From NCBI GenBank assembly GCA_020054205.1, contig JAGVLS010000018.1, positions 186,001-250,000 of the forward strand: a stretch of DNA of 64,000 bases. The letters run 5' to 3'. The DNA comes from Candidatus Obscuribacterales bacterium (GTDB taxonomy: Bacteria > Cyanobacteriota > Vampirovibrionia > Obscuribacterales > Obscuribacteraceae). Positions 1-64,000 of the stretch are shown one piece after another; position 1 is the stretch's first letter, and each line of letters opens with the position of its first letter. The notes below the pieces were generated by a model. It worked only from the letters and a program-made list of their open reading frames with translations, was not told where the DNA came from and did not search any database. The translations under genes and the position numbers were made by a program.

Positions 1-1
1 C

Positions 2-1000
2 TTGCTAGGTTTGCTTGGTAATCATGACAATATAGCTCATCAAGCTCTAGTGTCAATGAATGTCAATTACAAAAATGTCAACAAAGAACTTGAACGATTG
101 AATGTTCAGACGAAAGAATCTAGCTCTTTTCTAGAAACAGAATTACCTTTAGTGAACACATCTAATGAGCTTGCTTTGAGCTCTCAGGCAAGACAAGCGC
201 TTTGCTTAGCGCACGAAGTAAGGATTTTTTTTGGTAAGTCAGAAATAGAGCCAGAACATGTTTTGCTTGCTTTGGTTGATCTTAGTGATGATCTTGTTTT
301 GAAAATATTAGAAGAACTAGGAGCCAATCTTACATTTTTGAAGCGTAAAATTCTTGCTTTGACTGCTCAAAAAGATTGTTTGGCTTTATCTGATACTGCC
401 AGCCAAATCAAACATATTATTATCAATGGCTTGAAAGAATTAGCAAAAGACAAATTGGAGAATGTAAAAAATATTTCTGAATTATCCAAAACTAGTGGCA
501 TCGCTATTGGTAAATTGCCTAATTACAGTGAATTGGTTCTGATGATTGCTACTGTTTATTTACCCGATATTCTTGTCATTCAAGTGGCTTATCAGAGATA
601 TCTGTTAGATCAATTGCTTGAATTGTTAAAAGCACGTATTGGTGTAATTGATCAAGAAATGGTAGCTGGAATTGTTTCAACGGCAGCACAAAATGTTCGC
701 CAAGAAGTACGAGCAGCTATTGAATATTTGTGGAGCCATGAATTTAGACTGATTAATCAGATTCCTAGTGAAGCAGAATACGATTTAATCGGTAGTGTTT
801 TGGAAGATTTGTGGTGGACTCACAGTGAAGAAATTGCGCTCAATGAAGTCTTTGATGAAGCCTTGGATGATTACAGACGCAAACATGTCTTAAATTTGCA
901 AAAGCGAAGATTGGAAATCTCGCAACGTTTGGCTAAGCTCAAAACACGTCTTGAAGATACACTTAAACAATGTTTCTTTAAAAAATCTATTTCTGCCTAA
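2..1000 (+). CDS. Clp N-terminal-repeat protein, 5' end outside window
   Basis: The reading frame is open to the window edge, so the true start lies upstream. The first visible residues (LLGLLGNHDNIAHQAL) match the second half of a Clp-N repeat. A further Clp-N-like repeat follows at visible residues of about 57-115 (ARQALCLAHE, then EPEHVLLALV). No Walker motifs follow, so this is not a ClpA/ClpC ATPase in the visible part. The C-terminal 150 residues are helical and charged, with a probable coiled coil at the end. Stand-alone Clp-N proteins are thought to bind substrates or adaptors of Clp proteases; any such role here is inference. It converges on mqnE with a gap of only 5 bases. Confidence 0.75.
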   Translation: MLGLLGNHDNIAHQALVSMNVNYKNVNKELERLNVQTKESSSFLETELPLVNTSNELALSSQARQALCLAHEVRIFFGKSEIEPEHVLLALVDLSDDLVLKILEELGANLTFLKRKILALTAQKDCLALSDTASQIKHIIINGLKELAKDKLENVKNISELSKTSGIAIGKLPNYSELVLMIATVYLPDILVIQVAYQRYLLDQLLELLKARIGVIDQEMVAGIVSTAAQNVRQEVRAAIEYLWSHEFRLINQIPSEAEYDLIGSVLEDLWWTHSEEIALNEVFDEALDDYRRKHVLNLQKRRLEISQRLAKLKTRLEDTLKQCFFKKSISA

Positions 1001-1005
1001 TATCG

Positions 1006-2172
1006 TCAAGCCAATACTGGCTCTAGTGGAACATTTGTTGTTTGACAATTTTCTTTAGATACTTTTATGATGTTATATAAAGTGTCGCGTTCAACTGGTA
1101 TATATCCTGCTTCTGAAATTAAATATTCCATATTTTCTTTGGCTAATTCCAGAGGTGTTTTAGCACCGGCAGCATGGGTGATTTTTTCTTCGCCAATAGT
1201 TCCATCCATATCATCGGCTCCAAATGATAGAGCAACTTGAGCTAAATTCTCACCCAGTTGAATCCAATAAGCTTTGATATGAGGGAAATTATCGAGCATA
1301 AGACGCGAGATAGCTATGTCTTTCAATACGTCATAACCTGTTGGTTCACTTACTTCATTTTGTATAGTTGTGCCATCGTAATAACATTTGAGCGGAATAA
1401 AACATAAAAATCCACCGCTCTTATCTTGCTGCTCACGCAGTAAAAGCATATGATCAACTTTATTTTCGATATTTTCGCCTATGCCTGTGAGCATAGTGGC
1501 ATTAGTGTTTAGTCCTAATTTATGTGCTAAGCCGTGAATTTCAAGCCAGGTAGAAGCAGGTGTTTTTTTGACACGCATTTTTGCTCTTACACTTTCAGCA
1601 AACATTTCAGCACCGCCACCAGGCATTGAGCCAAGCCCAGCTTCGATCAAACGTTCAAGAGTTGCTTGATAGCCAATACCAGCTAAATTGGATAAATATT
1701 CAATTTCCACAGCCGTCATTGCTTTTAAATGTATTTGTGGAAATTCTTTTTTTATTGTGCGAAAAACTGTTTCATAATAATTGATATCACACTTTGGATT
1801 TAGACCACCGACCATATGAATTTCATTAATGCCAAGTTTTATGCGCGTGCGTGCTTTTTCTAAAACTTGTTCAACTGTCCATGTATAAGACTTACTGAGA
1901 GTATTGGAATAAGAACAAAATCTGCAAGTCTCAACACAAAAATTTGTTGGGTTAAGATGCATATTGTGAATGTAATAAACGTATTTTTCTTTGCCGGCAC
2001 CAGCTTTAATCTGTCGCTGGTGTTCTGCCAATGTTGCAAGCGTTAAAATATCTGAGCTTTGATAAAGTCTCAAAGCATCTTCTTTTGTTAGCCTTGTATT
2101 ACTTATTACTTTATTAGCTATATCTGATAAAGAATTGGAACTGGCTAAAGCTTTTTCCAGTAGTATTGACAC
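1006..2172 (-). CDS. mqnE: Aminofutalosine synthase, radical SAM (MqnE)
   Basis: This is a radical SAM enzyme of the MqnE/MqnC/CofH group. The cluster-binding CxxxCxxC is at C79, C83 and C86, inside the typical HLNPTNFC context. The motifs EIHMVGGLNP, KAMTAVEI and GGGAEMF, and the length of 388 residues, favour MqnE over MqnC or CofH. MqnE joins SAM to 3-[(1-carboxyvinyl)oxy]benzoate to give aminofutalosine, an early step of the futalosine route to menaquinone. The start is GTG, with AGGAG about 7 bases upstream. No other mqn gene is in the window. The gene implies a respiring cell that makes menaquinone without the Men pathway. Confidence 0.85.
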   Translation of the reverse strand: MSILLEKALASSNSLSDIANKVISNTRLTKEDALRLYQSSDILTLATLAEHQRQIKAGAGKEKYVYYIHNMHLNPTNFCVETCRFCSYSNTLSKSYTWTVEQVLEKARTRIKLGINEIHMVGGLNPKCDINYYETVFRTIKKEFPQIHLKAMTAVEIEYLSNLAGIGYQATLERLIEAGLGSMPGGGAEMFAESVRAKMRVKKTPASTWLEIHGLAHKLGLNTNATMLTGIGENIENKVDHMLLLREQQDKSGGFLCFIPLKCYYDGTTIQNEVSEPTGYDVLKDIAISRLMLDNFPHIKAYWIQLGENLAQVALSFGADDMDGTIGEEKITHAAGAKTPLELAKENMEYLISEAGYIPVERDTLYNIIKVSKENCQTTNVPLEPVLA

Positions 2173-2247
2173 TTTTGGCTCCTGGCAACCTTGCTAATCG
2201 TGCTATAGAATCCAATGATTTTAACATAATGCCCTGGTGACAATGGT

Positions 2248-3438
2248 CTAGACAATGCTTTTCCTTTTGCTTGTTTCCTTGGGACTAAGCTGTAATTTGC
2301 CTACTCCTAGCTCAATTAAGCGCTTACCAAACAAATCAAAAAATTGTTTACGATCGTTTGCACGAATTATGGCTAAATTATGAGCTTCAGATAAACAAAT
2401 AGGATAACCTAAGCCTTTTTCACACTGAGAAATTACAGCCTTTAAAGATAATTCAAATAAGGCTTTATCTTTAACGAGCCAATTGGGAAATTCTAAACGA
2501 GCTACTTCTGAGCCTATATTCAAATAAGTAAAACTAATTTGCACATTGCTTGGTAATACTTTTGAAACGGATGCACCGGATAAATATGCTGCACTGCGAG
2601 AATTGGTCGATAACTTAGACATCATTAAAGTTCTGTCTGTTAATGGCCATACCGACGAGCAAGGGAAATTTTCTTCATTGAGATGTCCACAATATTCATA
2701 ACAATGACTAGTGTCATATGGGCATTGCCATACTCGTAAATCATTGACCAGATCTGAGGCTCTGGAATGGCTTATATAACCAAATAAAGGAATTTTTGCT
2801 TTATATAGTTCATCCAAAATATTTGATAATGTTTGGCGGTATTTATTTTGATAAGACTCAGGCATTTTTTCTAATGACCAAGGAATGAGTGAACCATCAA
2901 TAAAAGCAATGACTGGCAATTTACGGGCAAGAGCTTTAATTGCCATATTCTTAGCGCTTTCTAGTTCATGCAAATATCTCTCAAGTGATACATATAATTC
3001 ATCTATGTGAATTCGCCGTCTATCTACTAAAGGATATAAATCTTCTTTTTGGTGGTAGAGAGTAGGTTCAGAATCCATAATGGTTTCATGTTCAAAACCG
3101 TAAGATATTACTGTTGTGCCTATATTCAACAAATAACAATTATAAATTTCGTGGTGGCTAGGCATGATTTGTGAACCATCTATGCCAACGGCTGTATAAG
3201 TAAGCTTTTCAGGTGCTAGATCATAAGAACTTCCAAAAGGTTCAATAGGCAGTGCTATTGGCCATAATACCCAAGGAGCATTCTCACTTAAAATCTTATA
3301 CATTTGCGCATCGTTTTCACTTGCTTTTTCAAGTGCTTCCAGTGCGTTTGTTAATTGTTTGAGCTCTAAGCTTTTGTCTAACAAGCTATCTTTATTGATA
3401 TTCTGGATTTGCTTTATTAGTTTTTCAAGATTTAGCAC
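2248..3438 (-). CDS. NurA-domain nuclease
   Basis: The protein carries the two DGS signatures of the NurA 5'-3' nuclease family (numbering from the upstream ATG): GIDGSQI with D92 and AFIDGSLIPW with D186, about 95 residues apart as expected for the two metal-binding aspartates. NurA works with the HerA helicase in DNA end resection; no HerA is encoded in this window. I chose GTG at 3436-3438 because GGGAGAAG lies just upstream of it. The ATG five codons earlier (3451-3453) has no Shine-Dalgarno sequence. It is transcribed divergently from the regulator at 3541. About 396 residues, acting in the cytoplasm. Confidence 0.75.
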   Translation of the reverse strand: MLNLEKLIKQIQNINKDSLLDKSLELKQLTNALEALEKASENDAQMYKILSENAPWVLWPIALPIEPFGSSYDLAPEKLTYTAVGIDGSQIMPSHHEIYNCYLLNIGTTVISYGFEHETIMDSEPTLYHQKEDLYPLVDRRRIHIDELYVSLERYLHELESAKNMAIKALARKLPVIAFIDGSLIPWSLEKMPESYQNKYRQTLSNILDELYKAKIPLFGYISHSRASDLVNDLRVWQCPYDTSHCYEYCGHLNEENFPCSSVWPLTDRTLMMSKLSTNSRSAAYLSGASVSKVLPSNVQISFTYLNIGSEVARLEFPNWLVKDKALFELSLKAVISQCEKGLGYPICLSEAHNLAIIRANDRKQFFDLFGKRLIELGVGKLQLSPKETSKRKSIV

Positions 3439-3540
3439 AAATTCTTCTCCCATAGTTATTATCGCTGTCTTGATTATTATTTATGGCGTTAAGTTATAAT
3501 TATTTTTCTTTTGTGTGCTTAATAGGAGATTCAAAGAGAC

Positions 3541-3987
3541 ATGCGTCAATATAAGCCTTTATCAGAGCCTATTCCATTAGCTCCAACTTTGGCGCAGCGA
3601 TTGGTACAATTGAGAGAAATGCGTAATTTGACTTGTCGTGATTTGGCGCGATACAGTCGCTTGCCTCTCAAACGAGTTGAAGATATAGAGTCAGGAATTG
3701 AAACATGGTTATCATCTGTAGATAGACAAAAAATTGCTAAGGCATTAGTTATTGAACCAAGTGTTTTGCAAGAAGTTGAAGTGCGCAACAATATAGATGA
3801 TGAAAAATACATGCAAGAAATTTGCGAACAAATAGCAAAATCTATTTTAGCTGGTGCTGCAAATTTAGAATGTCCTTCTTGTGGTGGACGCTTAAAATCA
3901 AATATACAAGATGCACTAGATATTGAAGGTAATTCGACTTATTTTGCTCGAGCATTCTGTTTAAATTGTCCTTTTGTACTTAAATAG
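3541..3987 (+). CDS. XRE-type helix-turn-helix protein with zinc ribbon
   Basis: Residues of about 17-75 form a Cro/C1-type helix-turn-helix (LVQLREMRNLTCRDLARYS, then VEDIESG). The C-terminus holds a probable zinc ribbon with CxxC pairs C111/C114 and C140/C143. The combination suggests a small DNA-binding regulator, but its target is unknown. It lies divergently 100 bases from the NurA gene and 19 bases upstream of the secreted protease gene, so either could be its target. AGGAG sits about 15 bases before the ATG, with a weaker AAGAGA closer. Confidence 0.7.
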   Translation: MRQYKPLSEPIPLAPTLAQRLVQLREMRNLTCRDLARYSRLPLKRVEDIESGIETWLSSVDRQKIAKALVIEPSVLQEVEVRNNIDDEKYMQEICEQIAKSILAGAANLECPSCGGRLKSNIQDALDIEGNSTYFARAFCLNCPFVLK

Positions 3988-4006
3988 CTAAAGAGAGCAA
4001 AAAGCC

Positions 4007-5257
4007 ATGAAAATAAAATTTGTTTTTATATTTATTCTGTTGTTCTACATTAACAATCTAAGTGCAAATTATGTTTATGCTCTAGCGCCTAACGCAGAGT
4101 ATGCCAAAGCAGTTCAGCTATACAATCAAAAAAACTATAGAGCTGCAACTATTAGTTTTGAAAACTGTTTAAAATCAATGCCAACAAATGTAAGTGTTTT
4201 ATATTACTGTGCTTTATCAAATCAATTGAGCAATAATTGGGCACGTGCTAGACAATTATATGAATATATAAGTGCTCATTTTCCTCAAGCTCGTGAGGCA
4301 AAATTAGCTAATATGGCTCTTAATCAAAGAAGAGGTGGGGGCAATAACAGTTCTTATAACTCTCAAAATACAGGACAAGCAAATGTAACTAATTATGCCT
4401 CAAGTAATAATTCAGATGCTTATTTAGATGCTATGACTCCGACTAGTGATTTAGGATCTGTACCTAATGAAGTGAGAATTCCATTCACGAGAAGAGGAAA
4501 TGGTGTGTATGTAGAGGCGACAGTGAATGGACAGTCTATTAGTATGCATCTTGATACCGGCGCTCCTAGTACACATTTTGGACATAATCATTTAGTAGCA
4601 TTAGGTATTGCTCGTCCTGCTCAAGGTAAAATAGAAGAAGGATTATCTGGAGTTGGAGATAGGAAAACTGTTCAAGAGTGGAATGCTAGTGCCGATATCA
4701 AATTGGGTCCTATATACAGACGCAATTTCCCAATTACTATTCAGGACGATATGACGGGAGAGCCATTGCTTGGTCAAACTTTTCTTAAGCCCTTTTATGT
4801 AACAATCGATGATGATTCTAAAAGTGTAATATTGCGTAAAAAAGGCACATCTTCCATAGCATCTGTTACTGGACGTAATTCATATAGCGTACCATTTCGC
4901 TGGGTGGGTGGACATATGATTGTCAATGCAGAAATTTGTGGTAAGCCATATGAAATGATTTTCGATACAGGGGCCGATAGTGTTGCTTTTACTATGAATG
5001 ATATAAAAAAACTGAGAATTGAAATGCCCGATGATTACACAGTAAGACGCCATATTGGTACTGGTGGTGAAACAACTGGAATACATTTTCCAATTAGCAA
5101 AATAAAATTAGGACCAATTGTAAAAGAAGACATTGAAGTAGCAGTGGTACAAAATTCAAATATGGATAGACCATTGCTTGGACAATCATTTTTTTCTGAT
5201 TATCAATATACTATTGATAATGAACATAATATGATATTTTTCAAACCACCTAAATAA
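4007..5257 (+). CDS. Secreted TPR protein with two retropepsin-like aspartic protease domains
   Basis: An N-terminal signal peptide (residues of about 1-25) is followed by a short TPR region (about 28-105), a Gly/Asn/Ser-rich linker, and two successive aspartic-protease-like domains. Each has a catalytic DTGA (D183 and D320) followed 69-70 residues later by PLLGQ(T/S)F (P253 and P389). Bacterial retropepsin-like proteases usually have one such domain and dimerise; here two are fused in one chain. It is expected to be periplasmic or extracellular. Substrates are unknown, and a binding-only role cannot be excluded. It follows the XRE regulator on the same strand with a 19-base gap and may be co-transcribed. 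Confidence 0.8.
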   Translation: MKIKFVFIFILLFYINNLSANYVYALAPNAEYAKAVQLYNQKNYRAATISFENCLKSMPTNVSVLYYCALSNQLSNNWARARQLYEYISAHFPQAREAKLANMALNQRRGGGNNSSYNSQNTGQANVTNYASSNNSDAYLDAMTPTSDLGSVPNEVRIPFTRRGNGVYVEATVNGQSISMHLDTGAPSTHFGHNHLVALGIARPAQGKIEEGLSGVGDRKTVQEWNASADIKLGPIYRRNFPITIQDDMTGEPLLGQTFLKPFYVTIDDDSKSVILRKKGTSSIASVTGRNSYSVPFRWVGGHMIVNAEICGKPYEMIFDTGADSVAFTMNDIKKLRIEMPDDYTVRRHIGTGGETTGIHFPISKIKLGPIVKEDIEVAVVQNSNMDRPLLGQSFFSDYQYTIDNEHNMIFFKPPK

Positions 5258-5259
5258 AA

Positions 5260-6354
5260 CTATTGGGGTGGGCTTACTTCGCCAGCATAACTGGTAGCCA
5301 TTGCTTGTTTAAAGCTTGATATGGAATCACATAATTTATTGCCAATTAACCAACGGACTTTTACATCAACAGCTACGTGCGTATGATCAAAACACGGTAT
5401 TGCACCAGCTGCGACTGCATCTTGTCCTGGTTCGTAATGTGCTGCAATTATATTGCCTCCAGGAAATTGAGAAGATAAGAATACAGGAATTTTTTTATCC
5501 TCTGTAGCTTTTTTAATAATTGGAATTAAATTGTATTTGCCTTCATTGCAGACATTTCCTTCTCCAAAACATTCTAGAATCAATGCTTTTACATCTTTAC
5601 TTTCAATTAAATGTTCTATTATGCTTGGCTCTAATCCTGGAGAAACAGCAATTGTTACTACACCTTGTCCCCAGTGAGCTGCAAGTGAGTCTAGGCTGTT
5701 GGGAAAATTGTTTGTTTTTGTTCTTAAGCGCTCTTTCCAAAGTTCTGCACCATTAGCATCAATTATGCCAACTGGGCGAAAGGCAGGACTATCCATAGCA
5801 TCAAATCGTCTTTCACTAACTTTTATCGTGCGGCAGCCGCGCAATATTCGATCATAAAAACTTATCAGGACTTCAGAGCAATTAAATTCTATAGCAGCTA
5901 TTAAAGTAGCAAAAAGATTTTCTAAATTAAAGCGAGCATCTCCACCGCTTGTATAAATAGAATTTTGAGCACCAGTTATTACTATCGGTAAATGAGATAA
6001 TTTATTGTCGGGATTTATGCCAGTCAGTGCAAGTGTTAAGGCAGTAGCTGTATGAGGAAGAGTATCGGTGCCGTGTGTGATAGCAATTCCGTCGAATCCT
6101 TCTTGTCGTGCTTTTTCAATTCTCTTTGTCAATTTTATCCAATCTTCGAAATTTACATTTGTTGAGTCTTTCGAAGTAATAAATTCGTAAGTGATTTCAA
6201 TACCATTTTCTTTAAACTTCTTTAGGCTCGACTCACATGAATCAGAAAAATCTTTATTGCTATTAGGACCAAGTAAAACTAATTTGCCATTGCGATCATG
6301 CAATTGCATACCAATAGTGCCGCCATGACAAATAAAAAGAACTTTTCTTTTCAT
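5260..6354 (-). CDS. Asparaginase (asparaginase/glutaminase family)
   Basis: This is a type I/II L-asparaginase fold protein that hydrolyses asparagine to aspartate and ammonia. The first catalytic Thr lies in HGGTIG (T13), and the second catalytic pair is in ITHGTDTLPHTA (T96, D97). There is no signal peptide, so a cytoplasmic enzyme is likely. At 364 residues it is somewhat longer than the usual 325-350. It ends 3 bases from the stop of the convergent protease gene and lies 9 bases downstream of the TPR-PDZ gene on the same strand. Related amidases of other specificity share these motifs. Confidence 0.8.
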   Translation of the reverse strand: MKRKVLFICHGGTIGMQLHDRNGKLVLLGPNSNKDFSDSCESSLKKFKENGIEITYEFITSKDSTNVNFEDWIKLTKRIEKARQEGFDGIAITHGTDTLPHTATALTLALTGINPDNKLSHLPIVITGAQNSIYTSGGDARFNLENLFATLIAAIEFNCSEVLISFYDRILRGCRTIKVSERRFDAMDSPAFRPVGIIDANGAELWKERLRTKTNNFPNSLDSLAAHWGQGVVTIAVSPGLEPSIIEHLIESKDVKALILECFGEGNVCNEGKYNLIPIIKKATEDKKIPVFLSSQFPGGNIIAAHYEPGQDAVAAGAIPCFDHTHVAVDVKVRWLIGNKLCDSISSFKQAMATSYAGEVSPPQ

Positions 6355-6363
6355 CTAGTTGTT

Positions 6364-7770
6364 TTACATCCTAATTACAGCTAAATTGCCATTGCGCTGG
6401 ATAAGCATTTGAATTGGTTGATTTAATTGCTTATTATTTAGAATACTATTTACTTGGTCTATTTTATTTACTTCAAATCCGTCAACAGCCCTAATCACAT
6501 CTTTTGGTGTTAATCCAGCAAGGGCTGCGCGACTTTGTGTGATTACTTTAGTAATAATTATGCCTTCATTTGACCCGCGGCCACTGAAACCTAACATTGC
6601 CATTGCATCTTGTACTGGCAAACTTTGTCCATAGCCGGCAACAGCATTAGGTGTACGAAAATTATTAGCTGGTAATGAATTTGGATTAGCGCGCCACATA
6701 GTATTTTGGTTATTTTGTTGTTTACTTAAATATGCTTGCTGTCTTTTTCCTTCTTCTTCTTGTCTAAACTCTTCTTTTTGCATTATTTCTGCTCTTTGTA
6801 ATTCTTGAGCTAAATTATTATAAGCATTTGCATAGCGAGGTTCTTTTGGCGATAGTTTGTAAGCTTGTTTATAATAAGGAAGAGCATTATTTTGGTCTTT
6901 CATCATCAGATAAATACTGCCAATATTGTATTTTATAAGAGCTTGGTTTGGTGCCTTAATATCTAATTGCTTGTATAAATCTAAGGCGCTTACATATTCA
7001 CCTCTTCTAAAAGCTTGAGTGGCAAGCTCAGAAAGTTTTCTTAATTCAGCTTGTTTAGCAGAAATTTGTTCGTTTTTTGACAATTTCTTTTTTAAAGAAT
7101 CAACTGCTTCTTTGTATTCACGATTATTAGAAGTATTTTGCAAAGCGGTTTCATAACTAGCTAATGCTTGGACTAAATTATTTTGTGATTCTGAAATTAT
7201 GCCAAGACTATAATGAGCCTCACTATTGGTTGGGTCTAGCCTTAATACTTGTTCGAATTTGGTTTGTGCTTCTTGCGTCATTTTAGATCGCCATAAATCT
7301 ACTCCTTCAGACAAGAGCTTTTTCATTTCAGCCTCTCTAGCTGCTTGCACAGCAATTCGAGAACGTTCTGAATTAGAAGAATTGTTTATGATAGGAGCAT
7401 TGTTATTGCTATCTTGCATTTCCTGATTGCTTTGCGTTTTGGGATTGGAGCTAGGACTAAGTGTAGAATTGCGAATCTGTTCTTCCAATACTGATTGCAG
7501 GCGAGCAATTCGCTCTTGTATGGTTTGTGATCCACTTTCACCAAAAACTTGTTTCTCTATTCTTGTCAGGCGCGACTCTATACTGTCATCATCATATGTG
7601 CGAAAAAATAAATGTGATTCTAATTTGATTATTACAGGAGGGGCTATTTCATTTTTTTTTGTAGCCGCAATCACAGGTATTGCAATACAAAATTGAAGCA
7701 ATAAGGAAAAAATAGTAATAAATGAAATAAGTTTAGAAAAAAGTTTGAAATTTATTGCCAGGTGACCCAT
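6364..7770 (-). CDS. Secreted TPR protein with C-terminal PDZ domain
   Basis: Residues of about 1-36 form a signal peptide. A charged segment follows (LFFRTYDDDSIESRL, then EKQVFGE and IQERIARL), a motif I remember from Melainabacteria secreted proteins. TPR repeats span about 145-330, then a Gln/Asn-rich linker, and a PDZ domain closes the protein (about 400-468; GIIITKVITQSRAALAGL). No protease domain is visible, so it is probably a periplasmic scaffold. Its start overlaps the end of the upstream TonB-C-like gene by 19 bases, which indicates coupled translation and perhaps joint function. Confidence 0.65.
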   Translation of the reverse strand: MGHLAINFKLFSKLISFITIFSLLLQFCIAIPVIAATKKNEIAPPVIIKLESHLFFRTYDDDSIESRLTRIEKQVFGESGSQTIQERIARLQSVLEEQIRNSTLSPSSNPKTQSNQEMQDSNNNAPIINNSSNSERSRIAVQAAREAEMKKLLSEGVDLWRSKMTQEAQTKFEQVLRLDPTNSEAHYSLGIISESQNNLVQALASYETALQNTSNNREYKEAVDSLKKKLSKNEQISAKQAELRKLSELATQAFRRGEYVSALDLYKQLDIKAPNQALIKYNIGSIYLMMKDQNNALPYYKQAYKLSPKEPRYANAYNNLAQELQRAEIMQKEEFRQEEEGKRQQAYLSKQQNNQNTMWRANPNSLPANNFRTPNAVAGYGQSLPVQDAMAMLGFSGRGSNEGIIITKVITQSRAALAGLTPKDVIRAVDGFEVNKIDQVNSILNNKQLNQPIQMLIQRNGNLAVIRM

Positions 7771-8435
7771 TTGCCAGAATACTCCATTGGATATTGTTTG
7801 CCAAAGCTACCTGGTTGATAGTCTAATTCTCCTGGGCGTTTTTTATGAGATTCCCAACCTTGTCTAAGCGTTAGACTTGTACGTCTTGTGCCTGAGGGAA
7901 AAGGTGGCAAAGGAGTGATTTCCATGAGAGCCTCAACTTGCATACGATCGTATTCTTCAACACCAGAGCTTTGTCGAAGAGAAATATTACCAATTTCCCC
8001 ATTCGGATAGCAAGTAAATTGTATGAGTGCAGGTCCTTGTGTATAAAATTGAATCCCTAAGGTTCGTTCTTTATTTCTTAGTACATAAAACCAACGATCT
8101 GCTAAAACACCTATCCAATTGGACCAATCAATTTCTTCTCTTTGGAAGATTAACATGTCTGGATTAACTGTTTTGTTAGGTCTAGCTTCGTTTGTCGACA
8201 GGAATGCTACTTGACGAGGATTAGTGGAGACATTATTTTCTGTTTCAATTATTTCTTGGCGTGATAATTTCGGCAATTCTTCATAAGTAGCATTTAGTTG
8301 AAATGATTTACTGTTTTTTGAGCTATGACTTTCTTCAGCTTTCACTTCTTTACCAATTATTGTTTGTCCAAAAATGAAAAGATAAGCAATAAAAAACAAG
8401 CTTAATTTGGTTTTGCCTAAAGTTGTAAAGCGCAT
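7752..8435 (-). CDS. Secreted protein with TonB C-terminal-like domain
   Basis: A signal peptide (about 1-33) precedes a low-complexity region. A TonB-C-like domain then covers about 135-205 (IQFTCYPNGEIGNISLRQSS, then EALMEITPLPPFPSG). TonB-C domains contact outer-membrane receptors, but proteins with this isolated domain are common in lineage-specific families of unknown role. No ExbB or ExbD is nearby. It is the first gene of a two-gene unit with the TPR-PDZ gene. A second protein of the same general design is at 14006-14791. Confidence 0.6.
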   Translation of the reverse strand: MRFTTLGKTKLSLFFIAYLFIFGQTIIGKEVKAEESHSSKNSKSFQLNATYEELPKLSRQEIIETENNVSTNPRQVAFLSTNEARPNKTVNPDMLIFQREEIDWSNWIGVLADRWFYVLRNKERTLGIQFYTQGPALIQFTCYPNGEIGNISLRQSSGVEEYDRMQVEALMEITPLPPFPSGTRRTSLTLRQGWESHKKRPGELDYQPGSFGKQYPMEYSGKWVTWQ

Positions 8436-8518
8436 ATTTAAACTCCAAAACCAAGCTAATTGCCAAAATAGACCTAGCCATTACATTAGTTTTTAAAATA
8501 TAGGCTTAAAATGTGAAC

Positions 8519-8546
8519 TTGTAACTGGGAGAATTACGTATATAGA
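8519..8546 (+). promoter_or_regulatory. Candidate sigma-70 promoter for dprA
   Basis: TTGTAA (8519-8524) and TATAGA (8541-8546) are separated by 16 bases, 36 bases before the GTG of dprA. The match is moderate and the surrounding sequence is AT-rich. Confidence 0.3.
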
Positions 8547-8581
8547 TATAGAGATATAAATTTAGATTTGAGGAAAAGATA

Positions 8582-9706
8582 GTGTGTGTAGATAAAGACG
8601 GTATTAGCAAAGATGAATTAGCTCATTGGCTGGCTTTTGATCAGTTAAATATCGGCTTTGGTACTAAAAAAATTAGTCGTTTATTAGAGAGATTTGGCGG
8701 CATTATTTATGCTTGGGAATCATCCTCTAGTGATTTGCGAAGTATGAGAGCTTTTAGCAATGATTTGATTGAAAAATTTCTTTCAAAACGCAAAACAATT
8801 AAACCAGCATCTTTATTGGCTGATTTGCAAAAAACTGATGTCTTAGCTATTGCCTATGGAGATCCAAGATATCCGCTTGAGCTTAGACATATTTATCAAC
8901 CTCCTATTGTTCTTTATACGCGAGGCAAGTTTCAATCCAATTATTTTATTAATGCTGTCGCTATGGTAGGAACTAGACGTGCTACTTCGTACGGCAAAAG
9001 TATTGCTAAAAAACTAGCTAGAGAATTTGCTCAAAGAGCCGTTCCTATAATTAGCGGTATGGCTTATGGAATTGATTCATATGCGCATTGGGGAGCAATA
9101 GAAGGAGGCGGTAAAACAGTAGCGGTACTTGCTACTGGACCTGATTTATGTTACCCATCTTCCAATCGGCCTTTATATGACTCTATAGTAAATGAAGGTA
9201 ATGGTATTGTATTGTCTGAGTTTTTTCCTGGTACAAAAGCACAAGAATGGCATTTTCCTGCTCGTAATCGTATTGTTAGTGGTTTAAGTAGAGCTGTTGT
9301 AGTTGTGGAAGCTCCAAAAGAATCAGGCGCATTAATTACTGCTGATATTGGATTCAATCAATCTAAGCCTATTTTTTCTGTTCCTGGACGCATTGATAGT
9401 CCAATGTCTGAAGGATCAAACGCTATACTTAAAGATAAAGCAGCACCAGCTTTAAGTGTTGAACAAATTTTGAAAGATTTAGCTCTTCAAACTACAAAAG
9501 ATGAACAGGGAGTGCCAGTAGTAATTGAATTAATAGGAAGAGAAAAAGAAGTATACGAAATGTTGTCTTATGAACCAATGCATTTTGATCATTTATGTCA
9601 TCAATCAGGAATACCAGCAGGAGAATTATCAGCAATACTAACTATGCTGGAATTAGCTAGATTAGTTACCCGTCACGAGGGAGATTTGTATTCGAAAGAA
9701 GATTGA
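8582..9706 (+). CDS. dprA: DNA processing protein DprA (Smf)
   Basis: DprA loads RecA onto incoming single-stranded DNA during natural transformation. The protein has an N-terminal helix-hairpin-helix-like region (about 10-70), the Rossmann-like core (about 80-290) with VGTRRATSYG, ISGMAYGID and SEFFPG, and a C-terminal winged-helix domain (about 310-370). The 374-residue length is normal. The start is GTG, with GAGGAAA upstream. The gene stands alone, so other competence genes must be elsewhere. Its presence suggests potential for natural transformation, but DprA is also widespread in non-competent bacteria. Confidence 0.9.
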   Translation: MCVDKDGISKDELAHWLAFDQLNIGFGTKKISRLLERFGGIIYAWESSSSDLRSMRAFSNDLIEKFLSKRKTIKPASLLADLQKTDVLAIAYGDPRYPLELRHIYQPPIVLYTRGKFQSNYFINAVAMVGTRRATSYGKSIAKKLAREFAQRAVPIISGMAYGIDSYAHWGAIEGGGKTVAVLATGPDLCYPSSNRPLYDSIVNEGNGIVLSEFFPGTKAQEWHFPARNRIVSGLSRAVVVVEAPKESGALITADIGFNQSKPIFSVPGRIDSPMSEGSNAILKDKAAPALSVEQILKDLALQTTKDEQGVPVVIELIGREKEVYEMLSYEPMHFDHLCHQSGIPAGELSAILTMLELARLVTRHEGDLYSKED

Positions 9707-9783
9707 GAAAAAACATCTTTTAAGTTAACCAAGACGTGCTAAAATTCTTAGTTAGGTTACAGTTGAAAAGCAGGATTTTTTTA

Positions 9784-10008
9784 ATGAAGACAATTCCATT
9801 AAGTGCTGTGATAAATCAGGAAGACGATGTTTATGTATCGCTGTGTACTGAACTGGATATTGCAAGTCAGGGTTCCACAATTGAAGAGTCTTTGTCTAAT
9901 CTTAAAGAAGCTGTGGAAGGTTTCTTTGAAGTTGCAAGTCCAGACGAAATCAAACGACGGCTAAAAAAACCGTCACTTTTTACACATATTGAAGTCACCT
10001 GTGCCTAA
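9784..10008 (+). CDS. hicB: HicB-like antitoxin
   Basis: This 74-residue protein has the HicB partial RNase H-like fold: IPLSAVINQEDDVYVSLCTE, then ASQGSTIEESLSNLKEAVE. I chose ATG 9784 with AGGA about 9 bases upstream; a longer frame from GTG 9736 adds residues atypical of HicB. Its stop overlaps the start of the HicA gene. HicB neutralises HicA and usually represses the operon. The order here is antitoxin first, the reverse of the more common hicA-hicB. There is no obvious C-terminal DNA-binding domain, so autoregulation is uncertain. Confidence 0.8.
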   Translation: MKTIPLSAVINQEDDVYVSLCTELDIASQGSTIEESLSNLKEAVEGFFEVASPDEIKRRLKKPSLFTHIEVTCA

Positions 10009-10222
10009 ACTAGGTATATTTTCGGGTGAGGAAATAATCCGTATCATGGAAAAAGCGGGTTTTGTATCTGCTCGCCAAAAAGGCAGCCACATGATTATGC
10101 AAAAGAAATTAGACGATGGAACAATTACTGTACCGGTTCCGATGCACAAAACTATAAAAATTGGTACACTGCAATCTATTATTCGACAATCAGGTATACC
10201 CAAGGAAACTTTTCTTGTTTAG
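10001..10222 (+). CDS. hicA: HicA-like mRNA interferase toxin
   Basis: The 73-residue product has the HicA dsRBD-like fold, with PKLGIFSGEEIIRIMEKAGF at the start, the GSH motif carrying the catalytic His (QKGSHMIM), and PVPMHKTIKIGTLQSII. HicA cleaves mRNA and tmRNA without ribosomes. I chose GTG 10001, overlapping the hicB stop, because family members begin close to the SGxE motif; an in-frame TTG at 9989 would add four residues. The pair sits at the edge of an 869-base region with gene decay, a typical place for a mobile accessory module. Confidence 0.8.
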   Translation: MPKLGIFSGEEIIRIMEKAGFVSARQKGSHMIMQKKLDDGTITVPVPMHKTIKIGTLQSIIRQSGIPKETFLV

Positions 10223-10296
10223 CATATTTAGAATAATTCAATTGGCAGAGTAGTCATCGTTATCAAAAAATTTCCAACTTTTGATTAGTATTTGGA

Positions 10297-10665
10297 TTAT
10301 CTAAATATAGATTGTATTTCTTGTTCAGTTATTTTGTTGTCTTTGTTTTGGTCAAATGTTTGGAAGCGAGTATCTAAAAAATAAGCAAGAACAGCAGGAT
10401 TTTTTATATCTCTTGTGCCAGGCAAATAATCATATACTTGCTGTAAATGTCACGCTATTATCAACTTCTAGAAGTTGGCTCTCTTTGCTCGTTAATTGAT
10501 TAGAATTTTTGTAAAGTTCAAGTCAACAGCATGGTTTCCCACATAAACAATCTCCATAAACTTGTTATTGGAGCAGAGTGGCAGGTATCTCGACAAGAAT
10601 ATCGGATATCGATACTCGATATTTAAACCAGGTATCTCACTAGCCTGAATAAGTCGGTCTAGCTA
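10297..10665 (-). pseudogene. Decayed gene ending in an EF-hand
   Basis: Reading the minus strand, three stretches in different frames line up as one broken coding sequence. The first is about 10492-10665 (contains IEYRYPIF and KFMEIVYVGNHAVDLNF). The second is about 10450-10522 (NSNQLTSKESQLLEVDNS). The last is 10297-10449 (QQVYDYLPGTRDIKNPAVL), ending in the EF-hand FDQNKDNKITEQEI just before the stop. Two frameshifts separate the pieces. An in-frame TAG near 10665 cuts off more open frame reaching about 10840. The parent family is not recognised beyond the EF-hand. Sequencing error is an alternative to real decay. Confidence 0.45.
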
Positions 10666-10833
10666 AAAATACGAAAATGAGTAAAGCCTGCTTCCCCAAG
10701 AAAAGATAAAAATACGACTTGGTTTACAAAACCATAAAAATATTGTCCCTTCAAGAAAGGTATCTATACCGATAAAATGAATTTCAGACAGGGAATATTC
10801 AATCTTTAAGGTCAGATTATTTGATACAAAAGC

Positions 10834-10863
10834 TTGACTTTACTTTATTCAATTGAGAATATT
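10834..10863 (+). promoter_or_regulatory. Candidate promoter of the aspS leader transcript
   Basis: TTGACT at 10834-10839 is followed after 17-18 bases by GAATAT/AATATT (10857-10863). Transcription would begin near 10870, about 20 bases before the leader ORF. There is no room for a promoter between the terminator hairpin and the aspS start, so transcription must begin upstream of the hairpin. The -10 match is imperfect. Confidence 0.4.
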
Positions 10864-10889
10864 TAAAGTATTAGCAAATAGGTAATTAA

Positions 10890-11036
10890 GTGTTTAAGTT
10901 GTTATTAGTTCAAAAATTATTGAAGACGTCCGAGAAGCCATCAATTATTATTGCTGGTGCAAGCTGTGCTGCAAATAATGCTATTAATGATAATGATTGC
11001 TCAAACTACTTGCGGCAAGCGAAGATTTTTATATAG
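10890..11036 (+). CDS. Putative Asn/Asp-rich leader peptide of aspS
   Basis: This is a 48-codon ORF with a GTG start and a weak AGG seven bases upstream. Codons 29-39 (10974-11006) read N-N-A-I-N-D-N-D-C-S-N: five Asn and two Asp codons in eleven. It ends with TAG 18 bases before a terminator hairpin, and aspS follows directly. The layout matches leader peptides of amino-acid and aminoacyl-tRNA-synthetase attenuators such as pheM in front of pheST in E. coli. Translation is expected to sense charged tRNA-Asn and tRNA-Asp rather than to make a functional protein. No homologue is known to me. Confidence 0.5.
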   Translation: MFKLLLVQKLLKTSEKPSIIIAGASCAANNAINDNDCSNYLRQAKIFI

Positions 11037-11090
11037 ATAAAAAATTCAGTTTATAAGAGCCGCAGGTAATAAGATCTGCGGCTCTTTTGT
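10967..11090 (+). promoter_or_regulatory. Ribosome-mediated transcription attenuator of aspS
   Basis: Three mutually exclusive helices can be drawn. Helix 1:2 pairs 10967-10974 (TGCTGCAA) with 11010-11017 (TTGCGGCA), 8 pairs with one G-U. Helix 2:3 pairs 11007-11016 (TACTTGCGGC) with 11059-11068 (GCCGCAGGTA), 10 pairs with one G-U; this would be the antiterminator. Helix 3:4 is the terminator 11055-11065 / 11076-11086. The Asn/Asp codon run of the leader ORF lies in the loop of 1:2. A ribosome stalled there would block region 1 and leave region 2 free to pair with region 3, so transcription would continue into aspS. Confidence 0.55.
11055..11090 (+). terminator. Intrinsic terminator directly before aspS
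   Basis: AAGAGCCGCAG (11055-11065) and CTGCGGCTCTT (11076-11086) form a perfect 11-bp stem with a 10-base loop, followed by a U-rich tract (TTTTGTT). It ends about 13 bases before the aspS ATG, so it can only act on a transcript that also has to supply aspS mRNA. Confidence 0.8.
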
Positions 11091-11103
11091 TATGAGGTAC
11101 AAA

Positions 11104-12423
11104 ATGGAAATTAAGTATACGCTTACAAAAGAGATTGCTCAGAAGATTGGGGGAAAAGTATGTATGAGAGGGCATATACATGCTCTTAGAAAAATGGGAA
11201 AAATTGCCTTTATTGTTTTAAGGGATAGATCTGGATTAATACAAGTACTTGTAAGAGATAAAGAGCTGCTGACAAAAATTAGTGGGTTAACTTTAGAAAC
11301 AGCTATATCTGTCGTAGGTGTTTTGCAAACGCAGCCTCATAACAATCAAATTGAGCTAGAAGCGCAGGTAATTGAAACTTTGTCATATGTAGCGGATACT
11401 CTGCCCATTGAAATAAACAAGTCTAGTAGAGTTGATGATTTAGCATTGTCAACCATGCTTGATTATCGGACGATAACACATAGAGCAGAAAAAACAAAAG
11501 CCATATTTAAAATTGAAGCGGCAATTTGTCATGCCTTTAGATCATTTCTTAGTGAAAATGAATTTGTTGAAATTCATTCACCCAAAATTGTTTCTACTGG
11601 TACAGAAGGTGGCGCGCAATTATTTGCTGTAAATTATTTTGGGCGTAAGGCATATTTAGCACAGAGTCCACAATTTTATAAACAGATGATGGTAGGAGCA
11701 TTTGAGCGCGTTTTTGAAATAGGACCTGTCTATAGAGCGGAAGAACATGATACAACTAGGCATTTAAATGAATATATAAGCATGGATTTTGAAATGGGCT
11801 TTATTGAAAGCGAGCAAGATTTAATAAATCTACAAACAAAATTATTACAATATATTTTTCAATATTTATCAAAAACATGCTTAGAAGAAATAGCGCTTTA
11901 TGAAGCTATCGTACCTGAGATTACAACAATTCCACAAATTACACATAAAGATGCTATTTTACTTTTAGAAAATAAATATAAGTGGACCAGTAATGAAAAA
12001 AATAAGTTAGGGAATGTAGTTGTAGACTTAGATCCAGATGCTGAAAAACTTTTATCTGAACATTTTTATAAATATGAAAATTCAGAATTTGTCTATATAA
12101 CAAAATACCCTCGAGCCATTAGGCCTTTTTATGCTATGCCTGAAGACGAACTAAGCAAAAGCTTTGATTTGTTGTTTAGGGGCTTAGAAGTAACAACTGG
12201 TGGACAAAGAATTCATAAATATGATGAATTGGTAGATATTATGCGTGAGCGTAATTTAGAAGTGGAAAAATTTACTGATTATTTGCAATGCTTTAAATAT
12301 GGCATGCCACCGCACGGAGGATTGGCAATTGGTTTAGAAAGACTAGCCAAACAACTTTTAAATTTATCGAGTGTAAAACTTGCGTCATTATTTCCGCGCG
12401 ATATTAATCGTCTGACGCCTTAA
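11104..12423 (+). CDS. aspS: Aspartyl-tRNA synthetase, archaeal type, probably non-discriminating
   Basis: This class IIb synthetase has the short architecture of archaeal/eukaryal AspRS: an N-terminal OB-fold anticodon domain (about 1-100), then the catalytic domain with motif 2 (YRAEEHDTTRHLNEY) and motif 3 (GGLAIGLERLAKQLL), without the bacterial insertion domain. Length is 439 residues. ATG 11104 has TGAGG six bases upstream; ATG 11092 lies in the U-tract of the terminator. Counting from this start, residue 26 is His in RGHIHAL, where discriminating archaeal enzymes have Trp. That suggests charging of both tRNA-Asp and tRNA-Asn, with Asn-tRNA then made by GatCAB (not in this window). Its 3' end overlaps the convergent protease gene by 36 bases. 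Confidence 0.85.
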   Translation: MEIKYTLTKEIAQKIGGKVCMRGHIHALRKMGKIAFIVLRDRSGLIQVLVRDKELLTKISGLTLETAISVVGVLQTQPHNNQIELEAQVIETLSYVADTLPIEINKSSRVDDLALSTMLDYRTITHRAEKTKAIFKIEAAICHAFRSFLSENEFVEIHSPKIVSTGTEGGAQLFAVNYFGRKAYLAQSPQFYKQMMVGAFERVFEIGPVYRAEEHDTTRHLNEYISMDFEMGFIESEQDLINLQTKLLQYIFQYLSKTCLEEIALYEAIVPEITTIPQITHKDAILLLENKYKWTSNEKNKLGNVVVDLDPDAEKLLSEHFYKYENSEFVYITKYPRAIRPFYAMPEDELSKSFDLLFRGLEVTTGGQRIHKYDELVDIMRERNLEVEKFTDYLQCFKYGMPPHGGLAIGLERLAKQLLNLSSVKLASLFPRDINRLTP

Positions 12424-13086
12424 TATAAAGGCAATGCTTAGGAAAATAATTGCAATGACGCACCATAATAAGCTCCATACGTAAGCAGGGACACCTGTAA
12501 TTTGTTCCATATGAGTAGCATCGGATTGATGAATGCTTGGCACAAAACCTAATGAATGTTCAATTAATAATTCAACATCAGCAAAAACATACAGAGTAGT
12601 TTGTATGGCCAATATTAGCACTATAAATTGTGCCCATTGTTCTTTTGCTTTAAAACCAGCATAAACAAGAGCCGCCCCTGTTAAGCATGCCCAGGTAATG
12701 CTGCCTCGATCTTTGAGGAAAAATAAATTTACTAAGCCAATAGAAAGCCCAATTAAAATAAGAATATAATTGGAAGATTTTTTTTGATTAGCAAAAAATA
12801 TCAAACAAGAACCTAAAAAAGCTTGTCCAATATATCCTGCTTGTCCAACAATAAATTCATTGCCACCGTGCACATCTGTTATGCCACCACCGGTTAATTT
12901 CATCCATTTCACAGTTCCACCTGTAGCTAAGCAAGCAATGGCGTGACTTAATTCATGCAAGAAAAAATCAAAAGTACGAAATGGTTGGAATAAATTATTT
13001 ATGATTGGTAAATCTCTAAGCAGTAATGTTGCTATAGATATGAGCACAATTGTTTTTATAGTAATTGGGTGAAATTCAATTTTCAA
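12388..13086 (-). CDS. M50-like membrane metalloprotease
   Basis: This 232-residue membrane protein has a zinc-binding HELSH motif (H44, E45, H48) in a hydrophobic context and about six membrane segments. It resembles M50B-like peptidases of bacteria, which cut proteins within or near the membrane. The substrate is unknown. The only workable start is TTG at 13084-13086, because an in-frame stop lies just upstream. It overlaps the end of tatD by 11 bases and is probably translated by coupling. The second metal-binding Asp of classic S2P enzymes is not obvious to me, so activity is uncertain. Confidence 0.65.
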   Translation of the reverse strand: MKIEFHPITIKTIVLISIATLLLRDLPIINNLFQPFRTFDFFLHELSHAIACLATGGTVKWMKLTGGGITDVHGGNEFIVGQAGYIGQAFLGSCLIFFANQKKSSNYILILIGLSIGLVNLFFLKDRGSITWACLTGAALVYAGFKAKEQWAQFIVLILAIQTTLYVFADVELLIEHSLGFVPSIHQSDATHMEQITGVPAYVWSLLWCVIAIIFLSIAFILRRQTINIARK

Positions 13087-13870
13087 TTTTTGTCAGCTCG
13101 GGTAGTTTGAACAGCTCTCTAGTGTTATTGACTGTAATTGCAGCAATATTTTCTATGCTTTCATTTCTAAGTAATGCTAGCTTTTCAGCAGTTGTCCAAA
13201 TATATGATGGTTCATTACGTTTACCACGAAATCCTTGTGGAGCTAAATATGGGCAATCTGTTTCAACAAGTATGCGTTTGCCGGGAGCAATTTTTGCTAC
13301 TTCTTGTATTTCACTTGATTTAGCAAAAGTAAGTATGCCTGAAAATGAAATATAAAAATCTAGTGCTTGAATTTGTGGTAATTCGTTTATTGTGCCTGTA
13401 AAACAATGAAATACACCACGAATTTGTCCTTGCCCATATTTATTTAAGCAATGAAATGTGTCCTCCCAAGCATTTCTAGTGTGGATGATAAGTGGTAAAT
13501 TAAGCTCTTTTGCTAATTTAATTTGTTCAACGAAAACTGCAATTTGTGTTTCTCGCTCACTAAAATTATAGTGAAAATCAAGACCACATTCGCCAATTGC
13601 TACAACTTTTGGATGCTTGGCATGAGACTTTAAGACATCAAGAGAATTTTCATCCCATAATTTTGCATCATGAGGATGTAAACCAATTCCAGTATATATA
13701 TCTGCATATTTATCACAAAGACTAAGCATATCGGGAATTGTTTTTAGATCAACGCCAGCTTGCACAATTTGTACAACGCCCTTGTCAAAAGCTCTTTTTA
13801 TTACCTCATCTTGGTCGTCAGCAAATGATTCCCAACCTAAATGAGCATGACTATCAATAATCTTATTCAT
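13076..13870 (-). CDS. tatD: TatD-family metal-dependent DNase
   Basis: This TIM-barrel hydrolase has all the expected metal ligands: HxH at H8/H10, E94 in GECGLDFHY, H130 in IIHTRNA, H155 in FHCFTG and D205 in ETDCPYLAP. Length is 264 residues, normal for the family. TatD/YcfH/YjjV proteins are 3'-5' DNases and may also act on D-aminoacyl-tRNA. It forms a two-gene unit with the downstream M50-like protease gene. Confidence 0.9.
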   Translation of the reverse strand: MNKIIDSHAHLGWESFADDQDEVIKRAFDKGVVQIVQAGVDLKTIPDMLSLCDKYADIYTGIGLHPHDAKLWDENSLDVLKSHAKHPKVVAIGECGLDFHYNFSERETQIAVFVEQIKLAKELNLPLIIHTRNAWEDTFHCLNKYGQGQIRGVFHCFTGTINELPQIQALDFYISFSGILTFAKSSEIQEVAKIAPGKRILVETDCPYLAPQGFRGKRNEPSYIWTTAEKLALLRNESIENIAAITVNNTRELFKLPELTKIEN

Positions 13871-14005
13871 ACATCTGGTTATAATAAAGGAGTTCTATGA
13901 TTTTAACCATTTAAGTGATTCTAGAAACTAAGATATAGTAATATCCACCTTTACTTTTTAAAGAGATTAGTTAAAGTAAGGTTATCAGCTCCATAATGAA
14001 CAAAT

Positions 14006-14791
14006 ATGAGAATTTATCGTAATCTTAAACTTATTGTTTTGCTTTTGTCGCTATTTAGTCTGCAGCTATATTCTTATGCAGAAGCCCAATATCTTAAAGG
14101 TAGAGTAAGCGAAGAAGGGCGTATGCAACAAGGCTCACCAGGGCTAACTCGCAAAGATGTGGGTGTTATTGACCCTTTTAGTGGGGAATCAGCTCAGCCG
14201 GCTCAAGAAGTCTTAGATGTTCCACCTGAGGCATTTAAGGTGCAGCCACCACCAGCTAAGCCCAAACAACCTTTTAATTTACAGGCTATGCAACAAGGTT
14301 TTATGGGGCAACCTATGAGAGGAATGCCTGCTAATAATGCTATGCCTTTTGATGGGTTAAATGATAATTTGCCAGTTCAGCCACAAGCAAAACCAGCCTT
14401 TAATCCGCAAGATCCAGATAGTTCGCCCGATATGCAATTAGCTTGGGATATGTGGCATAAAAGAGTAGCAGCAGCTATATTTGAGCGATTCAATTTTTTT
14501 GCCAGGGCAGCTTTTCGCCATAGCCCGCCACTTTTATCGCATGTTAGTTATGTAGTAACACGTGATGGTCATATTCAAAATCTGCAAATGGGACAAAAAA
14601 GCAATAATGTTCTCTTTAATGTTTTGGTTTTTCAAACAGTAAAATCATTAGATGGTGATATGAATTTATTGCAGTTTCCTCAAGGATCTCGTCGTCAGGT
14701 TGTACAAAAATACGGTACATTCACACAAAATTATGGTGATGAAGGATTTAGATATACTGTAGGCGATCGGGAAACAGTTGGACGCAATTAA
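14006..14791 (+). CDS. Secreted Pro/Gln-rich protein with TonB-C-like end
   Basis: A signal peptide (about 1-27, ending near AEAQ) is followed by about 110 residues rich in Pro, Gln and Met. A C-terminal domain at about 148-225 resembles a divergent TonB-C fold (AWDMWHKRVAAAIFERFNFF, then YVVTRDGHIQNLQMG). The domain plan parallels the protein at 7752-8435, so both may belong to one lineage-specific envelope family. The gene for a GlcD-like oxidase starts at the base after its stop codon. Function is unknown. Confidence 0.55.
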   Translation: MRIYRNLKLIVLLLSLFSLQLYSYAEAQYLKGRVSEEGRMQQGSPGLTRKDVGVIDPFSGESAQPAQEVLDVPPEAFKVQPPPAKPKQPFNLQAMQQGFMGQPMRGMPANNAMPFDGLNDNLPVQPQAKPAFNPQDPDSSPDMQLAWDMWHKRVAAAIFERFNFFARAAFRHSPPLLSHVSYVVTRDGHIQNLQMGQKSNNVLFNVLVFQTVKSLDGDMNLLQFPQGSRRQVVQKYGTFTQNYGDEGFRYTVGDRETVGRN

Positions 14792-16237
14792 TTGAGTAAT
14801 CTTTTAAAGCTTAAAGAAAAATTGGAAAGTCTAATTGGTAAGTATTATGTTTTAAGCTCGCCGGTAGATTTAGCTGTTTATGATTCTGATGGAGAAACTT
14901 TAGATAAAGCTTTACCTGATTTAGTAGTGCTGCCAGCCACGACTGACGAAGTGCAAGAAGTTATAAAATTAGCCAATGAATATAATATACCTTTTACACC
15001 CAGAGGAGCCGGTACTGGTTTATCTGGTGGAGCAACTACGGTTATGGGTGGCATAAGTTTAGTGCTTACGCGCATGAATCGTGTATTGGAAATTGATCCG
15101 GTAAATATGTTAGCTCATGTTGAAGTAGGGGCGACTAATTTATCTGTATCTGAGGCAGCTTTACCATACAATCTTTATTTTGCACCTGATCCTTCTAGCC
15201 AAATGGCCTCTACCATTGGTGGAAATATTGCAGAGAATGCTGGTGGTGCACATACACTTAAATATGGATTGACTGAAAATAATGTGCTGGGTCTAAAAGT
15301 AATTTTGCCAGACGGTAATATTGTTCAATTTGCGGGCAAAACAAGGACTCATTTAGGGGTTGATTTTGCTGGATTATTTATAGGCTCTGAGGGTACTTTA
15401 GGAATTGCAGTTGAAGCTTATTTGCGCCTGATACCGCGAGCTTCTAAAGTGGAAACAATGATTGCTTATTTTGAAACTTTGGAAGCTGGTGGACAAACAG
15501 TTTCAGATATAGTAGCCCACGGTGTAATTCCTGCTGCCATGGAAATGATTGATAAGCTTACCCTTAAATGTGTGGAAGATTCATTACATTTAGGACTAGA
15601 TATAAATGCTGGGGCTATGTTAATAATTGAATTAGATGGAAATGCAATTGAAATTGCTGAAGCTAAAGAAATAGTAGAAAATTGTGTGCGTAAAAATGGA
15701 GTCCTCTCTATAAAATGGGCAGAAAATAGTAAAGAAAGACAAAAAATATGGAAAGCTAGAAAATCATCTTTTGGTGCATTAGGCAGAATAGCTCCACATG
15801 GTTATGTTTTGGATGGAGTTATTCCTAGATCTAAGTTAAAAGAAGCTATTTCTAAAATAAGAAGAATTGGTGAAGAGCATAATATTCAAATAGCCAATGT
15901 ATATCATGCTGGTGATGGTAATTTACATCCTTGTCTTTTGTATAACCGAGATGATCATAATCAAGTCAGGCGTGTCCTTTTAGCTGCTCATGAAATCTTA
16001 GAGCTCTGTGTTAGTTTAGGCGGTACTTTGTCTGGCGAACATGGCATCGGTGTAGAAAAATTGAGAGAAATGAGCTTTGCTTTCAATGAAGATGAATTAG
16101 AAGCTATGAGGCAATTGCGCAGCGTTTTTAATCCCAAAAATTTATGCAATCCAGGTAAAGTTGTTCCTCAGCCAAAATCATGTGGGGAATCAGGTATGCG
16201 CCCTTTATTGCGGCATAAATTGTCTGAACTCAGTTAA
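14792..16237 (+). CDS. FAD-linked oxidase, GlcD-like
   Basis: This is a member of the VAO/PCMH flavoprotein family that oxidises 2-hydroxy acids such as glycolate or D-lactate. The FAD-binding domain (about 35-215) shows PRGAGTGLSGGA and STIGGNIAENAGG. The C-terminal domain has YHAGDGNLHP and SGEHGIG, typical of GlcD. Length is 481 residues. TTG at 14792 directly follows the preceding stop. No iron-sulphur GlcF partner is adjacent, so it could be GlcD or a single-subunit D-lactate dehydrogenase relative. The ETF operon about 2.3 kb further downstream may be a functional partner, but this is not shown. Confidence 0.85.
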   Translation: MSNLLKLKEKLESLIGKYYVLSSPVDLAVYDSDGETLDKALPDLVVLPATTDEVQEVIKLANEYNIPFTPRGAGTGLSGGATTVMGGISLVLTRMNRVLEIDPVNMLAHVEVGATNLSVSEAALPYNLYFAPDPSSQMASTIGGNIAENAGGAHTLKYGLTENNVLGLKVILPDGNIVQFAGKTRTHLGVDFAGLFIGSEGTLGIAVEAYLRLIPRASKVETMIAYFETLEAGGQTVSDIVAHGVIPAAMEMIDKLTLKCVEDSLHLGLDINAGAMLIIELDGNAIEIAEAKEIVENCVRKNGVLSIKWAENSKERQKIWKARKSSFGALGRIAPHGYVLDGVIPRSKLKEAISKIRRIGEEHNIQIANVYHAGDGNLHPCLLYNRDDHNQVRRVLLAAHEILELCVSLGGTLSGEHGIGVEKLREMSFAFNEDELEAMRQLRSVFNPKNLCNPGKVVPQPKSCGESGMRPLLRHKLSELS

Positions 16238-16450
16238 TATTTGTATTTGGTCTTGACCACACATAGAGATAAGGCTTAAGTTTTTTGTGGGAACAAAACA
16301 CTTATAAATATTGTCAAATAGCAAATCTAATTTGTGTTTTGGAGTTAAATTTTTTGTGCTAAAGGGTTAAATAAGGGGTATGATGCCTGTATAGAACGTC
16401 CAACAATTAGGTTTATAAAATTAGTCTATCCCCAACGAGGAAATTATCAC

Positions 16451-18172
16451 TTGCACGCAAAACTTGATCTTGCAAAAGCAAAAGGCCTAAAAAAATCTGA
16501 AATTCAAAAATTAAATCGTTTGCTTCAACAAAGAATCCCCGATCATGTAATTCTCACGGCCGAACTTGCAGAAACAATTGCTGAGATCTCGTATGCAATA
16601 GGCATACCAATATCTGTTGTTATCAACAGGCGTGGACAAGTAGTTAATGTAACTGCCGGGCAGCCAAAAGACGTTAATATGCCAGAGCTTAAAGGTGTGA
16701 GAGTTGGTCCTGGACGTCTTTCCGGACATCGCGTTATTTATACTCATATGCATAAAAATGGTCATGCTAAAACTGGCTTTAACAAAGAAGATTTGCAATG
16801 TTTAGCTCGCAATAGATTAGATATGCTTGTTTTAATTGAAATAGACACAGAACTTTCTTTCAGTAAAAGTAAAGGTGAACAAGCAAGGCTAGCCGATGTT
16901 ATATATCATGCACATTTATTGCCCACTCGAGATAATGAAGGCAAAATATGGAAAGTATCAAATGGGTTTACCACTCGCAAAATTCAAGAAGAAAATTTTC
17001 AAAAGATAATTTCGTCATTAGAAGGTGAATTCGTGAGAATTGCTCCTCGCTTGCCTGTAGCTCAAGGGGAAGAAAGAGCTATTTTAGTGGCTTTAATAAC
17101 AGAAGGGCTTGATGCTTGGCAAATTGAAGATGATTTAGATGAATTAGCTCAATTAGCTCGCACAGCTGGTGCTACTGTTTGTGGGCGATTGACACAAGCT
17201 CGACTGCAGCCAGATGCTCGTTTGTTTTTTGGTTCTGGCAAAGTGCAAGAACTTGCTTTACAGGTAGAAGAATTTGGAGCTAATTTAGTAATTGTTTATC
17301 AAGAACTAAATGCCAATCAACAAAGAAATTTAGAAGATGCTCTTGGTGTAAAAGTAATCGACCGTACTGAATTGATTTTAGATATTTTTGCTCAAAGAGC
17401 AAATACGAAGGAAGGAAAATTACAAGTTGAATTGGCTCAACTTAAATATTTATACCCGCGTTTGACAGGAAAAGGACTAACTTTAAGCCGTTTGGGAGCT
17501 GGTATTGCTACTAGAGGTCCTGGAGAAACAAAATTAGAAATTGATCGTAGACGTTTGCGTGATCGGATCAATATGCTAGAGCGGGAAACATCACGTATTA
17601 GAAATTATCGCGATACCCAGCGTCGAAGCCGTATTTTTGAACACATGCCAGTTGTTGCTTTAACTGGTTATACAAATTCAGGTAAATCTACTTTGCTAAG
17701 CGTATTGACTAAGGCAAATGCTGTTGTGGAAGATAAGCTATTTTCTACATTAGATCCAGCTACACGCAGAACCATGTTGCCTGATCATAGTCCTGTCTTA
17801 ATTACAGATACTGTTGGATTTATCAAAAAATTACCTTTATCATTGATTGCTGCCTTTGGTGCTACTTTAGAAGAGGTAGTGGTTGCTGATTGTTTAATTC
17901 ATGTGATCGATGCTTCTCATCCTTCAGTTATGGAACATATTTCATCGGTGCATGATGTTTTAAGTGAGCTCCATGCTGTAGATAAGCCAATGATTACAGT
18001 TTTAAATAAAGCAGATAAAACACGTCCAGAAGATCTTGTTTGGCTAGCTAGTCAATTGCCAAATCCTGTTATTGTTTCTGCTAAAGAACGTACTGGTTTA
18101 AAAAGATTGCTTGAGAGAATCCAGGCTTTGGTTCAAGAAGTTTGTCCAGAAAGACAAAGATATACAGCATAA
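16451..18172 (+). CDS. hflX: GTPase HflX with long N-terminal extension
   Basis: HflX is a ribosome-binding GTPase that splits stalled or heat-damaged ribosomes. The GTPase domain has GYTNSGKST (about 406-414), DTVGF and NKAD. Before it lie the HflX N-domain (ARTAGATVCGRLTQ, RLFFGSGK) and the linker with SRLGAGIATRGPGETKLE. At 573 residues it is about 150 longer than E. coli HflX, because of roughly 200 extra N-terminal residues that look like another folded domain (RVGPGRLSGHRVIYTH). TTG 16451 has GAGGA about 10 bases upstream; no nearer ATG fits the conserved part. Confidence 0.9.
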   Translation: MHAKLDLAKAKGLKKSEIQKLNRLLQQRIPDHVILTAELAETIAEISYAIGIPISVVINRRGQVVNVTAGQPKDVNMPELKGVRVGPGRLSGHRVIYTHMHKNGHAKTGFNKEDLQCLARNRLDMLVLIEIDTELSFSKSKGEQARLADVIYHAHLLPTRDNEGKIWKVSNGFTTRKIQEENFQKIISSLEGEFVRIAPRLPVAQGEERAILVALITEGLDAWQIEDDLDELAQLARTAGATVCGRLTQARLQPDARLFFGSGKVQELALQVEEFGANLVIVYQELNANQQRNLEDALGVKVIDRTELILDIFAQRANTKEGKLQVELAQLKYLYPRLTGKGLTLSRLGAGIATRGPGETKLEIDRRRLRDRINMLERETSRIRNYRDTQRRSRIFEHMPVVALTGYTNSGKSTLLSVLTKANAVVEDKLFSTLDPATRRTMLPDHSPVLITDTVGFIKKLPLSLIAAFGATLEEVVVADCLIHVIDASHPSVMEHISSVHDVLSELHAVDKPMITVLNKADKTRPEDLVWLASQLPNPVIVSAKERTGLKRLLERIQALVQEVCPERQRYTA

Positions 18173-18184
18173 TTTTAAATCTTT

Positions 18185-18421
18185 TTATAGATGAGATTTA
18201 TGTTTGTTCTCTACTAATTTTGTTTGATTTTTAGTTTTAGAAAATTGCAAAACAGTTTCGGTGAATGATTGTGAGAGCCCTTGCGATATATTTTGATTGT
18301 TCAAACATACTAATACTAACGTTATAACCATAAAAAAAATAACTGTACCGCTATGTTCCAATAGTTCTTGCATCATTCTTTCTTCAGGTCTTAATGCTAA
18401 AGTTCTCTTGCGGGCATCCAT
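18185..18421 (-). CDS. Small membrane protein
   Basis: This 78-residue product begins at ATG 18421, preceded by AAGGAG at ideal spacing; the frame is open further upstream but lacks a better start. It has a charged N-terminus (MDARKRTLALRPEERMM), one membrane segment (TVIFFMVITLVLVCL) and a polar, Lys-rich tail. No family is recognised. It lies between convergent hflX and the ETF-QO gene on its own strand, 130 bases after the ETF-QO stop. Confidence 0.55.
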   Translation of the reverse strand: MDARKRTLALRPEERMMQELLEHSGTVIFFMVITLVLVCLNNQNISQGLSQSFTETVLQFSKTKNQTKLVENKHKSHL

Positions 18422-18551
18422 AATTATCTCCTTTGCCAAATTGTGCTTAAAACGCATCTTGTGGGAGACAATATGCCTAATTAATCTGACAAATTTGTGA
18501 AATGGATATGTCAATTTGACGGCATAGATTAAATAAAATATGAAACTAAAT

Positions 18552-20267
18552 TTAGAGGCCCATAAAATCTGGACCACTGCCTTGTTCTGTTGGCTTGACG
18601 CGTAAATTTACTTCTGGACAAACAATTTCACATGTGCGGCAATGGATACAATTTTCCAACGACATACCATGTTTTTGCAAATCATCGATAATGTCTACAC
18701 GATGAACTTCTGCGGTACAGTCAGCAACACAAGGTACAGTTTTACCTAATGAATAATAGGACTGAATACATTTCATGCAAACATTGGCGTTAAATTCATC
18801 AATATGTTTATTGCCTTCATGATATTTAGTAGAGGCATAAAATACAGCATCTGGCCGTGAGTAGATTGTGCTCTTTTCATAAGGAGGTTCGTCATATTTA
18901 GGGGCAATAAAAGATGGCACTATGTGTTTGTAATCAGCAATATATTTAATAGGACCTATATCTTTACCCATTTCCATAAGTCCAAGCGCACGCAAGCCAT
19001 CTTGTGTAGCTTGAATAGGATTAGACAGTCCAAGTTTAATTGCTCCTAAAATTGGATGTCCGCTATCTACACCTTGAGCAATTTTTGGGATATAGCTATT
19101 TAATAAGCGATCGTTTTCCATAAATGTCCAGCGGAAATAACGATCTTTATATGATTCTTTAATGACAAAGCTATTTTCCAATTGTTGTTGATAAGGTATT
19201 AAAGCAGCTTCACTATAATCACCTTTCACAATGGCCTCATGTAATACATTAGCAGCTATGCGACCACATTCCATTGCCCTATCAATGCCTGCTAAGTTTT
19301 TTACATTTAAAACTCCAAGTGCATCGCCAAGTAATAATCCGCCAGGAACAACAAATTTTTTCGGTAAGCTGTAATAGCCACCTTCTGGTAAAACTGCTGC
19401 GCCATATTTAAGCAATTTTCCACCCTTAATAATTGATTGTATCCAAGGATGTTTTTTGTATTCTTGTAATTTAAGCTGTGGATTTAAATTTGGATCTTTG
19501 CTGTCTAAGCTTATTACCATGCCGATAGTGATTTTATTGTCTTTCATGCCATAGACAAATCCGCCGCCAAATGTTCCTTCTAGTAAAGGCCAGCCAAGTG
19601 TATGCCATACTTTGCCAGCATAATCTTGATTACACTGCCATACTTCTTTTACACCTACTGACCATATTTGTGGGCAATCGCGTAGTTTGTAGTAATCTAT
19701 TACATCGCGAGAAATAAAACCTTTATCGCCAAAAGCAGTAAATTTGGCATAAACATAATCTTCATCAGATTTGGGATTCTCAACTACAGACACCCCAGCT
19801 ATACGACCATCTTCAAAAACTACTTTATGAGCAGCAAAACCAGTAAATAAATCTATAGCAACGTTTGGAACTTCTTTAGCTTTTTCTTGTACTTGTCTTG
19901 CCATCCAAGCAGTAACAAAGCTAAGAGTAAGGACTAAATATCCTGTTTTATCAAATGTTTTAGGATATAACTTGGGAGGCAAATCCCATTTTTTTTCAAC
20001 GCCTAAAACAGAAAAATTACTATCATTGCAAACAGCTTCTATTGGAAAACCTAATTCTTTGTAGTTTGGCCAGATTTTTTCTAAAACATGAGGATGGCTA
20101 ACAGCGCCACTAACAATGTGTGATCCAAAATCTTTGCCCTTTTCTAAAATGGCCACAGTCATTTCTTTGCCACTTGTTTTTGCTAATTCAAGCAAACAAT
20201 AAGCCAATGCTAAATTGGAAGGGCTGCCGCCAACTAATAAAAGATCGTACTCAATGCGAGTGGACAA
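18552..20267 (-). CDS. Electron-transfer flavoprotein:quinone oxidoreductase (FixC/FixX-like)
   Basis: This membrane-associated flavoprotein passes electrons from ETF to the quinone pool. The C-terminal ferredoxin domain matches ETF-QO: C517, then C540, C543 and C546 in CIHCRTC as 4Fe-4S ligands, with further cysteines (CMKC, C513, C550) not needed in known enzymes. The body matches ETF-QO throughout (FGSHIVSGAV, TFGGGFVYGM, GDALGVLNV, GIDRAMECGR). The dinucleotide motif near the N-terminus is degenerate: VGGSPSN instead of GxGxxG. Length is 571 residues. It is the third gene of the ETF operon, overlapping etfA by 17 bases. Confidence 0.85.
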   Translation of the reverse strand: MSTRIEYDLLLVGGSPSNLALAYCLLELAKTSGKEMTVAILEKGKDFGSHIVSGAVSHPHVLEKIWPNYKELGFPIEAVCNDSNFSVLGVEKKWDLPPKLYPKTFDKTGYLVLTLSFVTAWMARQVQEKAKEVPNVAIDLFTGFAAHKVVFEDGRIAGVSVVENPKSDEDYVYAKFTAFGDKGFISRDVIDYYKLRDCPQIWSVGVKEVWQCNQDYAGKVWHTLGWPLLEGTFGGGFVYGMKDNKITIGMVISLDSKDPNLNPQLKLQEYKKHPWIQSIIKGGKLLKYGAAVLPEGGYYSLPKKFVVPGGLLLGDALGVLNVKNLAGIDRAMECGRIAANVLHEAIVKGDYSEAALIPYQQQLENSFVIKESYKDRYFRWTFMENDRLLNSYIPKIAQGVDSGHPILGAIKLGLSNPIQATQDGLRALGLMEMGKDIGPIKYIADYKHIVPSFIAPKYDEPPYEKSTIYSRPDAVFYASTKYHEGNKHIDEFNANVCMKCIQSYYSLGKTVPCVADCTAEVHRVDIIDDLQKHGMSLENCIHCRTCEIVCPEVNLRVKPTEQGSGPDFMGL

Positions 20268-21408
20268 TTGTTTTTTCTCCTTGCTCTTTTTCTACACATT
20301 TTAACTGTTTAATCATTTCCGGAATGATTTGATATACATCACCAACAATTCCATAATGGGCAAATTTAAAAATTGGTGCATCTGGATCTTTGTTGATAGC
20401 AATAATTGTGCTTGATTTAGACATGCCTACTCTATGTTGAATAGCACCGGATATGCCGCAAGCTATATAAAGCTTTGGACGAACAGTTTTACCAGTTTGT
20501 CCTACTTGATGTTCATAAGGTATCCAGCCTAAATCTACAACTTTTCTAGAGGCACCAATAGCTGAATTAGGAAAGCAGCTAGCCAATTCTCTTAATAAGG
20601 CAAAACCTTCAGGTGTACCTAAGCCAAAGCCACCACTAATAATTACATCTGCTTCAGTTAATTTTAAAGCTGATGCTATTTCTCTTACGGTTTCAGCAAC
20701 ATTAAGGCGAAAATCTTCTGGTTTTAGATTTACAGGAACAGTAATTATTTCACCCTGTCTATTTGGGTCAGCCCTTAAAGGTATCATAACCCCAGGACGA
20801 GTAGTTGCCATTTGTGGATTTTTCCATGGACCTAAAATGCGAGCCTTTAAGCTCTCACCAAAACTTGGTCTGATTGCATATAAACAATCTGGATAAAGCC
20901 CAAGTTTGCTTGGGTCAATTTTACTTTTGTGTTCGTATGGACCAATATCTAGTTCTGTACAGTCAGCTGTTAAACCAGTTTCAAAATGAGCAGCGATGCG
21001 CGGTGCTAAGTCACGTCCTGTAGTTGTGGAACCAAGCAATGTGACATGTGGTGGCTCTGATAATGATTCTAAAAAATCACAGACTACTCTTCTAAATGGT
21101 AAAGTCCGATAAGTATGTAATTCTGGGTGATCGGCAACATAAACAATATCTGCACCATATTGAATAAGTTTTTTAGTTGTTTCAGCCATATTATGTCCTA
21201 ATAAAAGACAAACAAGTTTGGTACCAAGCTTATCTGTTAAAAGGCGTCCAGCTCCTAAAAGTTCAAGTGTTACTGGTTGTAATTCTCCTAGAATTTGCTC
21301 AGCAATAACCATCACATTGCCACGAGGTGTTTCATGGATGGGCAGCGCACTCTCTGTGTTTTGCGTATTTTGAGAAGTATTTGAATTTTTGATTTCTTTG
21401 TCTGTCAT
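20251..21408 (-). CDS. etfA: Electron transfer flavoprotein alpha subunit
   Basis: The EtfA N-domain (about 28-200) is followed by the FAD-binding C-domain (about 230-365), with SGGFGLGTPEG, GASRKVVDLGW, HQVGQTGKTVRP, ISGAIQHRVGM and INKDPDAPIF. At 385 residues it is longer than the usual 310-330, partly through an N-terminal tail rich in Asn, Thr and Gln. It overlaps etfB by the 4-base ATGA and the ETF-QO gene by 17 bases, so the three are translated together. Electrons probably come from acyl-CoA or other dehydrogenases encoded elsewhere. Confidence 0.92.
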   Translation of the reverse strand: MTDKEIKNSNTSQNTQNTESALPIHETPRGNVMVIAEQILGELQPVTLELLGAGRLLTDKLGTKLVCLLLGHNMAETTKKLIQYGADIVYVADHPELHTYRTLPFRRVVCDFLESLSEPPHVTLLGSTTTGRDLAPRIAAHFETGLTADCTELDIGPYEHKSKIDPSKLGLYPDCLYAIRPSFGESLKARILGPWKNPQMATTRPGVMIPLRADPNRQGEIITVPVNLKPEDFRLNVAETVREIASALKLTEADVIISGGFGLGTPEGFALLRELASCFPNSAIGASRKVVDLGWIPYEHQVGQTGKTVRPKLYIACGISGAIQHRVGMSKSSTIIAINKDPDAPIFKFAHYGIVGDVYQIIPEMIKQLKCVEKEQGEKTIVHSH

Positions 21409-22247
21409 GATATTTTCAAATACTCTTTAACATTGCTTTTTTCTATTATGTTTACAACCATATCGGAAATTGCTTGCCCTTCAAACATTTTGCAATTGCC
21501 GCCAATTTCACCAACTTTTTCAGTATGAGCAACAATTGTAGGTGATCCTTTCAATCCACACTTTTCAGGATCAGCACCTACTGTATCTAAATCTACTGTG
21601 GTAATAACCTTCTTGAGATCTTCTGGGTGCCGTTGCAACCATTGAACTTTCCAGGTGCCACGAAATGATTTGTATTCAAGAGGGTGATATGAATTAGCAA
21701 CTGTAATCAAGATAGGCATATCACTTATTATATGTTGGCATCCACCTTCAATAATACGTCGAGCTTTAACTTTGTCACCTTCTAAACTAAAGTCTTCGCA
21801 ATATGTAACTTGTGGTAAATTCAAGCGTTCAGCTAGTTGTGGACCTACCTGAGCAGTATCGCCATCGGTTGTTTGCAATCCACAAAATATCAAATCAAAG
21901 TGTCCACAATAAAGAATGGTTTTATAGAGTGCATAAGCTGTTGCTAAAGTGTCTGAGGCAGCTAAACGCTTATCAGATAATAAAACCCCTCTATCGACGC
22001 CATGTTCTAAGGCTTCTAACAAAACTTCCACAGCTGGTGGTGGACCCATAGATATACATGTTACTCTGCCGCCATATGCTTTTTTTGTATGCAAAGCAGC
22101 CTGTAAAGCATATCTGTCAAATGGATTAAGCATGCGCTTAGCCCTGGCTCTATCAATAGTCCCATCTGGATTTAGTCCTGCTTTGCTGCCTTGGTCAGGT
22201 ACTTGTTTCACTAAAACAAAAATGTCTTTGGGATTTGATGACGACAT
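21405..22247 (-). CDS. etfB: Electron transfer flavoprotein beta subunit, bifurcating-type signature
   Basis: EtfB binds AMP or, in bifurcating ETFs, a second FAD. The segment D130-T-A-Q-V-G-P136 in TTDGDTAQVGP is the form I associate with bifurcating (FixA-like) EtfB. Other family features are FVLVKQVPD, NPFDRYALQAAL and the C-terminal LEYKSFRGTWKV. Length is 280 residues. ATG 22247 has GGAG four bases upstream. It is the first gene of the etfB-etfA-ETF-QO operon. Whether it bifurcates or is a plain ETF needs testing. Confidence 0.9.
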   Translation of the reverse strand: MSSSNPKDIFVLVKQVPDQGSKAGLNPDGTIDRARAKRMLNPFDRYALQAALHTKKAYGGRVTCISMGPPPAVEVLLEALEHGVDRGVLLSDKRLAASDTLATAYALYKTILYCGHFDLIFCGLQTTDGDTAQVGPQLAERLNLPQVTYCEDFSLEGDKVKARRIIEGGCQHIISDMPILITVANSYHPLEYKSFRGTWKVQWLQRHPEDLKKVITTVDLDTVGADPEKCGLKGSPTIVAHTEKVGEIGGNCKMFEGQAISDMVVNIIEKSNVKEYLKIS

Positions 22248-22506
22248 AGCTCCGGATTCCTAATGAATTGCCACTTATATTTGGCTTGTACATTTTGTAC
22301 TTATATACCTAGTATTTTCTATCATTGAAGCGCTTTTTACCATTTAGTGCCATATCACTAATGCTTTCTTTGTATTTGATTTGCATAACTTTGCATCTTG
22401 ATAGCCAAAATCATCAAAAATTGGTCCTAAAATCAGCTTTGGTGTTAATAATCAAAGTCTGCAATAATTTACTTCTAAATTAATTGGCTTACAAGGGGAA
22501 AAGGGT

Positions 22507-24339
22507 ATGGATACTCAATTAAAGAATACTTTGGGTTTAAAAGCATTCATTGTTTTTTCATTGATATGCTCAGTTAGCTCGACAAGTTTTTCATATGGGC
22601 AAGTCCATAAAAAAAATGATATAGCTAAACGTAAGTTGGCAAGTATACAGATAGCAAAAACTTTGACTCCCTGGCAGCCAAAACAAAGTAAAACTAAAAA
22701 AGCATTTATGAGCTTAGTTGATCGTTATTTTGAAGATGCTATGAAACAAGAACCAATCATGGCTACAGAGATGGGTTTTCACGAATATGATGCTTTCATG
22801 CCAAATTATTCTGTCGAAAGTGTCAATGGGCAAATATCCTTGCTTAATGATTACCTCAAGCAATTTCAATTAATTAAGCCATCAAGTTTAGATTCATTTT
22901 CGCAAGGAGATCGTGAACTTATTATTGCTGATATCCAAGGCAAACTTCATGAGCTTCAATCTGTTCAGTCTTGGCGCAATAATCCAGATTTTTACCCTTC
23001 TACTGTTAATACAGCCATTTTTTCTTTAGTTAAAAGAAATTTTGCTCCTCTTAAAGATAGACTTAAATCAGTAATTGAACGTGAAAAACTATCTATATTA
23101 CTTCTGAAGCAAGGCAAAGAAAATGTCACTAATCCACCAAAAATTTATACAGAAATTGCTTTAGAACAAATGCCAGGAATAATTGAATTTTTTGAAAAGT
23201 CCATGCCTGAAACTTTTGTGAGCATTGAAGATACTAATGATGACAAATTAAAAACAAATTTTAAAACCACAAATGCAGAGCTCACAGCCGAGCTTAAATC
23301 ATATCAATCATATTTAAAAAACACACTTCTGGCTAAATCAAATGGCAATTTTGCTTTAGGAGCGGATAAATATGCTAAAAAACTTTTGTATGAAGAAATG
23401 GTGGATGAAAACATTGATAGTTTGCTAGAAAAAGGATATGCAGAGCTAAGAAGATTGCAAAAAGAATTTGCTCTTACAGCCCATGAAATTGATCCAAATA
23501 AAACGCAAGAAGAAGTTTTTGTTGGAATTTCATCAAATCATCCAAAACCAAATGAATTAATTGTCTCAGTGAAAAATTTGCTTTCTGATATACGTGAGTT
23601 TTGTATAAGCAAAAACATTGTCACTATTCCAAAAGAAGAGCAACTTACTGTAGAAGAAACACCTCCGTTTATGAGGGCACTGACATTTGCTTCAATGGAT
23701 ATGCCTGGACCTTTTGAGACTAAGGCTAAAGAAGCTTATTACAATGTGACATTACCAGAAGCTAATTGGAGTCCAGAAAAAGCAGAAGAACATATGCGTA
23801 CTTTTTGTTATCAGGACTTATTAAATACAAGTGTACATGAAGCATATCCTGGACATTATTTGCAAGGTTTGTGGGTCAAAACTGCCCCTTCTAAAACTCG
23901 TAAATTTATCCATGCATCTTCTAATGCAGAAGGATGGGCACATTATTGCGAAGAAATGATGGTTCAACAAGGACTTTCTAATTACGATAAAAAGTTAAAA
24001 TTGGTGCAATTGCATGATGCGTTACTTCGTTGTTGTAGATATATTGTAGGCATAAAAATGCATACACAAGGGATGACTGTAGACGAAGGCATCCAGTTTT
24101 TCATGAAAGAAGGCTATGTAGAAAAGGCAAATGCTGAACGTGAAACTAAGCGCGGCACTTCTGACCCGACTTATTTGGTTTATACTTTAGGTAAGCTACA
24201 AATTCTTTCTTTATTAGATGACTATAAAAAGCAAAAAGGAGATAGTTTTAGCTTGAAAGAGTTTCACAATAATTTCTTAGCTCAAGGAGTGCCACCAATA
24301 AAAATAATCAAGCAAGTTTTATTGCGTCCGAAAAAATAG
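22507..24339 (+). CDS. Secreted DUF885 family hydrolase
   Basis: This is a 610-residue protein with an N-terminal signal-like segment (about 10-32) and the DUF885 domain. The putative metal site is HEAYPGH (H444, E445, H450), followed by NAEGWAHYCEEM, both hallmarks of the family, which resembles M32/M3-type metallopeptidases. Several DUF885 members look like carboxypeptidases, but the activity of this one is unknown. AAGGGGAAAAGGG lies just before the ATG. It is followed by the thioredoxin-like gene after a 40-base gap and may share its transcript. Confidence 0.8.
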   Translation: MDTQLKNTLGLKAFIVFSLICSVSSTSFSYGQVHKKNDIAKRKLASIQIAKTLTPWQPKQSKTKKAFMSLVDRYFEDAMKQEPIMATEMGFHEYDAFMPNYSVESVNGQISLLNDYLKQFQLIKPSSLDSFSQGDRELIIADIQGKLHELQSVQSWRNNPDFYPSTVNTAIFSLVKRNFAPLKDRLKSVIEREKLSILLLKQGKENVTNPPKIYTEIALEQMPGIIEFFEKSMPETFVSIEDTNDDKLKTNFKTTNAELTAELKSYQSYLKNTLLAKSNGNFALGADKYAKKLLYEEMVDENIDSLLEKGYAELRRLQKEFALTAHEIDPNKTQEEVFVGISSNHPKPNELIVSVKNLLSDIREFCISKNIVTIPKEEQLTVEETPPFMRALTFASMDMPGPFETKAKEAYYNVTLPEANWSPEKAEEHMRTFCYQDLLNTSVHEAYPGHYLQGLWVKTAPSKTRKFIHASSNAEGWAHYCEEMMVQQGLSNYDKKLKLVQLHDALLRCCRYIVGIKMHTQGMTVDEGIQFFMKEGYVEKANAERETKRGTSDPTYLVYTLGKLQILSLLDDYKKQKGDSFSLKEFHNNFLAQGVPPIKIIKQVLLRPKK

Positions 24340-24379
24340 TCACAAACAAATTGTTTATTCATAAATAAGGATAATTTAC

Positions 24380-24844
24380 ATGCGTTCTTTGCTAGAAATG
24401 ATTCAAAAATCTCAAAAAACATATTTATTGGTATTGACGCTTCTAGTTATTCTAAGTTTTACCAATTTAATCGCTAATTCTGGACCACTGGTTACTTGGT
24501 ATGACGTTCAATCAGGTTTTGCTAACGCACGTAGACTAAATCGCTGGGTAGTGGCAGATATTTATACAAATTGGTGTGGCTGGTGTAAAAGAATGGAGCG
24601 CGAAACATTTGAAGATCCGACAGTTGAGGAAATGCTATCTCAATCATTTGTTTGTATAAGAGTGAATGCAGAAGATAAAGGTTTGGGTGAGCGATTAGCT
24701 AAGGACTGCCAAGTCACTGGCTTTCCTACTATTGTAATTTTTGATCCGGAAGGCAAACCAAAAGCTCGTCATACTGGCTATTTGACTGCAAGCCAATTTA
24801 TGAAAGTGATGTCAAATTTTAAACAAGCAAATAATATTCGCTAA
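24380..24844 (+). CDS. Membrane-anchored or secreted thioredoxin-like protein
   Basis: A hydrophobic N-terminus (about 13-33) precedes a thioredoxin fold with the redox-active WCGWCKRM (CxxC), then FVCIRVNAED and the cis-proline GFPTIVIFDPEG. At 154 residues it belongs to the thioredoxin_7/DUF255-like group, which often serves in periplasmic disulphide reduction or cytochrome maturation. It lies downstream of the DUF885 gene. The partner protein is not evident. Confidence 0.8.
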   Translation: MRSLLEMIQKSQKTYLLVLTLLVILSFTNLIANSGPLVTWYDVQSGFANARRLNRWVVADIYTNWCGWCKRMERETFEDPTVEEMLSQSFVCIRVNAEDKGLGERLAKDCQVTGFPTIVIFDPEGKPKARHTGYLTASQFMKVMSNFKQANNIR

Positions 24845-24969
24845 TTATCAAAAGTCAATATTAACGCTAACTAAGGCTACATGCCTGGTAATGTTTGAAC
24901 ATTCTTGCTAATTATCTGTGCAATAATCATATGGCTATGATATAGAAGTACAGAGGCTATGGAGTAAAT

Positions 24970-25809
24970 ATGAAAGGTAATGAAATAACAGCTGAACGCA
25001 CAGAAAGTCCAAAAACTAAGCAAGAAATGAGCGGAGCAAATATGAAAATGTTGGAAGGCAAAAAAGGCATTATATTTGGTGTTGCAAATGATCACAGCTT
25101 AGCCTGGGCATGCGCTCAAGCACTTCATAATCAAGGAGCCCAGCTAGCATTTACTTACCAAGGTGAAGTTTTAGAAAGACGTGTAAAGCCATTAGCGGAA
25201 AGCGTTGGTTCTACTTTTGTTGAGCCTTGTGATTTGAGCAAAGACGATAATATTGAAGCAGTTTTTGCTAAACTCAAAAAACATTGGCAGTCTATTGATT
25301 TTATTGTGCACGCTGTTGCATTTGCTAACAAACAAGATTTAGAAGGACATTTTGTCGATACCACTCGTGATGGATTTAAATTAGCTTTAGATGTGAGCGC
25401 GTATACACTTACTGCTGTTGCAAAAGCTGCTGCACCACTTATGACTGAAGGTGGAAGTATTGTCACTCTTACTTATTATGGTGCTGAAAAGGTAATACCA
25501 AACTACAATGTAATGGGTGTTGCTAAAGCAGCACTAGAAGCTAGTGTCAGGTATTTGGCTGCTGATTTAGGTGACAAAAATATTCGAGTAAATGCAATAT
25601 CAGCTGGTCCAGTAAGAACACTTGCTGCTATGGGAATTGCTGGATTTAGAGATATGCTCAAATATGTAGCCGATAAAACACCACTAAAGCGAAATATACA
25701 AGCTGATGAAGTTGGTAAAACAGCTTTGTATTTTATTAGCGATTTGTCATCTGGAGTTACCGGTGAAGTCATCCATGTTGACTGTGGCTATTCGATAATG
25801 GGAATGTAA
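24970..25809 (+). CDS. fabI: Enoyl-[acyl-carrier-protein] reductase (FabI)
   Basis: FabI is the NADH-dependent enoyl-ACP reductase of type II fatty acid synthesis. The divergent SDR catalytic set is present: Y169, Y179 and K186 in YYGAEKVIPNYNVMGVAK, with the nucleotide-binding GIIFGVANDHSLAW near the start. An N-terminal extension of about 27 residues precedes the usual start (MLEGKKG). GGAG eight bases before ATG 24970 supports the long form, but ATG 25042 would give the classical length. Confidence 0.95.
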   Translation: MKGNEITAERTESPKTKQEMSGANMKMLEGKKGIIFGVANDHSLAWACAQALHNQGAQLAFTYQGEVLERRVKPLAESVGSTFVEPCDLSKDDNIEAVFAKLKKHWQSIDFIVHAVAFANKQDLEGHFVDTTRDGFKLALDVSAYTLTAVAKAAAPLMTEGGSIVTLTYYGAEKVIPNYNVMGVAKAALEASVRYLAADLGDKNIRVNAISAGPVRTLAAMGIAGFRDMLKYVADKTPLKRNIQADEVGKTALYFISDLSSGVTGEVIHVDCGYSIMGM

Positions 25810-25868
25810 TATTCAAAAACTGGTGATACACAAGACTAAAATTTTATTGTGATCCAATTTATAGCGTA

Positions 25869-26603
25869 GTGGATAATACCTTCATATTAATAGTTGGAGT
25901 TGTAGCAGCAATAGCTGGGGTAGTGGCATCAGTAGCTGGTTTTGGTATAGGCAGCATTGTCACACCAGTTTTGAGCTTGTATATTGATACGAAGCTTGCA
26001 ATTGCTGCTGTTTCGATTCCACATTTTATTGGTAGTGCTATTCGTTGTTGGACTCTTAGGAAGGAAATAGATCGAAAGATCTTACTAAGCTTTGGTGTAA
26101 CAAGCGCGGTGGGTGGACTAATTGGTGCAGCAATTTACAGTTGGATCAAATCACCGCCTCTGAAATTAATATTTGGCATTATCCTTGTATTTGCTGGAAC
26201 AATGGGTGTTACAGGGTCAATCGATAAGCTGCGATTTCATGGATTGTCCGCTTGGATGGCTGGTGCGGTTTCAGGTGGTTTGGGAGGACTGGTTGGGAAC
26301 CAAGGTGGTATTAGAAGTGCTGCTTTGCTTGGATTCGATCTAAAAAAGAGTGCATTTATTGCTACTGCTACGGCAATTGGACTACTTGTCGACATAGTAC
26401 GTATACCTATCTATCTCCTATTTCAGATAGACTCTATTAATCGTGTCTGGACATTTGTTATTGTTGCATCTATCGGTGTTGTAGTTGGCACAATAGCTGG
26501 AATGTGTCTTTTGAAAAGTATTGATGAGCGCGTGTTTAAGCGAGTGGTCTCTGCAACTATTATTATCCTTGGTGGATGGATGCTTTATCAGGCATTTTAC
26601 TGA
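25869..26603 (+). CDS. TSUP-family membrane permease (TauE/SafE)
   Basis: This 244-residue, very hydrophobic protein has about seven to eight membrane segments and a duplicated glycine-rich pattern typical of TSUP transporters (GVVASVAGFGIGSIVTPVL near the start; GGLGGLVGNQGGIRSAALL in the middle). Family members move sulphite, sulphonates or related organic anions; the substrate here is unknown. The start is GTG. Its sequence looks slightly richer in G and C than its neighbours, a weak hint of transfer. It converges on the next gene. Confidence 0.8.
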   Translation: MDNTFILIVGVVAAIAGVVASVAGFGIGSIVTPVLSLYIDTKLAIAAVSIPHFIGSAIRCWTLRKEIDRKILLSFGVTSAVGGLIGAAIYSWIKSPPLKLIFGIILVFAGTMGVTGSIDKLRFHGLSAWMAGAVSGGLGGLVGNQGGIRSAALLGFDLKKSAFIATATAIGLLVDIVRIPIYLLFQIDSINRVWTFVIVASIGVVVGTIAGMCLLKSIDERVFKRVVSATIIILGGWMLYQAFY

Positions 26604-26635
26604 AGCTTGTCTTCAGGATGCCTTCTAATGGCGAT

Positions 26636-26956
26636 TTAAGTCATAATGATGCGGTTCATAGTCTGAACAGCTTTAGCTGCTCCGCCACAATAGCTAATAA
26701 ATTGTTTTGCTATATGTGCAACAATTTCTGGATCTTTGAAATTTGGTATAAAACCAAAACGCGCTGAGCGTGAAATAGATAATAAATAACGGATAAACCG
26801 CAAGCCTTCTTCGGTCATTTCTTCGTTATTAGGACCACCGCTACCTTCAATTATTGTTCGTGCTATTGAATGTTCGGCAATGAGTGAAAAGAAAATATCA
26901 GATGATGAAGAATGTGGCTGAAAATTGAGTTCAAATGATCCGGTGTCGTGTCCCAT
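26636..26956 (-). CDS. Conserved hypothetical protein
   Basis: This 106-residue protein has no recognised family. It is mixed in composition, without signal peptide or membrane segment; its C-terminal half (SISRSARFGFIPNF, then IVAHIAKQFISYCGGAAKAV) looks helical. It starts at ATG with a weak Shine-Dalgarno and ends 33 bases from the TSUP stop. The sequence looks like real coding DNA rather than a chance ORF. Confidence 0.5.
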   Translation of the reverse strand: MGHDTGSFELNFQPHSSSSDIFFSLIAEHSIARTIIEGSGGPNNEEMTEEGLRFIRYLLSISRSARFGFIPNFKDPEIVAHIAKQFISYCGGAAKAVQTMNRIIMT

Positions 26957-27205
26957 AATTTAATTGACCTAATGAAGAAATGGTTGTTTTCATTCAACCT
27001 AACAGATGCAAATTTATACGAGTAAGCATTTCCTTGGCAACTAAACATTCGCTTAGACTTCTAAATAAATATATATCGCTGCCAAGAGTGAGCGTAAAGC
27101 TTGTCAGCTTGTAGTTTTATCCTGATTTGAAGTACATTTTCATTTGTAACAAAATTACACTTATGACAATGCAGTGATTAGCAAGAAATATGGACAAATA
27201 CCGTT

Positions 27206-28429
27206 ATGAATACAAATGTACAAAGTATCAATACGATTAAAGCAGTCAAATATGAAGAGCAGGCTCACAAAACAATGAAATGCCTTATTAAAAAAGATCT
27301 CAAAAAGAATGGCTTAGATTTAGAGGAAGGCGTTGGCGAACCTAGTCCAAAATTTGGCGAAGTCAAGATAAGAGTGCTTGCTACTTCTGTGTGTGGCACC
27401 GATAAAAGTATATACAACAGTGCAAATAATGCTGGTATCCGCCATGAAATGCAGCGTTATTTAGGTGATTCTAATAATTATCAACCAATAATTGTTGGTC
27501 ATGAATTTTGTGGAATTGTCGAAGAATTAGGTCCAGGTATTATTGCCGATAATAGGATCAATCAAAATTTACGCATTGAAATAGGTGATTATGTTACTGC
27601 TGAAATGCATATTTCGTGTGGACATTGTTTGTTGTGTCGCACAGGAAATGAACACATATGTACAAGTGTGCAAGTAAAAGGTGTACATTTAGATGGCTGC
27701 TTTGCACAATATGTAGTCGTGCCATATAAAAATGTTATATTGCTCAGCAAAGCAAATGTAGAAAAAGACATACCAATTCGCATTGGGGCAATGTTAGATG
27801 CATTTGGCAACGCTGTGCATACCGTTTGTGAAGCTGATGTTGCTGGTAAATCAGTTGCTATTTTAGGAGCTGGACCACTAGGGCTTATGACTTGTTTTTT
27901 GTGTCGGGCTTATGGCGCAACACATATTTATTTAACTGAAGCACAAGATATTGAAAGAAGATTTGCCCTCGGTAAAGAATTTGGTGCGGATTATTGCATA
28001 GATGTTTCAAAAGGTTCTGAAGTTTTATATAAAACAGTTGCCAAAAATGCAACTGGTGCAAATGGTGTCGATGTAGTGTTAGAGATGTCTGGTGCGCCGT
28101 CTGCTTATAATGATGCTTTTAAAATAATTCGCAATGGTGGCACTGTTATTTTAGTAGGTATTGCTCGTGAGCCTTTAGCACAATTTGATATTGCAAATGG
28201 TGTAATTTGGAAAGGAGCAACTGTCAAAGGAATATTTGGTCGCAAAATGTTTAGCACATGGGAGACTATGTTAGAGCTGGTAAGAACTAAACATTTAAAT
28301 TTAATTCCCAAATTAGATAAAATTTTAGCTTCTAAAATATACAAATTGGATGAATATAAAGAAGCATTTGAAACACTTTCATCGGGTAAAGAAATGAAGC
28401 TAGTATTTACTCCCAATGGACTTCACTAA
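27206..28429 (+). CDS. tdh: Zinc-dependent alcohol dehydrogenase, probable L-threonine 3-dehydrogenase
   Basis: This is a medium-chain dehydrogenase. Catalytic zinc ligands are in SVCGTDKS and GHEFCG, structural zinc cysteines in CGHCLLCRTGNEHIC, and the NAD site in AILGAGPLGLM. At 407 residues it is longer than typical Tdh (about 340), with an N-terminal extension of about 25 residues and an insert before GHEF (NAGIRHEMQRYLGDSNNYQ). The kbl gene 19 bases downstream is the main reason to assign threonine to 2-amino-3-ketobutyrate oxidation. Without that neighbour only a generic zinc dehydrogenase could be claimed. Confidence 0.75.
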   Translation: MNTNVQSINTIKAVKYEEQAHKTMKCLIKKDLKKNGLDLEEGVGEPSPKFGEVKIRVLATSVCGTDKSIYNSANNAGIRHEMQRYLGDSNNYQPIIVGHEFCGIVEELGPGIIADNRINQNLRIEIGDYVTAEMHISCGHCLLCRTGNEHICTSVQVKGVHLDGCFAQYVVVPYKNVILLSKANVEKDIPIRIGAMLDAFGNAVHTVCEADVAGKSVAILGAGPLGLMTCFLCRAYGATHIYLTEAQDIERRFALGKEFGADYCIDVSKGSEVLYKTVAKNATGANGVDVVLEMSGAPSAYNDAFKIIRNGGTVILVGIAREPLAQFDIANGVIWKGATVKGIFGRKMFSTWETMLELVRTKHLNLIPKLDKILASKIYKLDEYKEAFETLSSGKEMKLVFTPNGLH

Positions 28430-28448
28430 TATAACGAGGAAAAAATAA

Positions 28449-29696
28449 ATGATTGTTACCTCTCATTTGGCGAAACTCTATGGTGATATAGATAATGAGT
28501 TGGAAAAAGCCAAGCTGGAAAAAACTTACAAATGGGAAGTACCAATTGAAAGTGAGCAAGGTGGCAATGTTATTGTAAATGGTAAGCAAGTTGTTATGCT
28601 TGCCTCAAATAATTATTTAGGTTTAGCGAATCATCCAAAAATAAGGGAAGCAGCAAAAAAAGGTCTCACAAAATATGGTTATGGACTAGCTTCTGTTCGT
28701 TTTATATGTGGAACACAACCAATTCATAGAGAATTGGAAGAAAGATTGGCAGCATTCTTTGGACTAGAAGATGCCATATTACATTCTTCTTGTTTTGCTG
28801 CTAACGAAGCATTTTTTACAGGTATATTAGCCGGAGACTTGGGGCAAAAAGACTATCGAGACGTTATATATAGCGATCAATTAAATCATGCCAGCATCAT
28901 TGATGGTATTAGATTATCTCGTATAGCAGTAAAAACTACTGATGCACGTGCGTATAAACATAATCAAGTAAATGAGTTAGCTAATTGGCTTGAGGAAGAT
29001 AAAGCAAAAAATTATCGTATTAAAATAATTGCTACAGATGGTGTTTTTAGTATGGAAGGTGATTTAGCACCACTGAAAGAATTAATTGATCTAGCTCAAA
29101 AATACGAAGCATTATTATTTGTAGATGAATCACATGCAACCGGGGCACTCGGAAAAACAGGACGAGGTACACCTGAAGCTTTAGGAGTGCATGGCAAAAT
29201 TGATGTTATATCCGGTACTTTAGGTAAAGCATTAGGTGGAGCTATTGGTGGATTTATTGCTGGTAAAAAGACTATTGTTGATTATTTAAGACAAAAATCA
29301 AGACCATATACATTTTCCAATACAGTGCCACCAATGGTAGTGTGTGCTGCCATTGAAGCTTTAAATATATTAGATGAAGACAATTCATTAGTTGAAAAAT
29401 TACATGTAAATACTCAATATTTCCGCAAAGAAATAGTAAATATTGGTTTTAAAATCATCGAAGGTAGCCATCCAATTGTGCCTGTGATGTTAGGTGAGGC
29501 AGCAATAGCTATGGATATGAGTAAAGAACTTTTAGATTTAGGAGTTTATGTAAGAGGGCTTTGGTATCCAGTTGTGCCTAAAGGTGAAGCTCGATTGCGT
29601 GTGCAAATATCTGCTGCACACAATAAAGAAGATTTGGATCGTTCATTAGCTGCTTTTGAAAAAGCTGGCAAAAAGCTTAAAGTGCTAAATAAATAA
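28449..29696 (+). CDS. kbl: 2-amino-3-ketobutyrate CoA ligase (glycine C-acetyltransferase)
   Basis: This is an alpha-oxoamine synthase that splits 2-amino-3-ketobutyrate with CoA into glycine and acetyl-CoA. PLP-binding K260 lies in [30 protein letters not shown] and [11 protein letters not shown] are typical. At 415 residues it is a little longer than E. coli Kbl (398). ATAACGAGGAAAAAATAA precedes the ATG. With the upstream dehydrogenase it forms the classical two-step threonine-to-glycine pathway. Other family members (BioF, HemA, Spt) are less likely given that neighbour. Confidence 0.88.
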
Positions 29697-29698
29697 AC

Positions 29699-30451
29699 TT
29701 ACAATCTTACTCTTTTACGTGTAGGTGGTGGTCTGTCCGGTGGTATATCTGGTGGACTATCTGGAGCGCCTGCTCCTGGATTGGGTGTCACATTCTCTGG
29801 TTCTAAAACAGGTAGATTTCTTCTTCCTTCTATGTTTTTTGTAGGACCATTTACTTTTAAGACCATAGATTTTTCAGGATTACGTACATTAGTGAAATGT
29901 ATATTGCCATAATTATCAACTTTTACTGATAGAGGAATAGGTGGTCCACCACCACTAATTACTTCTTCACCATCTTTCCATATGGCTGCATTTTGAATTT
30001 TGCCAGTATTATCTGGTGTACGAATATCATTTACTTTAGTAAAACTTCCTACTAATTGTCTTTCGTTGTTAAAACAACGAATACCGCGCATAAGTATTTC
30101 TTGGCTATTGGGATCTTGAGTATAAGAAATACGCCTTATACCATTTTTGTCAGTTACTTGATCAGGTAGGTTGGCAGTATTAAAATGTACAGTCACACCA
30201 ATTTCTTTGTATGTAACTAATTTGGAGCCATCCTCTAATATTTGTTCTTTACCCTGTGGCAATTTGTCAGCTGGTTTAGATTTACCAATTGTTATATCGC
30301 CTAAACCAAATGGATCAGCCTCTGGTGTAGGCTCAGCAAAGGCAATTTGGTTGCGGCTTTCAGATAATAGTTCATAAGCATTAAAACTAGTATCTTTTTC
30401 TTCCGGTTTATCCGTTTCTCTTTTTACATCAACGTCATTAGTGTCAGCCAT
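29699..30451 (-). CDS. Hypothetical protein with acidic start and Pro-rich tail
   Basis: This 250-residue product has no signal peptide, a charged N-terminal 40 residues, a central part with repeated beta-like segments (ILEDGSKLVTYKEIGVTVHF, IRRISYTQDPNS), and a tail rich in Pro and Asp ending in Arg residues. The wording of the central region (text-like GSKLVTYKE, then NGIRRISY) resembles cyanobacterial-lineage repeat proteins of unknown role. It is convergent with kbl, with a gap of 2 bases. Family not recognised. Confidence 0.5.
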   Translation of the reverse strand: MADTNDVDVKRETDKPEEKDTSFNAYELLSESRNQIAFAEPTPEADPFGLGDITIGKSKPADKLPQGKEQILEDGSKLVTYKEIGVTVHFNTANLPDQVTDKNGIRRISYTQDPNSQEILMRGIRCFNNERQLVGSFTKVNDIRTPDNTGKIQNAAIWKDGEEVISGGGPPIPLSVKVDNYGNIHFTNVRNPEKSMVLKVNGPTKNIEGRRNLPVLEPENVTPNPGAGAPDSPPDIPPDRPPPTRKRVRL

Positions 30452-30527
30452 TTAAACTACTCGCTTAATCTAATATCAATATAGATTGGATTGAGCCATA
30501 CTAACAAAAACTATCTTATTTGAGCAA

Positions 30528-31754
30528 TTAATTTAATGTTGATTGCTCATTTTTAGCTATTTTTTGCTTATCTGGCATGACTAATGTTCCTAAAACTTCT
30601 TTGGCAGTTAATGAGTCAGAAATTTCACTTATTATTGCTTCTGAACAAGCAAGTAATACTGGGTTTTTAGTTAATACAGCAATTTGGTAATTTTCTAAGG
30701 CTAAATGGCTTTCTTCATTAAGTGCTTTCCAGCGTGATTCAAAACGTTTATCTAAATAAAGTTGTTTGAGCAATTTGCATTGCTCTGGACCACCGGTAGC
30801 CATTATGTATGAAAGTAAAGCAAGTTTAGCAGCAGGACCAATAAAAGAAGGTGTTAAAGAGGCTGCACCCAATGTTGTTTGAATTACATTTGCTGATACT
30901 TGGCTAAATTTACTTTTTTGATTGTATTTATGTAACCTTTTTACTATTTCGTGAATGACAGGATCATTTTCGATAGCTGTTTGCAAAACTGTTTTTAATT
31001 TGTCTTGGCGTTTAGTAACATCCCAGGCACGTTGCGCGAATACCGCATCTGGAATATTTATTTCTTTGCTTAATGTAGAAAACATTTGTAGTGTTTTTTC
31101 TGCTTCTTGCTGACCAACTAATTCTTTTAGACTATTTACACCAGAGCTTGTTATTTGCTCTCCACTTAAATCATCTTTCATGCCGACACCCATAGCAATT
31201 TGCATCATGCTAGAGGCAATTTTGATATGAGTTTCATCAATTATTTTTTGTTTTGCTAATTCTGCAGAAGCTTTACTTTTTAGTTTTAATTTTTCGCCAA
31301 GAATAATATCTGAGGCTTCTTTTGATGGACCAAATCCTCTATAAGGAATCAAATAATTACCAGCATCTTTTCCTTCGGCAAATATAATTTGTGCTGGTTT
31401 GCGATAATGCATAACTGCATTATTGGCTAATTTAGCAGTTTGATTATTTTCGACAGCTGTATCCAACAAATTATTTATTGCATGACTAATTACGTTGTCC
31501 GAATCGGATAAATTAATCGATGCATCCAGTCTTTTTATATTTTTTGAATTTTGATTTTGACTTATACGTCCATTTATTGGTAAAGACCAATTTAATTGTG
31601 GTGATGATGGAATGTATAAAATCGCTTTTTCGTTTGGCATTTGAAATGAATTTATTGATAATTCATTGCTTGCCTGAGCCGCAGATAACAAAAGCGTAAA
31701 AATATACAGAAATAAGGCTAATATGCCCAATTGCTTATTTGGTGGTAAATACAT
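30528..31754 (-). CDS. Secreted hypothetical protein
   Basis: A signal peptide (about 1-29, LFLYIFTLLLSAAQA) precedes a mostly helical 380-residue body without recognisable motifs. A hydrophobic stretch near residue 310 (LGAASLTPSFIGPAAKLALL) might insert in a membrane. It is located between two other lineage-specific genes on the same strand. No function can be assigned. Confidence 0.55.
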   Translation of the reverse strand: MYLPPNKQLGILALFLYIFTLLLSAAQASNELSINSFQMPNEKAILYIPSSPQLNWSLPINGRISQNQNSKNIKRLDASINLSDSDNVISHAINNLLDTAVENNQTAKLANNAVMHYRKPAQIIFAEGKDAGNYLIPYRGFGPSKEASDIILGEKLKLKSKASAELAKQKIIDETHIKIASSMMQIAMGVGMKDDLSGEQITSSGVNSLKELVGQQEAEKTLQMFSTLSKEINIPDAVFAQRAWDVTKRQDKLKTVLQTAIENDPVIHEIVKRLHKYNQKSKFSQVSANVIQTTLGAASLTPSFIGPAAKLALLSYIMATGGPEQCKLLKQLYLDKRFESRWKALNEESHLALENYQIAVLTKNPVLLACSEAIISEISDSLTAKEVLGTLVMPDKQKIAKNEQSTLN

Positions 31755-31874
31755 AAATCTCTTGATTACTGTCTCTGTTTGTCAATATACTTGATAAGCA
31801 GCAAAGCTTATCAGATTACAAGCGATCTTTATGATCTAGCTAATGATTTGTAGCTAAAAGCTTTCTTATAGTCT

Positions 31875-32789
31875 TTATCTAATAATTTGAGCTTCCCAAC
31901 CGCCACCGTATTGTGTCTCACCTTTTAAATGAGGACCATGGGAATTTACTGAAACAGTTGCTTTAAAGATTACAGTGCGAGTAGAAGCAGCATCTTTTCC
32001 TTTTATATATTTACGTACAAGAGTGAGATTAGGGAAGTGATACCAGCCTTTTTCTATTGTAAATTTCTCATTGGTATTAGTGTCCACACCATGTCCAGCT
32101 ATATTATGTCCATCTTGTTCTAACCACATTTTTGAATGAACAATTTTGAAATTAAAGGTATAAGAAGCATCATAACGTCCGGATAAATCTGGACCTGCTG
32201 TATCATCATTTGGAGCTAACGATTCATTTTCATTAGTTATTTGATTATTCTCTATTGTTTCAGCAGAAATATTTGTTTGTGGAGTTTGAGCAACAGGTGG
32301 TGTATCTGGAGCAGAGTTTCCAGCATGTTTTGGGGTAGCTTCCCAATTACCTGTTATTTGTTGTCCACTGCTTATGCCTGAATAACTGCCAGACATAGCC
32401 CAGCCTTTATATTCTGGAATAGATAAATATTCTATTTTGCCACTGTATTTTAGAGGTTGAATGGAAGGATCAGAAGTTATATATCGTTTTTGAAATCTTA
32501 TTTGATCACCATTTATTTCGCCCTGTACAAGAGTAAATCGTTTGCCGTTAGATAAGTCTTTTCCTTCGCCTGTGACTTGATTGCCAGATTGGTTAAATTC
32601 AACATAAGAATTTAAAACCTCATCGTTGTATGTAAAATCAACGTTCCATTCGCCTTTTAAAGGAGGCATTTTTTCATTAGCTTTAGGACTAGGACTTAGG
32701 CTTATTTTAGAACATGAATTTAGTACAAAAATACATAACAAACTTAAACCAAAAATATGGATAATGCTTTTATTCATTAGTCTTTCCAT
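31875..32789 (-). CDS. Lipoprotein with duplicated beta-rich domain
   Basis: The lipobox VLNSC (lipidated Cys near residue 26) ends a signal peptide. Two domains of about 100 residues follow, at about 40-150 and about 200-300, joined by a Thr/Gln/Asn linker. They share a pattern: start GEWNVDFTYN versus GRYDASYTFN, a middle GNQVTGEGKDLSNGKRFTL versus GHNIAGHGVDTNTNEKFTI, and an end with GxW. The domain looks lipocalin-like or like avidin-type beta barrels, but I cannot name the family. AAGGTGG lies 7 bases before the ATG. Confidence 0.65.
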   Translation of the reverse strand: MERLMNKSIIHIFGLSLLCIFVLNSCSKISLSPSPKANEKMPPLKGEWNVDFTYNDEVLNSYVEFNQSGNQVTGEGKDLSNGKRFTLVQGEINGDQIRFQKRYITSDPSIQPLKYSGKIEYLSIPEYKGWAMSGSYSGISSGQQITGNWEATPKHAGNSAPDTPPVAQTPQTNISAETIENNQITNENESLAPNDDTAGPDLSGRYDASYTFNFKIVHSKMWLEQDGHNIAGHGVDTNTNEKFTIEKGWYHFPNLTLVRKYIKGKDAASTRTVIFKATVSVNSHGPHLKGETQYGGGWEAQIIR

Positions 32790-32846
32790 TTTATTGCCAC
32801 CTTGCTTGGCATCTTTATACCATAGTAATATGGTATACGAAACACT

Positions 32847-33269
32847 TCAAGATTCAAACTGAATATTATTAGCTTTAAGCCACTTTTTTATCCGACTAAT
32901 AGTTTGTAGTGATACGAAGTCTTGCCAACGCTTAAGCTCATGTGGATATTTTGCTAACAAATTCCTACAAGAATAAATCTTATCCTTGGTTTCAGCAGCT
33001 ATTAAAAGCAATGATTTTAAATGACCGTCTTCCACCGTATGGATAAAATCAAAGAGGTCTAATTCAGACTGTTCTACATTTGGTTTTGGTATATAGAGAT
33101 ATCGATTGGGATGAAACTCTATTTCTTTCATCAATTCATTTATATCATCTAAATCTGGTTGCAAAAGTAGCACAGAGCCTGTTTCTATATCTAAATAATA
33201 TTGACTGTCTTCAGAGCTATCTTGCCAAGCAAATAGTAAGTAGTTGATATCAATTGCGAGATTGGGCAT
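32847..33269 (-). CDS. UPF0158 family protein
   Basis: This 140-residue protein matches the UPF0158 pattern: YYLDIETGSVLLL, then FHPNRYLYIPKP, a run of helices, and LKRWQDFVSLQTISRIKKWL with the usual Trp residues. The family function is unknown. I chose ATG 33269 over TTG 33275. The gene overlaps the 3' end of the large membrane protein gene by about 20 bases, so it is probably translated from the same mRNA. Confidence 0.7.
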   Translation of the reverse strand: MPNLAIDINYLLFAWQDSSEDSQYYLDIETGSVLLLQPDLDDINELMKEIEFHPNRYLYIPKPNVEQSELDLFDFIHTVEDGHLKSLLLIAAETKDKIYSCRNLLAKYPHELKRWQDFVSLQTISRIKKWLKANNIQFES

Positions 33270-35673
33270 GGACAATATTGGAATTCCTTATTAGTGTCAC
33301 TATTGCATCGCTAAAATTACCAATAAATTCACCATTTTTATCGATAGCAATAACTCTAAAACTATAAACCCCTTTGCTTGGAAAATCAGCAAAAGAAATT
33401 TTATATTTACCAAGTGAGCCGTTAAGCGCTACAGTACGACCAGTTACATTTGATAATGTATTACCATTTATATTATTGAAGGGCTTATCAGCCTTGGAAA
33501 TTTCCATAACCACACCGGTTGCACCGATAATATTTTGTGCATTATGTGAAACAGTCATACCATCTGCTTCTTCATTGAGCGATAAGAGTCCTAAATCGTC
33601 AATATTTGGGTAATTTGCATATGGATAATCAAAACCAGTTTTAATAATTTTATTGTTTATTGCTTGTTTGTTTTCTTCTGCTATTGAAAAATCAGGTATA
33701 AGTTTGTCGCTTGCAATTAATCCCATTGACTTAATGGCTACTTTAGCATGAGCAGGAAATCCAAGTGTAATGACCGTGGCAGCGCTATTTGTAGACCAGC
33801 CTATTGTTCTTAATGGAAAGTATAAGCGATGAAATATTTTGTCATTGACATTAGCTTCTACTGTAAGTTTACGCTCTTTATTATCATAGTCAGTATGAAG
33901 TCTGGTTTGCCAATACATTTCTACTGGTGCTTTTTTATTGTCATTACCTGTTTCTATGTTTAAGTCGAGGTAGAGAAAATTGCCTGTAATTGGGCTTAGC
34001 CCTTCTGTGTTTAAACTTATTATTGGTCCTAAATTGGAATTGGTTTCTACATAAATGCAATCGTTGCTAGCGTCATATGATGCGTTTTTATAAAAAACAA
34101 ATCCAGGGACAAAAAAGGCTTGCATAGCTTGAGCACTTGAATGTTCGGGATACAAATTTGTTTTAAGGGTAATATCTATAGGCAAAAGGCTCTGGAAATC
34201 TTTATCCCAGCGCAAAACACTACCTGTGTATTGTCCTTTATGAAGAGCTTTTTGCAATCTACCATCTGGAATTATTTTTGCAGATAATAAACCTTTGTCA
34301 GCCTCGGCACCAGCATTCAAACAAATCATGCCTTGTGTATTGAATGCTGGTGCATGAGATGTATATTCCGGAATGTCGCGTACAAATAAATATGGTGATC
34401 CTTCTTTAGAGGCTACTATGCTAAGAGATTTTTGTATATTTGATAATACTTTCCCTGCTACTCTTTTAGCACTGGTTTCGTTAAATAAATGTCTAAAATA
34501 AAAGATATTTGCAGCAAGTAAAAATAACACTGTAATTGCTGTAAGTGCTTTGTGTTTGTTTTGGAAAAACGAATGCATTTTGCTTGCATAATAAATACTG
34601 CAAAATAAAATTGCAATTAATATTGATAGGGGGAAAATAGCAAAATATAAATAACGACTACCATATAAATTGCTTTGTGTCATAGCATGCCCAACATAAG
34701 GCAAAGCAGCTAAAAAAGTGGCAATAAAAGCAAAAGAAAACAAACAACGAATATCTTTTCTTTTAATCAGAGTAATTATCAATGAGCAAATAGGGATGGC
34801 TGATAGGAAATATAAAAATCTATACTCTGGTGCATAACCATGCCAGTTGACTTCATTAATTGGTATTACTAAATGTTTTATTAGAGGCATTATATATTGT
34901 CCAGTCAGATGTGGCTGGATACTTTTTATAAAAACAGTTGATAACGAGTTGGTAGCAATTAAATATATTATTGGGATGAAAACCATTAAGAGCGACAAAG
35001 CTAAACGAGTACAAAAATTCTCAACTTTTGGTTTTGGCTTTGTATGTAAAAAGTAAGCTATTTCATATAAGACAAAAATAAAGACGTTTAGGCAAATCAT
35101 AGCGTTACAAGCGATAGCTAAAGCAAGAGAAAAAATTGCTGCTATTAACCAATACCAGTTTATTTTTGCAAATTGATTTTGTGCTTTTAAATAAAAAATG
35201 AAGCTAATTAAGAAAAAACAGACACTTAGTTCAGCTCCATATCCTCCCAGCCAAGCTACCGCTTCAGCATTTAAAGGATAAAGCGAAAAAATCAGTTCTG
35301 ATACTAAGGCAATTATGTAATCAGCACAAATGTAATAGACCAAAATAAAAACAAAAAAAGCATTAGCAAGATGAATGGCAAGCTTTGTTAATTTAAGAAC
35401 GATAAAAAGATTGGGACCAAACAAGCCAAAGCTTTTAAGAGAAAATAAAGTTAAAGGGCCCCACATATCAATCTGGTTAAAACCATGAAAAGCAAGATAT
35501 TTATTTATTTCGCTTGTGGGCGCTAAATTTAAGTAATTGAGCCAAGCTAATAAAAACTGCTCATCTAATAAAGGTTTGGCAATAAGGGCTGGGATATAAG
35601 CAATTGCCGCTGGCAGCAAAATAAATATTGGTGCTAGGCGCTGAATATAAGGTAGAGATTTTGTTTGATGCAA
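33250..35673 (-). CDS. Large membrane protein, GT-C glycosyltransferase-like (TMTC-type)
   Basis: The first about 400 residues contain some ten to twelve membrane segments with features of GT-C enzymes: an early luminal DE (PLLDEQFL) and HLANAFFVFILVYYI, then SLYPLNAEAVAWLGGYGAEL as in TMTC/ArnT-like proteins. The remaining 400 residues form a soluble, beta-rich part ending in a fibronectin-like stretch (YKISFADFPSKGVYSFRVIA). Such proteins often transfer sugars from lipid carriers to proteins or lipids on the outer face. The acceptor is unknown. The UPF0158 gene overlaps its end. Confidence 0.6.
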   Translation of the reverse strand: MHQTKSLPYIQRLAPIFILLPAAIAYIPALIAKPLLDEQFLLAWLNYLNLAPTSEINKYLAFHGFNQIDMWGPLTLFSLKSFGLFGPNLFIVLKLTKLAIHLANAFFVFILVYYICADYIIALVSELIFSLYPLNAEAVAWLGGYGAELSVCFFLISFIFYLKAQNQFAKINWYWLIAAIFSLALAIACNAMICLNVFIFVLYEIAYFLHTKPKPKVENFCTRLALSLLMVFIPIIYLIATNSLSTVFIKSIQPHLTGQYIMPLIKHLVIPINEVNWHGYAPEYRFLYFLSAIPICSLIITLIKRKDIRCLFSFAFIATFLAALPYVGHAMTQSNLYGSRYLYFAIFPLSILIAILFCSIYYASKMHSFFQNKHKALTAITVLFLLAANIFYFRHLFNETSAKRVAGKVLSNIQKSLSIVASKEGSPYLFVRDIPEYTSHAPAFNTQGMICLNAGAEADKGLLSAKIIPDGRLQKALHKGQYTGSVLRWDKDFQSLLPIDITLKTNLYPEHSSAQAMQAFFVPGFVFYKNASYDASNDCIYVETNSNLGPIISLNTEGLSPITGNFLYLDLNIETGNDNKKAPVEMYWQTRLHTDYDNKERKLTVEANVNDKIFHRLYFPLRTIGWSTNSAATVITLGFPAHAKVAIKSMGLIASDKLIPDFSIAEENKQAINNKIIKTGFDYPYANYPNIDDLGLLSLNEEADGMTVSHNAQNIIGATGVVMEISKADKPFNNINGNTLSNVTGRTVALNGSLGKYKISFADFPSKGVYSFRVIAIDKNGEFIGNFSDAIVTLIRNSNIVHAQSRN

Positions 35674-35870
35674 AGGAATGACTTTTAAGGGCTGATAATT
35701 GCGGGAATATTAAATACATAGCTATTCTATAACTTTATGGTGTCTGATAACCTAAAACATCCCTAAAACATAATGAATATAGGTAAAAAGCCCAAAATCA
35801 TGATAATTTTGAAGAAGCAAGAAAGTTTACTTAAGGCTGTCAGAAGATAATTAATAGGAGTCTAAAGCTC

Positions 35871-36563
35871 TTGGCTGATACTTACGATAAGCATAATAAG
35901 TCACCTGAGGCAGCTAATAATATAGCACCTGAGACAAACTCATTTAGCTCTTCGTTGGACAATGCAGGCTCACTTTCCAATAAAAACAATTTTTCTGCCT
36001 CGTCTTCATACGATTTTTTGTTTCAGAAAGAGAATTTTAGGGCTTTAAGTGCTCATGAGCATAAGTACGTACCCCTTTATTGTGTTGGTTGTAGGCGTCT
36101 TTTTGCAGAAGCAGAAGTATATGGTTTTAGAAGAGGAATGTTGCATGAGATCAAATGTTGGTGTGGTGCAGAAGGAATACCTCTAGCTAAGCAAGATGCT
36201 AAGCATAATTTAGCTTTAGAAAAGGCCAAATCAACTGGTGGACAAAGGACAAAAGCAGTAGCGGCAGCTTCCAAAGTTTTGCCTCAAGGAAAAAATAAAA
36301 CAAAAGCAGCATTATTGGCCTTGTTTTTAGGATTTATTGGTATTCATAAGTTTTATTTGGGTGAAAGAATTACTGGTGTTTTATATTTATTATGGTGCTG
36401 GACTTTAATACCATTTCTTATTTCGCTTTACGAGGCATTTAATTTATTTCAAATGTCATTGGTGAATTTCAATATGACATACAATATTGAGATTATTTTG
36501 GCCCAAATAGAACCTCAAGAAGAAAAATCTTCTGGTAAAGCTGATGTTTTTACTGTGCAATAA
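35871..36563 (+). CDS. TM2-domain protein with zinc-finger-like segment
   Basis: The N-terminal 60 residues are low-complexity, rich in Asn and Ser. A CVGC...KCWCG pair (residues of about 70-105) may bind zinc. The C-terminal half is a TM2 domain: FLGFIGIHKFYLGERITGVL followed by two membrane helices and a short polar turn. TM2 proteins occur widely with unknown function. TTG 35871 has AGGAG about 10 bases upstream. The gene for pterin dehydratase follows after 17 bases. Confidence 0.7.
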   Translation: MADTYDKHNKSPEAANNIAPETNSFSSSLDNAGSLSNKNNFSASSSYDFLFQKENFRALSAHEHKYVPLYCVGCRRLFAEAEVYGFRRGMLHEIKCWCGAEGIPLAKQDAKHNLALEKAKSTGGQRTKAVAAASKVLPQGKNKTKAALLALFLGFIGIHKFYLGERITGVLYLLWCWTLIPFLISLYEAFNLFQMSLVNFNMTYNIEIILAQIEPQEEKSSGKADVFTVQ

Positions 36564-36580
36564 AAAAGAGCACGATAATT

Positions 36581-36910
36581 ATGTCTTTAGCAAAAAGAAC
36601 ATGTAAACCATGTAAAGGAAATATTCCAGCGCTTACCAGGCAAGAATTTGAGCCTTTATTGGCTGAAATTGATAATTGGCAAGTTAAAGACGATAAGCTA
36701 CTTACAAAAACATATCGTTTGAAAAATTTTGTTCAATCACTAGATCTAGCAAATAAAATTGGCGCTATTTCTGAAGAGCAAGGTCATCATCCTGATTTGC
36801 TTATACGTTATGGTGAATTGAAAGTAGACATTTGGACGCATAAGATTAATGGGCTGACAGAAGCAGATTTTATACTGGCTGCCAAAATAGATGCGTTAAA
36901 TGCTCAATAA
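36581..36910 (+). CDS. phhB: 4a-hydroxytetrahydrobiopterin dehydratase (PCD)
   Basis: This 109-residue pterin-4a-carbinolamine dehydratase has EEQGHHPDLL carrying the catalytic His pair, then VDIWTHKINGLTEADF. It dehydrates 4a-hydroxy-pterin back to the quinonoid form; in many bacteria PCD-like proteins also support folate or molybdopterin chemistry. The pteridine-reductase-like SDR at 40150 may be related in function. An N-terminal Cys-rich stretch (TCKPCKGNIPAL) is common in bacterial members. Confidence 0.88.
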   Translation: MSLAKRTCKPCKGNIPALTRQEFEPLLAEIDNWQVKDDKLLTKTYRLKNFVQSLDLANKIGAISEEQGHHPDLLIRYGELKVDIWTHKINGLTEADFILAAKIDALNAQ

Positions 36911-36925
36911 GCTGTAGTTTAGATA

Positions 36926-38665
36926 CTAGTCGTTAAACCAACTTTTAGTTGTACCATAGCCTGTGCTTGCTTGAGCAGGTGTTTCTTCGACTTTCTTTTC
37001 TTCAATCTTCTTTTCTGCACCTTTTATTTTATCTGTTTTGTTCAAGCTAGTTGGATAAGCGTTGAAACAGCCATTGTTAGAAAGAATATTTCGACGAATA
37101 GCATCTTTATCAGCATTATTTGTTGTGAGATCAGTGTAAATCCAGAGTAATTGACTTGTCGTCAATAAACTTAGACCTTTTCGTTGAGCAAATTCATTCA
37201 TTGATTCTGAAAAATCATCTTCATTACGACTTGCTGGTGGACGGTCCGCCCAAGTGCTTACTATTAATACACCTTTAGGCTCTATTTCGTGGGTGCCCCA
37301 ATATGAGCTGACAGATGCTGCTAACTTAGCTAATTCTGATGGTCTAGCTTGTGTTTGAGTGTAAACAGTCTGCACAATGGCTTCAATCTTATCGCTATCG
37401 AGAAGCCAGAATTCATCTATATTTTGAGCTTCAAGGCCGGCTTTGGTAACTTGCCATCCTAAGAGTTCAAATACTCTTGTACAAGCTTCAGACAAATATT
37501 TTCCATCTGCCGACACAAGAGCATTCTTTATATCTTCCATGGACTCAATTTGTTTTGACAAATCAGTAATTCTAATTTGTGCTTGTCTAACTTCTTCATT
37601 TAGATCGCTTAGTCTTGACCTTAATTGATCCAATTCTTCAAAAGAATATTTTTCACACCAATCTGGTACTATCATGTTGCTTACTTTATTTTCCATCTTT
37701 TTCATTAAGTCCTCGGCTGGAGATTGACCATTGCCATAAGAGGCAGTAATTGATTCACTTAATAATGTATTAGGTTCAGGGTTTTGCCCAAAGTCTATAT
37801 TAAGTCCGTCGGTAAGCTCTGTATTAGGCAAACTTTGAGGGCTACTCTTTTTATTAATAGGCATATTTGGCGCTATATTATTTAACAAATTAGAAAATGA
37901 AGATTGGTTGGAAACATCTTCTTTAGCAAATGATGTTTCTTCAGCTTTTTTCTTGCCTTTTTTGCGAGAACTCCACCATTTTTGGATACATTCTTCCAAA
38001 GCTTCTTCATAACGAGCTTCAAAAGGAAATGGTAAGAAAACAATGCCACCACCATTGGTTTTAGTATCCAACCAAGCAGATGTGCATTTATTTGAACCAG
38101 CTGTAGCTAAAGGAGTATAACCTTCAGATAAATTGTCAACGCGAATGATTGTACTCCATTCTAAGTTAGGCAATTTAAAAAATTCGTAGAAAGGGGATTC
38201 TTCGCCAGCATTTGTTGGTTCTATTACTTTGCCTCTAATCGTTGCACTCATATTGCGACTATCGGAATTGTGAGACTTGTCTGGTACCCATTTATTAAGC
38301 CAGGAATAATTATCCAAATTTATAGAGCCATTAATAATCGAAAAAGGTGGTGCTAAGAAATAAATTAATAAGCCACCTTTATTAATGAAATTATCAAGTT
38401 CATCTTTTACTGAATTTAAATCATTGGAAATAGATTGAATTAAATCATCATCTGCCTTATAAGAAGTCATTCCATCTACTTGTAAGACTTCAATTTGTCG
38501 TAAAATGTCAGACTGTTCATCAAATAAATGTAAAATGCTTACCGGATTAATAACTGCTACATCAAACTGTGACAGGGGTTTGGTTTGACCAGGTTTAATG
38601 GTCGAAGAAATTCCAAAACCCGGGCAATTAATCCTTAATACTTGTTCTTTAGATAAAGTCTTCAT
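36926..38665 (-). CDS. Large hypothetical protein with coiled coil and restriction-endonuclease-like C-domain
   Basis: Three parts can be seen in 579 residues. The N-domain (about 1-230) resembles a GATase/flavodoxin-like fold (DVAVINPVSIL, NKGGLLIYFLAPP). A polar linker follows, then a coiled coil (about 345-390, YSFEELDQLRSRL onward). The C-domain (about 395-520) resembles PD-(D/E)xK folds (ACTRVFELLGWQVTKAG, DEFWLLDSDKIEAIVQTVY), where the usual ExK appears lost, then GVLIVSTWADRPPASR. No family name can be given. It may be a binding rather than a cutting protein. It is divergent from ispH. Confidence 0.55.
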   Translation of the reverse strand: MKTLSKEQVLRINCPGFGISSTIKPGQTKPLSQFDVAVINPVSILHLFDEQSDILRQIEVLQVDGMTSYKADDDLIQSISNDLNSVKDELDNFINKGGLLIYFLAPPFSIINGSINLDNYSWLNKWVPDKSHNSDSRNMSATIRGKVIEPTNAGEESPFYEFFKLPNLEWSTIIRVDNLSEGYTPLATAGSNKCTSAWLDTKTNGGGIVFLPFPFEARYEEALEECIQKWWSSRKKGKKKAEETSFAKEDVSNQSSFSNLLNNIAPNMPINKKSSPQSLPNTELTDGLNIDFGQNPEPNTLLSESITASYGNGQSPAEDLMKKMENKVSNMIVPDWCEKYSFEELDQLRSRLSDLNEEVRQAQIRITDLSKQIESMEDIKNALVSADGKYLSEACTRVFELLGWQVTKAGLEAQNIDEFWLLDSDKIEAIVQTVYTQTQARPSELAKLAASVSSYWGTHEIEPKGVLIVSTWADRPPASRNEDDFSESMNEFAQRKGLSLLTTSQLLWIYTDLTTNNADKDAIRRNILSNNGCFNAYPTSLNKTDKIKGAEKKIEEKKVEETPAQASTGYGTTKSWFND

Positions 38666-38751
38666 TGTTTCACCTTTAGTAAATATGGCTTATGTTTGAC
38701 ACAGTCTTTTTGCCTTATACCCGCTTGTTAGCAATTACATGCTTATTGGAT

Positions 38752-38782
38752 TACATAAAATTTGAATTTAAAAGATTGTCAA
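38752..38782 (-). promoter_or_regulatory. Candidate minus-strand promoter for the gene at 38665
   Basis: On the minus strand TTGACA (38777-38782) and TATGTA (38752-38757) are separated by 19 bases, slightly wider than ideal. It lies about 85 bases before the ATG at 38665. Confidence 0.25.
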
Positions 38783-38802
38783 GAGGTATTTGAAATAACA
38801 CT

Positions 38803-38845
38803 ATAACGACCAAAAGCTATGACCTGAAACTCATTTGGTCGTTAT
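38803..38845. repeat. Perfect 12-bp inverted repeat upstream of ispH
   Basis: ATAACGACCAAA (38803-38814) and TTTGGTCGTTAT (38834-38845) are perfect complements around a 19-base spacer. No T-tract follows, so it is not a simple terminator. It lies in the divergent region between the large hypothetical gene and ispH, about 90 bases before ispH. It could be an operator for a dimeric regulator or a hairpin in the ispH leader. Confidence 0.6.
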
Positions 38846-38935
38846 GAAACTTAAACCAAACGTCATAATAATACTGTTTAGCTAGATTCGAACTACTTTC
38901 TTGGGTAAAATCAGAGTTCATTTAATTGATATCAA

Positions 38936-40141
38936 TTGTGCCATTTGGATATTCTCAACTCAATGCTCAAAGTCAACTCAAAATATCATCGCAAAGGTTT
39001 CGGACTAAAGGAACTTATCCAAGAAGAATTATCCCAAGAGTATGATTCTCAACTTATTGCTGATATCAGAAAAAATGGTGGTAGTTTTAAATTAGAAGAT
39101 GTAACTATCAAATTAGCGCAAGCATTTGGATTTTGTTGGGGTGTGGATCGTGCTGTTTCTATGGCTTATGAAACACGCAAACAATTTCCTGATAGGAATA
39201 TTTGGATTACAAACGAAATTATTCATAATCCGCTAGTCAATGTCAATTTGCGGCAAATGAATATTTCTTTTGTGCCAATTATCAATAACGATATAAAAGA
39301 TTTTTCTTGTATTGGAGATGGGGACGTTGTAATTCTTCCTGCTTTTGGTGCTTCTATTGAAGAAATGAAACTTCTTGAGTCAAAGAATTGTGAAATTGTT
39401 GATACAACTTGCCCTTGGGTATCGCGTGTTTGGAATCGTGTAGATAAATACAAAAAAGCTGATTTTACAGCTATTATTCATGGCAAATATAATCATGAAG
39501 AAACAATTGCTACATCGTCTAGGGCAGAACATTATTTGATAGTACAAAATTTGGAAGAAGCTGAGTGGGTGGCAAACTATATTTTAAATGGTGGAAAAAA
39601 AGAAGAGTTTTTGACGAAATTTAAAGACGCATGCTCTAAAGGTTTTGATCCTGATATTCATTTGAATCATTTAGGTGTAGCCAATCAAACTACAATGCTT
39701 AAAGGTGAGACTGAACAAATTGGTAAATTAATTGAGCAAACAATGCTCAAAAAATTTGGACCAATGTCTTTAAATGATCATTTTTTAAGTCCAGGCGATA
39801 CGATATGTGATGCTACTCAAGAACGTCAGGACGCGATGCTTAATTTGGTTGAAGAACATTTAGATGTTGTCTTAGTAATTGGTGGATATAATTCTTCAAA
39901 TACCGGGCATTTGCACGAAATAGCTATAAAAAAAGGACTGACTGCATATCATATTGATGGTCCAGGTTGTATTGCGGCAAATAATACTTTATGGCATAAA
40001 CCTATTGATAGCAAAGAAAGAATAAGTACTTCTCCCTGGTTGCCGAAAGGCGAAATAACTGTTGGTATTACAGCTGGTGCATCTACTCCCGATCAAGTAA
40101 TTGCAGGAGTAATAGAACGCATTATGGAAGCTAGGGAGTAA
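38936..40141 (+). CDS. ispH: 4-hydroxy-3-methylbut-2-enyl diphosphate reductase, cyanobacterial long form
   Basis: IspH makes IPP and DMAPP from HMBPP in the MEP pathway. The three cluster cysteines are C67 (FGFCWGV), C159 (DTTCPWV) and C291 (DTICDATQERQ). At about 400 residues this is the cyanobacterial/plant type, recognisable by YHRKGFG, ITNEIIHNP, IIHGKYNHEETIATSS and GGYNSSNTGHLHEIA; ordinary bacterial IspH has about 310 residues. The start is uncertain: TTG 38936 gives the listed form, and ATG 38963 would fit the conserved part equally well. The gene is a strong phylogenetic marker. Confidence 0.93.
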   Translation: MCHLDILNSMLKVNSKYHRKGFGLKELIQEELSQEYDSQLIADIRKNGGSFKLEDVTIKLAQAFGFCWGVDRAVSMAYETRKQFPDRNIWITNEIIHNPLVNVNLRQMNISFVPIINNDIKDFSCIGDGDVVILPAFGASIEEMKLLESKNCEIVDTTCPWVSRVWNRVDKYKKADFTAIIHGKYNHEETIATSSRAEHYLIVQNLEEAEWVANYILNGGKKEEFLTKFKDACSKGFDPDIHLNHLGVANQTTMLKGETEQIGKLIEQTMLKKFGPMSLNDHFLSPGDTICDATQERQDAMLNLVEEHLDVVLVIGGYNSSNTGHLHEIAIKKGLTAYHIDGPGCIAANNTLWHKPIDSKERISTSPWLPKGEITVGITAGASTPDQVIAGVIERIMEARE

Positions 40142-40149
40142 TCAACAAA

Positions 40150-40899
40150 TTGGCTCAAGGCGATAAAAATGGTACTGCTCTTGTTACTGCCGGTGCTAAA
40201 CGAATTGGCAGAGCCATTGCTCTAAAATTGGCAGATTTAGGTTTTGATATTGCTTTACACTTTAATTCATCGAATAAAGAAGCTGAATTAACAAAGCGTG
40301 ATATAGAAAATAAAGGAAGAACTTGTTTGTTGTTTCAAGCAAATTTAAATGATTCGCATGAGACATCCAAATTAATTGAAAGTATTACTAATAAGATGCC
40401 TAATATTAGCCTACTTATAAATAATGCTTCTGTATTTAAAAGAATCAATTTTTTAGATTCTACTATTGATGATTTTGAACATAATTTCAATATTCATGTA
40501 AAAACACCATATATTTTAACGCGTGATTTTGCTAAGTATTGTCGAGATGGGCAAGTGATTAATATAATTGATGCAAATATAGTGCATTACCAAACTAATT
40601 ATTTTCCTTATTTATTGACGAAAAAAGTTCTATCTGAATTTACAATGATGGCTGCTTGTGAATTAGCACCAAATATACGGGTAAATGCTATTGCACCAGG
40701 TTTAATTATGCCGCCTGCTGGTAGGGAAGACCGTTTGGATCGCAAAGATAATTTATTGCAACACACAGCTTCTGTAGACTATGTATTATTGGCAATGGAA
40801 TATTTGCTTGTTAATAAACATGTTACCGGACAATCTTTATTTGTTGATGGTGGTGATCATCTTGTTCGTGTGAGACAAGATACGATTAAATCGCTGTGA
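40150..40899 (+). CDS. Short-chain dehydrogenase, pteridine-reductase-like
   Basis: This classical SDR has the NADP site TAGAKRIGRAIA, NNASVF in place of NNAG, the catalytic Y-x3-K in YLLTK, and the typical end NVRVNAIAPG-like (NIRVNAIAPGLIMPP) and VDGG. Details such as GAKRIGRAIA and HFNSS resemble PTR1/FolM, which reduce dihydro- to tetrahydropteridines. It starts at TTG, 8 bases after ispH, with GGGAG upstream inside the ispH end, so it is probably co-transcribed with ispH. Substrate assignment is tentative. Confidence 0.75.
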   Translation: MAQGDKNGTALVTAGAKRIGRAIALKLADLGFDIALHFNSSNKEAELTKRDIENKGRTCLLFQANLNDSHETSKLIESITNKMPNISLLINNASVFKRINFLDSTIDDFEHNFNIHVKTPYILTRDFAKYCRDGQVINIIDANIVHYQTNYFPYLLTKKVLSEFTMMAACELAPNIRVNAIAPGLIMPPAGREDRLDRKDNLLQHTASVDYVLLAMEYLLVNKHVTGQSLFVDGGDHLVRVRQDTIKSL

Positions 40900-40905
40900 G
40901 GCAAA

Positions 40906-41424
40906 TTATTGTAAAGGAACTGTTTTAATATCTTTAGTTTCTTCAATAGGAGTTGGAATATCTTTTGTTTCATTTAAAGGAGTTGGGATATCTTTAGTTT
41001 CTTCAATAGGAGTTGGGATATCTTTAGTTTCGTTTAAAGGAGTTGGGATATCTTTAGTTTCTTCAATAGGAGTTGGAATATCTTTTGTTTCATTTAAAGG
41101 AGTTGGGATATCTTTAGTTTCTTCAATAGGAGTTGGAATATCTTTTGTTTCATTTAAAGGTGTTGGGATATTTTTAGTTTCTTCAATAGGAGTTGGAATA
41201 TCTTTTGTTTCGTTTAAAGGTGTTGGGATATTTTTAGTTTCTTCAATAGGAGTTGGAATATCTTTTGTTTCGTTTAAAGGCGTTGGAATATCTTTAGTCT
41301 CAACAGGCACTGTTTTGATATAGCCGCCATTATCAGTACTTCCTGTTTGAGCATAAGTTGTATTGGCGATAAAACCGAAAGACAATATCAATAAAGACAA
41401 ACTTTTTGTTAATGGCATTGGCAA
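40906..41424 (-). CDS. Secreted protein made of 10-residue Pro/Thr/Glu repeats
   Basis: A signal peptide (about 1-25, ending TYA-Q) precedes twelve tandem 10-residue units (residues 44-163) that alternate strictly between K(D/N)IPTPLNET and KDIPTPIEET, giving a 20-residue higher-order period. The array is framed by IKTVPVET and IKTVPLQ. Extended, proline-rich and acidic, it resembles a cell-surface spacer or stalk, possibly spanning the periplasm. No catalytic domain is present. It is convergent with the SDR gene. Confidence 0.7.
   Translation of the reverse strand: MPMPLTKSLSLLILSFGFIANTTYAQTGSTDNGGYIKTVPVETKDIPTPLNETKDIPTPIEETKNIPTPLNETKDIPTPIEETKNIPTPLNETKDIPTPIEETKDIPTPLNETKDIPTPIEETKDIPTPLNETKDIPTPIEETKDIPTPLNETKDIPTPIEETKDIKTVPLQ
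40936..41295 (-). repeat. Tandem repeat, six 60-bp units inside a coding sequence
   Basis: Six nearly identical 60-bp units (each two 30-bp half-units) encode the IPTP repeats of the protein above. Few base differences separate units, mostly C/T or A/G changes, which points to recent expansion or active homogenisation. Repeat number is likely variable between strains. Confidence 0.85.
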
Positions 41425-41655
41425 ATATTCCTTAATGAAATGACAAGAATTAGTTAAAAGCTAATGTATTGATTAAACCATATCTCAGGGCTATTGGTTT
41501 TAGTCAAGTGTTATCAAGCGGAAATGTATTTTTTGTTTGCTGCCTACTTAGTTTGGATTATCAAACTTGATGTTACATTGGAAATAAAAGAGCAATAATA
41601 AATTTAAATCATAGTATAGTTTTGTTTGCTTACTTTAATTGGACAGGTGAAGGCA

Positions 41656-41853
41656 ATGAAAAAATTACTGAAAACAATTAATGAAAAACTATTATCGCGA
41701 CAAAAGAAAGAATCTTTTTCTGTTTTTACAGAAGTTGATAATGAAAAAATTGCTGAAAGAGCCCATCAGTTATGGCTGGCTAGAGGTGGCAATCATGGTA
41801 ATGATTGGCAAGATTGGCTTAGCGCTGAACAAGAACTAAGAATTCAAAATTAA
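41656..41853 (+). CDS. DUF2934 family protein
   Basis: The 65-residue product has a basic N-terminus (KKLLKTINEKLL) and the DUF2934 core: IAERAHQLWLARGG, then GNDWQDWLSAEQEL. The family is small and of unknown function. ATG 41656 directly follows AAGG; the frame is also open upstream to TTG 41626 and GTG 41647, so the exact start is unsure. Confidence 0.7.
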   Translation: MKKLLKTINEKLLSRQKKESFSVFTEVDNEKIAERAHQLWLARGGNHGNDWQDWLSAEQELRIQN

Positions 41854-41855
41854 GA

Positions 41856-42938
41856 TTATTTTGCACTTTCTAAAGTATTCAAATTATCAGATGCAGTTTT
41901 AAATTTTGGATTGATTTCTAAAGCTTTTTTGTATTGAATACGAGCATCATCCTTGCGCCCTGCTGTTTCCAAAAACTTAGCGTAAGCTGAAATCACTAAT
42001 ACATCTTTTGGATTCATTTTTAGAGTTTCTTTGTAATGAGCTTCTGCTTCAGTTTTATTGCCAGCTTTTGCTAGCAAATCTGCAAGTCGAATATGAGCTG
42101 GTGTAAATTGAGGAAATATCTTAATAGCTTTTTGTTGCATTGATATTCCTTCATTAACAAAACCTTTTTGTGCTCGTGCCCAACCTAAGCCACTTAATGC
42201 GTTTGGATGATTGGGGGATAATTTCAAGGCATGTTTGAAAGCTTCCAGTGCTTCATCTATATTGCCATTATCTAGATGAATGTTGCCCAAGTTTACCCAA
42301 GCCTCAGGAATATTTTTATTTATTTCTAGAGCTTTTTCTTCTTCAGCTACAGCTTGTTTGTAATTACCTTTTTTAGCAAGCAATATACCTAAATTTAAGT
42401 GAACAACCGGATTGTCTGGCTTAATTTCTTGTGCTTTTGTAAAAGCAGCTATAGCTTCGTCGAGCTTTCCAGCATTTAGATAAGCAATACCTAAATCAAG
42501 ATGTGAACCAAAACTGGTTGGTTTCAATTTAACTGCTTGTTGAAATTCAGCAATCGCCTCATCAAATTTACCCTGATTGGCATAAATTTGGCCAAGAATA
42601 ACGTGGCTCAGAAAATAACTAGGATCTAGTTTAATTGCTGTTTTTTCTTCTAAAATTGCTGTGTCATAATCATTTAAAGCAGCCAGCGACGCTCCAAGTC
42701 GTTCATGAGCTTTTGCACTATCTGGATTTTGTCTAATTATTTCTCTAAAGAGTTCAGAGGCATCTTTATATTTTGCTCGTGCCATTAAGGTATCACCTTT
42801 TTTGATTTGACTTTCAATGTCTTCTTGAGAAAAGGCAGGAGTAAAAACAAATGCTGAAAGACAAAGTGTCGCCATGAATGACTTAAATAATTTGTTGTTT
42901 TTATTGCTTTTATTATTCGAATAAAATTGTATTTTCAA
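41856..42938 (-). CDS. Secreted TPR protein
   Basis: A signal peptide (ending FTPAFSQ) precedes nine or so consecutive TPR units covering nearly the whole protein (for example AHERLGASLAALNDYDTAIL and AWVNLGNIHLDNGNIDEAL). TTG 42938 is chosen because GGAG lies 8 bases before it; the frame remains open 21 codons upstream to 43001. It is expected to be a periplasmic protein-protein scaffold. No other domain is present. Confidence 0.75.
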   Translation of the reverse strand: MKIQFYSNNKSNKNNKLFKSFMATLCLSAFVFTPAFSQEDIESQIKKGDTLMARAKYKDASELFREIIRQNPDSAKAHERLGASLAALNDYDTAILEEKTAIKLDPSYFLSHVILGQIYANQGKFDEAIAEFQQAVKLKPTSFGSHLDLGIAYLNAGKLDEAIAAFTKAQEIKPDNPVVHLNLGILLAKKGNYKQAVAEEEKALEINKNIPEAWVNLGNIHLDNGNIDEALEAFKHALKLSPNHPNALSGLGWARAQKGFVNEGISMQQKAIKIFPQFTPAHIRLADLLAKAGNKTEAEAHYKETLKMNPKDVLVISAYAKFLETAGRKDDARIQYKKALEINPKFKTASDNLNTLESAK

Positions 42939-43087
42939 TGTTCTTGCTCCATTATTTATTGCATTTTCTCTTGGCAGGGGATGCCGCCAAAGTAGTGCCA
43001 AAAATAATATTGTATCTCTATGACATTTGCCTCTATGGTTTTTGCAAGCAAGTTTGTTAGTTAGGAAGTAACAATTGACCTTTTATC

Positions 43088-43116
43088 ATGACAATTTCCT
43101 ATGACTAGGTTACGAT
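43088..43116 (+). promoter_or_regulatory. Candidate promoter of the hem operon
   Basis: ATGACA (43088-43093) and TACGAT (43111-43116) have the ideal 17-base spacing. The transcript would begin near 43123 and carry the hairpin at 43167-43185 in its leader. The match is moderate. Confidence 0.35.
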
Positions 43117-43166
43117 TAGCGCTTGTATTTTAAGGGTCAAGAATTAGGCAAAAAGAGGTAATTTAT

Positions 43167-43185
43167 ATTGCCATCTCTTGGCAAT
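43167..43185 (+). promoter_or_regulatory. Short hairpin in the hemE leader
   Basis: ATTGCCA (43167-43173) and TGGCAAT (43179-43185) form a perfect 7-bp stem with a 5-base loop, about 40 bases before the hemE ATG and just after an AGAGG element (43154-43158). A 13-codon frame starts at TTG 43168. Possibly a translational control element; no known motif. Confidence 0.35.
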
Positions 43186-43225
43186 CACCCGGTCTTATTG
43201 TTTATTTGATTATCTGGATAGAACA

Positions 43226-44314
43226 ATGATTAATTTAAGTGAGCTTGATAATAACCAAAAAACATCTTTAGCTAATAGTGCTTTTCTTAAGTCTTGTCGA
43301 GGCGAATCTACAGATCACAAACCAATATGGCTAATGCGTCAAGCTGGACGTTATCAAAAAGAATTTCAAAACATTCGCAAAAAAGTTAGCCTACTAGAAC
43401 TTTGTAAAAGACCAGATTTAGTTAGTGAAGTAACACTTTTGCCGGTGCAACAATTAAATGTTGATGCTGCAATTATTTTTGCTGATATTTTATTGCCGCT
43501 TGATGCTATGGGAGCAGGTCTATCATATGTAGAAGGCAAAGGACCTGTAATTGAAAACGCCGTATCTTCGTTAGCGGACATGGCTAATTTAAAAACAATT
43601 GAGCCTAATGATTTAAATTATGTGATGGATGCAATTAAATTAACAAGGCAAAATCTTAAAGCAGATATTCCTTTAATAGGTTTTGCTGGTGCACCATTTA
43701 CACTGGTCTCTTATTTAGTAGAGGGTGGTTCGACACGTGATTTTAAAAAAACAAAATTATTTATGTACAAACAAAGTGATGTTTTTCATGCATTAATGGA
43801 GACGATTAGTGAATTTACTTGGCGTTATTTAAACGAGCAAATAAATGCTGGTGTGCAGGCAATACAATTATTTGACAGTTGGGTTGGTTGTTTAAGTCCT
43901 AGCGATTATAAACAATTTGTTTTACCTTATAGTAAAAAAATCTTTGATAATGTAAAAAAATCTACTACTTCTATTTCCCATATTCCTGCTATTCATTTTG
44001 CTACATCGTCTTATGGCTTACTTGAATTAATGAGAGAAGCTGGAGGAGATGTATTTGGTGTAGATTGGCGTGCGCCAATTGATAATGCGTGGCAAAAAAT
44101 TGGTCATGATAGAGCAATTCAAGGAAATTTGGATCCACATGTTTTATTTGCCGATAAAAAGATGATTCTAGAAAAGACAAAAGAAATTCTTCGGGCAACC
44201 AAAGACAAACACGGACATATCTTCAATCTTGGGCATGGAGTATTACCAGCAACAAGCGTTGATAATGTTAAATATCTAGTTGAAATAGTGCATGATCTTG
44301 GAGGCAATAAATAA
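43226..44314 (+). CDS. hemE: Uroporphyrinogen decarboxylase
   Basis: HemE converts uroporphyrinogen III to coproporphyrinogen III. WLMRQAGRYQKEF, the acidic FADILLPLDAMG, GFAGAPFTLVSYLVEGG, FDSWVGCLSP and LGHGVLP are all diagnostic. ATG 43226 gives 362 residues, normal length; an in-frame TTG 43178 would add 16. It begins the hemE-hemH-hemY cluster; hemH starts directly after its stop. Confidence 0.93.
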   Translation: MINLSELDNNQKTSLANSAFLKSCRGESTDHKPIWLMRQAGRYQKEFQNIRKKVSLLELCKRPDLVSEVTLLPVQQLNVDAAIIFADILLPLDAMGAGLSYVEGKGPVIENAVSSLADMANLKTIEPNDLNYVMDAIKLTRQNLKADIPLIGFAGAPFTLVSYLVEGGSTRDFKKTKLFMYKQSDVFHALMETISEFTWRYLNEQINAGVQAIQLFDSWVGCLSPSDYKQFVLPYSKKIFDNVKKSTTSISHIPAIHFATSSYGLLELMREAGGDVFGVDWRAPIDNAWQKIGHDRAIQGNLDPHVLFADKKMILEKTKEILRATKDKHGHIFNLGHGVLPATSVDNVKYLVEIVHDLGGNK

Positions 44315-44315
44315 T

Positions 44316-45278
44316 ATGTCTTTTTCCAAGGCAGCTTTACTTATGCTAGGTTTTGGTGGCCCACAACAAAAAGATGAAATAAGACCATTTATTGAAAAAA
44401 TAGTATCTGGGCGAAATGTTCCAAAAGAACGAATTGATACAGTCGTTGAACAATATAATATTATTGGTGGTAAATCGCCTTATGTTGAATTGACTTTTAG
44501 ACAAGCAAAAGCAATTGAAGAGATATTGCAGCAAAAAAATAATGATATAAAAATATATTGTGGAATGTTGCACTCAGAGCCGTCTATAGAAAATGCAATT
44601 GGTGAGCTACAAGTAGATGGTATTGATCACGTTATTGTACTTGTTATGGCACCACAAAGAACTGAAATTAGTTTTGAACGCTATAAACAACGTTTTGAGA
44701 CCCTTATCAATTCTTCCTCTTTGAAAAATAAAATTAAAATTGATTACATAGATCCTTGGTACTGTGAGCCACTTTTTATTAAAGCCATTTGTGACCAGAT
44801 TACAAAATATTTGGCAGCAAATAATGTACAAGTTGATAATAATTTAGTGCATTATATCTTTACTGCGCATAGTATTCCAATAAAAGTATCGGACGCTAGC
44901 ACATATGACGAACAAGTAAATAAAACGGCTTATCTTGTTGCTTCACAGCTTAGTATAACTAATGATAATTGGTCAGTGGCTTATCAAAGTAGAAGTGGCG
45001 ACTTGAATGATGCATGGCTAGAACCGGATGTATTGTCTACACTAGAAAATATAAATTCCAAAGGCAAAAAGACAGTTATACTTATACCAATTGGTTTTGT
45101 AGTTGATCATGTAGAAGTTCTTTATGATCTGGATATTTTAGCTGTAAATAAAGCACGTGAAATTGGGCTTGCGGTATTTAGAGTACCAACAGTAAGTAAT
45201 AATCCATTATTTATCGAATTATTAGCAAAAATGACATTAGATAAGGCGTTGTCTTCTTATGCTCATAGAGCAAAATAG
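44316..45278 (+). CDS. hemH: Ferrochelatase
   Basis: HemH inserts iron into protoporphyrin (or coproporphyrin). Evidence is LLMLGFGGPQ at the start, the metal-site His in FTAHSIP, and YQSRSGDLNDAWLEPDV near the C-terminus. ATG 44316, one base after the hemE stop, has GGAGG 10 bases upstream; an in-frame ATG 44292 lies inside hemE. The last 20 bases overlap hemY. The 320-residue length fits the family. No 2Fe-2S cysteines are evident at the C-terminus. Confidence 0.92.
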   Translation: MSFSKAALLMLGFGGPQQKDEIRPFIEKIVSGRNVPKERIDTVVEQYNIIGGKSPYVELTFRQAKAIEEILQQKNNDIKIYCGMLHSEPSIENAIGELQVDGIDHVIVLVMAPQRTEISFERYKQRFETLINSSSLKNKIKIDYIDPWYCEPLFIKAICDQITKYLAANNVQVDNNLVHYIFTAHSIPIKVSDASTYDEQVNKTAYLVASQLSITNDNWSVAYQSRSGDLNDAWLEPDVLSTLENINSKGKKTVILIPIGFVVDHVEVLYDLDILAVNKAREIGLAVFRVPTVSNNPLFIELLAKMTLDKALSSYAHRAK

Positions 45279-46728
45279 CGAAATTAACTCTGGCTATGAA
45301 TATTCTGTAGCAATTGTTGGTGCTGGAATCTCTGGCTTAGCTGCAGCAAATAAGCTAAGAGAATTAAGTGATGAAAAAGGACGCAAAATAAAAATTACTA
45401 TTCTTGAATCGAGTAATCGAGTTGGCGGGGTGATTCAAACACATAGATTTGAAAATTATGTTATTGAATCCGGTCCTGATTCATTTATAACAAAACAAAA
45501 AGATGCTCTGAGTTTGTGTCAGCGCTTAGGATTAAGTGATCATATTATTCAAACACAAAAAGAAAGAAGAACTTTCATTGCCCATAGAGGGAAATTGCAA
45601 GCTCTGCCAGATGGATTTTTTATGCTCACACCGACAAAATTAATTCCTTTTGCTAAATCAAATTTATTATCATGGTCTGGCAAATGGCGTGCTCTTAGAG
45701 AAATGTTTGTTAAGCCCAGCAATAATTTATTTGATGAAAGTTTGGCTCAATTTATTACAAGACGTTTTGGTAATGAGTTGTATGCAACAATTGCTGAGCC
45801 TATGGTATCTGGAATATATACAGGTGATGGCAATAAATTGAGCGCTAAATCAGCTTTGCCTTATTTTTGGAATTTAGAACATACGCATGGCAGCATTATT
45901 CGTGGCATGCAAAAGGACAATATCCATAATCTGCAAAATACAAGTGGCGCCCGTTATGGACTATTTGTTAGTTTGGATGAAGGACTAGAGCTTTTACCAA
46001 AAACAATTTTAAATAAATTACCTCCAGATAGTGTGAGGTTAGTGACTGCAGTAAAAAAAGCAAAGCAAATTACATCAGGCAATAAATCAAAATGGCTAAT
46101 AACCTTAAAAAATGCAGAAGAAATAGTGGTTGATGCATTAATCATTGCCACACCTGCCTATAAAGCCGCAGAAATTCTAAATGATAATCACAATAATATT
46201 GCTAGTTATTTGAAAAAAATTCCATATTCGTCAACGGCAATAGTTAATATGGTTTTTGATCGCTCAGATATTGAGCATCGTTTAAATGGTTTTGGTTTTG
46301 TTGTTCCCAAAATGGAAGGGGGAGCAATTTTAGCTTGTAGTTTTAGCAGTATAAAGTTTGCTAATCGTGTACCTTCTGACAAGGTATTGCTTAGAGTTTT
46401 TGTTGGTGGTGTATTGCAAAAGGATATATATGAGCTATCTGATATTCAAATGGAATGTCTTGTTTGGCAAGATTTAAATAAATATCTTGGTGTAAATGAT
46501 TTGCCTATATACAGTTTCATTAATCGTTATCCTAATTCTATGCCTCAATATAATGTTGGACATCAAGAAATAGTTGCCTCAATAGAGGCAATGGTAAGAG
46601 AAAGACAAGGCTTAGCAGTAGCCGGCAATAGTTATAATGGTGTTGGGATTCCAAATTGCATTTTAAGTGGCGAACAAGCAGCTAACAGTGTATTCTGTTG
46701 GCTTGAGTCTCAAGTTGTAAGAGATTGA
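45259..46728 (+). CDS. hemY: Protoporphyrinogen/coproporphyrinogen oxidase, HemY type
   Basis: This is an FAD-dependent, oxygen-using oxidase. The dinucleotide motif is VAIVGAGISGLAAANKL; RVGGVIQTHRFENYVIESG and SGPDSF follow, and VAGNSYNGVGIPNCI near the end closes the FAD site. At 489 residues it is the HemY/PPOX family, not the oxygen-independent HemG. It overlaps hemH by 20 bases. From sequence alone I cannot decide between the protoporphyrin-dependent and coproporphyrin-dependent routes; the hemE-hemH-hemY order is also that of Bacillus. Confidence 0.9.
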   Translation: MLIEQNSEINSGYEYSVAIVGAGISGLAAANKLRELSDEKGRKIKITILESSNRVGGVIQTHRFENYVIESGPDSFITKQKDALSLCQRLGLSDHIIQTQKERRTFIAHRGKLQALPDGFFMLTPTKLIPFAKSNLLSWSGKWRALREMFVKPSNNLFDESLAQFITRRFGNELYATIAEPMVSGIYTGDGNKLSAKSALPYFWNLEHTHGSIIRGMQKDNIHNLQNTSGARYGLFVSLDEGLELLPKTILNKLPPDSVRLVTAVKKAKQITSGNKSKWLITLKNAEEIVVDALIIATPAYKAAEILNDNHNNIASYLKKIPYSSTAIVNMVFDRSDIEHRLNGFGFVVPKMEGGAILACSFSSIKFANRVPSDKVLLRVFVGGVLQKDIYELSDIQMECLVWQDLNKYLGVNDLPIYSFINRYPNSMPQYNVGHQEIVASIEAMVRERQGLAVAGNSYNGVGIPNCILSGEQAANSVFCWLESQVVRD

Positions 46729-46749
46729 GTAAAATCAGAGGAAGTATTG

Positions 46750-48726
46750 ATGCCGCGTAATTTGCCAGTGGGAAATGGCGTAGTTCTTGTCAATTTTGAT
46801 GAGCAATACTATCTAAGGGATATATATTTCCCACATGTTGGCAAGGAAAATCATACAGTTGGACATTTGTGCCGTTTTGGTATTTTTATTGATGGGCAAT
46901 TTTCTTGGGTTGGTGATGATTGGGAAAGAGAACTCAAATACATTCCTGAAACACTGGTTACCGATGTAACGCTTACAAATAATAGGTTAGGTATAAAACT
47001 AGTAATTCATGATGCTGTAGATTTTTATCTATGGGTATTTTTGAAAGAAGTAATTGTTTATGACTTATCGGGAAGAGATAGGCAAGTTAAACTTTTCTTT
47101 GCATACGATTTTCATATTTCTGGCAATGATGTTGGCGATACTGCTTTTTATGATCCGCGTACAAATTCAATGATTCATTATAAAGATGAACGCTGGTTTC
47201 TTATCAATGTAGCTTGTGATAATCAGTATGGGCTTGAACAATGGGCTGCAGGTACAAAAGAAGCAAAAGGATTAGTCGGAACATGGAAAGATGCAGAAGA
47301 TGGACAATTAAGTGGTAATTCTATTGCACAAGGATCTGTTGATTCTGTTATTGGTATTTCTAGTTTATTAAAAGCAAATGGTGAACAAAAATTTTATCAA
47401 TGGTTATGTTTTGGTTTAGCTTATGAAAAAGTTGTGAAGCTTAATGATATTGTCAAACAAAAAACACCACATAAATTGATTGAACGTACTAAAAAATACT
47501 GGCATTTATGGGTAAATAAAGAAACACATAATTTTAGTGGTTTTTCAAAAAATATAGAAAGTCTGTATAAGCGCAGTTTACTTATTCTTAGAAGTCAGAT
47601 AGATGATAATGGTGCCATTATTGCTGCTAATGATTTTGATATTGCTCAATATGGTAAAGATACTTATTCATACATGTGGCCTCGCGATGGAGCTCTTACT
47701 GCCTACGCTTTAAGTAAAGCTGGTTATATTGAAGTTAGCCAGAAGTTTTTTCAATTTTGTCTTGGACTAATTAAAGAAGATGGTTATTTTTTGCATAAAT
47801 ACAATCCAGATGGTACTGTGGCTAGTAGTTGGCATCCCTGGTATCAAAATGGGAAAGTCGACTTGCCTATACAAGAAGACGAAACGGCTCTTGTTTTATG
47901 GTCCTTGTGGCAGCATTTCAATATTTTCCATGATATTGAATTTCTTAAGCCTCTATATAGGCGATTAATTGTAAATGCTGCTGATTTTTTAGTATCGTAT
48001 CGTGATGATAATAGCCTACCATTACCTTCTTATGATCTTTGGGAAGAGCGAAGAGGTATTCATATATTTACTGTAGCTTCAGTAATTGCCGGTCTTAATG
48101 CTGCTGCCAGTTTTGCTAATGCTTTTGGTGAATATGAACAAAGAGATTATTGGCTTTCAATTGCAAATAAGATGAGAGAAGCCATGATTGAACATATGTG
48201 GAGTGAAAAGGATAAGCGTTTTTGCCGTATGCTTACAGTTGAAAATGGCAAGTATATTAAAGATATGACAGTTGATTCATCTGCTTATGGTATTTTTGCT
48301 TTTGGTGCATTACCAGCTAATGACGAACGGGTAAAAGCAACCATGCAGGCTATTTATGATAATTTATGGGTTAAAAGCCAAGTTGGTGGGGTAGCACGCT
48401 ATCAAGAGGATTATTATCATAAAATCTCATCAGACACCCTTAACATTCCCGGTAATCCTTGGTTTATTTGTACAATGTGGCTAGCACAATATAAAATTGC
48501 TAAAGCTAATAATTTAAGCGAATTGGCTGAGGCTATACCAATTTTAGAATGGGTCTCAAATCATGCTTTAAAATCAGGGGTATTAGCCGAACAAGTAAAT
48601 CCGTATACTAATGAACCCTTATCTGTTTCACCTTTAACATGGAGTCATGCCACCTTTGTAACTTGTGTACTTGAATATTTAGAGAAACAAGATTTACTAT
48701 GTAAGAAAGAAACTGACAATAAATAA
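46750..48726 (+). CDS. Glycoside hydrolase family 15 (glucoamylase-like)
   Basis: This 658-residue protein has an N-terminal beta-sandwich (about 1-250) and an (alpha/alpha)6 barrel. MWPRDGALTAYAL (W310), the general acid region WEERRG (E432/E433) and the general base region LAEQVNP (E614) are the family's catalytic landmarks. It has no signal peptide, so it probably acts in the cytoplasm on glycogen or on trehalose/maltose-like glucosides; bacterial GH15 members include glucodextranases and trehalases. ATG 46750 has AGGAAG 4 bases upstream. It lies 21 bases after hemY. Confidence 0.88.
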   Translation: MPRNLPVGNGVVLVNFDEQYYLRDIYFPHVGKENHTVGHLCRFGIFIDGQFSWVGDDWERELKYIPETLVTDVTLTNNRLGIKLVIHDAVDFYLWVFLKEVIVYDLSGRDRQVKLFFAYDFHISGNDVGDTAFYDPRTNSMIHYKDERWFLINVACDNQYGLEQWAAGTKEAKGLVGTWKDAEDGQLSGNSIAQGSVDSVIGISSLLKANGEQKFYQWLCFGLAYEKVVKLNDIVKQKTPHKLIERTKKYWHLWVNKETHNFSGFSKNIESLYKRSLLILRSQIDDNGAIIAANDFDIAQYGKDTYSYMWPRDGALTAYALSKAGYIEVSQKFFQFCLGLIKEDGYFLHKYNPDGTVASSWHPWYQNGKVDLPIQEDETALVLWSLWQHFNIFHDIEFLKPLYRRLIVNAADFLVSYRDDNSLPLPSYDLWEERRGIHIFTVASVIAGLNAAASFANAFGEYEQRDYWLSIANKMREAMIEHMWSEKDKRFCRMLTVENGKYIKDMTVDSSAYGIFAFGALPANDERVKATMQAIYDNLWVKSQVGGVARYQEDYYHKISSDTLNIPGNPWFICTMWLAQYKIAKANNLSELAEAIPILEWVSNHALKSGVLAEQVNPYTNEPLSVSPLTWSHATFVTCVLEYLEKQDLLCKKETDNK

Positions 48727-48739
48727 ATGGTTTAATTAA

Positions 48740-50398
48740 GTGCCTCAATCCTCGACTAAAACTAAATCAAAATCCAGTAAGTCATTTACACAAGTATATG
48801 GTGGGCCATTAATTGCGTGCATTGATATGGGAACCAATTCATTTCATATGATTGTTTGTCAGGCTACTGAAGAAAAAGACCATTTTGAAATAGTTATGAA
48901 AGTAAAAGAGTCAGTGCCCTTTTTTAGGCGTGCTCTTACTGCTCATTATATTGATAATTCGGCAATGAGTGCTGCTATTGCTATTTTGCGCGATATGAAA
49001 AACAAGGCAAATAATAAAGGAGCCAAGCATATTATTGCTGTAGCAACTTCAGCTGTGCGTGAAGCTAATAATGGTGAGGAAGTTTTAGATAAAATTCGAC
49101 AAGAATTAAATATTGATGCAAAAATGATTTCAGGTAGAGAAGAAGCTCGCTTGATTTATCTTGGTGTTTTATGGAGCATGCCTAATTTAAAAGGTAATTT
49201 TTCCATTGTCGATATTGGTGGTGGTAGTACTGAAATTATTGTTTCTGATCGCTCCAATATAAAATATGCCGAATCATATAAATTAGGTGCAGCACGCCTT
49301 ACACAAAGGTTTTTCCGCAAGGAATATCCAACTGAACAAGAAATTCGTGAATTGCATGACGAAATAAGAGGTGTTTTACGCCCAGCCTCTGCTGCTATTG
49401 CTGAATATGGTTTTAGTCAACTCATAGGTACTTCTGGCACTATCCAAACATTGGCTAAGCTAGATCGTATTTTTAATAAGAAAACCCATGTTGATTCACA
49501 TGGTTATAAACTGTCTTTGACTAATTTAGAAGATATTGTTAGTGAATTAGAAGAAGTTTTTATTGCTGGTGATAAATTAAAAGAAGTAAGCTCTGATCGC
49601 AATCGTACTATTTTAGCTGGAGCAATTGTATTACTTGAAATAATGCGTTCTTTGAAAGCATCTAATATTACCGTTTGTACGGCAGCTTTAAGAGAAGGAA
49701 TAGCTGTTGATCGATTTTTGCAAACAGGTTGGCTTAAAGGTGCTTTGGAACATCATCAAAATCCTCGCTCAGCAAACGTTCATGCTTTGTTGGAAAAATA
49801 TGATGCTAGTGTTGAACACGCTGAACAAGTAGCAAGAATAGCCTCAGAAATTTTCTTAAAAACAAGAACTTATTTGCATAATTATCCTGATGATTATATG
49901 TATTTGTTATGGTCTTCTGCCATGTTGCATGATGTGGGTATGTTTATTGGGCGTAATGGACACCATAAACACTCATACTATTTAATTAAGCATGGTGGAT
50001 TAATTGGACATTCAGAAGAAGAAGTGAACGTAATAGCAGGTATTGCTCGTTATCATAGGGGTAGTGAACCGAAAGAATCTCATGAAGCGTATAATACGCT
50101 TTTACCTAGTCAGAAAAAAATGGTTACCGATATGGCTGCCATTTTACGCTTAGCAGAAGCGCTAGACAGAAGTCATAGACAAGTTGTCCAACGTATTGAA
50201 TTTGATTTTGAATCTAATTCTAAATCTAAAGATAATAAAGTACCGATATCTCTTCTGATTTATGTCAAACCTGGCGAAAGTTGGGAACCAGAGACGTGGG
50301 CATTAAAAGAAAAGAAATCATTATTTGAAAAACAATTTCAAGTACGTTTAGGTTTTGAAGTAAGAGTAGAAAGTCGCTCTCGTCTTTCTGCTAAATAA
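48740..50398 (+). CDS. Ppx/GppA phosphatase with HD domain
   Basis: The ASKHA-type N-domain shows IDMGTNSFHMIV, SGREEARLIY, IDIGGGSTEII and IGTSGTIQTL; the C-terminal HD-like domain shows LHDVGMFIGRNGHHKHSYYLI. These belong to exopolyphosphatase/guanosine pentaphosphatase. At 552 residues it is the two-domain form. It may degrade polyphosphate or pppGpp. The start is GTG, 13 bases after the GH15 gene, so storage-carbon and polyphosphate use may be linked; this is inference. Confidence 0.88.
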   Translation: MPQSSTKTKSKSSKSFTQVYGGPLIACIDMGTNSFHMIVCQATEEKDHFEIVMKVKESVPFFRRALTAHYIDNSAMSAAIAILRDMKNKANNKGAKHIIAVATSAVREANNGEEVLDKIRQELNIDAKMISGREEARLIYLGVLWSMPNLKGNFSIVDIGGGSTEIIVSDRSNIKYAESYKLGAARLTQRFFRKEYPTEQEIRELHDEIRGVLRPASAAIAEYGFSQLIGTSGTIQTLAKLDRIFNKKTHVDSHGYKLSLTNLEDIVSELEEVFIAGDKLKEVSSDRNRTILAGAIVLLEIMRSLKASNITVCTAALREGIAVDRFLQTGWLKGALEHHQNPRSANVHALLEKYDASVEHAEQVARIASEIFLKTRTYLHNYPDDYMYLLWSSAMLHDVGMFIGRNGHHKHSYYLIKHGGLIGHSEEEVNVIAGIARYHRGSEPKESHEAYNTLLPSQKKMVTDMAAILRLAEALDRSHRQVVQRIEFDFESNSKSKDNKVPISLLIYVKPGESWEPETWALKEKKSLFEKQFQVRLGFEVRVESRSRLSAK

Positions 50399-50403
50399 AT
50401 CAA

Positions 50404-51033
50404 TTATTTATTAGCTTGTTTTTCTGCAGTTTGAGCTAATTTTAATTGCGCAGCTTCAGCCATTTTTTTGACATTGCTTAAACGTCTTTGTAATTTACGG
50501 ACAGTGACATTATCTAAAAGAAAACGAGGAATTGGTGTACCCATATCAACATAAGAAGAAAGCTCTAAAATTGTAGTACCATCGGAATTAGCAGTTAGGA
50601 TCCAACTGCCTTCCATAGCTTTAAAACGATCAGATTCAATTAATTTATAGTCAATTCTTTCCAATGGAATTTCATTGTTATGCATTTTGCAAACAGCCGT
50701 ACCAATAATAGGAATAAGAATAAACTTTTGTTCTAATACAGCTTGGTTTTTTCCTTGTTCTAATACTTTGCTATATTCCAAGTCCGGATCATGTTTTCTC
50801 TCTTCATGAACTGTTTCCCAAACTATATGAGGAGAAGCTTTAATGGATACTTTGGCGCGTACACGTTTATTTTGATTTACTTTTTTATCATTAGCGATAC
50901 CAAGCTGGGTTTCATCATTTTTTTTTGGAGCTTCTTCTGCTATTGACATAACAGGCATAAGCACTAAGCCAAGGAGCGTAAAAAAGAGTATAAATATTGG
51001 CTGTCGAAAGGCAGTTTTCAAAGTAATCTCCAT
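50404..51033 (-). CDS. Secreted SRPBCC-fold (polyketide cyclase-like) protein
   Basis: A signal peptide (about 8-31, ending VMSIAEEA) precedes a START/SRPBCC domain (about 55-190; VRAKVSIKASPHIVWETVHE, then MEGSWILTANSDGTTILELS and PRFLLDNVTVRKLQRRL). These domains bind hydrophobic ligands such as lipids. TTG at 51021 with GGAG upstream is an alternative start inside the listed one. It converges on the ppx gene with a 5-base gap. Confidence 0.7.
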   Translation of the reverse strand: MEITLKTAFRQPIFILFFTLLGLVLMPVMSIAEEAPKKNDETQLGIANDKKVNQNKRVRAKVSIKASPHIVWETVHEERKHDPDLEYSKVLEQGKNQAVLEQKFILIPIIGTAVCKMHNNEIPLERIDYKLIESDRFKAMEGSWILTANSDGTTILELSSYVDMGTPIPRFLLDNVTVRKLQRRLSNVKKMAEAAQLKLAQTAEKQANK

Positions 51034-51137
51034 TTTTCAATAACCCAGCACTTACAGTATGACACGTTATCCCCTTTTTCAAAAGAGGCTTGTTGACTAT
51101 TATAAACAGACATAAAATGCTTATTTTGTTCCTATAC

Positions 51138-51785
51138 TTAGACGCCAATTGGGATAAATGGAGGAACTAAACGACGCCATTTAAGTTCTTCGGCATATTG
51201 CTTGTAGTCTGGACCAAGGCTTTCCATTAATAAACCTTCTTCATATTTAGCTCTTTTTAGCCATAATGGGGCAACGACGAAAATAGCAAATAGGGCTGCC
51301 GGAGCTGAAACTGCAGCTAATGATGAGCCTATTAAAGATTGAATAATGCCTGAATAAGCTGGATGCATAACGTATTTAAGCAAGCCATTTTTTCTTACAG
51401 TATGACCATCTAATACTTCTGCATCTGTAGAAAAACATTCTCCTAACGAATACCAACCACCAATCATAAATACAAGCCCACTTACTAAAATAGCAATGCC
51501 TAACCAAGATATGAAATTAGAAATTTCAATTGGTAAACTTTGTTGAGAAGAAGTAATAAAGTTAATAGGAGTATTAATCAAGTTATTGCTAGCAAAAAAT
51601 CCAAACGCTATTAAAGCAACGTTAATTAGTGTGGCAAGTTGTGGTGCTCTTTGAATAAGGAAATTGTTTTCATAAAAAACTCCCTTACCTCGCCGACCAA
51701 AACCTTTATACAAAACAGGAGTAGCAATAATTGCTCCGCCAGCAACTAATGCAATTGTTGTTAAAGTTTGAACGTTAAAACACAT
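51138..51785 (-). CDS. Isoprenylcysteine carboxyl methyltransferase-like membrane protein
   Basis: This 215-residue protein has four to five membrane segments. The C-terminal signature is of the ICMT/PEMT-like methyltransferase superfamily: GLLKYVMHPAYSGII (the RHPxYxG-type SAM motif) and YEEGLLMESLGPDYKQYA. Bacterial members methylate small lipids or, often, have unknown substrates. It lies 10 bases downstream of the LolA-like gene on the same strand. Confidence 0.75.
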   Translation of the reverse strand: MCFNVQTLTTIALVAGGAIIATPVLYKGFGRRGKGVFYENNFLIQRAPQLATLINVALIAFGFFASNNLINTPINFITSSQQSLPIEISNFISWLGIAILVSGLVFMIGGWYSLGECFSTDAEVLDGHTVRKNGLLKYVMHPAYSGIIQSLIGSSLAAVSAPAALFAIFVVAPLWLKRAKYEEGLLMESLGPDYKQYAEELKWRRLVPPFIPIGV

Positions 51786-51795
51786 TTTTTAGACC

Positions 51796-52575
51796 TCAAA
51801 TTGTGAATATATCATCTTTTAAGTTAATGTTGATTTGGAGATTTTTCCAAATGGTATGAGCAAAAAGCTGACCATTAATATAATCGAACCATTCTACTGG
51901 TGTTAAGGTTTTAGGATCTACGTAAGCTCTTTTGAATAATTCTGGGTTTTGTGAGCCTTTGTATAATTCCAATACATAAACTTTGCTACTAATTCCTTCA
52001 ATATTAATAGGACGATTACTTAATTTACTTTGCATGCCTTTTTTGACGAAATTTTGCATTACTTGTGCCATGGAAGAAAAATCTGAATCTAAAAGCGAAT
52101 AACCATTAGCAGAGCGGAGCATGTCCGAATCTTTTTGCAAAGTAACTGTAAATGCGCTCAGTGCTCCACCTAGATGTCCTTTTATTTTTCCATTTTTGTC
52201 GACAACAGCAATCGCCCCTTTTTTATAATTGCCTATTTCTTCAGCTCTCATTAAATTGGGTTTTTTAAAATAAAAGTTCCCTTTTTCTTCAGTAACCTTT
52301 TTACCTTTAAATACCGTCATTTCATATTGGAATGAGTAAGTATTGTATGAGTCGAGAGTACTTTTCATATCATCAATAAATTCTTTACCGTCCACTTTGC
52401 TTTCCATGGAAAAATCAAATTGTGGGCTTGTGACTGCACTCAATAATTTATTTTCTTTTGCTTGAGCACATACAGTGGAAAAAACGATGGCAAGTATGAT
52501 GAGCGCAACTGAAAAGACAGAATTGCTGTAAGAAAAAAATATCTTGATTGGAATTAGTATTGACACTTTTGCCAC
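51796..52575 (-). CDS. LolA/DUF1571-like secreted protein
   Basis: A signal peptide (about 18-38, ending VCAQAKE) is followed by a LolA-type half-barrel pattern: STLDSYNTYSFQYEMTVF, KGNFYFKKPNLMRAEE and DPKTLTPVEWF. Such proteins carry lipids or lipoproteins across the periplasm. GTG 52575 has no clear Shine-Dalgarno; GTG 52566 is an alternative. It precedes the ICMT-like gene on the same strand. Confidence 0.65.
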   Translation of the reverse strand: MAKVSILIPIKIFFSYSNSVFSVALIILAIVFSTVCAQAKENKLLSAVTSPQFDFSMESKVDGKEFIDDMKSTLDSYNTYSFQYEMTVFKGKKVTEEKGNFYFKKPNLMRAEEIGNYKKGAIAVVDKNGKIKGHLGGALSAFTVTLQKDSDMLRSANGYSLLDSDFSSMAQVMQNFVKKGMQSKLSNRPINIEGISSKVYVLELYKGSQNPELFKRAYVDPKTLTPVEWFDYINGQLFAHTIWKNLQININLKDDIFTI

Positions 52576-52737
52576 TTTAAGGATTGATGACCTTGCTTTA
52601 TACGCGATACTTTAAACTATTAGGATGATTTATAGCTAGACTAATTTGCACTTGATTTGTTTCTTGACAGCCGATTGGAAATTATGGCATATAAAAAATG
52701 GATTATCTCTAATAATCTGGACTAAATGCCGTTAAAG

Positions 52738-53448
52738 TTACTTTACATCAACTAATGAGCTTAATTGCCGTGTTTCTTCACTTGGACATTGCCATAATTT
52801 AAGTAATGCTACTAATACTTTTTCTGCAGCCTCTGGTATTTCGTCACCAGCATTATCATTAATGTCTCCTAACATTCTTTTCATCCATATTGCATGGCGA
52901 GCATGAGTTTTTGCATGCAAGCGTAACCAAGCTAATCCATCATTTACTAAGCTTGCTGAATATTTGTCCGATTTTCTTTCAAAATAATGTTCGTAACCTG
53001 GAAGACATGAACGAGAAAATAAAGTAGCAGCAAATTCAGCAGCAACAATGGCATAAATGCCTTCTATGTATGAAGAATGCTTACATATTTTTTCCATGAT
53101 CTGACACATTTCTATAGTGGCAGATGAAGAAGTATGTTTATTCAAATCATCTTGGCTAACTCCAGCTAATAGACATTGTTTTAAGAAGAGTTGCTGATAA
53201 TGTCTTTCGTCATCAGCTAATTGTCCTAACAAATTAGCTGCAGCTACCATATCCTTTGGTAATCTGTCTCTTACTACACCAATATTTTCCGGTAAATCTT
53301 TAATGAATGGCCATAAATCAAGGCAAATTGTTCTACCTGTTTCAAGAACTTTTTCTTCATCAGCTAAATTGGCAAACCAAGGACTTGTTGAGCATCCCCA
53401 ACTTATGCGGTCAAGTAAAATTGGCATCCAACCAGGCAAGCGAGACAT
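52738..53448 (-). CDS. Haem-oxygenase-like (TenA/PqqC/CADD) fold protein
   Basis: This 236-residue all-helical protein has metal-ligand-like residues in the pattern of haem-oxygenase-like diiron oxidases: LADDERHYQQLF, VAAEFAATLFSRS and LRLHAKTHARHAIWM (H-x3-H-x2-H, where CADD has H-x3-D-x2-H). CADD makes 4-aminobenzoate from its own tyrosine, PqqC acts in PQQ synthesis and TenA on thiamine; none can be assigned here. It is divergent from the GH3 operon, whose promoter region it shares (53449-53671). Confidence 0.6.
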   Translation of the reverse strand: MSRLPGWMPILLDRISWGCSTSPWFANLADEEKVLETGRTICLDLWPFIKDLPENIGVVRDRLPKDMVAAANLLGQLADDERHYQQLFLKQCLLAGVSQDDLNKHTSSSATIEMCQIMEKICKHSSYIEGIYAIVAAEFAATLFSRSCLPGYEHYFERKSDKYSASLVNDGLAWLRLHAKTHARHAIWMKRMLGDINDNAGDEIPEAAEKVLVALLKLWQCPSEETRQLSSLVDVK

Positions 53449-53557
53449 ATTTTTGTTCCTTAATAATGTAAAATCCTAGGATTGAAGTAAATGATTTGCC
53501 ACATTGCCTTCACGTATAGTAGACAGGCTGCTAAACTTATCATAGTTTTGACCTAGT

Positions 53558-53587
53558 TTGACACATCAATGAGATTTTGGCTATGTA
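53558..53587 (+). promoter_or_regulatory. Sigma-70-like promoter of the GH3/epimerase operon
   Basis: A perfect TTGACA (53558-53563) is followed after 18 bases by TATGTA (53582-53587). A second TTGACC begins 10 bases earlier (53548). The transcript would start near 53594, about 78 bases before the first gene of the operon. Confidence 0.5.
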
Positions 53588-53671
53588 TGAAGCCAAAGCA
53601 TTGCTAATTATCTTATGTTAAACGACTTTGTAAGCGCAAAAATAAGCTAAATGAGCCGGTGGTAACTTATT

Positions 53672-54592
53672 GTGAATATTGCCGTTAAAACTATTAATAA
53701 TCAAAGAGAAGAAACAGCTCATTTTATGCATATTGAAGCTTTTCACGGTATCAAATTATTGTGTCGTGTCTGGGTAGCAAATGCTAAAACTCATTCACAG
53801 AATCAAGTGAATAATGTTGTGGTGTATTTGCCTGGTATCGAAGGGCATGGAAATTGGTTTGAAGATACAGCATTGTGGCTGTCTAACCATGGAATAACAA
53901 CTTATGCTATTGATAGACGTGGATCTGGACTAAGCGAAGGCATATCAGGACATCTTGATTCATATAAACAACTTTTGCATGATATTGAAATTGTAATTAC
54001 AAAAATAAAAAAAGATCACCCCCTAGACAATATATTCCTTGTTGCTAATTGTTGGTCAGCAAAAGCAGCAGTGATATTGGCAAATGAAAGTGAATCAGTT
54101 AAGTCAATTATTTCAGGTTTGATTTTGACTTCACCAGCTCTTTATGTAAAAGCAGATGTGAAACTATGGACAAAATTAGAAATACTTTGGCGTTTTATTT
54201 TTGGCTCTAAAAAAGCAATAGATATTCCATTGAGCGAAAGTGATTTTACTGATAATCCGTATTATATAGACTACATTTTGCATGATACATTGCGTCTAAG
54301 GCAAGCTACAGCTCAATTTTTTATTGAAAGTACAAAGCTTAGTTTTTTAGCCTTATCTAAAGCTAAAAAGTTAAAATTACCTTTATTAGTATTGCAAGCA
54401 GGATTAGATAGTATCGTATCTGTAAATAAAATCAAATGCTGGTTTGATTTAGTTGAGTCGAAAGATAAAGCAATGCATGTTTTTGAAAATGTTTGCCACA
54501 GCCTTGATTTTAGTGCTGACCCTAGCGAATATAGGCAGATTTTATTGAATTGGCTTTGTGCACATAATAAACAAATGGTGACATCTAAGTGA
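53672..54592 (+). CDS. Alpha/beta-hydrolase with Cys as putative nucleophile
   Basis: The fold resembles monoacylglycerol-lipase-like hydrolases (VYLPGIEGHGNWFEDTALWL, YAIDRRGSGLSEG). At the nucleophile elbow, where GxSxG is expected, it has A-N-C127-W-S-A. Acid D246 (QAGLDSIV) and base H276 (VCHSLDF) complete a Cys-Asp-His triad. Cys nucleophiles occur in PHA synthases and dienelactone hydrolase and favour acyl transfer. There is no signal peptide. The GTG start has a GGTGG element upstream. Its stop overlaps the next gene (GTGA). It is the first gene of the operon. Confidence 0.7.
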   Translation: MNIAVKTINNQREETAHFMHIEAFHGIKLLCRVWVANAKTHSQNQVNNVVVYLPGIEGHGNWFEDTALWLSNHGITTYAIDRRGSGLSEGISGHLDSYKQLLHDIEIVITKIKKDHPLDNIFLVANCWSAKAAVILANESESVKSIISGLILTSPALYVKADVKLWTKLEILWRFIFGSKKAIDIPLSESDFTDNPYYIDYILHDTLRLRQATAQFFIESTKLSFLALSKAKKLKLPLLVLQAGLDSIVSVNKIKCWFDLVESKDKAMHVFENVCHSLDFSADPSEYRQILLNWLCAHNKQMVTSK

Positions 54593-55785
54593 AAATCAGA
54601 GCTATAGAAACATATAAGGTAGTGCTGCCATTTAGATTTTCTTTTGGACATAGTTTGGCATCGCGCTCATCTTCAACTAATTTATTAGTGAAAGTGATTT
54701 TAGATGATGGCACATATGGTGTAGGAGAAAGTGTTCCTCGTGATTATGTGACCGGTGAAAATGTTGATACCGCTGAGTCCAAAGTCAGACTAAATTACGC
54801 GCCAAGAATACTGGCTCAAAATTTAGATATGGAAAAATCTGAAGATGTAAAAGACTATTTAAAAAAAGAATTTTATGAGCATAAACTTCATCGCAATGCA
54901 GAAGGTGCTTCTTGGTGTGCTTTTGAAATGGCGGTTTTAGATGCTTGTGCTCAAGCTATTAAAGCTCCCCTAACTCAACTACTTGGTTCAGTTACAACAA
55001 AAGCTATACGTTATGGCGGCGTTGTTCCATTTAGCAATAAAAAAGCACTTTTAGTCTTGCTGCTATTTTATAAGTTATATGGTTTTGAAACAGTAAAAAT
55101 AAAAGTAGGTAAAAATTTAGAAGATGATATTGCTTGTGTTCGTTTAACTAGGCAAATAATGGGACCAAAGGCAATTATTCGTTTAGATGCTAATTGTGCT
55201 TGGACAGTTAGTGAAACAATTAAAGCAAATAAAGCACTTGCTCCATTCAATATAGCTTCCATTGAGCAGCCGATTATGGCTAATGATTTTCATGGCTTGA
55301 AAGAATTGCAATCATATTTGGATGTGGAATTGATAGTTGATGAATCACTTTGTACTATTGAACAAGCAGAATATTTAGCCTTACATAAGTTGTGTTCTGG
55401 ATTCAATGTTCGTATTTCCAAAGTTGGTGGTTTGTTACCAGCGCTAGAAATAACCGAGATTGCTATTAATAATGGAATTAAAGTACATTTAGGAGCGCAA
55501 GTTGGTGAAAGCGGTATTTTAAGTAGCGCTGCTCGATTGTTTGCAGCTTTGCATGCTCCATTTAGTAATTATGAGGGTTCAGCAAATAAGTTTTTATTGG
55601 CTCAAGATATAACGCATGAAGATTTAACTTGGAAAAAAGGTGGTTATGGTGATTTTTCATACTGTAAGCAAATATATGGGCTGGGTGTTAGCTTGATTGA
55701 AAATCGTTTGACTAAATTAAGCGTTGACAAAGGGCTGATTCAACAGCAAATTATTCCCAATAAAATTTTAAGCGAGATTAGCTAA
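54589..55785 (+). CDS. Enolase-superfamily epimerase (muconate lactonising/dipeptide epimerase type)
   Basis: All catalytic residues of the muconate-lactonising-enzyme subgroup are present: KxK at K170/K172, metal ligands D200 (RLDAN), E226 (IEQP) and D251 (DES), and K278 (RISKVGG). Family members are L-Ala-D/L-Glu and other dipeptide epimerases, o-succinylbenzoate synthase and N-acylamino-acid racemases. Beside a GH3 amide synthetase, an epimerase acting on dipeptides or N-acyl amino acids is attractive, but this is inference. The start GTG overlaps the preceding stop. Length 398. Confidence 0.85.
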   Translation: MKIRAIETYKVVLPFRFSFGHSLASRSSSTNLLVKVILDDGTYGVGESVPRDYVTGENVDTAESKVRLNYAPRILAQNLDMEKSEDVKDYLKKEFYEHKLHRNAEGASWCAFEMAVLDACAQAIKAPLTQLLGSVTTKAIRYGGVVPFSNKKALLVLLLFYKLYGFETVKIKVGKNLEDDIACVRLTRQIMGPKAIIRLDANCAWTVSETIKANKALAPFNIASIEQPIMANDFHGLKELQSYLDVELIVDESLCTIEQAEYLALHKLCSGFNVRISKVGGLLPALEITEIAINNGIKVHLGAQVGESGILSSAARLFAALHAPFSNYEGSANKFLLAQDITHEDLTWKKGGYGDFSYCKQIYGLGVSLIENRLTKLSVDKGLIQQQIIPNKILSEIS

Positions 55786-55795
55786 AGAGGTAAAT

Positions 55796-57490
55796 GTGTT
55801 TTATAGAAAGATAGAGTTAGCTTTAGGGCAAACATATAGAAAGTATAAGCACTATAGACGTTTTGCTAATGCGATGCATTCTCCTCGCCAAGTACAATTT
55901 GATAAATTAATGCAAATTGTCAGAGCTAATGAAAAAACTGTATTTGGTAAAAAACATAATTTTGACAAAATCCAATCAATTGAAGATTTTCAAAGATATG
56001 TACCACCTGGTACATATGAAGATCATTTACCGTATATAGAATCATCTATGGACGGCAGACGTGGGCAACTTACTGATGAAGATCCGGTTATGTTTGCTAC
56101 AACCAGTGGCACCACCGGTAAACCAAAATATATTCCAATCACACCTTCTCATTTGAAAGACTATGCTCATGCTTTCCAAATACATAATTACAGTATAATT
56201 CGTGATTATCCAAAAGCAGCTTTGGGTAGATTTCTTATTTTTGCAAGTAATGATACTGAAGGTTTTACGAGCGCGGGAATTCCTTATGGTGCAGTTTCTG
56301 GAATGCTTAGGCGTCGTCAGCCCGCTGTTTTAGAAAAATATTTTTGTTTGCCTCATGTAATTAGTCAAATAAAAGATGTTGAAGTGAAATATTATATGAT
56401 GTTGCGTTTAGCACTTTGTCAAAATGTAACTGCACTTATGGCTTGTAATCCGTCAAGCTTACTTTTGTTGGGTGATCAAATGCAAGAGCACGCGCAAGAT
56501 CTGATTGCTGATATATTCGATGGTACAGTAAGAAAGAGTTATAGTCCTCCTCGGGAATTAATGGAACAATTAGAACCATATATTGTTTTTGATCGTAAAC
56601 GTGCCCGTGAATTAGAATTGTTGCTAAACAAAGATGGTAAATTGTTGCCTAAAAACGTATGGGCAAATATAGGGATAATTTCCTGCTGGAAAGGTGGACC
56701 AATGCCTTTTTATCTTGAAAAATTACCGGAATATTATGGCAATGTTCCAATAAGGGATTTTGGTTATATGGCTTCTGAAGGTAGAGGAACAATTCCATTG
56801 GGCAATGAAGGAGCTAATGGTGTAATAGCTATTACCAGCCATTTCTTTGAATTTGTTGCTGAGGAGGACATTGAACATGCAATGCCACGCTTTTTTACAG
56901 TTGATCAATTGCAATTGAACAAACGCTATTATATTCATTTTACGACAGCTGCTGGTTTGTATCGCTACAATATAAATGATTTGATTGAAGTAGTTGGCTT
57001 TAGTCACAATACACCATTAATTCGATTTGTACAAAAAGGCATGGGTGTTAGCTCAATTACAGGAGAAAAATTAACCGAAGAACAAGTGCATATTGCTTTA
57101 AGCTATGCGGTTAGACAATTGCATTTAACTGAAATTGATCATTTTACTTTTGCCATAGAATTAGGAACACCACCACGCTATGCTTGCTATGCAGAACTAA
57201 AAAAAGATTTGCATTTACCTGATTCGGTAATGGAAGAGTTTTTACGTATATTTGAATTGTCTTTGCAAATGCAAAATATAGAATATAAGGATAAACGTTT
57301 AAGTAAACGTTTGGGTTCGCCAGTATTGCAAATAGTACCACCTGGCACATTTACAAAACTGAGACAAAAAAGAGTTTCAGAAGGGGCTCCAGAAGCGCAA
57401 GTGAAAATTCCGCTTCTTAATTCCGGATATGATTTTAGAGAAACATTAGCTACGTTAAGTGATTTATCGCACAGTCTAATTGTTAATTAA
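55796..57490 (+). CDS. GH3-family acyl-acid-amido synthetase
   Basis: This 564-residue member of the GH3 branch of adenylating enzymes has the ATP-binding TTSGTTGKPKYIP (about 102-114), GYMASEGRG and YRYNINDLIEVVGF, and a C-terminal hinge TGEKLTEEQV. Plant GH3 proteins couple hormones such as auxin or jasmonate to amino acids through an acyl-adenylate. Bacterial members have largely unknown substrates. GTG has AGAGG 6 bases upstream. It follows the epimerase gene after 10 bases, and an SDR gene comes after it. Confidence 0.85.
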   Translation: MFYRKIELALGQTYRKYKHYRRFANAMHSPRQVQFDKLMQIVRANEKTVFGKKHNFDKIQSIEDFQRYVPPGTYEDHLPYIESSMDGRRGQLTDEDPVMFATTSGTTGKPKYIPITPSHLKDYAHAFQIHNYSIIRDYPKAALGRFLIFASNDTEGFTSAGIPYGAVSGMLRRRQPAVLEKYFCLPHVISQIKDVEVKYYMMLRLALCQNVTALMACNPSSLLLLGDQMQEHAQDLIADIFDGTVRKSYSPPRELMEQLEPYIVFDRKRARELELLLNKDGKLLPKNVWANIGIISCWKGGPMPFYLEKLPEYYGNVPIRDFGYMASEGRGTIPLGNEGANGVIAITSHFFEFVAEEDIEHAMPRFFTVDQLQLNKRYYIHFTTAAGLYRYNINDLIEVVGFSHNTPLIRFVQKGMGVSSITGEKLTEEQVHIALSYAVRQLHLTEIDHFTFAIELGTPPRYACYAELKKDLHLPDSVMEEFLRIFELSLQMQNIEYKDKRLSKRLGSPVLQIVPPGTFTKLRQKRVSEGAPEAQVKIPLLNSGYDFRETLATLSDLSHSLIVN

Positions 57491-57521
57491 AACTGACTCA
57501 ATAAAGATAAGGTTACTAAAA

Positions 57522-58580
57522 ATGGAAAGAAAAATATTTATTACTGGATCTAGCGGCATGGTTGGTTTTCATGCTGTTAAATATTTTGTTGAGCAGGGAT
57601 ATCACGTTATTGCTTTAATTAGATCAAATAGTAAAAGATATATGTTGGAGTCCTTATTGTCGCCAAATTTATCAATTGTGGAAGGCTCTATTGAAAATAA
57701 AAATTTTTTGAAACAAGTAATGATTGGTTGTTTTGCTGTCATACATTGTGCTGGATCGGTTGATCCTCATGCTCGCCGAGAAGACATTTTTAAAACTAAT
57801 GTTGAAGGTACAAAAAATTGTATTGAAGCGGCTATAAGCGCTGGTGTAAAGCAATTTATTCATATAAGCAGCTTATCAGTGGTTACTGGGCAAAAAGATC
57901 AATTTCAGGTAAATGAAACCGCTCCTCTTAAATATTGTGGAGAATCTTATGCTGATTCAAAAGTTGAAGCCGAAAAATTGATTATGGAAAAGTCTAAGCA
58001 TCAAGGTCAAGAAAATATGACGGAAATTACTATATTGCGCCCAGGTTTTATTTATGGACCAATGGAAAAGGCCTGGATGCCGAAACTTATTGCATCTCTT
58101 CAATCTGGCAAAGCCATGCTTATTGATGGAGGATATAGGCAAACAAATGTTATTTATGTTGGTAATTTGTGCAAAGCAATGGAACTTTGTTTGGGCAATG
58201 ATAGGGCATATGGACAAGTATATAATTTAACTGATGGCAATGTACCTTCCAAGAAAGAATTATTTGATGCTATTTGTGATGGTCTGTATTTACCACGTGT
58301 TCAAAAATCAATACCTAGACCAATAGTTTATTTGGTTTGTGAAACAGTTTCTTTAATTGCACCACTATTACCTGAAAATGTAAGAAAAAAAATGTCGCGT
58401 TTTTCTAGAGCCGCTTTTCGTCTAGCTGGTGTCAATCAAGGTTTTGATATTAGCAAGGCCGTAGATGAGCTTGATTACACCAATCGTGTTGCTTTTCATG
58501 ATGGCATGCATGAAACTTTGAAGTGGTTTTCCAGCCAAGAGAATATTCATGCAAAAGAAAAAATGACTTCACCTGTTTAA
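57522..58580 (+). CDS. Extended short-chain dehydrogenase (3beta-HSD/epimerase-like)
   Basis: The NAD(P) motif ITGSSGMVGFHA and catalytic Y-x3-K (YADSKVEAE) mark the extended SDR family. The C-terminal substrate domain (PRPIVYLVCETVSLIAP) resembles 3-beta-hydroxysteroid dehydrogenase/isomerase or reductases of dihydroflavonol type. Length 352 from ATG 57522, which has AAGG 9 bases upstream. It is one of three extended SDRs in this operon. The substrate is unknown. Confidence 0.75.
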   Translation: MERKIFITGSSGMVGFHAVKYFVEQGYHVIALIRSNSKRYMLESLLSPNLSIVEGSIENKNFLKQVMIGCFAVIHCAGSVDPHARREDIFKTNVEGTKNCIEAAISAGVKQFIHISSLSVVTGQKDQFQVNETAPLKYCGESYADSKVEAEKLIMEKSKHQGQENMTEITILRPGFIYGPMEKAWMPKLIASLQSGKAMLIDGGYRQTNVIYVGNLCKAMELCLGNDRAYGQVYNLTDGNVPSKKELFDAICDGLYLPRVQKSIPRPIVYLVCETVSLIAPLLPENVRKKMSRFSRAAFRLAGVNQGFDISKAVDELDYTNRVAFHDGMHETLKWFSSQENIHAKEKMTSPV

Positions 58581-58601
58581 TTAAAAGGAGCTGAAAATAA
58601 T

Positions 58602-58892
58602 ATGGCTATCCTAGAAAGAATAGCATTGAAAACCAAAGCATTTGTTGTTGATTACATTCAAAGGCATGCTCATCCAGTGAATGCTAGTCTACATATACTT
58701 GGAGTTCCTATGGCTTTTTGGGGAATATTTAAACTTACCTGTGGCAGATTCCCTGCCGGGGTGTCCTTTATCGTTATGGGATATATTCTTCAATATTTAG
58801 GACATAAAGCTCAAGGAAATGAAGTTGGAGAAGTGACACTAATAAAATCAGTATGGCGTAAGTTAAATAAAAACGAGGAAATTGCGCCATGA
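58602..58892 (+). CDS. Mpo1-like (DUF962) membrane protein
   Basis: This 96-residue protein has the DUF962 pattern YIQRHAHPVNASLHILGVPM, a membrane hairpin and LQYLGHKAQGNEVG. Yeast Mpo1, of the same family, is an Fe(II) dioxygenase that oxidises 2-hydroxy fatty acids; His residues of HAHPVN, SLHI and LGHK are the likely ligands. In this operon it may modify the acyl part of a lipid. AAAGGAG precedes the ATG. Its end overlaps the next gene (ATGA). Confidence 0.75.
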   Translation: MAILERIALKTKAFVVDYIQRHAHPVNASLHILGVPMAFWGIFKLTCGRFPAGVSFIVMGYILQYLGHKAQGNEVGEVTLIKSVWRKLNKNEEIAP

Positions 58893-59857
58893 GTAGTCTT
58901 AAAGTTGCAGTTGATGGGGCAACTGGATATTTAGGTAGCCATTTAGTGGCACGCTTAAAAGAGCAGGGATTTGATGTTGTTGCATTAGTTCATCCAAAAG
59001 CAAAAACTGAAGATAGGCAATTTCTTCAAAATACAGGAGCAGATGTTGTTGAATTAGATTTGACTTCTAAAAAAATGGAAGGGAAAAATCAATTATCAAA
59101 TGTAAGTGTAATTGTGCATTTAATTGGCAGTATTGCTCCTAAAAGAGGAATTTCGCTTTCTCATTTGCATGTTGAACAGACCAATTCACTGATAGATTTA
59201 GCAAAAAAAGCAAACATAGAGAAAATTGTTATGGTTACTGCATTAGGGACTGACGAAAATGCTCCTAGCACTTATCATAGAACAAAATGGCATGCGGAAA
59301 AATATTTGATTAATAGTGGAATAGATTATGTTATTATTCGTCCATCTTTGATTATTGGCAAAACATGTGGAAGAAGAAATAGTAAATTAGTTGACAGATA
59401 TATACGTTTGATTCAAACCAAGTCCATGGTTCCACTTGTTGGTGGTGGTAATAATAAACTTCAACCAGTATTTATTGATGATCTGGTTAATGCCCTTGTA
59501 CTAGCAATTACAAATAGTAAGCATAATGGACAGGTATTGGAAATTGGTGGAGATGAAATTGTTTCGCTCAAACAATTTGTTGAACGCCTTATGTTTGTTT
59601 GTGCTCAATCAAAAAAAACATTTGCAATTCCATTTTTTATTGCTAAGTCTATTGCTCAATTATTAGAATTGGTACAAGAGCAACCGACTTTAAGTGTTGA
59701 TCAAGTAGTTATGACTAATAGTGACAATATTTGTAAGTGCAATGCACTTACAAATGAATTTGGTATTTTGCCTCATAAAATTGATGAAGCATTGAAAACA
59801 TATATTACACCAGCTTGTACTGGTGGTACAGCAGACAAAATCGCTAATAGATGCTAG
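58889..59857 (+). CDS. NAD(P)-binding SDR, NDUFA9-like
   Basis: The Rossmann motif VAVDGATGYLGSHLVARL is followed by IEKIVMVTALGT and TKWHAEKYLINSG, as in atypical SDRs such as NDUFA9-like proteins. The Tyr of the usual YxxxK lies in STYHRTKWHAE, so Y-x3-K is retained. Length 322. It overlaps the Mpo1-like gene by 4 bases. It probably acts as a reductase or epimerase on a lipid or sugar intermediate; the substrate is unknown. Confidence 0.75.
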   Translation: MSSLKVAVDGATGYLGSHLVARLKEQGFDVVALVHPKAKTEDRQFLQNTGADVVELDLTSKKMEGKNQLSNVSVIVHLIGSIAPKRGISLSHLHVEQTNSLIDLAKKANIEKIVMVTALGTDENAPSTYHRTKWHAEKYLINSGIDYVIIRPSLIIGKTCGRRNSKLVDRYIRLIQTKSMVPLVGGGNNKLQPVFIDDLVNALVLAITNSKHNGQVLEIGGDEIVSLKQFVERLMFVCAQSKKTFAIPFFIAKSIAQLLELVQEQPTLSVDQVVMTNSDNICKCNALTNEFGILPHKIDEALKTYITPACTGGTADKIANRC

Positions 59858-59868
59858 GAGAATAATAA

Positions 59869-60843
59869 TTGCAAGTACTAGTTACGGGTGCAAGTGGTTT
59901 TTTTGGCAAGCGTTTAATTCCGAAATTAGTTAATTCCGGTTATAAAGTAAATACATTTGGTCGCAATGATTTACCTAATAGTCTTTTGCCTTTAGTGAAT
60001 AAACACTATAGAGGAAATATTGCTGATATTAATACTATTCATCAAGCAATGAAAGATATTGATGTTGTTTTCCATTTGGCAGGATTAGTTTCATATCGTC
60101 GATGTGACTATGAGAAGCTTTATCAAAACAATGTTATTGGTACAAGAAATATGATGACTGCTGCTATGAAAGCATCTGTTTCTCGTGTTATTCATATGAG
60201 CTCGATTGCTGGAATGGGAATTCCCAATGAAGGTATGTTGGCTGATGAAACGATTGAATATAATTTGAAAGGGTTGGGACTTCACTATTGTGATACAAAA
60301 CATGGTGCTGAACTAGAAGTTTTAAAATTTGTCAAACAAGGTTTGCCTGCTCTTATGCTTGCTCCTGGTATCACATTCGGTGAGGGAGACACGCATCCAC
60401 ATCACCATACTATTTTTGCTTCTATGGCTAGAGGCTCTAGTATTGGATATCCGAAAGGCGGAGTAATGTTTACCGATATAGAAAACGTAGTTGATGTTTG
60501 TCTAAATTCTATTCACCGAGGACGCATCGGTGAACGTTATGTATTAGGAAGTGAAAATGTTAGCTTTTATGATGCTGCAATCACTTTATCTAAATTAATT
60601 GGTTCTAGACCACCTAAATTTGCAATTCCGCCTTGGCTTGCCGAAAGTGCTGGATATATATCAGAATCTGTACTGCCCTTATTTGGGCTAACTCCTACTT
60701 TGACTCGCCAGGTTGCTTGGCTAAGCGCTAGAAAAATTTTCTTTACTTTTGATAAAGCAATTGCTGAGCTTGGTTTACAGCCAATAGCGTTTAAAGATAC
60801 TGTAAAAAGGACCGCTCCTTATTACTTAAGGCAAAATATATAA
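59869..60843 (+). CDS. Extended SDR, NAD-dependent epimerase/dehydratase
   Basis: The motif LVTGASGFFGKRLIPKLV opens the protein; VVFHLAGLVSYRR, RVIHMSSIAGMG and YCDTKHGAELE (Y-x3-K) follow. TTG 59869 has AGGAG 8 bases upstream. The C-terminus (PPWLAESAGYISESVLPLFG) resembles dihydroflavonol-4-reductase or HpnA-like proteins. It is the last gene of the GH3 operon, 72 bases before the secreted hydrolase. Confidence 0.75.
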   Translation: MQVLVTGASGFFGKRLIPKLVNSGYKVNTFGRNDLPNSLLPLVNKHYRGNIADINTIHQAMKDIDVVFHLAGLVSYRRCDYEKLYQNNVIGTRNMMTAAMKASVSRVIHMSSIAGMGIPNEGMLADETIEYNLKGLGLHYCDTKHGAELEVLKFVKQGLPALMLAPGITFGEGDTHPHHHTIFASMARGSSIGYPKGGVMFTDIENVVDVCLNSIHRGRIGERYVLGSENVSFYDAAITLSKLIGSRPPKFAIPPWLAESAGYISESVLPLFGLTPTLTRQVAWLSARKIFFTFDKAIAELGLQPIAFKDTVKRTAPYYLRQNI

Positions 60844-60915
60844 AGGTGATTAGTTTGACAAGTGGTTAGAAAAATAAATTAAAGAAATTATATTAGAATA
60901 AGGATAGGACTATAT

Positions 60916-62049
60916 ATGGGGCATAATTTGTTTATGCGTATGAAATGGAAGTTGCCACGTATTTACCTCCACAAAGGCTTTGTCTTTTTGGTGACAAGTC
61001 TATTGGTTTTTTGGACGTGGGCAGGTGTTGATGCTCAGCCGATAGCAGATTCTGATAAATCTGATATAGCTAAAGAAATACGTCCTTCTAATGAGCGGGA
61101 TGAAATTACTGAAACAGCTAAATATCGAGATAATGCTCCTACCGTTAGCAAATCTAATAAAAAACAAAAAAAGAAATATTTATCTACACCACCATGTCTT
61201 TCCTGGATTAATGCCAATGTAGAGCCAAAAGCTGTCTTGCTTTGTGTACATGGGCTAGGACTTCATAATGGCACATACCAAGATTTTGGTATGGCTATGG
61301 CTTCGGAAGGTTTTGCTACATATGCTGTTGATGTAAGAGGGTTTGGTTCGTGGCAAGAAGCAGAAGGTAGAGAAAACATTGATTTTAATGGCTGTCTTGA
61401 TGATGTCTATCGGACATTGAAAGTAATTCATAGAGTCCATCCTAAATTGCCTGTATTTCTATTAGGAGAGTCTATGGGGGGAGCAATAGCAATTAGAGTT
61501 ACTGCTCTGCATCCTGATTTAGTTGATGGACTTATATCGTCTGTGCCATCAGGAGATAGGTTTAAACAAAAGAAAACTGAATTGAAAGTGGCTTTGCATT
61601 TTTTAGAAGGTCCAAATAAAAAATTTGATATTGGCTCGCAAATTGTTGAGCAAGCAGCTGGTGACAATTTAAAGCTAAAAGAAGCTTGGCAATCGGATCC
61701 TTTAGCTCGTATGAATTTAAGCCCAAGAGAATTAATGCAATTTCAACGCTTTATGAATGAAAATCATGACAGTGCTAAACAGATAAAAGCCTGTCCAGTC
61801 TTAATGGTACAAGGTTGCGAAGATAAACTAGTCAAAAAAGAAGGTACAGTAGAACTGTTTAATGAATTAACCACTCCTGATAAAGAACTAGTTTTAATTA
61901 AGGATGGACAACACCTAATTTTTGAAGAAAATCAGTTTAGTAATGATGTGATTAAAACAATTAGCGCTTGGCTTAACAGTCACTTACAAAGGACAAATAT
62001 ATCTCAAGCGCCAGCTGTTCAGGAAACCAGTTTAAAATTAAAACCATAA
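60916..62049 (+). CDS. Secreted alpha/beta-hydrolase, lysophospholipase/monoacylglycerol-lipase-like
   Basis: A signal anchor (about 18-42) and a basic, polar linker (to about residue 92) precede the hydrolase domain. The nucleophile elbow is GESMGGAIA with a Ser, the acid is in VQGCEDKLVKK, and the base is in KDGQHLIFEE. LLCVHGLGLHNGTYQDF and YAVDVRGFGSW match Serine aminopeptidase S33-type lipases. It probably acts at the cell envelope on lipids. It may be transcribed with the GH3 operon or separately. Confidence 0.8.
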   Translation: MGHNLFMRMKWKLPRIYLHKGFVFLVTSLLVFWTWAGVDAQPIADSDKSDIAKEIRPSNERDEITETAKYRDNAPTVSKSNKKQKKKYLSTPPCLSWINANVEPKAVLLCVHGLGLHNGTYQDFGMAMASEGFATYAVDVRGFGSWQEAEGRENIDFNGCLDDVYRTLKVIHRVHPKLPVFLLGESMGGAIAIRVTALHPDLVDGLISSVPSGDRFKQKKTELKVALHFLEGPNKKFDIGSQIVEQAAGDNLKLKEAWQSDPLARMNLSPRELMQFQRFMNENHDSAKQIKACPVLMVQGCEDKLVKKEGTVELFNELTTPDKELVLIKDGQHLIFEENQFSNDVIKTISAWLNSHLQRTNISQAPAVQETSLKLKP

Positions 62050-62066
62050 TTCAGGGGGTTCTATAT

Positions 62067-62807
62067 ATGATGGCTTGGACGATGCAACATAAGGTTGTAG
62101 CGATATCTGTGTATATGCTTTTGGTTACAATAGATGCATTTTTTACAAATAGTTTTTTTGCCAAAGCAGCGACAACAGTAAGTAATACTTATTCTTTAGG
62201 TAAAACAAAGCTTTCTCAAGGCAAGTATGCAGAAGCAATTAAACTTTTAGAACTAGCTGCACAAACACCAGAATTTAAAAATAATTGTGATTGCCATTTA
62301 TGTTTAGGACAAGCATATTGTAGTCAAAAAAATTATGTTAAAGCCAAACAAGAACTGCGTATGGCTATAAGGCTAGGTAAAGGTTCGGCCAATGCTCAAA
62401 AAGCAAATCAAATAATGATTACTAAAATACCGCACAGCATACTGAAACCGAAACTTGGTGAAGGCACTCAAATGATTGCAGCTTTGCTTGGTATTTCAGG
62501 GCTTGATAGAGGTCCTGGTGGTGCTAAACCAAAAGTGTTTGAATTTTATGCAGATTGGTGTCAGCCATGTAAGCTATTGAAGCCTGTTTTAGCTAAAGCA
62601 AAAGAGCAATATGCTGGGCAAATTGAATTTGTTAGTTACAATGTTGATGATGCTAAGAATGAAGAGTTTATCAATCAATATGAAGTAAGCCCAATACCAA
62701 CAATTATTTTTCTTACTTCGGATAATGAAGTTGTTGGTTATTCGATTGGTTTTTCTGGAGAACAAGTAATTGTCAAAGAACTAAAAAAGATTCTTCCTAA
62801 AGTCTAG
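62067..62807 (+). CDS. Secreted TPR-thioredoxin fusion
   Basis: A signal peptide (about 10-36) is followed by a TPR pair (about 40-115; QGKYAEAIKLLELAAQ, CHLCLGQAYCSQKNYVKAK), a linker, and a thioredoxin domain (about 150-246) with WCQPCKLLK as the redox CxxC and the cis-proline in SPIPTIIFL. The CxxC is the CQPC type. The start has a GGGGG element, 17 bases after the hydrolase gene, so the pair may form an operon. It likely reduces disulphides in the periplasm. Confidence 0.8.
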   Translation: MMAWTMQHKVVAISVYMLLVTIDAFFTNSFFAKAATTVSNTYSLGKTKLSQGKYAEAIKLLELAAQTPEFKNNCDCHLCLGQAYCSQKNYVKAKQELRMAIRLGKGSANAQKANQIMITKIPHSILKPKLGEGTQMIAALLGISGLDRGPGGAKPKVFEFYADWCQPCKLLKPVLAKAKEQYAGQIEFVSYNVDDAKNEEFINQYEVSPIPTIIFLTSDNEVVGYSIGFSGEQVIVKELKKILPKV

Positions 62808-62896
62808 TGGCTATCATACTTTTGGGGGATTCACATTCGATCATTACACATGTTAACAATTGATAAAGAGGGTATATAGTTTTTGGAAGTAATTTT

Positions 62897-63631
62897 GTGT
62901 GCGCAGAATCTGATGAATTAATAGATTTAGGTATCATGGATTGGGAAGAAAACAATTCAAATCAAGTAATTAATGTTCTTATTGTTGAAGATCATGAAAT
63001 TACACGTGTTGGCTTAAAGCTTACATTGTCGCAAATGCCTTTGTTAAAAGTGATTGGCGAGGCTGAAGATGGGCAATCTGCGATAAGTCGTGCTTTAGAA
63101 TTAAAGCCAAACGTTATTCTTATGGATATTGGGTTGCCATCAATGGATGGTATTGAAGCAACACTTACAATAAAAACACAAATGCCGGACATGAGAATTG
63201 TAATGTTAACTTCACACGACAACGATCGAGATATTTTTGCAGCATTGGCAGCTGGAGCTGATGGTTATTGTTTAAAAGAGGTTTCGGGGACACAATTATC
63301 TTTAGCAATTAGAACCGTTGCCGATGGTGCAGCTTGGTTAGATCCAGCTATAGCAAGTCGTGTTTTAAAAGCTAGTGCTCAAACAGGACAAATTCATACA
63401 AGTGAAAATTTAATCCCGATAACACAATCGTCATCAATAGGTAGACTTTCGCAAAGAGAAATGGAAGTTTTAGCCTTGGTTGTAGAAGGATTAAGTAATC
63501 AAGAAATTGCCAATAGATTAGGTTTAAGTGTAGAGACAATAAAAACACATATGCGCCACATTATGGAAAAATTGGCAGTATCAGACCGTACTCAAGCTGC
63601 GGTGAAAGCAATGCGTCAGGGACTGGTATAA
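62897..63631 (+). CDS. NarL/FixJ-family response regulator
   Basis: The receiver domain has the phosphorylated D77 (ILMDIGLPSMDG), acidic pair E31/D32, T105 and K128; the C-terminal LuxR-type HTH has LSQREMEVLALVVEGLSNQE and VSDRTQAAVKAM. At 244 residues it is normal, with a short N-terminal extension. The start is GTG with GGAAG 8 bases upstream. No histidine kinase is adjacent in the window, so the signal is unknown. Confidence 0.88.
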   Translation: MCAESDELIDLGIMDWEENNSNQVINVLIVEDHEITRVGLKLTLSQMPLLKVIGEAEDGQSAISRALELKPNVILMDIGLPSMDGIEATLTIKTQMPDMRIVMLTSHDNDRDIFAALAAGADGYCLKEVSGTQLSLAIRTVADGAAWLDPAIASRVLKASAQTGQIHTSENLIPITQSSSIGRLSQREMEVLALVVEGLSNQEIANRLGLSVETIKTHMRHIMEKLAVSDRTQAAVKAMRQGLV

Positions 63632-63743
63632 GTAAAGTTTATAATTTGTTTGTCTGATAAATCGGCACTAAGTCGATTTGTTTAAGTATCTATACAAATA
63701 TGGCACAATAATGTAAAAGTAGCGCGAAAGGAATTCATGGATC

Positions 63744-64000
63744 TTGGATTCAGTTGAAGTTATTACAGTTTTATTGTTGATAGCAACAGCAGTTGCTATG
63801 GCTGTGAAATGGATTAAAGTGCCATATTCTATTGCTTTGGTCATAGTTGGATTGCTTATTGGTGTATTTCAAATAATACCAAGAGTGGAGATGACACCAG
63901 AGCTAATTCTACTTGTTTGTTTGCCACCACTATTGTTTGAAGCATCTTGGAACTTAAACTTAGATTTGTTGAAACAAAATTGGAAACCAATAGCAGTACT
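63744..64000 (+). CDS. Na+/H+ antiporter, 3' end outside window
   Basis: The visible 85 codons encode two to three membrane segments with VPYSIALVIVGLLIGV and LPPLLFEASWNLNL, the latter typical of CPA1 (NhaP/NhaG) antiporters. TTG 63744 is the first usable start. A better Shine-Dalgarno (AAGGA, 63728-63732) precedes an out-of-frame ATG (63737) that opens only a 6-codon ORF overlapping this start. The gene runs off the window end. Confidence 0.75.
   Translation, partial: MDSVEVITVLLLIATAVAMAVKWIKVPYSIALVIVGLLIGVFQIIPRVEMTPELILLVCLPPLLFEASWNLNLDLLKQNWKPIAV

Follow-up and report, generated by a model that had tools for sequence, protein, structure and literature searches.

A conserved Asn/Asp-codon leader probably acts as a ribosome-mediated attenuator of a second aspartyl-tRNA synthetase gene

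In the family Obscuribacteraceae (Cyanobacteriota), the gene for a second aspartyl-tRNA synthetase, aspS2, is very likely controlled by a ribosome-mediated transcription attenuator that reads Asn and Asp (together Asx) codons. Judged from its sequence, the leader probably lets the translating ribosome turn aspS2 on when charged tRNA-Asn is short. The window analysed is a stretch of 64,000 nucleotides from Candidatus Obscuribacterales bacterium (assembly GCA_020054205.1, contig JAGVLS010000018.1, positions 186,001 to 250,000), and positions are counted from its first letter. An Asn/Asp codon run, a terminator and a competing antiterminator stand before aspS2, their conservation and covariation can be followed among relatives, the gene behind them can be identified, and a bacterial AspRS (AspRS1) and an AsnRS coexist with it in the genome. 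The parts of the leader are as follows.

10834 to 10863, plus strand: promoter-like site, TTGACT and AATATT with an 18-nt spacer (sequence scan; activity predicted only)
10890 to 11036, plus strand: leader ORF of 48 codons with a GTG start and a TAG stop (sequence; counterpart in 42 of 43 family loci)
10967 to 10974, plus strand: region 1 of the preliminary description, with its partner at 11010-11017 (the pairs exist; shuffle controls not exceeded)
10974 to 11006, plus strand: putative sensor, codons 29-39, Asn Asn Ala Ile Asn Asp Asn Asp Cys Ser Asn
11007 to 11016, plus strand: region 2, the 5' strand of the antiterminator (0 of 200 shuffles as good; covariation)
11055 to 11068, plus strand: region 3, comprising the terminator 5' arm (11055-11067) and the antiterminator 3' strand (11059-11068)
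11074 to 11086, plus strand: region 4, the terminator 3' arm (terminator scan, covariation)
11085 to 11091, plus strand: terminator U-tract, TTTTGTT (sequence)
11094 to 11097, plus strand: likely Shine-Dalgarno sequence of aspS2, GAGG, outside the terminator hairpin (sequence)
11104 to 12423, plus strand: aspS2, archaeal-type, probably non-discriminating aspartyl-tRNA synthetase (profile scores, nearest structure, motifs)

The preliminary description of this locus had proposed the leader ORF, its Asx codons and three competing helices, and all of them are present where it placed them. Asn or Asp occupies seven codons of the ORF (29, 30, 33, 34, 35, 36 and 39). The terminator helix (3:4, 11055-11065 with 11076-11086) forms 11 of 11 pairs and can be extended to 13, the antiterminator (2:3, 11007-11016 with 11059-11068) forms 10 of 10 with one G-U, and the upstream helix (1:2, 10967-10974 with 11010-11017) forms 8 of 8, also with one G-U. 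A terminator scan of 10200-11300 returned the 3:4 hairpin as its single hit, shuffles averaging 0.5. When all short ORFs of 12-100 codons on both strands of the window were counted (686 and 718), only this leader ORF had both at least five Asx in ten codons and a strong terminator no more than 90 nt away. Folded as a whole, the leader departs only slightly from shuffled sequence (z −1.66; 15 of 200 shuffles do equally well), and a scan of the window with Rfam gave nothing at gathering thresholds, including the T-box (RF00230) and the amino acid leader families. Promoter-like sites in the scan of 10200-11300 are not more numerous than in shuffles; a TTGAC −35 element occurs at the best-scoring site upstream of the Asx run in 39 of 42 family loci, a count made without a shuffle control. 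aspS2 has an alternative start in the same frame, an ATG at 11092.

Orthologues of aspS2 were found in 44 of the 50 family genomes, and leader counts refer to the upstream DNA of 43 of them, L037 being left out as its contig ends inside the gene. A leader ORF with 5 to 10 Asx per ten codons, followed by a terminator, precedes aspS2 in 42 of these 43 loci. The terminator starts 18-41 nt past the leader stop codon, hairpins having been searched for with at least four T in the eight positions behind the stem. The sole locus without the device, L044, is a divergent orthologue (44% identical). An Asx-rich leader ORF is found before none of the six class-level homologues (L045-L050), two of which score above the AsnRS cut-off, and none of four related genes in the window's own genome (asnS, aspS1, asnB and gatB) has an upstream ORF with at least five Asx in ten codons. 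The leader peptides have little similarity outside the Asx run and a short segment over region 2, and their start codons were picked mechanically so that their lengths are uncertain. The family that bears the leader is presumably non-photosynthetic.

The 42 runs together comprise 357 codons, of which 219 encode Asn, 107 Asp (326 Asx) and 31 other residues. Codons of the type AAN or GAN end in C or T in 326 of 328 cases, a proportion biased upward because the borders of the runs were set by Asx density. Lys and Glu are thus avoided, which rules out an A-rich tract alone as the cause of the run. Asn codons outnumber Asp codons in 33 loci, equal them in 5 and are fewer in 4, and the leading Asx codon of the run encodes Asn in 34 loci and Asp in 8. 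The suggestion in the preliminary description that both codon types are present because the synthetase makes both products is therefore too simple, given that AspRS and AsnRS are also encoded, that Asn dominates and that it usually comes first.

The two codon types also differ in position. Measured from the A-site, region 2 lies on average 20.8 nt away for the 219 Asn codons and 14.6 nt away for the 107 Asp codons, a difference reached by 0 of 10,000 within-run permutations, likewise when only the 32 distinct patterns are used, although these permutations are not independent because the leaders share ancestry. Less than 13 nt from region 2 lie 40 of the 219 Asn and 46 of the 107 Asp codons. 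Such an arrangement could constitute a gate with two inputs on an enzyme dedicated to misacylating tRNA, in which a ribosome starved of Asn at the distant Asn codons would leave region 2 free and turn aspS2 on, and a ribosome starved of Asp at the nearer Asp codons would tend to cover region 2 and keep the gene off. If this were so, induction of AspRS2 would require a shortage of Asn together with a sufficient supply of Asp, its substrate. We regard the gate as doubtful. Its odds are lowered slightly by L013, in which the single Asn codon of the run lies 7 nt from region 2 and the distal codons are Asp only, and it is further weakened by the 61 Asp codons, out of 107, that are no nearer than 13 nt, by the runs that begin with Asp and by the shared ancestry of the leaders.

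Covariation was assessed on a MAFFT alignment of the 42 leaders made without reference to structure. For 3:4, 93.2% of cells are paired with 54 double changes, and for 2:3, 80.5% with 14 double changes; in percentage paired and in covariation score, 0 of 500 shuffles equal either helix. Slid registers of both helices are less than 48% paired (2:3 at most 47.8%). The 2:3 helix is weaker on two of five measures: 25 of 500 shuffles reach its count of pairs with changes in both strands and 90 of 500 its count of pair types. Related sequences can surpass such shuffles without structure. The usual 2:3 pairing of CTTGCGGT with ACCGCAAG is swapped in some lineages; L027, for example, has CTGGTGG with CCACCAG. 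Dinucleotide shuffles of the window's leader never gave as good a 2:3 duplex (0 of 200). Across the family, 33 of 42 loci have no more than 2 of 200 shuffles that equal it and 38 have no more than 10, the four loci in which it is not above shuffles (31-61 of 200) being L012, L019, L020 and L030. When region 2 was paired with the region 3 of other loci, its own partner was unmatched in L002, L022, L023, L024, L026, L028 and L043. In L004, L012, L018, L019, L020 and L030, pairing is equal or better with more than half of the other loci, as expected of conserved motifs, and the argument from coevolution is weaker there.

The 1:2 helix fared differently. Its eight pairs exist at the site given in the preliminary description, but they do not exceed chance: the best 1:2 duplex of the window's leader is equalled by 30 of 200 shuffles, and region 2 finds an upstream partner in 28 of 42 leaders compared with 398 of 630 shuffled ones. 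The helix was accordingly rejected as a conserved part of the device. Protector helices of this kind are typical of trp-type attenuators and are not universal. The preliminary description had also looked to aligned leaders of related aspS genes for conserved Asx codons and covarying helices. With the ORF conserved in 42 of 43 loci, 2:3 and 3:4 covarying and constraint visible at the level of codons, its central claim of a ribosome-controlled attenuator before aspS is supported.

We propose the following sequence of events, in which the stalling of the ribosome, the termination and the direction of the response are inferred. Transcription would start near 10870 and a ribosome would translate the leader. 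With ample Asn-tRNA it would cross the Asn and Asp codons and reach the stop codon near region 2. With region 2 occupied or passed, the 3:4 terminator would fold and transcription would stop before aspS2. With scarce Asn-tRNA the ribosome would stall on the first codons of the run, at least 21 nt upstream of region 2. Pairing of region 2 with region 3 would then precede the synthesis of region 4, and transcription would continue into aspS2. The enzyme so produced, archaeal-type and putatively non-discriminating, would load Asp onto tRNA-Asn, and amidation by GatCAB would complete a second route to Asn-tRNA beside AsnRS.

The states of the 42 leaders were modelled, and the reach of the ribosome was measured with an assumed footprint extending 18 nt to the upstream and 13 nt to the downstream side of the A-site. 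With a ribosome at the first Asx codon, at least 14 nt remain before region 2 in all 42 loci, and with one at the first Asn codon region 2 is left free in 41. Before region 4 is made, a ribosome stalled at the first Asx codon gives at least six expected 2:3 pairs in 42 of 42 loci, a figure that holds partly by construction since region 2 was chosen as the best partner. In the same state, region 3 is captured by upstream sequence with a mean of 13.1 expected pairs compared with 8.0 for shuffled segments, and capture by at least eight pairs is seen in 42 of 42 loci against 310 of 630 shuffled ones. The terminator is predicted to form in all 42 loci with a ribosome at the stop codon and in 36 without a ribosome. 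Once region 4 is there, the terminator beats 2:3 at equilibrium in 33 of 42 loci even while the ribosome is stalled; the switch would therefore have to be kinetic, with the order of synthesis deciding, as it does in other attenuators. The ribosome at the stop codon covers at least 4 nt of region 2 in 31 loci. In the window the overlap is 2 nt only, and there either ribosome passage or the 1:2 helix may be what keeps region 2 from region 3.

A covariance model built from the 42 family leaders was used to search 99 genomes with strict filters and 35 candidates scored per genome, a setting in which weak copies may be lost and in which one training sequence, L043, was lost. The 41 strong matches (E below 0.001) are the model's own training sequences before aspS2. 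Five of the six weak matches (E 0.001-0.01) resemble ordinary terminators and one a Phe/Tyr leader. No second convincing copy of the leader was found by the model in the 50 family genomes, and a genome-wide Asx regulon was rejected, strong matches in the 99 genomes lying only before aspS2. A search of 386 genomes of the phylum (E up to 1e-4, 9 candidates per genome; 22 of the 386 listed by family) matched the window and one unrelated, Met-rich leader.

Two leaders of other specificity were seen in the class. In a class-level relative (L126, G073:C7:61500-63200), a leader at about 62762-62900 on the minus strand contains a 23-codon ORF, MNRNTNTYFYFYFFSRACRSCED, with a Phe/Tyr run; the 5' arm of a terminator complements the later part of the ORF and a DAHP synthase gene (PF00793) follows. 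It is likely a Phe/Tyr attenuator. In another family (L237:359-496, G124:C2), an ORF of 29 codons, nine of them Met (MFKPQTMIMQMMMMQGSKSGGHCCVMRMC), has in its later part GGCGGTC, complementary to the terminator arm GACCGCC, and is followed by a 446-aa hypothetical ORF; it is possibly a Met-codon attenuator.

Outside the phylum, a small ORF with at least five Asx in ten codons lies within 450 nt upstream of 3 of 77 aspS2 orthologues (at 76, 254 and 328 nt). None of the three has a strong terminator close behind it: L222 has no terminator-like hairpin behind the ORF, that of L201 is weak with three G-C pairs, and that of L209 lies ~247 nt downstream. When 20 of the 77 loci, picked for spread, were scanned with Rfam, a T-box was found upstream of aspS2 in 14, from Bacillota and Chloroflexota, and in none of the other six, which include Latescibacterota, Armatimonadetes and Planctomycetota. 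For 8 of the 14 T-boxes the specifier was read from the alignments, with T-box anatomy as guide, as AAC in two and GAC in six. This suggests that two unrelated RNA devices, a leader peptide and a T-box, have been recruited to the same decision on aspS2. A second T-box lies directly downstream of aspS2 in Sedimentibacter (L171:2848-3056) and in a Firmicutes MAG (L166:2866-3071), where the next gene thus seems to be under separate tRNA control.

Some bacteria have two routes to Asn-tRNA, one through AsnRS and one through a non-discriminating AspRS (ND-AspRS) with GatCAB. The product of the window gene scores 536 bits with NF003483 (cut-off 353) and 402 bits with TIGR00458 (cut-off 368), both models of aspartate--tRNA(Asn) ligase. 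The closest solved chain is 1n9w/3kfu (383 bits), the non-discriminating, archaeal-type AspRS2 of Thermus thermophilus. Among 18 of the 44 orthologues, which were aligned, a Gly-His motif in the anticodon domain, presumably tied to non-discrimination, is invariant and the class II motifs are intact. The gene therefore probably encodes an archaeal-type, non-discriminating AspRS2, which would be expected to charge tRNA-Asn with Asp. Given this assignment, the switch probably governs tRNA-dependent formation of Asn-tRNA. A housekeeping role was rejected, as the genome also encodes a bacterial AspRS (747 bits) and an AsnRS (642 bits, cut-off 343). AspRS2 was likewise rejected as the only source of Asn, since an asnB-like gene is present (500 bits), as it is over cut-off in 40 of the 52 genomes, the window's own included.

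GatB is found in the window's genome (561 bits), and no GlnRS over cut-off and no GatA match were found there by profile search. GatA exceeds its cut-off in 48 of 52 genomes and the assembly is 93.7% complete, so that its absence may be technical. No tRNA-Asn was found among the tRNAs read in this genome (49 tRNA places, five of 83-90 bases excluded), and the absence of both GatA and tRNA-Asn probably reflects assembly gaps. GlnRS is over cut-off in 22 of 32 family genomes. Of these 22, aspS2 is present in 21 (G008 lacks it), GatA passes its cut-off in 21 (in G016 it is split into two pieces at contig ends) and GatB does so in 17. The five without a GatB match (G001, G005, G013, G022 and G029), all with GatA and GlnRS over cut-off, may represent an assembly gap, a search miss or a real loss. 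Where GlnRS is present, the formation of Gln-tRNA should not depend on GatCAB, in keeping with a role of GatCAB alongside AspRS2. Read by eye from the acceptor stem (ARAGORN places some starts one base off), tRNA-Asn has U1 paired with A72 at all 25 loci read, 23 in the family and 2 at order level; according to passages of PMC4206432, this is the pair recognised by bacterial GatCAB. It is also found in genomes without aspS2, and so permits and does not prove the indirect route.

Several other explanations of the leader were considered. The ORF might encode a small functional protein with the hairpin as its terminator, aspS2 being served by a promoter of its own between 11087 and 11104. The promoter-like site upstream of the ORF and the position of the hairpin, like that of a 3' end, would suit such a gene, yet the peptides are barely alike outside the Asx run and the region-2 segment, and the complementarity of region 2 to the terminator arm exceeds that of shuffles in 38 of 42 loci and shows compensatory changes. 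Only 12 nt separate the U-tract of the window from the ATG, and a scan of the plus strand past 10863 to 11300 predicted no promoter-like site. A small protein is highly improbable on these grounds. Control of translation, in which the hairpin or translation of the leader would alter access of ribosomes to aspS2, is very improbable: the ATG does lie close behind the hairpin, but the likely Shine-Dalgarno sequence is outside it and the family hairpins are followed by the T-rich stretch of a terminator (in part a consequence of the search criterion). The T-boxes at the same place in Bacillota and Chloroflexota raise the question of whether a T-box or another tRNA- or ligand-binding riboswitch controls aspS2, with the ORF incidental. 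We consider this to have almost no likelihood, as the window has no Rfam family at threshold, region 2 pairs upstream no more than in shuffled leaders, and what is conserved is a run of in-frame codons that end in pyrimidines.

A less improbable alternative, which we nevertheless consider unlikely, accepts a ribosome-dependent switch and assigns its main role to Asp-tRNA or the general supply of Asx rather than to the indirect Asn-tRNA route. Asp makes up 107 of the 326 Asx codons and prevails in four loci, AsnB and AsnRS coexist, most of the specifiers read in orthologue T-boxes (6 of 8) are GAC, and GatB is missing from 5 of 22 GlnRS-bearing family genomes. The runs themselves argue for Asn, which is the more frequent residue in 33 of 42 and the first in 34. 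Moreover, a housekeeping AspRS1 is present in the window's genome without such a leader, and the U1-A72 pair occurs in every tRNA-Asn copy read, though also in genomes lacking aspS2. Control of tRNA-dependent Asn-tRNA formation is therefore the reading we prefer.

The trp, his and E. coli pheST leaders are ribosome-mediated attenuators. The aspS2 leader resembles these and the attenuators of hisS and cysS in having a short ORF with codons of the regulated amino acid, a terminator, a competing antiterminator and a signal that would depend on ribosome position, and differs from them in its Asn/Asp codons, in the AspRS2 gene, in its occurrence in presumably non-photosynthetic Cyanobacteriota and in having no supported 1:2 helix. 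Excerpts of PMC2965389 (2010) present the His-leader of hisS/hisZ in bacilli as a leader-peptide system, state that before this Bacillus hisS case none was known outside Proteobacteria and Actinobacteria, ermC excepted, and give precedents for the exchange of T-box and leader peptide on one gene. The available portions of PMC8632094 describe uORFC-8-2 of Rhodobacterales, a Cys-codon attenuator before cysS. The accessible text of a survey of Actinobacteria (PMC1262725) contains none of the terms asparagin, aspartyl, asnS or aspS. Among the matches listed from one open-access library, a scope outside which most subscription papers fall, no Asn/Asp leader-peptide attenuator appeared in a title or in the opening of an abstract. 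The leader is thus a conserved one of apparent attenuator type, on a second AspRS, with an Asn/Asp specificity that we did not find described. It would extend leader-peptide control to a new pair of amino acids and to Cyanobacteriota that are presumably non-photosynthetic.

The transamidation operon of Clostridium acetobutylicum, the subject of Saad 2012 and 2013, reportedly includes an AspRS gene. In the sections available of PMC4206432 and PMC4052509, this ND-AspRS/GatCAB operon is under T-box control, and the title of Saad 2012, as given in the references of PMC4206432, refers to redundancy of genes and pathways for Asn and Asn-tRNA. The pathway and, as far as those sections go, tRNA-Asn as the signal would be common to both systems, whereas the T-box (RF00230) binds uncharged tRNA directly and the likely sensor of the window leader is the translating ribosome. 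Passages of PMC4206432 also state that AspRS2 and GatCAB make Asn on tRNA in Deinococcus and Thermus, that acquisition of an extra AspRS by bacteria is rare, that it is unclear how many bacteria keep both routes to Asn-tRNA, and that the integration of Asn metabolism with protein synthesis still needs to be understood. The window's family resembles Thermus and Deinococcus (1n9w, 3kfu), as portrayed there, in having a second, archaeal-type AspRS beside AsnRS, another AspRS and GatCAB, and is unlike them in that asnB-like genes are also present. We know of no attenuator described for the AspRS2 of Thermus or Deinococcus. An Asn-codon leader before the synthetase of the indirect route only would offer, for one lineage, a testable answer to how the two routes are integrated.

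Two features of the neighbourhood of aspS2 may be recorded. An asparaginase-like gene (5260-6354, minus strand; PF00710, PF17763) lies ~5 kb from aspS2 and scores below the NCBIfam cut-offs for both type I asparaginase and GatD. At 9736-10222 is a pair of small genes, of which the first, without a Pfam match, occupies the HicB position and the second is HicA-like (PF07927).
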